A stretch of DNA of 38,671 nt from IMG/VR virus record IMGVR_UViG_3300005919_000003, positions 1 to 38,671 of that record. The stretch is one strand, 5' to 3'. Positions 1 to 38,671 of the stretch are shown here, in pieces. The translations under genes were made by a program, and so were the position numbers. The DNA comes from a virus. Position 1 is the first letter of the stretch. The number at the start of each line of letters is the position of its first letter. The notes below the pieces were generated by a model. It was not told where the DNA came from. It made no database searches and saw only the letters and a list, made by a program, of their open reading frames with translations.

Positions 1-992
1 TCCAGCCAAACAGTGATATCGAGACAGTTTTGATCGATCATCAATCCAGGATCTTGCAACTTGAAAACGGGATAGCAAACGATAACGGCGGGTTGATTGG
101 CTATGATCGCGTTATCAACGACGCGGTAAAGCGGATCTTAAATATCCAAAGCGGCAAAGTAGATCTTGGACCAAAAACAGGATTCAAGGAGCTTGATTAT
201 TTAACCAATGGAATGACGCCGGGTGAGTTAATTATTTTAGCCGCCCGTCCTGCTATGGGTAAATCGGCACTTGCTTTAAATATTGCCGAAAACGTTGCGT
301 CAAGGGGGTTGCCCGTTGCATTTTTTACCTTGGAAATGTCTACAGAAAACTTTGGCATTCGGTCCATTCAGGGGCAAACCGCTCTTGATATGGCTGAATT
401 GCAGCGGGGCATCCTGGACCAAGAGGCGTTGCTAAAGGCAGCGCAAAGGCTGTCCGGCCTTCCTGTTTTCATTGACGACCACGCAGCCGCAACGGTGGAT
501 TATGTCCGTCGTCAATCTCAAAAGCTAAAACTAGACAAAAAGGGTCCAGGATTGATTGTAGTGGACTATCTCCAATTAATCGATGCGGGGCAAGGCCAGA
601 ACAGAGAACAGCAAATAGCGGGCATCTCACGGGGCCTAAAACGGGTAGCAATGGAGTTACATGTGCCCCTGATTGCACTATCGCAACTAAACCGTAAAAT
701 TGAGGACCGCCCAATTGAACAACGAATCCCGAGGATGTCGGATATTCGAGAGTCGGGAGCAATTGAACAAGACGCAGATAAAATACTTGCATTATCTAGA
801 TTGGAGGAATACTATAAGACAAACATTCAGGATATGCCCGAAGAATATGGGGGGGTGGCAAATGTTACCGTTATTAAAAACCGAAGCGGATCAACCGGAA
901 ATGCACGGATGAAATTTGACGCGCCAAGGGTTCGTTTTTTTGACCCGGAGGAGTTAATGAGAGAGCAATATTTTGAAAGGGGAACATTATGA
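1..992 (+). CDS. dnaB: Replicative DNA helicase DnaB, C-terminal part (gene split by window ends)
   Basis: Ring helicase that unwinds DNA at the phage replication fork using ATP. The reading frame is open from base 3; the upstream part of the same gene lies at 38286-38671. Visible RecA-fold motifs: Walker A (ARPAMGKS, about nt 240-265), Walker B (VVDYLQL, about 558-578), and the conserved block RMSDIRESGAIEQDAD (about 732-780) typical of the DnaB family. About 329 residues here plus 128 at the other end gives about 457, the usual DnaB length. The first start-like codon (TTG at 30) is internal, not a true start. The stop overlaps the next ATG (ATGA, 989-992). Family assignment is secure. Confidence 0.95.
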   Translation, partial: QPNSDIETVLIDHQSRILQLENGIANDNGGLIGYDRVINDAVKRILNIQSGKVDLGPKTGFKELDYLTNGMTPGELIILAARPAMGKSALALNIAENVASRGLPVAFFTLEMSTENFGIRSIQGQTALDMAELQRGILDQEALLKAAQRLSGLPVFIDDHAAATVDYVRRQSQKLKLDKKGPGLIVVDYLQLIDAGQGQNREQQIAGISRGLKRVAMELHVPLIALSQLNRKIEDRPIEQRIPRMSDIRESGAIEQDADKILALSRLEEYYKTNIQDMPEEYGGVANVTVIKNRSGSTGNARMKFDAPRVRFFDPEELMREQYFERGTL

Positions 993-1273
993 GAGTATCT
1001 CGCGAATGGCTTGAAAGTGCCAAACTAACGAACGTAAGAGGCGGTATTTATACTAGGAGTTGTAGTGCAGATTTGCCATGCGTAAGGATTGCCGCGCAAG
1101 ACGAGGAAGATAAGGATATTCTTATGCTTATTGCAAAACACATGAATAAGCCCGTTGAGGTTCGCACCGATGATGAGGGTATCGTGGTAGAATATTATGT
1201 AAATCTTCCATTTTCACCGGAAAACATTCGCCCCTGGGCTAACGAAAAACTCGGGATTATCAGAGGGGGCTGA
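989..1273 (+). CDS. Hypothetical 94-aa protein
   Basis: Not recognised. It is a soluble 94-residue protein with no membrane segment. Its ATG overlaps the dnaB stop in an ATGA arrangement, which implies translational coupling, and a GGGGA-like Shine-Dalgarno site lies just upstream within dnaB. It sits between the helicase and a RuvC-like resolvase, so a minor role in DNA metabolism is possible, but that is inferred from position alone. Confidence 0.7.
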   Translation: MRVSREWLESAKLTNVRGGIYTRSCSADLPCVRIAAQDEEDKDILMLIAKHMNKPVEVRTDDEGIVVEYYVNLPFSPENIRPWANEKLGIIRGG

Positions 1274-1276
1274 AAC

Positions 1277-1732
1277 GTGATTAAGCAATACGACACCATC
1301 ATTGCGATCGACCCTGCAAAAAAGTGCGGCGTTGCCAACAAGGAAATCGGGGAAAGCTTCCATGATACCACCGTTAACGTGGTTGATATCATGGACCTTA
1401 AACAACACCTGAAAGGAATTCAAGGCAAGCGATTCCTCGTAATTATCGAGCGGTCAACTTGTACTACTCCCATGTTTCGAGCCCACCGCGCCCACGCCAA
1501 CAACGCCGCGTCTGTTGCCAGGTCCCTTTGGCCACGGATGAACAAGATAGTTTTCGTCGATCCGCAGGAATGGCAACGGGCCGTATTGGGTAAATTTCCA
1601 AAGGGAAAATCAAAGGTGTGGTCGATGCGGGTCGGGTCTAATATTTTACGTCGCAACCTTGACGACAACAATATGACAGACGCCGTTTGCATTTTGTATT
1701 ACGGCGAAAAGGTTAAACTGCTGGAACTATAG
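1277..1732 (+). CDS. RuvC-like Holliday-junction resolvase
   Basis: Predicted endonuclease of the RNase H/RuvC fold that would cut branched DNA before or during packaging. The visible signature is an N-terminal strand with Asp12 in IIAIDPAKK, Glu58 in VIIERS, a VDPQEWQ block around residue 95, and Asp135 in the C-terminal MTDAVCIL helix. These fit the acidic active-site positions of the family. The 151-residue length is normal for phage versions. The GTG start follows a G-rich ribosome site, three bases after the previous stop. It lies beside dnaB, consistent with a replication and recombination role. Function is inferred from motif order. Confidence 0.82.
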   Translation: MIKQYDTIIAIDPAKKCGVANKEIGESFHDTTVNVVDIMDLKQHLKGIQGKRFLVIIERSTCTTPMFRAHRAHANNAASVARSLWPRMNKIVFVDPQEWQRAVLGKFPKGKSKVWSMRVGSNILRRNLDDNNMTDAVCILYYGEKVKLLEL

Positions 1733-1744
1733 GAGGTTAGTTAG

Positions 1745-1990
1745 GTGGGACTTTCCAAGAAGTGGACAATAGATAATTTCGGGACCAGAAGGCTACCCCT
1801 TCATGGAGGAGGAGAAATTATTGTCGAGAATATAGTCCGAATAAGAAGCCACCCCGAAGCTGAGACATGGGTTTGGGGATCGACCAATGCCGCTTATTCA
1901 TTCTTCAGCGAACGCGACTTTAAAAAGCATTGGAGTGCCCAACGAGACGCAGAAAAAGCTATCAGGGCATTAGGAGGTATTGAGTTATGA
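1745..1990 (+). CDS. Hypothetical 81-aa protein
   Basis: Not recognised. It is a soluble protein rich in aromatic residues (several Trp in ETWVWG and FKKHW). It starts with GTG after a good AGGAGG site. The last codons overlap the start of the endolysin gene (ATGA, 1987-1990), so the two are probably co-translated. No motif points to a function. Confidence 0.65.
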   Translation: MGLSKKWTIDNFGTRRLPLHGGGEIIVENIVRIRSHPEAETWVWGSTNAAYSFFSERDFKKHWSAQRDAEKAIRALGGIEL

Positions 1991-2661
1991 CAAGGAAAAT
2001 AGCCAGCTTTAAACGGTCACAAGACCAAGACCAGTTAACCCGAATCGCAGATGAACACGGCCTCGACCCGGCAGTTGCGCGGGCCGTGGCAAGTGTTGAG
2101 TCGGGCGGGTCTGATGGATTTTACGAGGGCCGGGTTATTATCCGGTTTGAGGTCCATAAGTTTTGGAAGTTTTGGGGGAAGGATAACGCGGAGCTTTTTA
2201 ATAAATCCTTTAAATTTAACCACCTACAACCATGGAAGGGGCATAAATATTTAGATGATGAGCAAGGCGAGTGGCTATACGTTCACCCGACGGGGACACT
2301 AAAAGACCAAGATCGAGAATATAGGGCTCTTAGACTAGCAGACGGCATGGCTAGCGATACAGGACAGGTCTATTTACCGGCACAGTGCATGTCGATGGGA
2401 ATGTTCCAGATTATGGGGTTTAATTATTCTGACGCAGGATATTTTGGAGCCCTACATATGTTTAAAAGCTATCTTTCGCCAAATTCGCAAGTTAGGTCAT
2501 TCTTCACCTTCCTCTCCAACTATCGCAACGGCGTATGCCTAAAAGCCGCCAAGAATCAATACTGGTACACGTTCGCAAGGGCTTACAACGGGACTGGGCA
2601 GGCGAAGAAATACGCGGGTATGCTAAAGGCCGCTTATGATAAGGAGGTGAGGGATGGCTGA
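1987..2661 (+). CDS. Endolysin, N-acetylmuramidase (DUF3380 type)
   Basis: Predicted peptidoglycan hydrolase that degrades the wall at the end of infection. The likely catalytic Glu38 lies in the block VASVESGGS. Family hallmarks follow: RVIIRFEVHKFWKF at about 49-62, SMGMFQIMGFNY at about 137-148 and FARAYNGTG near the C terminus. At 224 residues it is a single catalytic domain with no obvious wall-binding module, signal peptide or membrane anchor, so it would need a holin for export; holin-like genes lie at 5107-5513. Its placement in the helicase/resolvase operon, about 3 kb before the holins, is unusual compared with a compact lysis cassette. Confidence 0.88.
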   Translation: MTRKIASFKRSQDQDQLTRIADEHGLDPAVARAVASVESGGSDGFYEGRVIIRFEVHKFWKFWGKDNAELFNKSFKFNHLQPWKGHKYLDDEQGEWLYVHPTGTLKDQDREYRALRLADGMASDTGQVYLPAQCMSMGMFQIMGFNYSDAGYFGALHMFKSYLSPNSQVRSFFTFLSNYRNGVCLKAAKNQYWYTFARAYNGTGQAKKYAGMLKAAYDKEVRDG

Positions 2662-2986
2662 TTTACCCATTTGCCCGGTTTGCAATAGTGAAGTTGACAA
2701 CGAACTTTTAACATGTGAACACTGTGGAAATCAGTTTCCAAAACCAAAGGGGCATCCGATAAGTGAAATCCCCGATAAAGAAGGGTGGTATGCGTTTAAA
2801 GGCCAACTTTGGCATAGAGCGGCAACCCCGCTTTTTGTAGATCCAAAAGCAAAATTTATAATTTGTCCAAAGTTTAACCATCGAACAGGCCGAATTTCTT
2901 TCGATAACTTTCGAAAAGCATATCCTCGTTTAGTTTTTTGGTCCACGCCTATCGACATGCCGAACTTTGGAGGTGGGGATGAGTAA
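2654..2986 (+). CDS. Zinc-ribbon protein with GWY/WSTP module
   Basis: Small protein of unknown function. It has an N-terminal zinc ribbon (C7-x2-C10, C21-x2-C24) followed by a domain with EIPDKEGWY and a terminal FWSTPIDMP. The same GWY...FWSTPxDxP domain recurs on the minus strand at 30561-30851, and a looser version (EVPEVSGWY) occurs at 12509-12907. It overlaps the endolysin gene end by 8 bases, with a GGAGGTGAGGG ribosome site. A zinc-binding adaptor is plausible, but nothing shows its target. Confidence 0.75.
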   Translation: MADLPICPVCNSEVDNELLTCEHCGNQFPKPKGHPISEIPDKEGWYAFKGQLWHRAATPLFVDPKAKFIICPKFNHRTGRISFDNFRKAYPRLVFWSTPIDMPNFGGGDE

Positions 2987-3022
2987 TGATGGATTTTTAT
3001 TTATACAGACTAGGGAGGCAAC

Positions 3023-3442
3023 ATGACAGACGACCAACTGGGGGATATTGAGGAACGGGCGGAGAAAGTAACCAAAACAATAAACGAGCCGTGGGAACAC
3101 GATTTCAAACATGGTGGCGATCATGCCTTTGGAAGTTTCATTGAGGCGAAAGGAGGCGATACTGTTTTGTCGGCGGATCACGGAAGCCCTGAATGCTTCG
3201 ACTGCGAACACTCCAACCTGCATCTCTGCGGATTCTCCGTGGACGTTCTAGACTTCATCGCCCACTCCCGCACTGACATACCCGCCCTCATCGCAGAGGT
3301 GCGACGGTTGCGGGCTATAAACCGGCGACTTGTAAAAGCGCTTAAATACATAAAATCCAGGATATATGGTATTGAAATCAATTCAATATTCATTGAAGCC
3401 CGAAACGAAATCAACGCAGCCATCGAGGCGGCAAGGGGATAA
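3023..3442 (+). CDS. EVRRL-motif small phage protein, copy 1
   Basis: 139-residue protein of a kind common in phage accessory regions, with the phrase DIPALIAEVRRLR in the middle and a helical, coiled-coil-like C terminus. Function unknown. The C-terminal 53 residues are paralogous to 3893-4159 (about 36 of 53 identical), and the same phrase occurs in degraded form in the minus-strand genes at 29902-30111 and 30101-30592. A CxxC pair (CFDCEHSNLHLC) lies before the motif. The AGGGAGGC ribosome site supports the ATG at 3023. Confidence 0.7.
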   Translation: MTDDQLGDIEERAEKVTKTINEPWEHDFKHGGDHAFGSFIEAKGGDTVLSADHGSPECFDCEHSNLHLCGFSVDVLDFIAHSRTDIPALIAEVRRLRAINRRLVKALKYIKSRIYGIEINSIFIEARNEINAAIEAARG

Positions 3443-3473
3443 GGATGAAATACAAAAAGCGAAAAGTCGAAAC
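3281..3473 (+). repeat. 193-bp direct repeat, copy A (copy B at 3998-4190)
   Basis: This segment aligns without gaps to 3998-4190 at a constant offset of 717 bases. It covers the C-terminal half of the EVRRL gene, its stop codon, the spacer and the first ten codons of the following small gene. The last about 60 bases are almost identical, the earlier part more diverged. Recombination between copies would delete three small genes. Confidence 0.85.
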
Positions 3474-3522
3474 AATATTCCCGACGCCGGGGAAATGGTC
3501 AACAAGGAGCAACAATGAGTAA
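3445..3522 (+). pseudogene. Truncated copy of the MKYKKRKVET zinc mini-gene
   Basis: A 25-codon frame whose first ten residues (MKYKKRKVET) are identical to the zinc mini-protein at 4162-4323, after which the sequence is unrelated and lacks all cysteines. It begins three bases after the first EVRRL gene, exactly as the intact copy begins after the second. It is best read as a remnant left by duplication and replacement of the downstream part, although a 25-residue peptide could still be made. Confidence 0.6.
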
Positions 3523-3697
3523 TTTAGACCTTTGGACCTGCCCCAATTGCGGCTGCAATAAATACGCGACAGAGCCGCCGAATGACAACATTAACGGAGA
3601 TTGCGCAAGGCGCGTATGCCTTGATTGTAATACTTTTTGGATATGGGATGCCATTACTAACGATTATCCTGGATTTGAGGAGGGATATGATGATTGA
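3515..3697 (+). CDS. Small cysteine-rich zinc-finger-like protein
   Basis: 60-residue protein with Cys pairs CPNCGC (C9, C12, C14) and C30...C35-x2-C38, consistent with one zinc-binding ribbon. No other domain is visible. The AAGGAG site upstream fits the ATG at 3515. It lies inside the segment bracketed by the 193-bp direct repeats. Function unknown; such mini-proteins often bind nucleic acid or proteins, which is only a family-level expectation. Confidence 0.7.
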   Translation: MSNLDLWTCPNCGCNKYATEPPNDNINGDCARRVCLDCNTFWIWDAITNDYPGFEEGYDD

Positions 3698-3896
3698 TGA
3701 AAAACTGAAAGAATCGGTTGACGCAACGCTTAAAAAGCATAGGGTCCAGATAAGCGCCGACTTTAAAAACGGAGATCGCAACGCGCGGCGAATCGTCCAG
3801 GCTTCGCATTTATGGAACTCCACGAAAACAACCAGCCTTGGAAGGCTTATACTGGATTGCCTTTATTTTTGGAACAATGAAAGGAAGGCAATATGA
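3690..3896 (+). CDS. Hypothetical 68-aa basic protein
   Basis: Not recognised. I chose the ATG at 3690 because AGGAGG at 3678-3683 is six bases upstream; a second ATG at 3687 is too close. The frame stays open upstream but that part overlaps the zinc-finger gene. The product is basic and mostly helical. Its end overlaps the next ATG (ATGA, 3893-3896). Confidence 0.6.
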   Translation: MIDEKLKESVDATLKKHRVQISADFKNGDRNARRIVQASHLWNSTKTTSLGRLILDCLYFWNNERKAI

Positions 3897-4159
3897 CCGA
3901 AACTGATCTTAAGCTAATTCGCAATAAGTACGACCGCTTATGTGTAGATTCAGACATGGACCCAGTGTCTTTTATAGGGTTTGCGAGCAAGTGTATTCCC
4001 GCCCTAATCGCTGAGGTGCGACGGTCGCGGGCTACAAACCTGCAACTTGTTGAAGTGCTTGAATACATAAGGCCCAGGGTATACGGTATTGAAAGTTACC
4101 CAAAATTCATCGAAGCCAGAGACAAAATCAACGCAGCCATCGAGGCGGCGAAGGGATAA
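3893..4159 (+). CDS. EVRRL-motif small phage protein, copy 2
   Basis: 88-residue paralogue of the C-terminal part of the 3023-3442 protein, with PALIAEVRRSR and the same ending (INAAIEAAKG). Its N-terminal 35 residues are unrelated to copy 1, so the two genes share only the repeated half. It starts at an ATGA overlap with the previous gene. Function unknown. Confidence 0.7.
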   Translation: MTETDLKLIRNKYDRLCVDSDMDPVSFIGFASKCIPALIAEVRRSRATNLQLVEVLEYIRPRVYGIESYPKFIEARDKINAAIEAAKG

Positions 4160-4190
4160 GGATGAAATACAAAAAGCGAAAAGTCGAAAC
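3998..4190 (+). repeat. 193-bp direct repeat, copy B
   Basis: Second copy of the segment at 3281-3473, ungapped, offset 717 bases. It includes the end of the EVRRL gene, the spacer GGATAAGG and the first codons of the intact zinc mini-gene. Confidence 0.85.
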
Positions 4191-4323
4191 CATATGCGCC
4201 GATTGCGGGAAAAAGTATGGTGAAAAAGGGGTTGTGGCAATGGGTTTTAAATGGTATTCAGGAAGGTGCGATATCTGCGGCAAGGACAAGCCGGTAACAA
4301 ACGCCATTGATTTTGGGGTTTGA
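4162..4323 (+). CDS. Zinc mini-protein A (53 aa)
   Basis: Begins MKYKKRKVET and carries CADC at residues 12-15 and CDIC at 36-39, a two-pair zinc-ribbon layout. It is immediately followed, with the next ATG directly after its stop, by a paralogue of exactly the same length (4324-4485). Both end in GV before TGA. The start has AAGG upstream and the gene follows the EVRRL gene by two bases. Role unknown; the basic N terminus would suit nucleic-acid binding. Confidence 0.72.
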   Translation: MKYKKRKVETICADCGKKYGEKGVVAMGFKWYSGRCDICGKDKPVTNAIDFGV

Positions 4324-4485
4324 ATGAAACAACCAAAAGAGAAAAGGCAGATAATGTGGATATGCGCTGACTGTGGGAATAAAAACGGAAAGGAAAGGGG
4401 AACGTTACACACGTGGCATATTGGAACATGTGACATCTGCGGAGAAAAAAAGGCAATAACCCAAGGAAGAGACTACGGGGTTTGA
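4324..4485 (+). CDS. Zinc mini-protein B (53 aa), tandem paralogue
   Basis: Same layout as the preceding gene: basic N terminus, ICADCG at 14-19, TCDICG at 35-40, C-terminal YGV. The period between the two genes is exactly 162 bases with no gap, so a tandem duplication is clear even though the DNA has diverged. Conservation of all four cysteines in both copies argues that both are translated and folded. Confidence 0.72.
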   Translation: MKQPKEKRQIMWICADCGNKNGKERGTLHTWHIGTCDICGEKKAITQGRDYGV

Positions 4486-4488
4486 AAT

Positions 4489-4917
4489 ATGGTAACAAAC
4501 AAACAGGTGATGTCCAAGCTTGAGAAATGGGCACAGGCGCGGGAAAGCTTTATGCACCCCAAGGCGCTACCGATGGACCCAGAACAGGTGCTTTTAAACC
4601 AAACAGGGAAAGGCGATCCGAGCGGGGCAAAACTCGACAACGCCAACATAACGCGGATCATCAGTGAGATGTGCGGGCGCGGCGCCGTGGTGGACGGCAT
4701 GTTCGTTAGGTTGACGCAAGGGATGCAACGCCACCTGTCGGCCAGGCTATGGGGTGTGCCAAAAATAAAGGCCGATACTCAACAGGTTTTCCGCTCACTG
4801 GACAGGATCGGAAAAGTATTCGAGTGGAATGGGATCATCGGCCTTCCGTTCACCCGGTTTGATTGCGTGGTAAGAAACGAATTTGGGCGGTTGAAAATAA
4901 TTAAAAAAAGTGCTTGA
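4489..4917 (+). CDS. Putative late regulator (Q-like position), 142 aa
   Basis: No family recognised from sequence alone. It is a basic protein with a helical N terminus (MSKLEKWAQARESF), a central segment CGRGAVVDGMF, and a C-terminal region ending in KIIKKSA. Its stop codon lies inside the -35 box of a strong promoter that is followed by a leader of about 140 nt, an intrinsic terminator, the holin genes and then the late operon. In lambda-like phages the gene at this place is the antiterminator Q. That makes an antitermination or late-activator role the best guess, but it rests on position only. Confidence 0.6.
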   Translation: MVTNKQVMSKLEKWAQARESFMHPKALPMDPEQVLLNQTGKGDPSGAKLDNANITRIISEMCGRGAVVDGMFVRLTQGMQRHLSARLWGVPKIKADTQQVFRSLDRIGKVFEWNGIIGLPFTRFDCVVRNEFGRLKIIKKSA

Positions 4918-4942
4918 CAGTTGTCATTTTTTCTGGTAGTTT
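4914..4942 (+). promoter_or_regulatory. Candidate late promoter with operator-like dyad
   Basis: TTGACA (4914-4919), a 17-base spacer, then TAGTTT (4937-4942). The -35 box sits within the inverted repeat TGACA-GT-TGTCA (4915-4926), a possible regulator site. A better -10 hexamer, TATGAT at 4948-4953, is badly spaced from TTGACA. Transcription would begin near 4949. Confidence 0.6.
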
Positions 4943-5069
4943 TCACGTATGATCAGAGATTGAGGTAAACAAAACGCCATAAACAACGAGAAGCGAGACT
5001 TCTAGGAGTGAAGATTATGTGACTATTGTTTTTCGACGGAGTAACAACGAATTTAATCCGATTTTGACT

Positions 5070-5092
5070 AGCCCCTCTCGGGAGGGGCTTTT
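5070..5092 (+). terminator. Intrinsic terminator before the holin genes
   Basis: Eight-base-pair stem AGCCCCTC/GAGGGGCT with loop TCGG, followed by TTTT. It lies about 120-140 nt after the candidate late promoter and 15 bases before the holin ATG, so it would block late transcription unless antiterminated. Confidence 0.85.
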
Positions 5093-5106
5093 CCTTTGGG
5101 AAAACA

Positions 5107-5292
5107 ATGGGTTTCGAAAAACTACTCTCCAAAAAGCTAACCTCAGTCGGCATAGGATCTGCTGCGGTTTACGGTATTGCGGTTGCTGGAATAGCTCCAA
5201 TGGTCGCACTTCCTGCCATGTTGGTAATTGGCCTTATATCTTTATTCCAAATCCACAAGCAATCCAAGATTGACGAAAAGAAAGATCAATAA
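5107..5292 (+). CDS. Putative holin (one membrane segment)
   Basis: 61-residue protein with a hydrophobic stretch of about 30 residues (about 15-46, rich in Ala, Val, Ile and Gly) and a charged C-terminal tail (KIDEKKDQ). Size, topology and position right after a terminator in the late region fit a small holin or other phage membrane protein. It overlaps the next start by one base (5292). The long hydrophobic stretch may form one or two helices. A different small membrane role cannot be excluded. Confidence 0.6.
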   Translation: MGFEKLLSKKLTSVGIGSAAVYGIAVAGIAPMVALPAMLVIGLISLFQIHKQSKIDEKKDQ

Positions 5293-5513
5293 TGGGCATA
5301 CTTTCCAAGCTGTACGAATTGACAAACGAGATTAGAGACGCCAGGGAAGATGGCAAGCTTGATCCGTCCGAAGCTGGCGAAATCCTTGCCACGGTGGGCA
5401 CACTCATTATCGAGGTTGGGAAGCTCATCCCTCACAAGGGTGTTGAGTTTATCCTTGATGGTATTGGCATGTTGATTTCCAAAATCGGCAAAAGCTTGCC
5501 GCATTTTAAATAA
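5292..5513 (+). CDS. Small amphipathic protein next to holin
   Basis: 73 residues with an acidic N-terminal half (NEIRDAREDGKLDPSEAGE) followed by an amphipathic, mildly hydrophobic C-terminal half (VEFILDGIGMLISKIGKSL). No family recognised. Its one-base overlap with the holin-like gene suggests a lysis partner such as an antiholin or membrane-associated accessory protein, by context only. Confidence 0.6.
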   Translation: MGILSKLYELTNEIRDAREDGKLDPSEAGEILATVGTLIIEVGKLIPHKGVEFILDGIGMLISKIGKSLPHFK

Positions 5514-5526
5514 TTTTCAGTTTACG

Positions 5527-5582
5527 GCACGGGTGACTACTCCCTCCAAAAGTAACTCCTCCTTGCTTTTTGTCGCCCGTGC
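5527..5582. repeat. 11-bp inverted repeat across the tRNA promoter region
   Basis: GCACGGGTGAC at 5527-5537 pairs as RNA with GTCGCCCGTGC at 5572-5582 (one G-U pair), with a 34-base loop. No U-run follows, so it is a weak terminator candidate. The right arm lies in the spacer of the promoter just upstream of the tRNA genes. Confidence 0.55.
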
Positions 5583-5590
5583 TGTATAAT
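5563..5590 (+). promoter_or_regulatory. Candidate promoter for tRNA cluster
   Basis: TTGCTT (5563-5568), 16-base spacer, perfect TATAAT (5585-5590), twelve bases before the first tRNA. It would give the tRNAs their own supply independent of the late promoter. Confidence 0.5.
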
Positions 5591-5602
5591 CTTTGACATT
5601 AC

Positions 5603-5679
5603 GCCGATATAGCTCAGCTGGTAGAGCAGTGGAAGTTGTAATCCACGTATTGTCGGGGGTTCGAGTCCCTCTATCGGCT
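5603..5679 (+). tRNA. tRNA-Thr-like (anticodon TGT), unusual loops
   Basis: Cloverleaf elements: acceptor GCCGATA/TATCGGC, D-arm GCTC...GAGC with AGCTGGTA, T-arm GGGGG-TTCGAGT-CCCTC. The anticodon stem GTGGA/TCCAC encloses an eight-base loop AGTTGTAA rather than seven, and the variable region is eight bases (GTATTGTC) rather than about five. With U33 as the first T the anticodon is TGT (Thr). CCA is not encoded. The overall tRNA identity is strong; decoding is uncertain because of the extra loop base. Confidence 0.75.
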
Positions 5680-5701
5680 TCGAATTTATTAATCTAGTTT
5701 T

Positions 5702-5767
5702 GCCCTGGGCGTCAATCTAACGCGTATAGATTGGACGTTTCGCTGGTTCAATTCCAGCCTGGGGCCA
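5702..5767 (+). tRNA. tRNA-like element lacking a normal D-arm
   Basis: Seven-base acceptor GCCCTGG (5702-5708) pairs with CTGGGGC (5759-5765, two G-U pairs), followed by CA. The T-arm is perfect: GCTGG-TTCAATT-CCAGC (5742-5758). Between them only 33 bases remain. They form one long hairpin (CAATCTA/TAGATTG with loop ACGCGTA) or, alternatively, a short D-like arm GCGT/ACGC, but not both. The anticodon position lacks U33. It is either a decayed tRNA or a tRNA mimic; aminoacylation identity cannot be assigned. Confidence 0.5.
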
Positions 5768-5781
5768 TGCCCTTACTTTTT

Positions 5782-5865
5782 GGTAGATACGGCAACGGTG
5801 CCAAACAGTCTTGAAAACTGCGGCGTGTGAAAGCGCAGAGGGTTCGACTCCTTTATCTACCGCCA
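5782..5865 (+). tRNA. tRNA-Ser (anticodon TGA)
   Basis: Acceptor GGTAGAT/ATCTACC, discriminator G and encoded CCA (5863-5865). Short D-arm GGCA/TGCC, anticodon loop CTTGAAA with anticodon TGA, a long class II variable arm (GCGTG...AGCGC) typical of serine tRNAs, and T-arm GAGGG-TTCGACT-CCTTT. All identity features for Ser are present. Confidence 0.88.
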
Positions 5866-6038
5866 ATCTCCCGGCTGCCCCCGGGTATGACGTTCTTTCC
5901 AATTTAGGCTGTGTGTCGTGGATATATTTTAAAATTTATCTACCTCGTGTTATCTCTAATTTTTAACCCATTAGGAGACCATTAAACAGGTCTGATTAAG
6001 GTCCCGAACTTTAGAAACCAACACGCACAACCGAACAG

Positions 6039-6080
6039 ACTACCCGGTATGGTTCGCCCTGCCGGGGTAGTTTTAATTTT
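6039..6080 (+). terminator. Intrinsic terminator after tRNA cluster
   Basis: Stem ACTACCCGG (6039-6047) with CCGGGGTAGT (6062-6071), one bulged base, loop of 14, followed by TTTTAATTTT. It closes the tRNA segment 13 bases before the next gene region. The stretch 5866-6038 holds no gene I can support; it has a short CCCGG/CCGGG hairpin near 5870-5888 and AT-rich DNA. Confidence 0.75.
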
Positions 6081-6092
6081 AAGGGAGATGAC

Positions 6093-6377
6093 ATGACAGT
6101 ACCACCGCTTAAACAGTTTTTTCCTTGGATCGAAGGCAACTGGAAACCAACCGAGATGGTCAATATGTTCGGACCCTTTGAAATCCGCGCTTATGAAGTG
6201 TGCTGTGTCAACAAAGGGTTTGCCTGGAAGGTGGTTCATAATCGAGGCGGGACAGAGGAGATGATGATCGACCACCATGGAAAAAACCTACCGACCCTAG
6301 AGGATGCCATGAAGGCCGGTGAACGGGCCGTACAGAGCTTTGCTGATAGTTGGAATAGTAACAAACAGGAGGGATGA
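6093..6377 (+). CDS. Hypothetical 94-aa protein
   Basis: Not recognised. It is a soluble protein with several Trp and His residues and a helical C terminus. A GGGAGATGAC ribosome region precedes the ATG. It opens the run of genes leading into the packaging module and ends next to the ribosome site of the following gene. Confidence 0.65.
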   Translation: MTVPPLKQFFPWIEGNWKPTEMVNMFGPFEIRAYEVCCVNKGFAWKVVHNRGGTEEMMIDHHGKNLPTLEDAMKAGERAVQSFADSWNSNKQEG

Positions 6378-6378
6378 T

Positions 6379-6789
6379 ATGCTAAGTGACAAGTGGGAGT
6401 ATAAACCAGTTGAATGTGTTTATCCTACAACCTTATCGTTTGATCAGATTTATGACATTAAACAGCTTTTACGTGGTGATCGTATTTCTATATCTGGGCA
6501 TAGATGCCTTTCGAGTCTGGTTGGCGTAAAGGGCGTCCCGCAGGAACCAGCGAACGCAAAAATGGTTATAGCCGGTTCGCTTTTTAGGGTCATTGCCAAA
6601 GGGGCGGATGCGTCTTTTAGCTTCTCGATAATTTACAATGATCGCCTTCTTTCTCGCCGCAGCGGGTATGCGTCACTCCGGGAAGCACAAGAGGCCGCTG
6701 AGGAATACTTAACCCAAATGGGTAGTGCCTTGTCGAATTGGATGAATCGAAAAGCGGAACAACCACGCCCTGCAACATGGACCGGTTGA
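6379..6789 (+). CDS. Hypothetical 136-aa protein
   Basis: Not recognised. I place the start at ATG 6379 because AGGAGGG lies 5-11 bases upstream; the longer frame back to 6319 runs inside the previous gene. The predicted product has alternating strands in the middle (MVIAGSLFRVIAK, SFSFSIIYNDRLL) and a helical C-terminal part (LREAQEAAEEYL). No catalytic motif is visible. Confidence 0.65.
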   Translation: MLSDKWEYKPVECVYPTTLSFDQIYDIKQLLRGDRISISGHRCLSSLVGVKGVPQEPANAKMVIAGSLFRVIAKGADASFSFSIIYNDRLLSRRSGYASLREAQEAAEEYLTQMGSALSNWMNRKAEQPRPATWTG

Positions 6790-6813
6790 TAACAAAGAGG
6801 ATTAATATTTAGT

Positions 6814-6846
6814 GTGGCAAGTAAACTCACAAACAAACAAAAATGA
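6814..6846 (+). other. Possible ten-codon leader peptide or frame remnant
   Basis: GTG at 6814 opens MASKLTNKQK and stops at TGA 6844-6846, overlapping the next ATG as ATGA. This decapeptide resembles the usual opening of phage small terminase proteins. An A5 run precedes the stop, and one extra A would fuse it to the PLD-like gene. It could be a coupling leader, a frameshift remnant or chance. Confidence 0.3.
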
Positions 6847-7457
6847 TAAAACTTAAACAACGAAATCTGTCAACCAGGAAAAAGCAACTTGAAGAAGCTG
6901 GAAAGGTTTTCAGGAAAAACGAAAAAGATTTTAAGATTTCCAGAAAAAGCGGCAATAGGAAAGCCGAATTAATAAGGGCAGAACGCCAAACGAAAGCACA
7001 AGATATCATTAAGGAATTAAGCCACGGAGCGCATCTTTACATAATTGGCAAGGGCGGTTTTTCTGTTATTGACTTAATTTTGGCACTATTAAAAAAGGCT
7101 GGACCATCTAATTTAGACGTTTCTACATGGACTATTGGCCCAAATGATATACATGAGGTCAATAACCTTGTGGAAACAGGCGATATACTAAACAGTAGAT
7201 GGTTATTGGATCAATCAATGAACCGCCGAGAGTCGCCACGATACGCTCTCCTGTTAGAGATATTCGGATTACAAAACGTAAGACTTACACTGAATCACGC
7301 CAAAGTGTTTTTGATTTATAACGACAATTGGCACATTAGCCTGATGTCAAGTGCGAATTTAAATATGAATCCACGATACGAATGGTATGAAATAATTGAT
7401 TGTCCTGATTTTCTTAAATTTACCAAGTCGTTTTTCGATGAATTTTTTACAAAATAA
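6843..7457 (+). CDS. PLD-like (HKD) phage protein
   Basis: 204-residue protein with a basic, helical N terminus (about 1-55) and a phospholipase-D-like half domain: H152-x-K154 in NHAKVFLIYND followed by SSANLNMN (S169-N172). One HKD half suggests a dimeric enzyme or a nucleic-acid-binding relative. The spacing from Lys to the next Asp is longer than in the classic HxKx4D motif. It sits directly before the terminase genes. The substrate may be DNA, but that is an inference. There is no clear Shine-Dalgarno site next to this ATG. Confidence 0.7.
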   Translation: MIKLKQRNLSTRKKQLEEAGKVFRKNEKDFKISRKSGNRKAELIRAERQTKAQDIIKELSHGAHLYIIGKGGFSVIDLILALLKKAGPSNLDVSTWTIGPNDIHEVNNLVETGDILNSRWLLDQSMNRRESPRYALLLEIFGLQNVRLTLNHAKVFLIYNDNWHISLMSSANLNMNPRYEWYEIIDCPDFLKFTKSFFDEFFTK

Positions 7458-7460
7458 ATT

Positions 7461-7916
7461 ATGGCAAAATGCACAAAAAAAGAAAAATTACGGCGCACTT
7501 ATGAGATAAAGGCGCTCCTGCTAGAGGGCGCAGCTAGTAATGAAATCCATGATTTTTCAATGGCAGAGTGGGGCATAAGCCCATCACAGACGCAGCGATA
7601 CATTGCTGATGCTTATGATTTAATCAACGAAGAGGCGGCGAAATATTCACAAGCAACAACAGCGTGGCATTTTGAGTCGCGGCGGAGTTTGTTCGCCAAG
7701 TGCATGGATGTAAATGACTATGCAAATGCTAGGCAGATTTTATCCGACCTAGCGAAACTACAGGATCTTTACCCGGATTATAGAAAAGCTCAAAACGTAA
7801 CCCACGAGCAAACGGGACCGCCCGTTATCCATATTGAAATGCACGAGACGCCAATTGATGACGATCTAAAGAAAAAAATAGAGTCCAAATTACAAACCAA
7901 TGACAGCGACAACTAA
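7461..7916 (+). CDS. terS: Terminase small subunit (putative)
   Basis: DNA-recognition subunit that would select the phage genome for packaging. The 151-residue protein has an N-terminal helix-turn-helix-like region (KKEKLRRTYEIKALLLEG, then WGISPSQTQRYIADAY), a helical middle and an acidic C terminus (PIDDDLKKKIESKL). It directly precedes and overlaps the large terminase by 17 bases, the normal order. The assignment rests on the HTH pattern and the context. Confidence 0.75.
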   Translation: MAKCTKKEKLRRTYEIKALLLEGAASNEIHDFSMAEWGISPSQTQRYIADAYDLINEEAAKYSQATTAWHFESRRSLFAKCMDVNDYANARQILSDLAKLQDLYPDYRKAQNVTHEQTGPPVIHIEMHETPIDDDLKKKIESKLQTNDSDN

Positions 7917-9267
7917 ACAATGGGATGCGGGGCCTTCACAACTTAAGTTCTTCAACGCCCACCATCCACGTAATTTGTTTTGTGGTGGTTGGGGGTCCGG
8001 CAAAAGCCTCATAGGTAGTCGAAAGGCCGCGCTAAGGTCAATACAGTACCCTAACTCATTGGGGCTTATATCGGCCAATACGGTGCGCCAACTACACCAC
8101 TCTACTCTATCGGAGTTTTGGAAGGTGTTGCGCCGTGATTATGGATTAAGCAAAAATGAAGATTATGTATTTAATAAGCAACCACCTAAGCGGTGGGGTG
8201 TTCAGAGCTCAGTTGAGGACCACGATGGAGTCCTGACATATCGGTGGGGCGCACAGGTCGTTGTTAGATCCTTACACCACTATGAAGCCATTGAGGGATT
8301 GAATCTTGATTGGGCATGGATCGATGAAGCCTGGGACGCCAAGCAAGAGGCTATTCAGACTGTCATTTCTCGTTTGCGCGGGAAAAACACGCCAAGCCCG
8401 GAATTGGACGTTACGACCAGGCCAAACGGCTATGATTATATATGGGAATTCTTCAAAGATAAAGTCGATAAGAACCCTGAATTAGAAAAAGAACGTTGGC
8501 GAATACAGGGATCTACATTTGAGAATGCAAAATACCTTGCCGACGGTTATATTGACGGACTTCTAAATACGTTAAGTACTCAACAGGCCCGACAGATGAT
8601 TTATGCTGAGTGGATTAATATCCATTCCGGACGCTGTTACAAGTCCTTCGATGAAACACTAAACGTCCGCCAGGACGCCGTTTACAACTCCATGTTGCCG
8701 GTCTGGTTAACATGTGATTTCAACGTCGATCCGATGTCTTGGTTGGTTTGCCAGCCATGGCACGGACGCAAATTAGACGACAAGCTATTGCAGCCCGAAT
8801 CCTTGGCAGTGGTAGATGAAATCGTTATACCGGATTCGACCACGCAAGAGGCCATAAACGAGTTTAGAAGCCGTGGCTATGGGGACGCTCCCCACCGGGT
8901 TACGGTGTTCGGCGACGCCGCTGGTAACAGTCGAAGCACATCGGGGTTTTCCGATTATCTGATAATCAAGAATGCAGGTTTTCGCAACTTCGACATTCCC
9001 AATGCAGACCCTAGGCAGATAGACCGGATAAACGCCACAAACGGCAAGCTAGGCAATGCAAACGGCGTCATAGGGGTTGTCATCAACCCCCAGTGCCATG
9101 AGTTAATAACGGATCTTTCGCAGGTAGGCTATAAACTCAACACGCGGTCCATTGACAAGGCAGACCCGAAGAGAACACATACAAGTGACGCGCTGGGCTA
9201 CCTAATCTATAGAAAATGGCCAATTCGGTCCTTGAACACCATCAAGGTAGTGGGAGACGGTTTTTGA
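7900..9267 (+). CDS. terL: Terminase large subunit (ATPase and nuclease)
   Basis: Packaging motor that pumps DNA into the prohead and cuts it. Walker A is GGWGSGKS at 29-36 and Walker B WAWIDEAW with D142/E143. The RNase-H-like nuclease has D273 in CDFNVDP, D339 in FGDAAG and D430 in HTSDALGY. At 455 residues it has the usual length. It starts inside the small subunit gene. The nearby portal and gp7-like genes agree with an SPP1-type head module. Confident call. Confidence 0.95.
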   Translation: MTATTKQWDAGPSQLKFFNAHHPRNLFCGGWGSGKSLIGSRKAALRSIQYPNSLGLISANTVRQLHHSTLSEFWKVLRRDYGLSKNEDYVFNKQPPKRWGVQSSVEDHDGVLTYRWGAQVVVRSLHHYEAIEGLNLDWAWIDEAWDAKQEAIQTVISRLRGKNTPSPELDVTTRPNGYDYIWEFFKDKVDKNPELEKERWRIQGSTFENAKYLADGYIDGLLNTLSTQQARQMIYAEWINIHSGRCYKSFDETLNVRQDAVYNSMLPVWLTCDFNVDPMSWLVCQPWHGRKLDDKLLQPESLAVVDEIVIPDSTTQEAINEFRSRGYGDAPHRVTVFGDAAGNSRSTSGFSDYLIIKNAGFRNFDIPNADPRQIDRINATNGKLGNANGVIGVVINPQCHELITDLSQVGYKLNTRSIDKADPKRTHTSDALGYLIYRKWPIRSLNTIKVVGDGF

Positions 9268-9494
9268 TCCTATTCAGATCCACATTCAAACAAGCATATG
9301 CTCGTATCGTGTTCAAGAGCAAAATGCCCTTCAACATCTTTGGCGTAAAGAAGATCATCCATAAGGACGGATTTTTTACTATCCGAACCGCCAATGAATC
9401 TAAGATATATTCACAAGACGAAATAAAAAATATCCACGCCCTCAAGGGCCTCATTAAAAAAGACAAAATCATATCTGAAAAAGGCGGGTTTTAA
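9264..9494 (+). CDS. Hypothetical 76-aa basic protein
   Basis: Not recognised. The start is uncertain: TTG at 9264 overlaps the terL stop, while ATG at 9324 would give a 56-residue product beginning MPFNIFG. The part after 9324 looks like a folded small domain (FGVKKIIHKDGFFTIRT). It is basic, with no membrane helix, and sits between terminase and portal. Its end overlaps the portal start by one base. Confidence 0.55.
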   Translation: MILFRSTFKQAYARIVFKSKMPFNIFGVKKIIHKDGFFTIRTANESKIYSQDEIKNIHALKGLIKKDKIISEKGGF

Positions 9495-10870
9495 TGTCCG
9501 ACGAAGATACCACGCAGAGCGAACGATACACCGATATAGAAAAGTATCGTGGATACTATAATGGCGACCTTGATAAGCACTACACCGGATTTAAGGATAG
9601 GTTTTCCAATAAAGCATCGACCGATACTGATATCATAGCTAAAGAGGCCGTGCCAGTCCAAAATGAAATGCGCGTGGTTATCCAAAAGCGCAACGCCCTA
9701 GTCCCCCTGGACCCGATTAATATCACAGTGATGAAGGACGGCGAAGAGGACGAAAAGCTAACCGAAGAGGCTCAAACATGGGCGAATAATGATAACTTTG
9801 AATCTGGCGTAACGTTAAATGAAGCCGTATCCACGTATTATGAGCGCGGCGTGGTTGACGGGGAAGCTCCTGTATTAATGCGCCTTAAGGACAACACGCC
9901 CAAGGTGCGCATGATTGACGATCTGGGCTTCGAAATCAACACGGACCCGGAAAACATTGACAACATCAGTGCCTACGTCAAGTCGTATCACTCTAACTCA
10001 TATGTGACCGATGAAGATAAGGACGCAACGTCAACCGTAAACGTAATTAGAACGATCACGGAAAAGGATGTCGTTACAACCGTCGGCGGCGGAGCGTCAA
10101 AGACAGTCCCCCACAACTTCGGGTTTATACCCGTTGTTCTGTTTAAACGTGAGGAGATCCTAGGCGATCCGCACGGACGCCCCCTGCCTACCGATCTATT
10201 GGAGGCACAGGACAATTTAACCCGTGTCAACCTTGAGATTGCCCGGGCCAATAAGTACGGTCCTTGGGGCTTATATTGCCGCGAAGAGGGTGGTGGTAGT
10301 GGCGGATCATTGGCCGATGGTAATGTGACATTTCAGCCTGGTACGCTTTGCGATTTCCCAATCAAGAAAGTATCCGGCAACGGAGCCGACGATTCTTTAT
10401 ACAAAGAGAAAGACCAATATGAGATTCACCTGTATAGCCTAGCCGGACTGAAAAAGACCACGCAGGACAACGTAGGGCAGACCGTCAACACATCAGGCAA
10501 GGCCCTCGTTATTCTAAACGCAGAAGGCCGCGCACAGGTGGCTAAGGAGCGCACAAGGCTTGCTCGCTTCGTTGCTCGTATCGTTGAAAACAGCCTGATT
10601 ATGACTAAGAAGATCGGGATAGATGACCGGGACAAGATCCGGGTTATCGTTGAATTCCCGAGTATGGAACAAGATGACCCGGCGCATACCTTAGAGGTCG
10701 CCAAGATGCTTGATTTAATGGGACACTCTAAGGAGGCATTGCGCCAAATGGGATTCGAAGATGAAAAGATAGATTCTTTATATGAAGAGCAGGATGAGGC
10801 CGGCGGTCCACTTTTGGATGAGATGAGGGACGCCAACGCTAAACAACAGGAAGAGGATGAGGGGGAATAA
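9494..10870 (+). CDS. Portal protein (SPP1 gp6-like)
   Basis: Dodecameric ring at the head vertex through which DNA enters and leaves. The 458-residue length and the stretch VPHNFGFIPVVLFKREE followed by DLLEAQDNLTRVN are typical of SPP1/DUF935-like portals. It lies after terL and before the gp7-like minor head gene. The C terminus is very acidic and probably disordered (QQEEDEGE). Its stop overlaps the next ATG by one base. Confidence 0.88.
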   Translation: MSDEDTTQSERYTDIEKYRGYYNGDLDKHYTGFKDRFSNKASTDTDIIAKEAVPVQNEMRVVIQKRNALVPLDPINITVMKDGEEDEKLTEEAQTWANNDNFESGVTLNEAVSTYYERGVVDGEAPVLMRLKDNTPKVRMIDDLGFEINTDPENIDNISAYVKSYHSNSYVTDEDKDATSTVNVIRTITEKDVVTTVGGGASKTVPHNFGFIPVVLFKREEILGDPHGRPLPTDLLEAQDNLTRVNLEIARANKYGPWGLYCREEGGGSGGSLADGNVTFQPGTLCDFPIKKVSGNGADDSLYKEKDQYEIHLYSLAGLKKTTQDNVGQTVNTSGKALVILNAEGRAQVAKERTRLARFVARIVENSLIMTKKIGIDDRDKIRVIVEFPSMEQDDPAHTLEVAKMLDLMGHSKEALRQMGFEDEKIDSLYEEQDEAGGPLLDEMRDANAKQQEEDEGE

Positions 10871-11256
10871 TGGACTGGGTTGAAGCGATCTTTATTTTGA
10901 TGGTCGTGTTGGCTTTTTGCGCGTTAATAATAGTCCCTGTATTTTGGGGCTTTTTTGCAGACGTATCTGACGATGATGACGATGGCGACACTGATGACGA
11001 CTTGTTTTTGTCTTACGACGCCATGCCCGCAACGCCGGAGGGCGAAATAAAGAAGATATTAAGCAGGTTCAACCAATGCGATCAAATACTTGAATGCAAA
11101 GAGTTTATAGGAACATCGTGGCAAGTTCACGTGTCTGCATGTCTAGGCATTGGCCAATCATACGAGGCGTTCTATATGCCCAAGACTGGCAAGGCCTATA
11201 TCGTAGTTATTGACGAGAACGATATTCCGACACTTAGCGAATATGGATATAAATGA
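10870..11256 (+). CDS. Small single-pass membrane protein
   Basis: 128 residues with one clear N-terminal transmembrane segment (about 5-29), then a strongly acidic linker (DVSDDDDDGDTDDD, about 31-45) and a small soluble domain. No family recognised. It is wedged between portal and minor head genes with one-base and four-base overlaps, which is odd for a membrane protein. It may act at the cell envelope (for example superinfection exclusion) rather than in the virion, but this is only a guess. Confidence 0.65.
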   Translation: MDWVEAIFILMVVLAFCALIIVPVFWGFFADVSDDDDDGDTDDDLFLSYDAMPATPEGEIKKILSRFNQCDQILECKEFIGTSWQVHVSACLGIGQSYEAFYMPKTGKAYIVVIDENDIPTLSEYGYK

Positions 11257-12206
11257 AACCAATCGACTTCGAAAATCTATCCGATAAAGTCTTAAAACGT
11301 TACGTAGCCAGCCTGAAGGACGCTGAAAAAGCCGTTGCTAAAACTATACAAAAACAGCTTGCGCGGGTCGCTTTATTGGACCCCAGGAGCAAAAAATATC
11401 GCAAAGAGTATAACAGGCTTTTGAGTGAAATCCAGGCTGAGCTACGAACGCTTGATAGTGCGCTGAAAAGTGGGAACAAGGTAACGTTACAGGCTATCCA
11501 AGACTCTCATGCAGCATGGGGCGAATCAGTACTTGGGAGCCGGGGCGTAAACACCCTACAGGGCCTTGTAGCTTCACAGACAACCGGTAGAAATGGCAAT
11601 CTCAGGCTATTCGAAAACCAGATCGCGGAACAACTAGATACCCTCGGAATCAAAATCAAGGGGCAAGTTAACAGCTATATGGAAGCGGTCAATAGGCAGC
11701 TTCAATTAGGGGAAACAGCACAATTATCTGTAGATGACGTTGTGAGGCGCATTAAAACGAACGCCTTTGGGTTGGCCCCTAAAACACCATCGGGAGCGTT
11801 AACAAAGAACCTCCGGACGATTACCAGAACCTACGTTGCTGAGGTTGACACCAACTCAAAACTAGCTTATGGTAGAAACGACCCTGATATAGTCGGGGTG
11901 GAAATCGAACGAGGACCGGGTGAGTGTTCCAGCAACGTTTGCGGTGACGCATTAGGGGGGATAGCAGAAGGTGAAACGGCAAGCTTTCTTTATAAAGAAT
12001 ATCAGCCATCACTACCTCCATTCCATCCCAATTGCAACTGCTTGGTTGTTGGATACATCTACAAAGACGACACGGAGCTTATCGAAGAGGCCCGGGCGTT
12101 TGGGAAGTCAAAGCTCAAGGGAAACCAGGTTTACGCGATTGCCGTTACTGGTAATTGGCAAGCCGCAAATGAATTGGCCAGGAAGTTAAACAAGGCGAAA
12201 AAGTAA
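11253..12206 (+). CDS. Minor head protein (SPP1 gp7 / Mu gpF-like)
   Basis: Head morphogenesis protein that associates with the portal and is packaged inside the head. The helical N-terminal half (about 1-180) is followed by the conserved C-terminal domain with CSSNVCGDALGG at about 226-237 and PPFHPNCNCLVV, the Cys/His signature of the gpF/gp7 domain. The 317-residue length is typical. Its ATGA overlap with the preceding gene and place after the portal fit the family. Confidence 0.85.
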   Translation: MKPIDFENLSDKVLKRYVASLKDAEKAVAKTIQKQLARVALLDPRSKKYRKEYNRLLSEIQAELRTLDSALKSGNKVTLQAIQDSHAAWGESVLGSRGVNTLQGLVASQTTGRNGNLRLFENQIAEQLDTLGIKIKGQVNSYMEAVNRQLQLGETAQLSVDDVVRRIKTNAFGLAPKTPSGALTKNLRTITRTYVAEVDTNSKLAYGRNDPDIVGVEIERGPGECSSNVCGDALGGIAEGETASFLYKEYQPSLPPFHPNCNCLVVGYIYKDDTELIEEARAFGKSKLKGNQVYAIAVTGNWQAANELARKLNKAKK

Positions 12207-12245
12207 CGACGTACGGAGTTAACAGAAACAACTTAGGGGTAAGTT

Positions 12246-12494
12246 ATGAGAGAACAAAAGAAGCGGATTATTAAAAAAACTAAACTTCAATTTTGTTGTG
12301 GAGCGATGGCGCAAGCCTTTGCCGAGGGCGGTAGCGCATCTTCATTATTTTGGAGCATATCAAAAAACCCCAAGATGGGCATTCGTGTAGGCCAAGATAA
12401 AAGAATCCTACATATTTTATACTGCCCAAACTGCGGTAAGCCTGTCGAGGTCGAAGTTGGAAAAGATGAGGAACATCCAAACTCAGGGGAATAA
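12246..12494 (+). CDS. Zinc-binding hypothetical protein
   Basis: 82-residue protein with FCCGAMA near residue 16 and a C-terminal YCPNCGKPVEVEV, giving a split four-cysteine zinc site. The N terminus is basic (REQKKRIIKKTK). It sits inside the head operon between minor head protein and scaffold. The family is not recognised and the function unknown. Confidence 0.65.
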   Translation: MREQKKRIIKKTKLQFCCGAMAQAFAEGGSASSLFWSISKNPKMGIRVGQDKRILHILYCPNCGKPVEVEVGKDEEHPNSGE

Positions 12495-12508
12495 CTAAGG
12501 AGGAAACG

Positions 12509-12907
12509 ATGGTTTATTCTAAATCAAAAGCAGTGACAATCAAAGAAGGCGACCAGGAAATTACGCTCGTTGACAACGAGTCCATCCACATCGCGAAAGA
12601 CGCGCTCAAACTTTGGCGTGAGGCATTTGAGCTGGTTTATATGACTAGCACGACAGGCCCCGAATACGACAGCCCGCCCGACGACGACAGCGATAAGTGG
12701 ACAAGCGAAGTGCCAGAGGTAAGCGGCTGGTATGCTTGCGAGTCTAGAGAACTTGAGTTAAGGGAAGAGATTCTTTTTGTGGACGATGATGGCGACGTTG
12801 TATTAGCAGGGGCAGACGACGCGTATACCCCTAGCAAGTTTAAACGGCATTATCCTGACGCTATTTTTTGCCCTGTATCGTTTCCATCACCACCAACGGA
12901 CAAGTAA
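12509..12907 (+). CDS. Hypothetical acidic protein with GWY module
   Basis: 132 residues. The C-terminal half has EVPEVSGWYAC, an acidic beta-like middle and a final FCPVSFPSP block, recalling the GWY...FWSTP domains at 2654-2986 and 30561-30851. This may be a third, diverged member, or the motif may be convergent. Function unknown. A strong AAGGAGG site precedes the ATG. Confidence 0.65.
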   Translation: MVYSKSKAVTIKEGDQEITLVDNESIHIAKDALKLWREAFELVYMTSTTGPEYDSPPDDDSDKWTSEVPEVSGWYACESRELELREEILFVDDDGDVVLAGADDAYTPSKFKRHYPDAIFCPVSFPSPPTDK

Positions 12908-12953
12908 GACAAATAACTAACCCCGGGGCATAGGGCACCGGGAAAAACTACAT

Positions 12954-12992
12954 AAAGGCGATCGAACCCATAGCGGGGGCGGTCGCCTTTTT
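12954..12992 (+). terminator. Intrinsic terminator before scaffold/capsid genes
   Basis: Stem AAAGGCGA (12954-12961) with TCGCCTTT (12983-12990), loop of 21, T-run continuing to 12992. It lies 20 bases before the scaffold gene and may partly insulate the capsid genes from upstream transcription. Confidence 0.6.
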
Positions 12993-13011
12993 CATTTGGA
13001 GAAAAGGATTC

Positions 13012-13611
13012 ATGGCAGACGAAACTAAAGAGGGCACTGAAGATCAGGGCACTCAAGAAAACGAAGCGGATGAAAACCAAGTACAGGCTGCAAAGTTCAC
13101 CTACGAGCAGGCAATTGCCGACCCCGAAATAAAGCGGGAAATCGATAAGGTGCGCGACCAGGCTGTTACCCAGGGGATTCAAACCTTCCAAGAGAACCAA
13201 GCTAAGAAGGCGCTAGACGCACAGGAAGAGGCTAAAAAGAAAAAAGCGACCGATGATATGCCGGAATGGGCTAAGTCGCTACAGGAAGATATTCAGGGCC
13301 TTAAATCAGAAAAGGAAAAGGCCAGCCTGAAGGATAAAATTAAAGCCGCCGGTCTTGAAGAATTCGCTGAGTTTATTGCAAGCGAAGATCAAATCGAGAC
13401 ATTTAAGGCTAAGCTTCCTGCCATTGCTAAAGCGGCCAACAAAGTAGACGACCTGAATCCGCAGAGTACGTCACCCAAGACCGTTCGCATTTCGCCTGAA
13501 GAGCAGGCTATCGCCCGTGATCGCGGGTTGAGCGATGCCGAGTACGTCTTATGGCGTGACGATCCAGAGGAAGCAATTAAACAATTACAGAAAACTAAGG
13601 AGAAAAGCTAA
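13012..13611 (+). CDS. Scaffolding protein
   Basis: Predicted internal scaffold that guides capsid assembly and then leaves. The 199-residue protein is highly charged, with low-complexity helices (ALDAQEEAKKKKAT), an acidic N terminus and a helical, basic C terminus (AIKQLQKTKEKS), the usual architecture. No protease motif is visible. It is placed directly before the decoration and capsid genes and overlaps the next ATG by one base. Confidence 0.75.
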   Translation: MADETKEGTEDQGTQENEADENQVQAAKFTYEQAIADPEIKREIDKVRDQAVTQGIQTFQENQAKKALDAQEEAKKKKATDDMPEWAKSLQEDIQGLKSEKEKASLKDKIKAAGLEEFAEFIASEDQIETFKAKLPAIAKAANKVDDLNPQSTSPKTVRISPEEQAIARDRGLSDAEYVLWRDDPEEAIKQLQKTKEKS

Positions 13612-14021
13612 TGGCTTTTGAATTTGCCCATTACATTAATGGGTCTACACAGGCCCGAGAAATCACCATGGTAATGAAGGATGCTATTTCCGTTACCTTG
13701 GGTGATATGGTCGAAGTTGATACCAGTGAGGCCGATTTTGGCGTCTCAGGATCTACCACACTTTTGGGCGTCTCAGCTGAATCCGTTGACAACGCCGCCG
13801 ACGGCGAATCTTTGAAGATCATTGATGGCTTTAACGCTGTCTTTTCCATCGTTGACGCCAATGCCAGAGTTACCGGGGCCGCCCTGGACATTAACGGCAC
13901 ATATGACGGCGTTACCACCGATTCCAATAGCGACGTTGTTGTTGTTGAAGATTCCACCGCAACCGAGAAAACACTTGTTATGATTAGGCCGTCTGTGCAT
14001 ATCTTCACTACCGCGACTTAA
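13611..14021 (+). CDS. Head decoration protein (putative)
   Basis: 136-residue, Asp/Ser/Thr/Val-rich beta protein with patterns such as GDMVEVDTSEADFG and TTLLGVSAESVDNA, resembling the small decoration or stabilisation proteins found between scaffold and capsid in many phages (DUF2190-like). It would bind the outer capsid surface. Assigned by composition and position. Confidence 0.65.
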   Translation: MAFEFAHYINGSTQAREITMVMKDAISVTLGDMVEVDTSEADFGVSGSTTLLGVSAESVDNAADGESLKIIDGFNAVFSIVDANARVTGAALDINGTYDGVTTDSNSDVVVVEDSTATEKTLVMIRPSVHIFTTAT

Positions 14022-14056
14022 TCAACGCAAAAACTAGACCCGTTTTTAAAACTACA

Positions 14057-14085
14057 TTGGGTGTAATCAACTTTCGATTGCCCAA
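14057..14085 (+). promoter_or_regulatory. Stem-loop in capsid mRNA leader
   Basis: TTGGGTGTAATC (14057-14068) can pair with GATTGCCCAA (14076-14085): five outer pairs, one G-U, a two-base bulge and four inner pairs, loop of seven. It abuts the AAGGAG ribosome site of the capsid gene and could stabilise the message or tune initiation. Confidence 0.45.
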
Positions 14086-14097
14086 GGAGCAAAAATA

Positions 14098-14994
14098 ATG
14101 ACTATGATTTCCGCCAATTGGGGAAACTTACTTGAGCCTGGATTGCGAAAAGCGTTTTTCGCTGGTATGGCCGAGTTGGACCCCGTTTACTCTAAACTCT
14201 TTAACGTTCAAACATCCGGCCAAGCCAATGAGGACGACTTGGTTATTGCTGGTCTTTCTAAGTGGGGCGCTCGTGAGGATACCGAGGCTATCATCCTTGA
14301 TAAAATGGAAGAAGTCGGAACCGTAACTTACACCCACGAGACCTATCGCGAAGGGTTTCAAATTGCTAGGTCTCTTTGGGAAGATAAAAAATATGGTGTC
14401 TTTGAAAAGTGGTCTCAGCAGCTTGGTATGGGCGCTGGACGTGCTACCGAAAACCTCGCTGCTGGCATTTTTAATAATGGCTTTAGCGGTGGACAGGCCG
14501 GTGTCGATGGATCGCAACTGTTTGCAGACGCCCACGCGCTGAAGCGTAGCTCTTCCACCAATGATAATAGGGCTGTATTGGCGCTTACTGCTGACAATCT
14601 TGCTGTAGCAATTACCCAAATGAAGGGGCAGCTTGATGAGGCCGGTGAAAAGATTTACGTGCAACCCAAGATTCTCTTGGTTGCTCCCGGTTTGGAATTC
14701 CAAGCTCGCAAACTGATCGAATCTGCCGGTTATCCAGGTACTGGCAACAACGATATCAATCCTCTCAAAGGCTACCTCGAGGTCGTTGTATGGCCGTATC
14801 TGTCTGATGCTACTGCGTGGTTCTTGGTTGATCCTAGCATGGCTGAATTGAACTTCTTTTGGCGTATTAAACCCGAGTTTTATATGGACGAAAAGCGAAG
14901 CGGAACAAACGTGATTTACTTCGAGGGTCGTTGTCGTATGTCTTGTGGTTTTTCCCACCATCTGGGAACTCTCGGTTCCACTGGTGGCGACTGA
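14098..14994 (+). CDS. Major capsid protein (Mu gpT-like)
   Basis: HK97-fold shell subunit. The 298-residue protein begins with the gpT-type pattern of an N-terminal helix (LRKAFFAGM), a region YREGFQIARSLWEDKKYGVF (about 84-103), a central GSQLFADAHAL block and the C-terminal strands. Length and order match Mu-like major head subunits. It follows scaffold and decoration genes and has a strong AAGGAG site. A Mu-type capsid in an otherwise terminase/siphovirus plan is common in mosaic phages. Confidence 0.88.
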   Translation: MTMISANWGNLLEPGLRKAFFAGMAELDPVYSKLFNVQTSGQANEDDLVIAGLSKWGAREDTEAIILDKMEEVGTVTYTHETYREGFQIARSLWEDKKYGVFEKWSQQLGMGAGRATENLAAGIFNNGFSGGQAGVDGSQLFADAHALKRSSSTNDNRAVLALTADNLAVAITQMKGQLDEAGEKIYVQPKILLVAPGLEFQARKLIESAGYPGTGNNDINPLKGYLEVVVWPYLSDATAWFLVDPSMAELNFFWRIKPEFYMDEKRSGTNVIYFEGRCRMSCGFSHHLGTLGSTGGD

Positions 14995-15008
14995 TCCTAA
15001 TTAAATGG

Positions 15009-15026
15009 GCGGGGGGAAACCCCCGC
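15009..15026 (+). terminator. GAAA-tetraloop hairpin after capsid gene
   Basis: Perfect seven-pair stem GCGGGGG/CCCCCGC closed by a GAAA tetraloop, followed by TCTTCCTTT. It may be a partial terminator or a 3' stabiliser for capsid mRNA, since the T-run is interrupted. Confidence 0.6.
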
Positions 15027-15046
15027 TCTTCCTTTGGAGAAAAACA

Positions 15047-15178
15047 ATGTCTGTTAAATCCTATCCCGCCAGAATTGGCGGTAAACGACCCATGGTAGAG
15101 GTTGCGCCGAAAGGCCAGCCCGAACCCGAGCCAAAACCAGAACCCGAAAAAGAACCTGTAAAAAAGGATAAGAAATAA
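15047..15178 (+). CDS. Small basic protein with Pro/Glu/Lys tail
   Basis: 43 residues: a short head (MSVKSYPARIGGKRPMVEV) and a low-complexity tail of PEPEPK repeats ending KKDKK. The tail closely resembles that of the 75-residue protein at 17704-17931. TTGGAG precedes the ATG, and the stop (15176-15178) directly abuts the next ATG. A small head-associated protein is possible; function unknown. Confidence 0.6.
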   Translation: MSVKSYPARIGGKRPMVEVAPKGQPEPEPKPEPEKEPVKKDKK

Positions 15179-16456
15179 ATGAATTTCAAACATACTCTTT
15201 TCATTTGCCTTGCCATTATATTGGTTGGCGCGCTTGCTTATGCTGGCACTACCCACTTTACGGCACTAGAGGCTGAAGATATCACAGCAACCGACGACAT
15301 GTCTTGTAATGACGACATGACGATTGGTGGCGATCTTACCGTTACCGGCGCGTTTTCAACCGCAGCTATTAGCCTAGGCGACGATGAGCCCCTTAATTTT
15401 GGTGCAGTGCCGGACGTTATTTGCAAATATGATGAGGCTGGCACCGACAGATTGCTTTGTACTTTCGCCGCCGCAAGCGGGCTTAACGTTGCGACTGGTA
15501 ACATGTTTGTTGGCAATGGCGTACCTCTTCATACCCCCGATGGCGAAGATTTTTATGTAGAAGGATCATCCGAGCTTACAGGACACGTTTATACTAAAGC
15601 TAACGTTTACCTTGTAGACGATGCAATCCTCGCCTTTGGCCAATCTAATGACGCTTATTTCTGGTATGATGAAGCCACAGACGACCTCTTTAAGCTCACC
15701 GTAGCAAGCGCCGCAGGTGGATTACAACTTCAGGTCGGTAATCTCTTTATAGGCAACGGTAGCCCGGGCCAAACTATTGATGGTGAAGATCTTTATGTAG
15801 AGGGTTTGGCCGAAATTGACGGCATCCTTTATGCTGACGGTGGCATCTCTACCGCCGCCGATATTTCCGCCGGTGAAGCTACTCTCACCGCTATCGTTCT
15901 TGGCGACGATGAAGAGATCGCAATGGGCGCAGACGATGATTGGTCCATTAAAATGGATCCTGACGCCGGTGATTCTCTAGTCATTGAAGCCGCCCTCGCT
16001 ACTCAGTACGCCGTTATTACAAAGGGAAACTTCGGTATTTCCGAATCAGCCATTAGCCCGGATCATGTTGGTAACGGTCAGGATCTTTACGTTGCTGATG
16101 CTATTGAAATTGACGGGACCGCCTACTTTGATGGCGATGTCAGCTTTGGCGGTGGGCAGTCTGTTAATGTAGCCAAGATCGTAGCCGGGACACATACCCT
16201 CGCGGCAACTGATTATATCCTTTCTTGCGATTACACCGCGACCGACACCGTGACGATTACTATTCCATCCGCACAGATTGCATTGTCGGGCCGGATCATT
16301 GTTGTCAAGGATTCTGGTGGTAATGCTGCATCCAAGAATATCACGATTAGTACTGAAGCGTCCGAAACTATTGACGGTGCTGGAAACTTGGTATTGTCCG
16401 CTGATGACGACTCTGTGAACCTGTATTCTGATGGCACCAACCTGTTTGTGTGGTAG
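15179..16456 (+). CDS. Structural repeat protein with Sec-type signal peptide
   Basis: 425 residues. The N terminus has a classic signal peptide: basic start (MNFKH), a hydrophobic core to about residue 20 and a likely cleavage after AYA (residue 22). The mature part has three repeats of about 75 residues (about 66-138, 145-218, 241-317), each with an LGDD-like opening and an ending like GEDLYVEGLAEIDG. A C-terminal beta domain (about 340-425) reads IIVVKDSGGNAA and LYSDGTNLFVW, typical of phage fibre or decoration proteins. It lies between capsid and connector genes, so a head fibre is plausible. A signal peptide on a virion gene is unusual. Confidence 0.7.
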   Translation: MNFKHTLFICLAIILVGALAYAGTTHFTALEAEDITATDDMSCNDDMTIGGDLTVTGAFSTAAISLGDDEPLNFGAVPDVICKYDEAGTDRLLCTFAAASGLNVATGNMFVGNGVPLHTPDGEDFYVEGSSELTGHVYTKANVYLVDDAILAFGQSNDAYFWYDEATDDLFKLTVASAAGGLQLQVGNLFIGNGSPGQTIDGEDLYVEGLAEIDGILYADGGISTAADISAGEATLTAIVLGDDEEIAMGADDDWSIKMDPDAGDSLVIEAALATQYAVITKGNFGISESAISPDHVGNGQDLYVADAIEIDGTAYFDGDVSFGGGQSVNVAKIVAGTHTLAATDYILSCDYTATDTVTITIPSAQIALSGRIIVVKDSGGNAASKNITISTEASETIDGAGNLVLSADDDSVNLYSDGTNLFVW

Positions 16457-16465
16457 GGGTTAACA

Positions 16466-16594
16466 ATGGCTTACACGGGCGGACATTTAGAAGAGATCGG
16501 GGCCGGTATAATTGGAAGGGCTGTAAATGCTACCCTTTACGTTTCGCCCAACGGGACCACCGTTGGCGTTTGGCTTGAAATCCAGGAGATATAA
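16466..16594 (+). CDS. Hypothetical 42-aa protein
   Basis: Tiny frame between the repeat protein and the connector gene, with its stop abutting the next ATG. The composition is Gly-rich with beta-like patterns (ATLYVSPNGTTVGVW). Only a weak ribosome site (AGGGGT) is seen. It may be a small fibre or head-associated peptide; unknown. Confidence 0.5.
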   Translation: MAYTGGHLEEIGAGIIGRAVNATLYVSPNGTTVGVWLEIQEI

Positions 16595-16801
16595 ATGTCC
16601 ACTCTAGCAGAATGCAAAACCAACCTGGCAGCCGTTGAGGCCGAGATGTTAAAGGCTCCCAAAAACCCGGATACGCGAAACGTAGACGTGAAAAAAAAGA
16701 TCGAAGGACTTTTGACGCTTGCGCAGTATTGGACCGCTCAAATTAACTCTAAGTCGGGACCGAGAAAAATACTAATAGGCGGGATTGATAGCGATGATTA
16801 A
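16595..16801 (+). CDS. Putative head-tail joining protein (gpW-like)
   Basis: 68 residues, the size of lambda gpW, with two predicted helices (LAECKTNLAAVEAEM and VKKKIEGLLTLAQYWTAQI) and a basic linker, the gpW layout. It is preceded by AGGAG and positioned between capsid and tail-completion genes, where a head-completion protein is expected. Sequence similarity is only by pattern, so this is an inference. Confidence 0.5.
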   Translation: MSTLAECKTNLAAVEAEMLKAPKNPDTRNVDVKKKIEGLLTLAQYWTAQINSKSGPRKILIGGIDSDD

Positions 16802-17222
16802 GATGGCGGTAACGGGGCTTAAAGAGACTAGCAGCGGGCTTAGAAAAGTTGGGTTAAGGATGCCCAAGGATTTAGATTTGACCCTTAAAAAGGGCGCTAA
16901 TTCGATCATGAAGTACGCCAAAACTAAGCGGTTTAGGAAGGTTGCCAACGCCAACAAGCAAATAAATGGCGAGCTGGTTAATCCGCCCGTTGATGGCATT
17001 TTGACGCAACGGACAACCCTTTATGCAAGGCGTATTTCACCACCCATTCAGATATCATTGGGCAACTATGAAGTCCAGGCAAACGTACCTTATGCAGAAG
17101 TGCATGAAGATGACCGGCCCGTTTTGACCGCGGCATTGGAAGAGAAAGGACCAGAGATAATCAAAAACGCTGGAAAGTCCGTGGATCTTACCATTGAAAG
17201 GGCCGGGTTTAAATCTGTATGA
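16794..17222 (+). CDS. Head-tail connector/tail completion protein (HK97 gp10-like)
   Basis: 142 residues from the chosen ATG 16794; the TTG at 16785 and ATG at 16803 are alternatives. Visible features are a helix-rich start (TGLKETSSGLRKVG), KYAKTKRF and a strand block ending VPYAEVHEDDRPV, which matches the YA..VE.G-like core of the HK97 gp10/minor tail family. It would take part in the head-tail interface. It overlaps genes on both sides by a few bases. Confidence 0.65.
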   Translation: MIKMAVTGLKETSSGLRKVGLRMPKDLDLTLKKGANSIMKYAKTKRFRKVANANKQINGELVNPPVDGILTQRTTLYARRISPPIQISLGNYEVQANVPYAEVHEDDRPVLTAALEEKGPEIIKNAGKSVDLTIERAGFKSV

Positions 17223-17701
17223 CTCAAACGGTTGAAAACAGAATAAAAAGCGCAGTACAGACTAAGCTAGAGGCCCTTGTAACCGCAGAAACCATCGTAT
17301 CGATGTCTGTTACCAGTAGGGAATGGTGGAATGATCTAGCCTGTCCTGAGGATGGTGGTTATCATGTTGGCCTTATTTTTCTGCAAACTAAAAACGATCC
17401 TATTACGGGCTTTTATGAGGGCACCATCACAGTAGATGTAAGCGTGTTCATTGGCTTTGATACTGATATCGATGCGCTGCTAACCTCTACCGTCCGAACG
17501 TCGCTCGATGGCGTAACACAGGCCATTGATGGTGCTATGTTTGCGGATAGGACATGGGGCGAGCTGGCTATTGATACCGAATATTCCACAATGGAAGGTG
17601 CTGAATCATCCGACGTAGTCGAAGGAAATCAGGTTCGTATTTACCGATATTTCGATATCACGTTCCACTTTGACCCCAACGACCCAACCAAGGAATTATA
17701 A
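17219..17701 (+). CDS. Tail terminator-like protein
   Basis: 160-residue alpha/beta protein with an N-terminal helix (VENRIKSAVQTKLEAL) and strands such as GTITVDVSVFIGF and VRIYRYFDITFHF, consistent with the tail-terminator family that caps the tail tube. It sits between the gp10-like connector and the tail tube gene, the standard location. Assigned from fold pattern and position. Confidence 0.65.
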   Translation: MTQTVENRIKSAVQTKLEALVTAETIVSMSVTSREWWNDLACPEDGGYHVGLIFLQTKNDPITGFYEGTITVDVSVFIGFDTDIDALLTSTVRTSLDGVTQAIDGAMFADRTWGELAIDTEYSTMEGAESSDVVEGNQVRIYRYFDITFHFDPNDPTKEL

Positions 17702-17703
17702 CT

Positions 17704-17931
17704 ATGAACTTTCAGTTTACGCAGATGAAATGTCCTTTTGATATGCTTATGGACGTTGTGCCAATTAAGGCCGATAGCCTCCAATGGATTCACAACGACG
17801 AAGTAGGCCGGTTTGAAATTGACGGGTGGAAGGTTGTGGAACTTGAAGCACAACCCGAGCCCGAAAAAGAAGAATCTAAACCAGAAAAAAAAGACACTAA
17901 ACCCAAAGAAGAAAAGAAAGGTGGTAAATAA
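17704..17931 (+). CDS. Hypothetical protein with Pro/Glu/Lys tail
   Basis: 75 residues: a folded front of about 50 residues (with WIHNDEVGRFEIDGW) and a low-complexity tail (PEPEKEE...KPKEEKKGGK) shared in style with the 43-residue protein at 15047-15178. Its stop overlaps the tail tube ATG by one base. Possibly a small virion or assembly factor; unknown. Confidence 0.65.
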   Translation: MNFQFTQMKCPFDMLMDVVPIKADSLQWIHNDEVGRFEIDGWKVVELEAQPEPEKEESKPEKKDTKPKEEKKGGK

Positions 17932-19286
17932 TGGCCACAGCATTGGGACGCAATAGCAAGACATATTTTGTCACCCAACCCGTTTACGAAACCGCAGTAG
18001 CCCCCACGGGGGCAGACGCTGTTAAAATGAAAAGTAAGGTTGTTTTTACGGCAACCCAAAACGCCGAAAACCGGGACGATTATCACCCGTCCACCCGCGA
18101 TATCATGGATGAGACCACCCTTGAGGAGTCCTATGCTGTAACATGCACAGCTTACCTGCTCGGCGCTGGTACCCAGGGCAACGCACCTGATTATGACGCC
18201 GGTTTGCAGACTATGTTTGCAACCGAAGATATCGCCGCAACTACCGTTGCCGCCTCACCCGCGCCTACAGTTTCCGCTATCAAATTGACCGCTAACTATA
18301 TGGATGCAGGGGATATTGGGAAGATCGCCAACACCACGGGCGCCACAACGGAAAATAAATATTTCACAGTGGTATCAAAAGATGGCAGTGATGTTCTGAC
18401 CATTTATCCGCCCTTAGATACGGCACCCACGGCAACGGATGTAATCAAGGCGGTTCGCAATTATACACTAGAAGCGGACAACACCAACGTTATTACTATT
18501 CATCAGTCCAATAACCTCACAGGACAAATGGGCATTGGGGTTAAGTTTAATAAATGCACGATCAAAGTCTCCAAGGGCGCAACTGGCGAAATCCAATTCG
18601 AGGGGTTTGCCCGTGACGTAATTAGGTCCGTTCATACCACGCTTAATGGCGCCGTTACCGCGACTGATTTAACCGTAGCCGTTTTCAAAAAGGGCATAGA
18701 GGCGGGCGCTATTCTGAGGATCACGGACGCCGTTAATGGTGACGAAACCGTTACAGTTACATCGGTTGACGCTACTGGGTTGATTCTTACCTTATCCGCA
18801 GGGCTTGGTTTCCTGCATCCAGACGAGTGCGTCATTGGACCTTACGAACCCGCTGCCACCACGGCCGGAACTCCTATTCGTGGCTTGTGCGGTGGTGTTT
18901 CCATGGGTGATGATGGCGACTTCATCAAAGCAGACGAGTCTACCATCATGGTTGACGAAAAAACCGAACCCGAGACCTACATGGGCGACTGTGGAAAATC
19001 AAAGGGAATTACCAACGCACAAGACCGGGAAGTATCCTATGAGTGCCTTTGCTACCTGGATGACAATTCGGTATCACAGGCCGTTACAGCCGCCGCCAAT
19101 AGTCAATTGAAAACATTCCAGCAAAGCGGTGCCACCGATGGTAGGGGCTTCGCGGCTTACTTGCCACTGGTACAATACGACCCGGCTGAAATTCCCGATT
19201 CGAAGGGTGAGATTATCAAGACTACTTTCAAGTCTAGGGTTTGCCTTGGATCTAGTGGCGAAGATTCTATTAAGTTGGCCTTTTAG
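17931..19286 (+). CDS. Major tail (tube) protein
   Basis: 451-residue beta-rich protein, expected to form the hexameric tail tube rings. The N terminus (ATALGRNSKTYFVTQ) and the central Ig-like stretch (TDLTVAVFKKGIEAGAILR followed by a TVTVTSVD strand) fit large siphovirus tube proteins with added surface domains. It follows the tail terminator and precedes the chaperones and tape measure. The long middle insertion (about 90-330) may be exposed on the tail surface. Confidence 0.75.
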   Translation: MATALGRNSKTYFVTQPVYETAVAPTGADAVKMKSKVVFTATQNAENRDDYHPSTRDIMDETTLEESYAVTCTAYLLGAGTQGNAPDYDAGLQTMFATEDIAATTVAASPAPTVSAIKLTANYMDAGDIGKIANTTGATTENKYFTVVSKDGSDVLTIYPPLDTAPTATDVIKAVRNYTLEADNTNVITIHQSNNLTGQMGIGVKFNKCTIKVSKGATGEIQFEGFARDVIRSVHTTLNGAVTATDLTVAVFKKGIEAGAILRITDAVNGDETVTVTSVDATGLILTLSAGLGFLHPDECVIGPYEPAATTAGTPIRGLCGGVSMGDDGDFIKADESTIMVDEKTEPETYMGDCGKSKGITNAQDREVSYECLCYLDDNSVSQAVTAAANSQLKTFQQSGATDGRGFAAYLPLVQYDPAEIPDSKGEIIKTTFKSRVCLGSSGEDSIKLAF

Positions 19287-19312
19287 TAACATTCATTTTT
19301 TAGGGGTATCAA

Positions 19313-19630
19313 ATGAAATTGCCGAGAAGGCACAGGATTGGTCCGTATAATTACAAACTTATACCAAGAAAGGCCCCAACTGAAGAGTCTGTTGGTAGTT
19401 GCGAGCCCAGAATATCAAGAATCCAGGTAAACAAGGAGTTGAGCGGTCGCTTTTTACTTGTAACAATAATCCATGAGGACCTACACGCCGCCTTTGACGC
19501 TATTGGTCGCCAGGATCTTTATACCGACGAGGCGCTAGTTGATAGTCTTGCCGGGGTTTTAACCGGCCTTCTCCTGGACTCTCCAAACTATCTTGAATTC
19601 TTAATGGAAATACGCGATGAACACAAATGA
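19313..19630 (+). CDS. Small HEXXH putative metallopeptidase
   Basis: 105 residues with a clear HEDLH zinc-binding motif at 54-58 in IIHEDLHAAFD, preceded by strands like those of minimal ImmA/IrrE or SprT-type peptidases and followed by an acidic helix with Glu73 (DEALVDSLAGVL), a possible third ligand. Comparable small HEXXH proteins are known in phages. It lies between tail tube and tail chaperone genes, where a protease is unexpected; a role in tail processing or host regulation cannot be told from sequence. Good ribosome site AGGGG. Confidence 0.7.
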   Translation: MKLPRRHRIGPYNYKLIPRKAPTEESVGSCEPRISRIQVNKELSGRFLLVTIIHEDLHAAFDAIGRQDLYTDEALVDSLAGVLTGLLLDSPNYLEFLMEIRDEHK

Positions 19631-19757
19631 CCAGCTAGAAATTGAACTAAGGGACCTCATGCGTGAGGTATCCCTGTTGCGAATGGAGTTAAGCCGCGTG
19701 AGTGATGAACAAACGCGACTAGAACAACGAATGAAAAAGTTAGAAAATAAGGGGTAA
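19617..19757 (+). CDS. 46-aa coiled-coil peptide
   Basis: Short helical frame overlapping the end of the metallopeptidase gene by 14 bases. It has a heptad-like Leu/Met/Val pattern (LEIELRDLMREVSLLRMEL) over almost its whole length, so a parallel coiled coil is likely. It ends five bases before the chaperone ATG. The weak ribosome site makes expression less certain. Confidence 0.5.
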   Translation: MNTNDQLEIELRDLMREVSLLRMELSRVSDEQTRLEQRMKKLENKG

Positions 19758-19762
19758 ACATT

Positions 19763-20176
19763 ATGGGCTTAGACCTTAAATCAACAGAAAAGTACATTCC
19801 GCTTTTTGGCGACCAACGAAAAGAGCACAAAGAAGATCCGGATTACAAACCGGTAACAATCCACATCAGAAAACTATCCGACCGAGTGTATAAGCAATAC
19901 GTACTCGATCAAGCAAATACGCTGGAAAAGGAAGGCGAAAACCGCAAGGTAACGATTCAAACATTTGACGGGCAAGCTCAGCTCTTTTGCGATCATGTTT
20001 TTAAGATCGAAAACTTAATGCTGGATGGTAAGCCCATTGAAACGGGCGAGGCTTTAATCCATAGCGAGTTCGCACCGCAGGGCCTTGTGTCGGAAATTGA
20101 AGATGCGCTGGTCGATCTTTCCCAACTCTCAAAGGCCGAAGTAAAAAACTTGCCCGCGTCGCTACCGCAAGATTAG
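19763..20176 (+). CDS. Tail assembly chaperone (G-like), zero-frame product
   Basis: 137-residue protein in the lambda G position, directly before the tape measure gene. It should bind and hold the tape measure protein during tail assembly. The N-terminal domain is typical in composition (VTIHIRKLSDRVYKQYV) and the gene ends in TAG at 20174-20176. A slippery heptamer A AAA AAC at 20143-20149 lets a fraction of ribosomes enter the -1 frame and make the longer G-T form. Confidence 0.8.
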   Translation: MGLDLKSTEKYIPLFGDQRKEHKEDPDYKPVTIHIRKLSDRVYKQYVLDQANTLEKEGENRKVTIQTFDGQAQLFCDHVFKIENLMLDGKPIETGEALIHSEFAPQGLVSEIEDALVDLSQLSKAEVKNLPASLPQD

Positions 20177-20199
20177 GTTGCGGCTACTCGTGTAGCGAC
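20143..20199 (+). promoter_or_regulatory. Programmed -1 frameshift site (slippery heptamer plus stem-loop)
   Basis: A AAA AAC at 20143-20149 is in the correct phase of the upstream frame (gtA AAA AAC). Eight bases later a structure begins: GTCGCTAC (20158-20165) pairs perfectly with GTAGCGAC (20192-20199). Inside it CGCAA (20166-20170) pairs with TTGCG (20178-20182), leaving a nine-base bulge, and the zero-frame TAG lies in the inner loop. Confidence 0.88.
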
Positions 20200-20532
20200 G
20201 TGGACTTTGAAAAACCGTGCCGTGGAGACGACGATTTGATGCTGGTTCGTAATTGTGATGGCACGGGCGAACCGCAAATCTTTGAGTGTGAAGAATTTGA
20301 ATGTTGCCCAGTGGCCTGGCTATCAAAACACCCGGCGGAAACGTTCATATTTAGCGTATGGAAAAGCTGCCTAGGCGGCGTTTTAACCAATGGAATGGGC
20401 GTGGTTAACCCCGTGATCCACCTTCCGTTTGACGGCAAAGTAACCGATCAACCGCACAATATCTTACAAGCTTTTAGTGTCCTGACAGGCCAAGTCGAAA
20501 AAATAATAGAGCTAAATAGAAAAGAAAAATAA
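20149..20532 (+). CDS. Tail assembly chaperone T domain, made by -1 frameshift (G-T fusion)
   Basis: Part of the -1 frame that is fused to the first 129 codons of the upstream gene after slippage, giving a predicted 256-residue G-T protein. The domain carries a Cys-rich start (LGCGYSCSD), the ECCPVAWLSKHPAE block and a helical end. The only separate start nearby is GTG at 20200, which has no ribosome site, whereas the frame is open well upstream of the slippery site. This matches the lambda G/GT arrangement. The stop overlaps the tape measure ATG. Confidence 0.82.
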   Translation, partial: LARVATARLGCGYSCSDVDFEKPCRGDDDLMLVRNCDGTGEPQIFECEEFECCPVAWLSKHPAETFIFSVWKSCLGGVLTNGMGVVNPVIHLPFDGKVTDQPHNILQAFSVLTGQVEKIIELNRKEK

Positions 20533-22598
20533 TGGGCAAAAAAGGAAACGTAAAGGTTAAATTATCCTTAAATGATAAGCTTACACGCGCTATGCGTGGC
20601 CCACTTGGCACGATGAAGTCATTCGGAAGGTCTGTTTTTTCGTTACAGGGCCTCTTACTTTCTGGCGGTATCGTCTATGGCCTAAAAAAGATCACAGACG
20701 CATCCAAGGAACAGGAAAACGCAGAGCGAAAACTTGTCCATATAATGAAAACAATTAACGGAGCCACCGATGAACAAATAAACGCCCTAAAAGAACAGGC
20801 ATCCGCACTTCAAACGACAACAAGATACGGGGACGAAGCTACGCTAGCTAGTATGGCATTATTAGGAACGTACAAATTAAATTCGGATGCAATTTCAAAA
20901 CTTACGCCACTAGCTCTTGATATGGCTGAAGCTTTAGAGGTTGACGCCAAGACCGCGTTTATGCTTTTAGGGCGGGCGGTTTCGGGACAGGCATCCATGT
21001 TGACTCGATACGGTATCCAGCTGTCGGAAACGGAAAAAAAGATCCTTTCAACGGGCACGTCATCGGAAAAAGTAGCCGCCCTTGTTGAAGTCCTGGGGGT
21101 GCGGTTTGGCGGTACGGCTGAAGCAATGGGAAAATCTTGGGAGGGCGTGGTTGCGAGGCTGTCTAATTCAAAGGGTGACATTGCAGAAGTTTTCGGGGCG
21201 TTAATAACAAACAACGAATCCGCGAAAGCGGCTATTACGAGCCTATCGGAATCCTTTGAAGATTTAACTGAAAATATTAAGGGCGACCTGGGCGAGGCCA
21301 ATGGCTTCGTGAGTACTTTTGTTGAAACTATCGCCGTGGGCATTGGAGAGGCCGCAACTGTTATTTTTGGCCTTGCCAAGGGAACCAATTCGCTAATGGT
21401 CGCATGGAGTGGTATTACTGGTGTTAAAAATGCGGCTCAGGGATTTATGGCGGGTGGTGCGCAACAGGCTAAATTATCACTCGATCAAATGAATGAAGAA
21501 TTTGATAAATATGGTAAAAATCTAAGATACATAGAAAGCACACAGGAATCCGTAGCCGAGGGTGTAAAAAAGGCACTTGAGGCGATTCGAGCTGTCCGTG
21601 GTGAAGGCGCAAAGTCTCTTGATATTCCAGGCAGCGGAAAAGACGGTACCAGCAAAGACGCGGCCAAGGCTGCCGAGGGGAAAGGCGGCGTGGACCAAGG
21701 CCCCGACTACACCAACCTGTTTAATGTACTGGATATCCTTGTGCAGATGAACGACACATACGAGGATCAATCCGAGGCTATCCGCTCTATTGAGATAATG
21801 ACAGCCGATTCTTTTGACGCTCGAATCATGCAGATTGACGATGAAGAAAGCGCGCTGATTGAAAAGTATGGAACCGACGAACGCATGGCAGCGTGGATTG
21901 AACAGGCAAAGCTTTATTATACTAGTGAACGCCTTAAAATAATAGGTGAAAAAACAGACGAACTGACGAAAAAAGAAAAAGAAAACCTCGCGCTGCTTGA
22001 TAAGTGGACGGGGAAAGCAGTGGGCATTTCCGGTGTTGTATCTGGAACGATGAACCAGGTTTACGCACAGGTTGGCTCTACTCTCTCAACCGGCATTGTG
22101 GACGGTATGTGGGAATGGGAACAGGCCGGTAAGGCCGTGCTGAAATCCCTCATTAGCGTCCTGGCGCAAATGCTTTTAATTGCAGCTGTAAAGGGTACTA
22201 TAAACGCAATGACTGGTGGATCGTCATTTGGCATTGGTTTCGTAGCCTCTCTTGTGTCTCACTCTGGCACTGACAACATGCAGCCCAACGGGCGGTATGC
22301 GAGACACCACGACGGGCTACCCATGGGAGCAAACGAGTACATGGGCATCTTTGAGGGCGGTGAAGGCATGGTGAATAAGCGATCCATGCAAAGGCCTGGG
22401 GTGCGTGGCGCGGTGAACGCATTGAACAACGGGCAATCCGCTGGTGGGAATTCGGTAGTATTGACCGTCTCGCCTATTTACAACATTTCAACAATTGACT
22501 CTAATGGGTTTGAGGGTTTACTGCGGAAGAACAACAAAGCACTAATGAACACTATTAAACAGAATCTAAACGACCGAACCTTTAAGGTAGCGAGTTAA
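20532..22598 (+). CDS. Tape measure protein
   Basis: 688-residue protein that sets tail length and is ejected with DNA. It has a helical N-terminal part with a hydrophobic patch (about 35-50), long charged helices to about 480, a hydrophobic region around 535-575 (LISVLAQMLLIAAVKG), then a C-terminal GGEGMVNKRSM-type tail seen in lambda-like tape measures. At about 1.5 angstrom per residue the tail would be about 100 nm. It follows the chaperone pair, as expected. Confidence 0.88.
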   Translation: MGKKGNVKVKLSLNDKLTRAMRGPLGTMKSFGRSVFSLQGLLLSGGIVYGLKKITDASKEQENAERKLVHIMKTINGATDEQINALKEQASALQTTTRYGDEATLASMALLGTYKLNSDAISKLTPLALDMAEALEVDAKTAFMLLGRAVSGQASMLTRYGIQLSETEKKILSTGTSSEKVAALVEVLGVRFGGTAEAMGKSWEGVVARLSNSKGDIAEVFGALITNNESAKAAITSLSESFEDLTENIKGDLGEANGFVSTFVETIAVGIGEAATVIFGLAKGTNSLMVAWSGITGVKNAAQGFMAGGAQQAKLSLDQMNEEFDKYGKNLRYIESTQESVAEGVKKALEAIRAVRGEGAKSLDIPGSGKDGTSKDAAKAAEGKGGVDQGPDYTNLFNVLDILVQMNDTYEDQSEAIRSIEIMTADSFDARIMQIDDEESALIEKYGTDERMAAWIEQAKLYYTSERLKIIGEKTDELTKKEKENLALLDKWTGKAVGISGVVSGTMNQVYAQVGSTLSTGIVDGMWEWEQAGKAVLKSLISVLAQMLLIAAVKGTINAMTGGSSFGIGFVASLVSHSGTDNMQPNGRYARHHDGLPMGANEYMGIFEGGEGMVNKRSMQRPGVRGAVNALNNGQSAGGNSVVLTVSPIYNISTIDSNGFEGLLRKNNKALMNTIKQNLNDRTFKVAS

Positions 22599-22601
22599 CC
22601 C

Positions 22602-22850
22602 ATGGCAATAAACGACATCTCAGATAACGTTGGTCTCACATTGTTCGTAACAGACCGGATTTGTAATGAGCGCCGTGAGGCTGCCAGGGTTTACGATATC
22701 TCGCTTAAGGAATCCATGGAAGATTTAAAAGAGGGTCAAAAAGATTTAAATAAACGGGTTCATCAAATGGTTATGGGCACGGCGGCGGTATTGGCTACTG
22801 CGTTAATAACTTTTGGTTCGTTAATTCTCAAGGGGTGTGCGAATGGGTAA
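22602..22850 (+). CDS. Coiled-coil plus membrane-anchor protein (XhlA-like)
   Basis: 82 residues: an N-terminal soluble part, a charged helix (about 34-56, LKESMEDLKEGQKDLNKRV) and one C-terminal transmembrane segment (about 57-77). This is the layout of XhlA-type or holin-accessory proteins. It lies between tape measure and the large tail protein, away from the other holin-like genes, so it may instead act at the membrane during DNA entry. The role is inferred from topology. Confidence 0.6.
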   Translation: MAINDISDNVGLTLFVTDRICNERREAARVYDISLKESMEDLKEGQKDLNKRVHQMVMGTAAVLATALITFGSLILKGCANG

Positions 22851-25800
22851 TGCTTATTGGAGCCAATACGACACCGCCGCAAGTGGCGATGTTGAGGCTA
22901 TATTAGAATATGACAACGTAACCGCTGTTGACGGCTATGATGATTCTGGAACTTCGAATATCATCTATGCAACGAGCAGCGGGATCACGGCCCTTACGAG
23001 AACTAGCGCGGGCGTGAGTACCAAAAAGGGATATTTTCCCCGAGCAGACATAAACGAGGTTGCGCATGATGACACTTATTGCTATGTCGCCTTTGGCGTT
23101 GCTAACGCAAGTGGCGGATTAGGCCGAATCACACTAGCAAACCTGTTCGCGTCAGACTCAGATCAAACAGCCAATTTTGACGGCGATTGGGGCAAAGATA
23201 ACAGCGCATTCAGAAGTGCCGCCGATTCGGCGTGTGGATCTGTCAGCGCAGCATTGGTTGGCGCTGTCTATTATCTTGCTTACACTTACTATGCTTATGG
23301 CACCGCTGGATTTTACCGTGATGTCGGCATTCGGAACTTGACAACGGGAACAAGTTATCGAGCATACGGAACGTTTGGCGCTTGCAAGGTTGCAATAGCA
23401 ACGGGGGGCGACATAGTTGCATCACGCGGCGGGCAGATTTACGTTAAATCGTCCGTTGCTAGTATTGCCGCTAATGATTGGTTCTGGGACCAAATTTCGG
23501 GAGACGCCGATGACGATATAACAAGCGGTGTTCTTTCGCCAATATTTGGCATAGGTCCAGCAAGCGGTGTTGTTTTAAATAGCGGCTACGTATCTATTGA
23601 CTACACGCCCGCCACGGACTCCTGGACTGCGGCATACCAAAGCAGCATGTTTTTAACCGGAGATTTTGATTTACAAATAACCGGCTTAGGAGGCACCGAA
23701 CCAGCACTAGGCGGGGCTAACGACTGGATGCAAAGATTTATAAATATAGTTTCCACTACTAGCACTGGCGACACCATATCGTCGTCATTCCACCGTAAGT
23801 ATAACGCAGTAGTTCCAAACCAAAGGACAGAAACGAGCGGTACGATTATTTTCGGAGGCTCAACCGTTGTTAATTCCACAACCGCGCAGGGTGGGGGGGC
23901 TTTGACCGCAGCAGTTAAAGATTGGAGGCTTCGTGTTGTCAGGGCTGGAAGCTCTGTGTCTTGTTATTATGACATCGGCGCGGGATGGGTTCAGGAAGGC
24001 GCAACCTATGCAACATGGCATACGGGGCAGGTCGCTGTGCAATTTTGTCAATCCGCGATTAGCCTAAATGCACAGCCCTGCGGATGGGATATCTACAGAT
24101 TTACAAACGCCACGCCGGATAGCAATTACAGCATGTTTGCGAATGGCGGCGACCTTATCCAGGATATGGACGCAATAACAGTTTCCGCAAGCAATCTGAC
24201 CGTAGCCGTTTCATTTGACGAATTAAATACACAGGTTTTAGATTGGGATAAAACCACCGCCAATAGCTCCACCATCAAAACCTTTGGCGCGTCCGGTAGT
24301 GGCGCAGACTATGAGATTTTAAGCGATTCAACAGTTTACGCGGTGGCACTGGCGGCCAACGCCACCACCGCAGCCGGCTACGTTTGGATTGCCACGGATA
24401 GCGGCCTTGATTATGTGGATTTATCCGATGATTCGGTTCTAACCTTGACCACCACATATGGCAAGATTATCAACGATGCAGTGGATAGCCTTTGTGTGAT
24501 TAGCTCCATCACGTATGGAGTCACCACAGCTTTAAGCGCGGCGGGTGGAGCCGGTTTTGCTGCGATGTCAGATATCGGCGCACCGGCTGACACGAATCTA
24601 GTCGTGCGAGGATTCAACAACGACGACCTTCTAGTAGGTTTCGAAGTGCCCACCGAATCAGATCGCGATCACGCCAAGCTTTACGCACGGAAAAATGGCG
24701 GGCAGTGGAACTATCTTTTGACTACAGGCGTACTCGCCACATCCGGAACCGCTTTTGAATTCGACACCACCGGATATGAGGCATTTCTTACGTGCCAATT
24801 AAAAGACCTTGCCAATGGGAAATACGAAGTCAAGGTGACTCAATTTGACACAATCGGGAATGAATCCACCGGGACCACAGAGACGGAATATTTAGACGAG
24901 CCTAACGCCACTATCCTGGTGAACGGCGGGTCCGCACAGACGCGAACTAGGGCCGTTCTTTTGGATCTATCGGGCGATAGTGGTGATGACTCCTTGGCAG
25001 AAGCGAATCAAATCTATGAATGGAAAGTAAAGGAAGATTCGCAAGCTTGGAGTGCGGCGATTATTTATCGTAATCCCTCCATGGGCACAGCACAAACCGT
25101 GCCATTTTACATCCCGGGCGCGGCTGGACTGAAAACATTACAGGTAAAAGGGTACGACCGAGCGGGAAACGAGAGTGCAATCGACTCGACCACTACCACT
25201 TTTTTCAGCCCATATGAGGGCAATACCACAACGTTTAATCATGATGATGTGATTCATATTGCCTGGGAATTGGGGAGCGATAGCGCCACATTGGGCAGTT
25301 ATTCCGACTATGACGCAGCAACCTACCCCGTAGCTAATTTGCAAGATCCAAGGCTAGCTAAAGTATGGAGGGGATCTGTTACCAAAACCGTGCAATGTAT
25401 GGCGCAATTCGATCTTGGAACCAGCCCGGGCCAAACAGATATCTTTTATATGAAGAATCACGATCTAGCTTATTATGATGACAATGGCGCGAAAATAAAA
25501 ATCTACCTGTGCGCTCACGCCACTAACCTAGGCACGCCTACCTCATGGCTTACTAATGCAACATACAAGGTAGAATTGACAAACCTTATTCACATGCACT
25601 CAATTTGCCACCGTCCCGAAGTGACATACCAGCAATGGGCTGTTATTGTCGAAGTTGGCTCTTTGGTTTTCCTTGGAACCGCAACGCCCTACTTTGGTCG
25701 AATGATCCTAGCTCAGACAGCCGGGATATGGAAACCAACGAATTCAAACTTTGATAACGATATCAGGTTAACCCTAAACGATAACAGCATAGTAAACGAA

Positions 25801-26145
25801 TCTGAGGATCAAACCTTAGAAGCTGTTGAACGAGACAAGCAATTAATTGCAGACCTTTCATTTGAGAATATGACCGAAGCTGACACGCAATCGTTTAGGC
25901 AGGTTTATAGCGAGTTGGGGCATTCCCATGATTGCCTTGTATTGCTCAGGCCGTCCGACTTTGACACCGGAACAACAGAGCCTAGCGCGTGGGATGGAAC
26001 AAACTATATCATGCCGCCGCTATACTCTCAGATTGCCGACGTGGGCGATTTTCGACACGTTGCAAATGGGAGATGGAATTTTGATGTTGAGTTTAGAGAA
26101 ATTATTGGCGGGCGTTCACCTTATGGAATGAGGACATCGGATTAA
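22843..26145 (+). CDS. Large tail protein with beta-propeller/Ig-like modules
   Basis: 1100 residues from ATG 22843, chosen because AAGGGG lies seven bases upstream; GTG 22837 is an alternative. The N-terminal two thirds is Gly/Asp/Ser/Thr-rich beta repeats with propeller-like phrases (SNIIYATSSGITALT, YVWIATDSGLDYV). Around 590-790 two Ig/FN3-like units end in similar phrases (DTIGNES and DRAGNES). The C-terminal about 280 residues form another domain. It is probably a tail-tip or baseplate protein contacting the host surface. Exact family not identified. Confidence 0.7.
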   Translation: MGNAYWSQYDTAASGDVEAILEYDNVTAVDGYDDSGTSNIIYATSSGITALTRTSAGVSTKKGYFPRADINEVAHDDTYCYVAFGVANASGGLGRITLANLFASDSDQTANFDGDWGKDNSAFRSAADSACGSVSAALVGAVYYLAYTYYAYGTAGFYRDVGIRNLTTGTSYRAYGTFGACKVAIATGGDIVASRGGQIYVKSSVASIAANDWFWDQISGDADDDITSGVLSPIFGIGPASGVVLNSGYVSIDYTPATDSWTAAYQSSMFLTGDFDLQITGLGGTEPALGGANDWMQRFINIVSTTSTGDTISSSFHRKYNAVVPNQRTETSGTIIFGGSTVVNSTTAQGGGALTAAVKDWRLRVVRAGSSVSCYYDIGAGWVQEGATYATWHTGQVAVQFCQSAISLNAQPCGWDIYRFTNATPDSNYSMFANGGDLIQDMDAITVSASNLTVAVSFDELNTQVLDWDKTTANSSTIKTFGASGSGADYEILSDSTVYAVALAANATTAAGYVWIATDSGLDYVDLSDDSVLTLTTTYGKIINDAVDSLCVISSITYGVTTALSAAGGAGFAAMSDIGAPADTNLVVRGFNNDDLLVGFEVPTESDRDHAKLYARKNGGQWNYLLTTGVLATSGTAFEFDTTGYEAFLTCQLKDLANGKYEVKVTQFDTIGNESTGTTETEYLDEPNATILVNGGSAQTRTRAVLLDLSGDSGDDSLAEANQIYEWKVKEDSQAWSAAIIYRNPSMGTAQTVPFYIPGAAGLKTLQVKGYDRAGNESAIDSTTTTFFSPYEGNTTTFNHDDVIHIAWELGSDSATLGSYSDYDAATYPVANLQDPRLAKVWRGSVTKTVQCMAQFDLGTSPGQTDIFYMKNHDLAYYDDNGAKIKIYLCAHATNLGTPTSWLTNATYKVELTNLIHMHSICHRPEVTYQQWAVIVEVGSLVFLGTATPYFGRMILAQTAGIWKPTNSNFDNDIRLTLNDNSIVNESEDQTLEAVERDKQLIADLSFENMTEADTQSFRQVYSELGHSHDCLVLLRPSDFDTGTTEPSAWDGTNYIMPPLYSQIADVGDFRHVANGRWNFDVEFREIIGGRSPYGMRTSD

Positions 26146-27956
26146 TGGCACAACCAACATGGACCGATGCAGTAAGTGAGTACGATATTCTTGCCGTGTT
26201 TTCTATCCAGCGATGGAGTGAGGACGGTGCACTTACAATTCATACAACGCATAAATTCAGCTACCAACGAAGCGTAAACCAGGGAGACGCCGCAACCTGG
26301 ACGATTGGAGCATTTAGTGTTGACTTGGAGGGATATTACGCTGGAAACGTTACCGATATAGGATCAATTTCGTACTCTTTTGGGTTGGACATTCAGCCAC
26401 AGATTAATTATCCGTCAATGACGATAAAAATAGCGCGGGATGATTCAGATGAAATATCCAACTTCATTACTGCCCTAGAGGGAAACTCATACGGTGGCGC
26501 AACCCCTAGCAATTTTGTAGGGCTATTCGTGGTCGAAAAGGGAACCACGCCAAGCGATAGCACGGACCTGAAATACTTCGGATATATCGACCCGAATTCT
26601 GTTACCATAAAGCGTGATTCTATTCAATTACGGCTTTATGACAAGTCGAAAAGGTCCGATTCTAAACTACCGAATGTCACAGTAAAGCAATACTGCATTG
26701 ATGAATTGAGCTTTACTGGAAATGATACCAGCGCAATTGATGAGGATTGGGAAGGTAAGCCCTTGCCCGTTCTTATTGGCGATTGGAGTAGCGGGGATGA
26801 CTATCAGATTGAAGTCCCCTGTATCTACACCACTAATCAAAACGGGGACTTTCAGTTCGTACTTGCGCACCCGATGAATTATGGGCTATATAGCGCGGGC
26901 ACTAAAATCAGGGCTGACACGTCCAATTGCCAGTACGCTTTGGTAGAGAGCTACACTTTTGATATTGAAAACTTCTCCGGAAGCACGGGGTATTTTACAG
27001 CCGCAGACAGCCAATATGATTCAACCGATAGACAAAATACTTTCGTTTATGAAAAAGACGCGAGTATAAAATTCTACGTCCAAAACCCGGTAGGCATTAG
27101 AAGCCTAACCACTGATCCTGTTAGCAATCCCGCTGAGGTGTGGAAAGAATTAATAACCTACTGGGCGTACGATACTGGCTCGGGAGACATTGACAGCACT
27201 GCATACACCTCCGCCCATACCCAATTTGAAAATCTTGGTATTGTTGTGCGACGGTGGATCACGGACGAAACACAATTAACCGACCTGTTAGAAGAGTTGG
27301 CTACTAATTGCGGCCTTTTAACCCACGTCGAAAAGGACGTTTTCGTCCCTACCGTGTCGGCATTTTACCAACTCGGATTGGCTGATGATACCTATTATGG
27401 ATGCAACTTTTTAAAAGATTCATTCAAGGTCGAAATCGACCCGGGGGATTGGTTCGCTACTCGTATTGACCTTTCGTATCGATTACAGCCGCAAAGCGAT
27501 GGATACAGAAAGCTAGTTTCTTCACCTTCGGATGGAACAACCCGACGACTTAAAACGGTTGAAGCTAAATGGCTTTACGATGAGGCAAGCGCGGTCACTC
27601 GTTCTAGTTTTATGTATTTAGCATTGGGCAATTCACCCTATGCGATGCAAGGAAAACTGCTAAAAGTCGGATTCGATCATAACTTATCTGATTCCGTTGC
27701 GGTTGAACACGCCGACATCAACGGTGAAGAATTCCAGATTTTCGAAATTGCACAAGATTTCGCAGCAGGATATTCCGACATCCTTGCGATATCAACCGCG
27801 TGGTCGTTTGTCGCAGGTAGCTGGACAAACGACACGGAAAAAACATATTCATTAGAAACAAGCGATATCACAAAAAGAGACAACGGATACTGGACAAACG
27901 ACAGCGGCCTTTGTGACGCAGCAGATCCAGACTCCGAAAATTCACACTGGACATAA
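26145..27956 (+). CDS. Tail tip/hub protein
   Basis: 603-residue beta-rich protein placed after the large tail protein, where siphovirus hub or baseplate proteins occur. Phrases such as FGYIDPNSVTIKRDSIQLRL and LYDKSKRSDSKLPN suggest repeated barrel domains like those of hub proteins. No lytic or peptidase motif was seen. The C-terminal about 50 residues (SWTNDTEKTYSLE, YWTNDSGLC) contain two WTND-type repeats. Assigned by position and composition. Confidence 0.6.
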   Translation: MAQPTWTDAVSEYDILAVFSIQRWSEDGALTIHTTHKFSYQRSVNQGDAATWTIGAFSVDLEGYYAGNVTDIGSISYSFGLDIQPQINYPSMTIKIARDDSDEISNFITALEGNSYGGATPSNFVGLFVVEKGTTPSDSTDLKYFGYIDPNSVTIKRDSIQLRLYDKSKRSDSKLPNVTVKQYCIDELSFTGNDTSAIDEDWEGKPLPVLIGDWSSGDDYQIEVPCIYTTNQNGDFQFVLAHPMNYGLYSAGTKIRADTSNCQYALVESYTFDIENFSGSTGYFTAADSQYDSTDRQNTFVYEKDASIKFYVQNPVGIRSLTTDPVSNPAEVWKELITYWAYDTGSGDIDSTAYTSAHTQFENLGIVVRRWITDETQLTDLLEELATNCGLLTHVEKDVFVPTVSAFYQLGLADDTYYGCNFLKDSFKVEIDPGDWFATRIDLSYRLQPQSDGYRKLVSSPSDGTTRRLKTVEAKWLYDEASAVTRSSFMYLALGNSPYAMQGKLLKVGFDHNLSDSVAVEHADINGEEFQIFEIAQDFAAGYSDILAISTAWSFVAGSWTNDTEKTYSLETSDITKRDNGYWTNDSGLCDAADPDSENSHWT

Positions 27957-27977
27957 CAAATAATAAGGGGAATTAAA

Positions 27978-28670
27978 ATGGCATGGACCACAGAACTAGG
28001 AACCTCATGGACTACACAATCGTCCGTTTCGGTTGGCGATCCAACAAAGGCATCTTTTGGAAATGATACATCAGGAAACGCTAGATTCTCGCGTGATACC
28101 AAGTCAAGTTACTTGCGCGGTAATTGCCGTGATGGTAATGGCGATTCGTGCGGCAATGATGCCGGTGCCGTTATCCACGTATCGGGCTACGTACTAGACA
28201 AGGAAAAGTATTCGCTGTTAGTTTCTAGCGAATACACGAAAACAGAGGGCCTTTTTGACGGTGATATGCGCTATCGCGACATTACCATTATTGGCGCTGG
28301 TTATTTTGAGTCCAACGCCGCAAACGGCCCGGAGCAAGTGCCGGGCGGAGCGAAGGAAGATAATATCCTTCCTGTAAACACACACGCCCAATGGGATGCA
28401 CCGTCATTAGACGGGCCGATTTTAAAGTTCTATTCCGCCGCGGGCCGTTCTGACCTAACCGACGACGCGCACCAAATGGTTAGGTGCACAGAAGACACTT
28501 ATAATGCTAGCCGGTTTTGGATCTTCGTTCCCGACTCATCCTTTGACGTTGCCGGCAGTACGGGAACCTTAGCCCAAAACGACTTAGGAATCTATTTCAG
28601 TTCCACCGCCGGTGGTGGTAATTTTGCCTTTGATTTTACCATATTCATAAGCCCTCAATACACGACCTAA
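27978..28670 (+). CDS. Putative tail fibre / receptor-binding protein
   Basis: 230 residues, Gly/Ser/Asp/Thr-rich, beta-dominated, with short repeated WTT phrases at the start and a C-terminal FAFDFTIFISPQY ending that resembles a fibre tip. It is the last structural gene before a strong terminator, where receptor-binding proteins are usual. AAGGGGA precedes the ATG. Host-recognition role is inferred. Confidence 0.6.
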   Translation: MAWTTELGTSWTTQSSVSVGDPTKASFGNDTSGNARFSRDTKSSYLRGNCRDGNGDSCGNDAGAVIHVSGYVLDKEKYSLLVSSEYTKTEGLFDGDMRYRDITIIGAGYFESNAANGPEQVPGGAKEDNILPVNTHAQWDAPSLDGPILKFYSAAGRSDLTDDAHQMVRCTEDTYNASRFWIFVPDSSFDVAGSTGTLAQNDLGIYFSSTAGGGNFAFDFTIFISPQYTT

Positions 28671-28680
28671 CCGATACCCC

Positions 28681-28747
28681 AACCCGCAGACACGCCAGTC
28701 TAAAAATAATCACCAAAAAATAGGCGATAGTCTGCGGGTTTTCTTCT
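28681..28747 (+). terminator. End of structural operon terminator
   Basis: Perfect 11-bp inverted repeat AACCCGCAGAC (28681-28691) and GTCTGCGGGTT (28730-28740) with a 38-base loop, followed by TTCTTCTCTTTTT. The stem is strong though the loop is long. It closes the late structural operon. Confidence 0.75.
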
Positions 28748-28803
28748 CTTTTTCTTAAAGCAAAACAGGTTTATTCAACAACCATTACGGGGAATTTATA
28801 TCA

Positions 28804-29823
28804 ATGTCAGTGAAATATACCAATCTTCAAATCCAGGAAGCCCTTGACCTTTACGACACCTATCAAAGCAAGCGGAGCGTAGCCAATAAGCTAGGCATAC
28901 CGCGAACTACCGTGACTCGTTGGGTTGCGTCAAGAGAGGACAAGGGCGGTGAAAACAACGAACACGTTACACCCGAATTCCCAGACCTGAAAACCTCCAA
29001 CATTCACTGGACAGAGTATTTAGAACATGCCGACCAGGCCGCCGAATTCAGGAGAAAGACGCACACGTCACAAGAGCGGGCAACGGTTAAGCTCGACACA
29101 GGCAATCCTATCTGTGTTTTATATTCCGGGGATTGGCATCTTGGATCATGCGCCACTGATTACAAAGCATGGCGTCAAATGTTGGATACGATCCTGGAAA
29201 CGGATGGCGTTTACGTTTGTACTGTTGGCGATGAGATTGATAACTTTACCCAGTTTATGACCATGCGCCCAGTATTGGATCAGGTGCTTTCCCCCCGTGA
29301 GCAAAGCAAAGTTTTAGCCGGGGTATTTGACGATCTTATTTCGGCCGGCAAGCTACTCGCGGCGTGTTGGGGAAATCATACAAGCGAGCGAACTGAAAAG
29401 GGCGGCGGGTTTGATATGATGGAGGAATTAGCCGCCAATAAGGTTCCATATTTTGGCGGTAAAGGCATCCTAGACCTTCGGGTAGGCGGGCAGTCATACT
29501 CTCACTTAATGACGCACAAGAGCCGATTCAATAGCTCTCATGATCCGTTGCATTCTTGCCGTAAGGAATTCCAACTTACCTATCCGGCCCGCGTGGTTGT
29601 TTGTGCTCATACTCATAACCCCGACTTTTGCACCAACCATCAGTATAAAACGGACGGTATATTCATCAAGACCGGAACGCATAAGATTTTTGATGAATAC
29701 TCTACTCGGTATTGGCAGCAAGGAAGGAAAGACGTTCCCTCGGCGGTGTTTTATCCCGACCGTGACAAGCTGGTACCATTTAAGAACATGGATGATGCCT
29801 TGATTTATCGGAGGGGGATTTAG
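28804..29823 (+). CDS. HTH-metallophosphoesterase protein
   Basis: 339 residues. An N-terminal helix-turn-helix (about 22-43, VANKLGIPRTTVTRW) is followed by a calcineurin-like phosphoesterase domain: GDWH (D110, H112), GDEID (D143), GNH (N191, H192), H238 and CAHTH (H269, H271), the full two-metal set. It would cut phosphodiesters in DNA, RNA or nucleotides; the DNA-binding domain suggests a nucleic-acid target. It is a single gene between two terminators on the plus strand. Related HTH-phosphoesterases occur in other phages; the role is unknown. Confidence 0.82.
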   Translation: MSVKYTNLQIQEALDLYDTYQSKRSVANKLGIPRTTVTRWVASREDKGGENNEHVTPEFPDLKTSNIHWTEYLEHADQAAEFRRKTHTSQERATVKLDTGNPICVLYSGDWHLGSCATDYKAWRQMLDTILETDGVYVCTVGDEIDNFTQFMTMRPVLDQVLSPREQSKVLAGVFDDLISAGKLLAACWGNHTSERTEKGGGFDMMEELAANKVPYFGGKGILDLRVGGQSYSHLMTHKSRFNSSHDPLHSCRKEFQLTYPARVVVCAHTHNPDFCTNHQYKTDGIFIKTGTHKIFDEYSTRYWQQGRKDVPSAVFYPDRDKLVPFKNMDDALIYRRGI

Positions 29824-29828
29824 GAAGT

Positions 29829-29882
29829 AACCCCAAAACCGCACGCTAACATGTAGAAAGTTAGCGTGCGGTTTTTGGGGTT
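29829..29882. terminator. Bidirectional terminator between convergent operons
   Basis: A very long inverted repeat: AACCCC-AAAA-CCGCACGCTAAC (29829-29850), loop of nine, then GTTAGCGTGCGG-TTTTT-GGGGTT (29860-29882), one extra T. The A and T tracts flank the GC stem, so it can terminate transcription from both sides. Confidence 0.88.
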
Positions 29883-29901
29883 GGTTATTTGCACCAGCGC
29901 C

Positions 29902-30111
29902 TCACTTCGCCAACGTTTGATATATGTCAACGATCACATTGTTCAACCGTTCAACCTCATCTAATAACGCGGGTACGTCGTCTACCGAATCGCTAAGTAC
30001 GCCTATTATTATTAAGGCAGAATTAGGAATATCATCATCAGGCAATTCCTCCGATATGGTCGCATTGTCGGCCCGTTCGCGCATCTCTTGTAACTGTTTT
30101 TCACCCAGCAT
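29902..30111 (-). CDS. EVRRL-type small protein, minus-strand copy 2
   Basis: 69 residues from ATG at 30111, chosen because GGGAGGATAG lies upstream; the longer frame to 30180 runs inside the neighbour. It begins MLGEKQLQEM and contains DDVPALLDEVERL. The beginning is clearly paralogous to the gene just upstream (MLSEKQLQEI), and both relate by motif to the plus-strand genes at 3023 and 3893. It is the last gene of the minus operon, next to the bidirectional terminator. Function unknown. Confidence 0.65.
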   Translation of the reverse strand: MLGEKQLQEMRERADNATISEELPDDDIPNSALIIIGVLSDSVDDVPALLDEVERLNNVIVDIYQTLAK

Positions 30112-30592
30112 CTTTACTATCCTCCCTATCTGCCTTGTTTTTGCACATTTCCCTTGTTTCGGCTGCCTGATGGTTGGCAATGCTAGCCACGCCAGTTGCC
30201 TTTTTCATAGCCGCGTCGTATTGGTCGAGTTCTTCCTTCGTGGGCTCTTCAAGGAAGTCGCCAGCAGGCACAAACGTAGCGTTGAAAAGGTAGCCTTTTA
30301 GCATCTCTATCTGATTTTTTAGCATCTCTATCTCTGCTTTTTGATCCATTGTGGTATTGTCTTTCCAATCATTATCGGCCCTAATATCGTACTTTTCAAA
30401 AGTTTGCTTTTCAACTTCTTTTTTCAGTAATTTAACTTCGCGCATAAGAATGGGAATGTCTCCTATTGAATTGCTAAGCACGCCGAGCAGTTTGGTGACA
30501 GAACGGTGGATATCATCATAGGGTAATTTGTCCGATATGGTTGCTGATTTTGCCCGTTTTTCAATCTCTTGTAACTGTTTTTCGCTCAGCAT
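30101..30592 (-). CDS. EVRRL-type coiled-coil protein, minus-strand copy 1
   Basis: 163 residues from ATG 30592 (ribosome site GGGAGGATAG). It has an N-terminal module shared with the next gene, IPILMREVKLLKKEVEK, then a coiled coil (AEIEMLKNQIEMLKGY) and a helical, charged C terminus. The end overlaps the next gene by 11 bases. Function unknown. Confidence 0.65.
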   Translation of the reverse strand: MLSEKQLQEIEKRAKSATISDKLPYDDIHRSVTKLLGVLSNSIGDIPILMREVKLLKKEVEKQTFEKYDIRADNDWKDNTTMDQKAEIEMLKNQIEMLKGYLFNATFVPAGDFLEEPTKEELDQYDAAMKKATGVASIANHQAAETREMCKNKADREDSKDAG

Positions 30593-30851
30593 CTTTTCTA
30601 TCCTCCCTGTCCCACGCGCTGAAATCCGGTATGTCAACAGGCGTGGACCAAAAACGGGCGTGGGGTTGGAATTTATACATAGCGCCCTCTTCACACCCAT
30701 GGTTGAATGTCCCGTCGTCGTTCAGAGTAGAAAACGCCATTTCCCCACCTTGCAGCCTGTAAACCCGGCAGGGCCTCGGGGTGTCCCTTATGCCTCGTTG
30801 CATGATGTACCACCCCTCTTCCTTTGGCATCTCACTTGTCGGCTTGCTCAC
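30561..30851 (-). CDS. GWY/WSTP-domain protein, minus-strand paralogue
   Basis: 96 residues starting with GTG at 30851, five bases after a GCGAGGTG ribosome site. Carries MPKEEGWY, then a beta-like middle, then RFWSTPVDIPDF, matching the C-terminal domain of the 2654-2986 protein but lacking its zinc ribbon. As on the plus strand, this gene is followed by EVRRL-type genes. It overlaps neighbours on both sides. Unknown function. Confidence 0.7.
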   Translation of the reverse strand: MSKPTSEMPKEEGWYIMQRGIRDTPRPCRVYRLQGGEMAFSTLNDDGTFNHGCEEGAMYKFQPHARFWSTPVDIPDFSAWDREDRKDAERKTVTRD

Positions 30852-31098
30852 CTGTCACCTCGCTTTCTTTCCAGTTATACACAACGCACGGCGACCAATA
30901 CGCACACATTCTAGGCTGATGATCTGGCAGCGGATATGTTGTGCCTGGGTTGATCTCTAAGATAACGGTTCGCATCTTTTTCTTTGCCCAGTTCTGTGCG
31001 CACTTCAGGGTAATCCAACCACGAACCGGAGGAAGGATTGCTCCAGTGGCCTTATACCTAGCAAGCTTTTTGGGCGTGGTTGCGTGATATAGAATCAT
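30832..31098 (-). CDS. Hypothetical 88-aa protein, ART-like start
   Basis: Basic protein beginning MILYHATTPKKLARY and containing GWITLKCAQNWAKK and VILEINPG. The opening LYHATT and a later E are reminiscent of ADP-ribosyltransferase-fold proteins, but the match is short and no full motif set is seen. It overlaps neighbours at both ends in the minus-strand operon. Function unknown. Confidence 0.6.
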   Translation of the reverse strand: MILYHATTPKKLARYKATGAILPPVRGWITLKCAQNWAKKKMRTVILEINPGTTYPLPDHQPRMCAYWSPCVVYNWKESEVTGEQADK

Positions 31099-31310
31099 CA
31101 GTATGCGTCTTTTCTATCTTGAAACGCCGTGCAGAATATACCATTGGTGTCGTAATCGATTTCAATTATCTTTTTGCCAACATTAAATAACGGGCCGCAT
31201 GAGCTGGTCATCGGGACACATGCGCCTGGTTCGTCCGTAGCATGTATGCAAGTTGCGCATTCGGAAAAATGAAGCCCGCCGATCAGGGCATGTGAAAAGT
31301 GGCTACTCAT
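31098..31310 (-). CDS. Cysteine-rich mini-protein (70 aa)
   Basis: Contains CATC (residues 18-21), C31, C38 and a late C60, compatible with a small zinc site. ATG at 31310 overlaps the end of the HTH gene, and its stop overlaps the next start. No family recognised. Confidence 0.6.
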   Translation of the reverse strand: MSSHFSHALIGGLHFSECATCIHATDEPGACVPMTSSCGPLFNVGKKIIEIDYDTNGIFCTAFQDRKDAY

Positions 31311-31491
31311 GGCTTGTTCCCCCTCCTATCGTTTCAATTAAAAGTTCAACGCTTTTCGATGCGTTCCTTTCCCCGGATAAAATTCTATACAATTGCCTAT
31401 CGTTAATCCCACAAGCAGTCGCAATTTTTCGATTTGTCCACCCCTGTTTCTTAAGGCGGGCGTGGTGAATTTTAAAATTAGTTGTGGGCAT
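31303..31491 (-). CDS. Small HTH transcriptional regulator (Cro/CI-like)
   Basis: 62 residues from ATG 31491; a TTG four codons upstream is possible. A single helix-turn-helix is visible: WTNRKIATACGINDRQLYRILSG, of the XRE type, followed by a helix (SVELLIETI). The size is like Cro. It lies in the minus operon from promoter 31823-31851 and faces the rightward early promoter at 32983, so it may be the early-gene regulator. No CI-like C-terminal domain or integrase is present, so lysogeny is not established. Confidence 0.7.
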   Translation of the reverse strand: MPTTNFKIHHARLKKQGWTNRKIATACGINDRQLYRILSGERNASKSVELLIETIGGGTSHE

Positions 31492-31493
31492 TG

Positions 31494-31724
31494 CTAAATC
31501 CAATCAATCCAGTTGTTTTGGATAAATTCGCTGATCTCGTCAACCAGCGGGCCGCTGCTTTGCGAGGGGGCGCCGACTGTGGCAATTTCAAACTCTATTT
31601 CGCTACCATATTCAGATCGAACCTGTCTTTGGATCTCTGCCGCTATTTCGTTCGCCTCAGCCTGTGTGCAATCCTGTCCGTAATAATCGGGATCTGTTGC
31701 TAAGAAAATTGTTGTTGTTTCCAT
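31494..31724 (-). CDS. Hypothetical acidic 76-aa protein
   Basis: First gene of the minus operon. I placed the start at ATG 31724 because AAGGGAGA lies ten bases upstream; the longer frame enters the leader hairpin. It is acidic, helical in the middle (QAEANEIAAEIQRQVRSEYG), with a Trp-rich end (NNWIDWI). Unknown function. Confidence 0.65.
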   Translation of the reverse strand: METTTIFLATDPDYYGQDCTQAEANEIAAEIQRQVRSEYGSEIEFEIATVGAPSQSSGPLVDEISEFIQNNWIDWI

Positions 31725-31746
31725 TTTATCGTCTCCCTTGTTTGAG

Positions 31747-31766
31747 AGGGGCGGTTGCCCGCCCCT
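31747..31766 (-). promoter_or_regulatory. GCAA-tetraloop hairpin in minus-operon leader
   Basis: Eight-pair GC-rich stem AGGGGCGG/CCGCCCCT with a GCAA tetraloop in the transcribed strand, between the promoter and the first ribosome site. No U-run follows, so it is more likely an mRNA-stabilising or regulatory structure than a terminator. Confidence 0.55.
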
Positions 31767-31822
31767 GCAAAAAGTTAGTGATTGCGGATCATTGTTGCGA
31801 TTGCGTTCCTCATCATAATTAG

Positions 31823-31851
31823 AGTATATGGCCATAGGGCGTACTTGTCAA
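31823..31851 (-). promoter_or_regulatory. Strong minus-strand promoter
   Basis: On the minus strand TTGACA (31851-31846), exactly 17 bases, TATACT (31828-31823). This is near consensus and directs leftward transcription of the seven small genes down to the bidirectional terminator. Confidence 0.85.
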
Positions 31852-31867
31852 GAGGAAAATGCACTTT

Positions 31868-32893
31868 TTATATTTTATTCCCGCCTTCCTTGTTAAGCAC
31901 CTCCATAATTTGCCTCATTCCATACAAGGCGCATGGGATTACAATGATTGCGAGTTCATTGAAGATTCGCGTCTCACGGATATTTCCAAACTGAAACATG
32001 AAAGCCATATAAAGGGGGATCACGGATAATAGCAAAAGATAATCCTTGTCAATCTTCTTGAAGCCCATGGGGATAAAAATCCAACAACCGCCAAAGGTAA
32101 GCCCGAAAATCAACAGGTTTTGCCACTTTTGTAGATCGATAATATTCACAGCCCAGGCACCCCACCAACCCATTGAACACCCCATGGCATGGGCAAAAAA
32201 TAGCTTGATAGCCACAAAGACGCCCACAGACAGCGCACAATGGACGGTAGCGCGTTTAAATCCTAAATGCCTCCACCAGACGAGGCCAAGGGCGGGAAGC
32301 AAGAAAACGGCCGTTTCGCGATTGAGTAGCGCCAGGGTGAAGGCCGGATACCATAGCCATTGTTTTAGTATGGAGGTTTCCCTTTTAAACAAAGTCATGG
32401 TGAAAATAGGATATTGCAACCACTCTCTTTTTTGCAGGATAATTCCGACCAACAAAAGGAAGAAAAGCGGCTGTGTGAAATCTTGCATTCGCATCATGCC
32501 GTGCGTTTCTGGCGTTGAGCCAACCAGCAAGCAACTCATTGAATGAGAAGCCGCCGCGATGAAGGACATCACTAGTAATACAACACCGGTAAATGCTTCA
32601 AATGACGAAAACTTATCACGTAAGAATTTAAAAAATGACCTTAATAAAAAGAAGAGAATCGCAGTGTTAAACCAAAATATAGTACGACGCAACCCTGAGT
32701 TGCCGTGCATGAAAGATGTGGTAATAGCAAGGGGTGTCAATAGCCTATGACTAAAGGGCGTTGACGCTTTTGCCGTGATAATTTCAACGGGACTTGGGAG
32801 AAAATCGCACTGGTGAAAATATGTCAACATTGTGATTAAAGACAAGGCCGCGAACAAGATGTTTAATATGATTATTGCCAAATACCGTTTCAT
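31868..32893 (-). CDS. Polytopic membrane protein, GT-C-like
   Basis: 341 residues with about nine hydrophobic segments, an N-terminal start with a GAGGGGG ribosome site, loop phrases FSHRLLTPLA and LLNRETAVFLLP, and REIRIFNE-type charged turns near the end. These resemble membrane glycosyltransferase/acyltransferase-like proteins that modify surface polysaccharide. Residues 157-177 and 178-198 are a 21-codon tandem repeat (EWLQYPIFTMTL and QWLWYPAFTLAL). It may be a conversion or exclusion gene; the enzymatic role is inferred. Confidence 0.7.
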   Translation of the reverse strand: MKRYLAIIILNILFAALSLITMLTYFHQCDFLPSPVEIITAKASTPFSHRLLTPLAITTSFMHGNSGLRRTIFWFNTAILFFLLRSFFKFLRDKFSSFEAFTGVVLLVMSFIAAASHSMSCLLVGSTPETHGMMRMQDFTQPLFFLLLVGIILQKREWLQYPIFTMTLFKRETSILKQWLWYPAFTLALLNRETAVFLLPALGLVWWRHLGFKRATVHCALSVGVFVAIKLFFAHAMGCSMGWWGAWAVNIIDLQKWQNLLIFGLTFGGCWIFIPMGFKKIDKDYLLLLSVIPLYMAFMFQFGNIRETRIFNELAIIVIPCALYGMRQIMEVLNKEGGNKI

Positions 32894-32934
32894 TTCAACC
32901 CCCTCGTTTTCATGTTTATTCGAAAAGCACTTAC

Positions 32935-32963
32935 ATTATTACATAGCTTTACGATAAAAACAA
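32935..32963 (-). promoter_or_regulatory. Candidate promoter for membrane protein gene
   Basis: Minus strand TTGTTT (32963-32958), 17 bases, AATAAT (32940-32935); a one-base shift gives TAATAA. Weaker than its neighbours but well placed, about 40 bases upstream of the start codon. Confidence 0.35.
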
Positions 32964-32982
32964 TTAAAAGTTACGAATTCAC

Positions 32983-33011
32983 TTGACACAGCCAAGATAA
33001 TTGCTGATAAT
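32983..33011 (+). promoter_or_regulatory. Strong rightward early promoter
   Basis: TTGACA (32983-32988), 17-base spacer, GATAAT (33006-33011). A small inverted repeat TGCT-N6-AGCA overlaps the -10 box and could be an operator. It would drive the replication operon to the window end and, across the junction, through dnaB. Confidence 0.8.
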
Positions 33012-33039
33012 AGCATCACACAAGGGAACAGAGGCGATA

Positions 33040-33246
33040 ATGGTAAGCAATTCAAATCTAAACAAAACGATAAAAGAACAATGTCAACTTTTTAATAACG
33101 GACTCCCCAAAATTCTTCAACAAGCCCGCCCAAGCCTACTAAGCATCGTAAAAGCTTTTTGCGTAAGCCCGCAAACCCCCGGGGAGTTCGTTGCGGGCGA
33201 TTTTAGGCGGGGAACAGGAGGTGCGAGATGGACACGAGTAACTTAA
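33040..33246 (+). CDS. First early gene, hypothetical 68-aa protein
   Basis: Start at ATG 33040, eight bases after GAGG; the frame opens upstream but that lies in the promoter. Basic N-terminal helix (LNKTIKEQCQLF) and basic C terminus (FRRGTGGARWTRV). Position one of the early operon is often taken by host-takeover or regulatory peptides; function unknown. Confidence 0.6.
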   Translation: MVSNSNLNKTIKEQCQLFNNGLPKILQQARPSLLSIVKAFCVSPQTPGEFVAGDFRRGTGGARWTRVT

Positions 33247-33476
33247 AGATAAACACACCCTACACCATCGTTCGTGATTTTCCATGGAAAAGGGGGCTGC
33301 CCTTGATAGGGGGGTGGTTTTACGTGTTACTTGACGATGGAACCGTTGGGTGTGATGAATTCAAACTCCATACTCCTAGTGTAGTCCTTCCCGATTCTTA
33401 TGACAGCGACTTCATAGTCGCACACAAGCCCGCACACATGCCGCCCGCCCCACTTCTGACAGAAGAGGTGCTGTAA
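33228..33476 (+). CDS. Hypothetical 82-aa protein
   Basis: Starts inside the previous gene's end, with AGGAGG seven bases upstream. Beta-like small domain (GGWFYVLLDDGTVGCDEF) and a Pro-rich tail. Not recognised. Its last base overlaps the next ATG. Confidence 0.65.
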   Translation: MDTSNLKINTPYTIVRDFPWKRGLPLIGGWFYVLLDDGTVGCDEFKLHTPSVVLPDSYDSDFIVAHKPAHMPPAPLLTEEVL

Positions 33477-33739
33477 TGAACGGAATTAAACCACCAGCGC
33501 GGCCCGAGTATAACCTGTGCGACTATGAGGTTGAGCTAATTAACCACCTTCTAGGCATGGGCATACCCGGCGAATTAGCAGAACTGATCGTCATGGATCA
33601 ATCCTGTGAGTATCTCGAAAAGGTGGCCAACGCGGCCGGTTTTTCAAACCAGAGTGACTGGTGCGCGGATCGAGCGAGTTCCCGTGATGCTAGTATTTTT
33701 AGAATGTTCAAAGACGCTAAAGAAAGGGAGGAAGGATGA
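33476..33739 (+). CDS. Hypothetical 87-aa protein
   Basis: Acidic, helical protein with no recognised motif. It has one-base overlap upstream (33476) and ends overlapping the next start. Early-operon small protein of unknown role. Confidence 0.62.
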   Translation: MNGIKPPARPEYNLCDYEVELINHLLGMGIPGELAELIVMDQSCEYLEKVANAAGFSNQSDWCADRASSRDASIFRMFKDAKEREEG

Positions 33740-34056
33740 TGGAGGAGGATTATCAACGCTATTTTTCAACGTTAAAACACAAAATACCAAATGGTTGGCT
33801 TGCTCAATACTCACGGTTGAGAACGAAAGTTGCGTCCCGTTGCGAGGTGTTTACGCATCCTGACTACCCTGATTACAAGATCTTTTCCACCGCTATCGGG
33901 GTATCGGTTGAAGCCATAACTAGGTCTATGGGTAGCATTTTAATTAGATTTGAAATGCAGCATCACAACCCCACGCTTTTTAACGAAAACCCTGTTGAGG
34001 CTGCAAAGGCATGGGTTAAACACAGTGCGGAACACGCCATAAAGGATACGGTATAA
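33739..34056 (+). CDS. Hypothetical 105-aa protein
   Basis: Start chosen at ATG 33739, as the ATG three bases earlier is too near the ribosome site GGGAGGAAGG. Mixed alpha/beta composition (IGVSVEAITRSMGSILIRFEM). Not recognised. Two bases separate its stop from the next gene. Confidence 0.62.
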   Translation: MEEDYQRYFSTLKHKIPNGWLAQYSRLRTKVASRCEVFTHPDYPDYKIFSTAIGVSVEAITRSMGSILIRFEMQHHNPTLFNENPVEAAKAWVKHSAEHAIKDTV

Positions 34057-34058
34057 CC

Positions 34059-34967
34059 ATGATAAAAACTAATCGAAACATGGAGCGCCCCGCAATCCTC
34101 GGAGCTATCAGGATTGGCGAACGTAAATTATCAAAGGGCGGTAAGCTCTTCCCGGCACAATGCGACCATTTCAGAATCGTATCAGGCAGAACCGCAGACG
34201 GTATGCAAAACCTTGATATGGATTTAATGGAAAGGCTTGACCCGGAAAATAAAGAACCACGGGAAATCCGGGTGTATCTCTTCTTTAAGACGGTTGAAGA
34301 GAACTTCATTACCGAGCGAACTATGTACGGAAAAATGAATAACGATAAAAACGCCCCAACGGTTCGCAAGTGCTATTGTGATGACGGTGAAAACGCGCAC
34401 CGGATCAATAAGGATGGAACCACAAAAGTCGTTACGTGCAAGGGGGACGATTGCCAGTTTGCCATATCAAAGGAATGCAAACCTCTTGGTACCCTGTTTT
34501 GCACAATCGACAAAAGCAATCAAATCGGCGGGGTGTATAAATATCAAACGACATCCTGGAATTCGATTAGACAGATTCAAACCAGCCTTGACACTATTTA
34601 CAACATATCCGGCGGCGTGTTGTCGGGGTTACCTCTTACCCTTGTTGTCAAGCCTCACGTTTTGCAGACTCCGAGCGCGGGCGCACAGACAAAGTACCTC
34701 GTTAACATTGAGTTTCACGGGGATCATAACGCATTTATCGACACCATAAAGCAGCTTATAGGGCGCGGCAACGAACAGCACGCGCAACTTACCCAATCAA
34801 GCGCAAAGCTAGCCATCGAGGACGCTAAAACCCCCGAAGCAGAACTTGACACCGCTGAAGAGTTCTGCTTTAATATTGGCGAACCTGTGGACGATGGTGA
34901 CGTGATCGAATTAAACGAGGATGAAGCCCCGCAATATAACGATGAGGGGCAAGGTGGTTTGATATGA
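34059..34967 (+). CDS. Gp3/RDF-like DNA-binding protein with Cys cluster
   Basis: 302 residues. The phrases GTLFCTIDKSNQIGGVYKY (144-162), SWNSIRQIQTSL and GGVLSGLPLTLVVKP match the gp3-like family related to recombination directionality factors. Cys105, 107, 127, 132 and 140 in the middle could bind a metal. No integrase is seen in the window, so the family's replication or single-strand-DNA role is more likely than excision control. The acidic C-terminal tail resembles other SSB-type tails. It overlaps the nuclease gene. Confidence 0.7.
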   Translation: MIKTNRNMERPAILGAIRIGERKLSKGGKLFPAQCDHFRIVSGRTADGMQNLDMDLMERLDPENKEPREIRVYLFFKTVEENFITERTMYGKMNNDKNAPTVRKCYCDDGENAHRINKDGTTKVVTCKGDDCQFAISKECKPLGTLFCTIDKSNQIGGVYKYQTTSWNSIRQIQTSLDTIYNISGGVLSGLPLTLVVKPHVLQTPSAGAQTKYLVNIEFHGDHNAFIDTIKQLIGRGNEQHAQLTQSSAKLAIEDAKTPEAELDTAEEFCFNIGEPVDDGDVIELNEDEAPQYNDEGQGGLI

Positions 34968-36070
34968 GCGAAAGAAGATCCAACTTCGAAACCTTTTCGC
35001 GGTGTAGACGCGCATACAGTATGCGGGATCATGCCGTACCTAATGACGCCATGCTATGTGGAACGGCGGCGCACAGCGTAGCTTATGAATATGGGCAGCA
35101 TTGCATCAAGATAAACCGCGATTCGAGCCTTAACAAGCTCCGTGATTTATTTAAAACAATGTCGCCACAATGCCCCCTGTCTATGCGTGAAGATTGGGAA
35201 TACATTCAATCTTCCATGGAATCAGACCCTATAATGCTTTTCTCCCACCGGGATAAAACCAAGCTGGAAACCTGCCTTGCGGTTGACGTAAACAGGAAGC
35301 CGATAGACCCGGATAACAAAAGCGCGGCCTGTCATGCGACCCTGGATAGAATGACAATCCTAGGCGACACAGCCTATGTTACGGATTATAAAACAAACCG
35401 TGCTATCTGGCCTGAGTCAACCATACAGGCTAATTTCCAGGCTAATTTCTATTCTACCATGGTATTGAGCAACTTTCCCAAGGTTATGACCGTAAAGTTT
35501 ACGTTTGCATTCCTTCGATACCGCGCAACGAGACACGCTGAATTTACCCGGTTTGATACTAATATCTTTTGGGACAATGTAATTAAACCGACCATTGACG
35601 CGATGAGGGAAGCGAACCAGAACAATGACTTTCCCGCACAACCATCTACCGGCTGCGATCTTTGCATGGTGATGGACCGTTGCGACTTTTGGAAGGGCGT
35701 TCCGGAGAAATGGCAGGGACTTAGCGACGAAGAGTTGGCCGAAAAGTGGATAGCCGCTAAGGCATTTATAAAGGGCGCAAGTGCCGAATTAAAGCAACGG
35801 GTATCCGATGGTGCGTCAATTAAAACAAATGGCGCTGTGGTCGATTTCTACCCTAGTGAATCGGTTAGTTATCCATACTCTAAAGTCAAAGACCCGCTGT
35901 TAATGCATACGCATGACATCGAGGCGATTAAGGGCAAGCTTGCATTCTCAGCCACAGCGATAAAACAACTCTTAAAAAGGGCCGACCAAAAAGACTTAAT
36001 CAATCATTTTGAGTTGGAATATTCCGAAAAGAAAACAACAACCAGATTTGAACCAAGAAAGGGTGTTTAA
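34964..36070 (+). CDS. PD-(D/E)XK nuclease, Cas4/AddB-like Fe-S type
   Basis: 368-residue exonuclease-like protein. Motifs: FSRCRRAY with Cys14, GTAAHSVAYEYG (His37), TLDRM (Asp128), VTDYKTNR (Asp141, Lys143), QANFQANFY, and the C-terminal cysteines C231, C234 and C240. One N-terminal and three C-terminal cysteines around a RecB-type core is the 4Fe-4S layout of Cas4 and AddB nucleases. It is expected to resect DNA ends for recombination. It lies between the gp3-like gene and ssb. Confidence 0.85.
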   Translation: MSERRSNFETFSRCRRAYSMRDHAVPNDAMLCGTAAHSVAYEYGQHCIKINRDSSLNKLRDLFKTMSPQCPLSMREDWEYIQSSMESDPIMLFSHRDKTKLETCLAVDVNRKPIDPDNKSAACHATLDRMTILGDTAYVTDYKTNRAIWPESTIQANFQANFYSTMVLSNFPKVMTVKFTFAFLRYRATRHAEFTRFDTNIFWDNVIKPTIDAMREANQNNDFPAQPSTGCDLCMVMDRCDFWKGVPEKWQGLSDEELAEKWIAAKAFIKGASAELKQRVSDGASIKTNGAVVDFYPSESVSYPYSKVKDPLLMHTHDIEAIKGKLAFSATAIKQLLKRADQKDLINHFELEYSEKKTTTRFEPRKGV

Positions 36071-36478
36071 ATGGCAAACCTTGCAAAAGTAACGTTGGCC
36101 GGGAACTTGACACGCGATCCAGAGATCCGCTATACTACGGGCGGCGTGGCTATCGGCAACATGAGCGTTGCGGTTAACCGGCGCGTAAAGAAAAACGAAG
36201 AGTGGGCAAGCGAGGTAAGCTTCTTTGATGTCGTTTGCTTTGGAAAGACCGCAGAAGCTTGCGAAAAATATCTTTCCAAAGGAAAACCTATCCTCGTTGA
36301 CGGTGAACTTGTTCAACGATCATGGGAAAGTAAGGACGGGCAAAAAAGATCCAAGATCGAAATAACCGCTCGAGACGTTCAATTCTTGGAGTCTAAACGG
36401 CAGACAGAGGACAAACCCGCCCAGCAAACCAACAACGACGGACCGCCGCCGATTGACGATGATGACATTCCTTTTTAA
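36071..36478 (+). CDS. ssb: Single-stranded DNA-binding protein
   Basis: 135 residues with a full OB fold (MANLAKVTLAGNLTRDPE start, TTGGVAIGNMSVAVN, FFDVVCFGKTAEACEKYLSKG) and a disordered linker ending in the acidic tip DDDDIPF that recruits partner proteins. It binds single strands during replication and recombination. One base after the nuclease stop. Certain assignment. Confidence 0.95.
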   Translation: MANLAKVTLAGNLTRDPEIRYTTGGVAIGNMSVAVNRRVKKNEEWASEVSFFDVVCFGKTAEACEKYLSKGKPILVDGELVQRSWESKDGQKRSKIEITARDVQFLESKRQTEDKPAQQTNNDGPPPIDDDDIPF

Positions 36479-36529
36479 CAATCCTATAACCGCCCTCGCG
36501 CCATTGCGGCGCGTTGGGTAGGGGGGCGA

Positions 36530-36958
36530 ATGAGACGAATTAGCAAAGTACACTGTGCAGATTGCAAGCATTGTCACATGTTTTGGAAACCATATTATAT
36601 GGACGGTGCTATATACCGAGAAGAAAAACGGATCAAGTGCGCCCTAAAGATGTGGCGAATTCCACAAAAACGAAACGTCACATATGACTTGCCCATTATT
36701 AACTTGCGTGGTATGATCCGCGAAACATGCAGCCTTTACGAATCCACGTCATCGTCCATACAGGACCGGCGTGAGTCATTAAACGCAACATACAGTAGCC
36801 TGCCAATGGCGCGGGTTTACAGAGAGGTGAAACCTTGTCAAAAAAGTGCGACCACAAAACCGAAGTTTACTCCCGAGTCGTTGGATTTTATCGACCAGTG
36901 CAGCAATTTAACCCCGGAAAACGTGCTGAATATGACCAGCGCAAAACGTTCAAGGTGA
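36530..36958 (+). CDS. Cysteine-rich protein overlapping next gene
   Basis: 142 residues with an N-terminal zinc-like cluster (HCADCKHCHMFW, later IKCALK and ETCSLYE). The C-terminal 45 residues overlap the glycyl-radical gene (36835) in another frame by 124 bases, which is unusual for phages. A GGGGGG ribosome site supports the start. Function unknown; the cysteine pattern suggests a DNA or metal-binding role. Confidence 0.6.
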   Translation: MRRISKVHCADCKHCHMFWKPYYMDGAIYREEKRIKCALKMWRIPQKRNVTYDLPIINLRGMIRETCSLYESTSSSIQDRRESLNATYSSLPMARVYREVKPCQKSATTKPKFTPESLDFIDQCSNLTPENVLNMTSAKRSR

Positions 36959-37017
36959 ATTTAACCAAGTTCAAGGAAGAAAACCAACCCCCTGAGGATG
37001 AAGAAACAGGGGAATAA
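36835..37017 (+). CDS. Stand-alone glycyl-radical domain (NrdD C-terminal-like)
   Basis: 60 residues starting with TTG at 36835 after GAGAGGTG. The block EVYSRVVGFYRPV then NPGKRAEYDQRKTF closely matches the C-terminal end of class III ribonucleotide reductase; the Gly17 in RVVGF corresponds to the radical glycine. No catalytic body, activase NrdG or substrate-binding part is present in the window. Similar orphan domains (as YfiD/GrcA does for pyruvate formate-lyase) can replace a damaged end; a host NrdD helper is an inference. The C terminus is acidic. Confidence 0.8.
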   Translation: MSKKCDHKTEVYSRVVGFYRPVQQFNPGKRAEYDQRKTFKVNLTKFKEENQPPEDEETGE

Positions 37018-37027
37018 GGAGGATCGT

Positions 37028-37210
37028 ATGAACGATAAAGAGGAAACTAAAAAGGTTGAAAACGACACGGAAAAAGAAGATGCTTTCTTTGGCATTGATT
37101 ATTTAAAATTCGTCTTAGAAGATCTTGGAATCACGCCAAGAGAGGCCGTTAATATCGTCGTTGAACACAGAGTTAGGTCGGGATATTTGGCAGCGGAGAC
37201 GCCCAAATGA
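37028..37210 (+). CDS. Hypothetical 60-aa protein
   Basis: Starts at ATG 37028 after AAGGAGG, with a charged disordered N terminus and a helical domain (DYLKFVLEDLGITPREAVNIVVEHRV). It ends overlapping the replication protein start. A DNA-binding helper for the initiator is conceivable; not recognised. Confidence 0.65.
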   Translation: MNDKEETKKVENDTEKEDAFFGIDYLKFVLEDLGITPREAVNIVVEHRVRSGYLAAETPK

Positions 37211-38289
37211 CCATGCGAAACATGGACGATAAACTCTTCAACGAGACTTGGTTTTTGAAGTTAGATGCCAAAACTAAACTCACTTTCTTCACAATATTTT
37301 TGCTACCGGGTGGAAACGCATCAGGAGTGAACCAAACCACAACTAAAATGATCGCCACTTTGGCCCAAATAAGTGAGAAGGCAGTCAAAAACGCAATCGT
37401 AAAGTTACATGGTAAGGTTACTTTTTGGGAGGAATACAACTACATTTTCTGTCATAAGTTCTTTAGGTACAACAACAACTCGGCAACAACAAACACTAGT
37501 GCTTACAGGCACATAGAACGTATTCCATGGTCCGAAGTTAGGGATACTTTTTACAAAGAACACGGTGAGCCTAACGGTGAGGCTAACCTTGAGGCTAAAC
37601 GAAAAAACGTTTTAGCCTCAACCAAGAAAGCGGTTAAGGCTAAGGGTGAGGCTAAACGAGAAAGTGCCCCTATCAGTAGTCAGGTATCAGGTATCAGTAG
37701 TCAGGATAAAGAAGATAAAGAAAGTGGCGATGCGCCATTGTCCGACAAGTCGGACTGTAAATCTCAAGACCTGTCAGCGGTGGTTGAATTCTGGAACCAA
37801 GCAAAGCACACCAAGAAATTAAGATCGTCAAACACGATTGAACAGGCACGCCACGCTATCAACGCCAGGCTTAAGGACGGGTTCACTGTGGAGGAAATTA
37901 CCCGGGCCATTTCCAACTATGACGAAAGCATCGCGCGGGGTCAAAAACCGGATGGATCAAAATGGTCTTGGGAAGGTTTTTCCTGCATTAAGTTTATGCA
38001 GCAAAATAACGGCCTTGAAACTTTCACCGGGGAATGGACATGGGAAGAGGCAAATAAAGGCGTTGAAGACCTAGCTCGTGAAATACAACCACATTTAACC
38101 ACGCTGTATCGAAAACGATATAATCAAGGCCAACCCGATTACGACGGAGCCGACCTTGGGCTATCTAACGCCGCGCTGAAAATTGTAAACGCAAAAGGTT
38201 TTAAGCTTTATGACATTTACAGCGTGAGCAATAAGCCGAATGATTGCTTTTATGCGCTCCGTGATGAGTGCGGAAGGTTAGCAAAATGA
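37207..38289 (+). CDS. Replication initiator (lambda O-like organisation)
   Basis: 360 residues. N-terminal winged-helix-like domain (about 1-100, LDAKTKLTFFTIFLLPGG), a low-complexity Glu/Ala/Lys linker (about 120-160) whose codons form DNA repeats, and a C-terminal domain (AVVEFWNQAKHTKKL... IEQARHAINARLKDGFTVEEITRAI) seen in phage replication proteins that load helicase. The next gene is dnaB, with ATGA overlap, so it probably recruits it. The repeat block in the gene is a likely origin. Confidence 0.8.
   Translation: MTMRNMDDKLFNETWFLKLDAKTKLTFFTIFLLPGGNASGVNQTTTKMIATLAQISEKAVKNAIVKLHGKVTFWEEYNYIFCHKFFRYNNNSATTNTSAYRHIERIPWSEVRDTFYKEHGEPNGEANLEAKRKNVLASTKKAVKAKGEAKRESAPISSQVSGISSQDKEDKESGDAPLSDKSDCKSQDLSAVVEFWNQAKHTKKLRSSNTIEQARHAINARLKDGFTVEEITRAISNYDESIARGQKPDGSKWSWEGFSCIKFMQQNNGLETFTGEWTWEEANKGVEDLAREIQPHLTTLYRKRYNQGQPDYDGADLGLSNAALKIVNAKGFKLYDIYSVSNKPNDCFYALRDECGRLAK
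37564..37659. repeat. Iteron-like repeats inside initiator gene (candidate origin)
   Basis: Copies of a core GGTGAGGCTAA: 37564-37575 (GGTGAGCCTAAC), 37576-37587, 37588-37601 (CTTGAGGCTAAACG), an inverted copy TTAGCCTCA (37612-37620), a degenerate copy near 37632-37643 and 37645-37659. The third and inverted copies form a near-perfect hairpin around A6. Nearby 37671-37718 has repeated TATCAGTAGTCAGG and an A-rich stretch that could melt. Confidence 0.65.
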
Positions 38290-38671
38290 GCAACGTAAAC
38301 CTTTTAAATCCAGACCTTCCATACTCCGAAGAGGCTGAAATTGCGCTCTTAGGTGCTGTTATGTTGCGGCCAATGATGCTTAATAAAATCATTGGTTCTG
38401 TTGTACCTGGTGATTTTTATATCGGGGCTAACCAATCAATTTATCGTGTAATTTTAGATCTGTTTAGCCAAAAAAACGCGATAGACGTTGTGACTATTTC
38501 CAACGAACTAGAATATAGAGACCAGCTAGAACGGATTGGAGGTATCGAGTATTTATCTGATTTGTCCGAAGCCGTGCCAACATCGCAAAACATTGAATCA
38601 TATGCTAAAATAGTAAAAAACAATTCCTTACGTCGTCAAATCGTCATGGCGTCACAGGTGGCAATCCAGGA
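38286..38671 (+). CDS. dnaB: Replicative DNA helicase DnaB, N-terminal part
   Basis: The first 128 residues of the helicase whose C-terminal part is at 1-992. It has the DnaB N-terminal hallmarks: PYSEEAEIALLGAVM, FYIGANQSIYRVI, IDVVTISNELE, GGIEYLSDL and NIESYAKIVKNNSLRRQI. It begins at ATGA overlapping the initiator gene. It runs off the window at 38671. Confidence 0.93.
   Translation, partial: MSNVNLLNPDLPYSEEAEIALLGAVMLRPMMLNKIIGSVVPGDFYIGANQSIYRVILDLFSQKNAIDVVTISNELEYRDQLERIGGIEYLSDLSEAVPTSQNIESYAKIVKNNSLRRQIVMASQVAIQ

Follow-up and report, generated by a model that had tools for sequence, protein, structure and literature searches.

The G/GT tail assembly chaperone frameshift of phage lambda was reportedly described by Levin in 1993 and by Xu in 2004. 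Frameshifting of this kind is conserved in long-tailed phages (PMC5009743), and in lambda G and the G part of GT bind the tape measure protein while T binds the tail tube protein, with G and GT made at a ratio of about 30:1 (PMC5009743). We analyzed a candidate locus of this type in a 38,671-nucleotide stretch of viral DNA (IMG/VR record IMGVR_UViG_3300005919_000003, positions 1 to 38,671; hereafter the window), in which the features of the locus all lie on the plus strand. Like lambda, the window has the predicted order major tail protein, G, T and tape measure, with the putative −1 shift near the end of G, and its T frame overlaps the start of the tape measure gene (lambda T spans 10115-10549 and H begins at 10542). 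However, the lambda slip site is G GGA AAG, whereas that of the window is A AAA AAC followed by a strong covarying stem. There is no detectable sequence similarity between the two loci, and the window T is Cys-rich.

The heptamer itself has precedents. According to the excerpted text of PMC3556154, AAAAAAC is the slippery sequence of phiCbK and its relatives, and the phiCbK pre-tape-measure chaperones gp93/gp94 share it with the window in the same place before the tape measure gene; no sequence relation to the window was detected, and a downstream stem is not mentioned for phiCbK in that text. A AAA AAC also lies at the G/T junction of the tail chaperone genes of Acinetobacter phages Loki and IME_AB3 (PMC5313236) and of g-t in the haloarchaeal virus HCTV-2 (PMC5009743), all with sequences unrelated to the window. 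With these earlier reports, the suggestion of the initial annotation that this particular heptamer was worth recording is not supported. IS911-like insertion-sequence signals combine an XXXYYYZ heptamer and a downstream hairpin, as here, with an upstream Shine-Dalgarno-like GGAG (PMC4066793), as in the relative L007 introduced below; they serve to make transposase, whereas the window signal would make a tail protein. On E. coli ribosomes A AAA AAC is a weak motif of low efficiency (PMC4066793), a ranking that may not hold for the host of the window virus. The class is thus long known and the heptamer not new, and the site is very probably a well-supported additional natural case. On its sequence features, we assign it with high confidence to the programmed −1 frameshifts of the lambda G/GT type that govern tail assembly chaperones.

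The predicted G-like chaperone is encoded by an ORF of 137 aa (19763-20176) that begins with ATG and has a good Shine-Dalgarno sequence (duplex −8.5; Shine-Dalgarno strength is given throughout as the energy of the duplex with the anti-Shine-Dalgarno sequence, in kcal/mol, against a background mean of −2.1). The slippery heptamer AAAAAAC occupies 20143-20149, and a codon of this ORF begins at 20144, so that the zero frame reads GTA AAA AAC across it and yields A AAA AAC, the phase required for tandem −1 slippage. The zero frame ends at a TAG (20174-20176), while the open −1 frame spans 20101-20532 and overlaps the tape measure start. Beyond the slip it encodes a Cys-rich, T-like domain of 127 residues (20149-20532), giving a predicted GT fusion of 129 + 127 = 256 residues. 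The phase of the heptamer, a −1 frame open from before the slippery site and the lengths of the two products (137 and 256 residues) had all been proposed in the initial annotation, and each was reproduced.

Downstream of the site lies the tail tape measure gene (20532-22598), which matches phrog_339, tail length tape measure, with an E value of 2.7e-11 (PHROGs) and also the annotated tape measures of several phages. Upstream of G, a 451-aa product (17931-19286) is 34% identical to its positional counterpart in L007 and is, from its location, a putative tail tube protein. The order is therefore tube-like gene, G, T and tape measure. Of the two ORFs that immediately precede the tape measure gene, T overlaps G in the −1 frame, and the overlap contains an XXXYYYZ heptamer in phase. 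Elsewhere in the window we found matches to tailed-phage proteins, namely a Terminase_6N terminase, an SPP1-type portal and a Mu gpT-like capsid protein, which mark the virus as a tailed phage. G and T have no match in Pfam, PHROGs or PDB, and their AlphaFold models, built on alignments of two to three sequences, are of low confidence (pLDDT 44 and 35), so the tail chaperone role is argued from gene order and organization. A tblastn search with G, T and the tube-like protein returned no homologue among 50,697 phage records. Between the tube-like gene and G, the window has two small ORFs (19313-19630 and 19605-19757) that are absent from the relative, in which G directly follows the tube gene; one matches phrog_1233, of unknown function, and the other is a 50-aa coiled-coil-like frame.

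A strong stem-loop follows the heptamer. A perfect 8-bp Watson-Crick stem (20157-20164/20193-20200) begins after a spacer of 7 nt (20150-20156), and not eight bases after the heptamer as first described. In the minimum-energy fold, the last 3 nt of this spacer form three extra outer pairs (20154-20156/20201-20203), one of them G-U, which extend the outer stem to 11 bp (20154-20164/20193-20203) and shorten the spacer to 4 nt; the 8-bp outer stem of the initial annotation is thus present and can grow further. The inner stem, with the 5' arm CCGCAA, has 6 bp (20165-20170/20178-20183) rather than the 5 originally counted. It closes a 7-nt apical loop (20171-20177) that contains the zero-frame TAG, in agreement with the earlier placement of the stop, and a 9-nt bulge (20184-20192) lies on the 3' side. 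Stimulators usually start 5-8 nt past the heptamer (PMC4066793), and the window stem, which begins inside this range, is both stronger than chance and conserved. When a pseudoknot was sought from the apical loop or the bulge, only 5-6 nt of complementarity without a conserved partner was found. No plus-strand terminator was called at the hairpin, and a terminator-like match here lies on the minus strand.

We then compared the site with every XXXYYYZ heptamer in phase with the presumed genes of the window (n = 65). None of the others is followed within 60 nt by so strong a fold as the heptamer at 20143 (−26.8, against −20.8 for the runner-up) or opens so long a −1 frame (129 codons, against 74), and this heptamer adjoins the zero-frame stop, with 33 nt to the last base of the stop. 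Its fold energy falls in about the lowest 0.1% of 60-nt windows across the whole contig. For the 66-nt stretch 3' of the heptamer, ΔG is −26.8 kcal/mol and z is −3.2, with 2 of 200 dinucleotide shuffles folding equally well; across the window and the relative, z scores against such shuffles were −3.2, −3.7 and −5.2. Among synonymous recodings of the same −1 peptide, 25 of 2000 fold as well for the window and 5 of 2000 for the relative.

Relatives were sought by scanning IMG/VR with queries and alignments of G, T, the tape measure, tube, portal, terminase and capsid proteins. These scans gave only the same virus, a pair of contigs, L006 and L007 (together IMG/VR 3300013120_000203 and its near-copy 3300009314_000323), and, for terminase, a 4.3-kb contig, L008, in which no G was found; scans of GTDB genomes for relatives returned none. 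L006 and L007 came from the terminase search (46% identity) and are nearly identical contigs of a different virus; only two independent lineages with the site were found. Several phages with similar capsids (Alcaligenes QDWS535, Roseobacter CRP-901, Manatee Spring virus and 023Pt_psg01) differ in the tail region and were excluded as frameshift comparisons, and phage R4C shares part of its tape measure with the window and has a single annotated chaperone. In both contigs (coordinates of L007), the tube-like gene is followed by a G-like ORF (15739-16263), then by a T-like ORF that lies in the −1 frame of G (16305-16673, counted from the first ATG) and finally by an ORF where a tape measure gene would be expected; G and T are 29% and 31% identical to those of the window, T being compared from the slip codon. 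Both contigs carry A AAA AAC in the same phase (16242-16248 in L007, 11901-11907 in L006). Relatives without a slippery heptamer had been named as evidence that would count against a frameshift, and the opposite was seen.

The conservation of the split also bears on whether it could be an assembly or sequencing error in a single gene, or a coincidental layout. As an uncurated metagenomic contig, the sequence leaves room for such an artifact, yet a second contig, L003, carries a sequence identical to that of the site, the same split, phase and stem recur in a diverged virus, and the combination is unique among the 65 in-phase heptamers, so that we give an error or coincidence a negligible probability.

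The G/GT-type frameshift predicts a defined point at which the two frames change roles. From the slip codon on, the −1 frames of the two viruses align without gaps, KKLARVATARLGCGYSCSD against KKLRKVIAALIKCEFSCYD, with 9 of 19 residues identical; this match covers the 57 nt before GTG 20200, and for the 17 residues after KK the shuffle p value is about 1e-5. Over the 11 codons immediately preceding the slip, the −1-frame residues of the two viruses show no likeness, whereas the zero-frame residues there are similar; translation of the −1 frame solely beyond the heptamer would leave this pattern. Protein-level conservation of the fusion frame thus starts at the slip codon, and it includes the residues C-x-[YF]-S-C-x-D, which precede GTG 20200, the earliest candidate for an independent start. 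The T domain has six cysteines at aligned positions 13, 17, 26, 38, 55 and 76 after the slip (window 20143-20532, L007 16242-16673), a pattern that suggests a metal-binding domain.

The residues C-x-[YF]-S-C-x-D lie upstream of all candidate starts and so weigh against T being a separate gene, translated without frameshifting from a start of its own (GTG 20200 or TTG 20236/ATG 20239) through reinitiation past the G stop or coupling to it. GTG 20200 is 24 nt past that stop, which speaks for a separate start, but its duplex energy (−1.5) is no better than background, nor are those of the L007 T ATGs at 16305 and 16353 (0.7 and 0.4). A better signal, GGAG (−6.4), precedes TTG 20236/ATG 20239 in the window but has no L007 counterpart, and the product from there would miss the first conserved cysteines. 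We consider a separately started T very unlikely as the sole explanation. The initial annotation, which saw no good start for the −1 frame, was right about GTG 20200 but overlooked the possible start after GGAG, and an internal T start at 20236/20239 could operate in the window beside, rather than instead of, the programmed frameshift. Upstream of the heptamer, L007 has a Shine-Dalgarno-like GGAG at 8 nt (−6.6, in the best 5%) that could, by analogy with IS911-type signals, act as an extra stimulator; the window has a weak AAAGG 7 nt upstream (20131-20135; −3.2, within background), for which the same role is possible.

The stems of the two viruses were superposed through the gapless −1-frame protein alignment, at an offset of 3901. 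The 12-bp stem of the relative, GGUCAUAGCAGC/GUUGUUAUGACC, falls in the same pairing register as the window stem, and nine consecutive pairs can form in both viruses (window 20157-20165 with 20192-20200), compared with four in the next best register; in the minimum-energy fold of the window itself, 20165 pairs with 20183 and not with 20192. Of the nine shared pairs, four have compensatory changes in both partners, one differs in a single partner and four are unchanged, with none broken, and sliding the partner by 1-3 positions destroys the shared pairing. Since synonymous recoding alone recreates the eight core pairs in 0.6% of draws for the window and 2.6% for the relative, the covariation taken by itself is moderate evidence. 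Conservation is confined to the outer stem; the inner stem and the bulge are peculiar to the window, so the two-part bulged structure stressed in the initial annotation is not a shared feature, and the zero-frame stop, in the apical loop of the window, lies in the 5' arm of the relative and hence has no conserved place. The comparison of heptamer and stem in related phages that had been proposed as a check thus returned the same heptamer, in the same phase, with the outer stem in register.

A stem kept at ribosomal spacing is also informative about RNA polymerase, which might yield the −1 product by slipping on the A6 run in place of the ribosome. The homopolymer is present and is kept in the relative, but transcript slippage in bacteria usually requires longer runs, of about 8-9 or more, and it can do without both the in-phase XXXYYYZ pattern and the conserved stem, which makes polymerase slippage extremely unlikely. 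The initial reading of a lambda G/GT-class ribosomal frameshift is supported by the position of the site, its phase, the in-register covarying stem and the onset of −1-frame homology at the slip codon.

We infer that slippage occurs, how often it does and what G and GT do along the following lines. Most ribosomes would read G to the TAG ending at 20176 and release the 137-aa chaperone. A minority would be held up by the stem 7 nt downstream while AAA occupies the P site and AAC the A site; the two tRNAs would re-pair one base back (AAA AAA), and translation would go on in the −1 frame to 20532, producing the 256-aa GT. On the lambda model, coating of the tape measure protein would fall to G, and the scarcer GT would bring in tail tube subunits. 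As A AAA AAC is of low efficiency in E. coli, a strong conserved stem beside a weak heptamer would be a sensible means of setting a low ratio, and the stem probably helps to set a suitable, low G:GT ratio. The tape measure ATG overlaps the T stop (TAATG, window 20529-20545), and its Shine-Dalgarno sequence (−0.9) is weaker than background, whereas that of lambda H is good (−10.3). With this overlap and almost no Shine-Dalgarno sequence, mainly ribosomes that had slipped at 20143 would start the tape measure. A speculative and rather unlikely extension is that the frameshift also sets tape measure output in this way and that the Cys-rich T binds metal; if true, chaperone fusion and ruler synthesis would be coupled.

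The case comes from a virus group without close named relatives, and it places a heptamer that is weak in E. coli beside a stem kept in exact register across proteins that are about 30% identical. Because the register is conserved, the role of the stem can be tested by breaking and restoring the pairing. The site also helps to annotate G and T genes that family libraries do not recognize.

Further observations were made in passing. At the contig end of L007, an ORF (40-342) consists of DNA gyrase A C-terminal repeats (PF03989, E 3e-24) and is possibly a phage gene or a host junction. In the window, 5702-5768 forms a tRNA-like fold that has a 7-bp acceptor, a canonical T-arm (GGUUCAAUUCC) and a long anticodon-like stem capped by a 7-nt loop but no room for a D-arm; neither ARAGORN nor Rfam called it as a tRNA. 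A tRNA gene lies at 5603-5679 (Rfam, 53 bits). The loop closed by its anticodon stem GUGGA/UCCAC, AGUUGUAA, has 8 nt in place of 7, and the gene reads like Thr-UGU plus one extra base; 8-nt anticodon loops are typical of frameshift-suppressor tRNAs.
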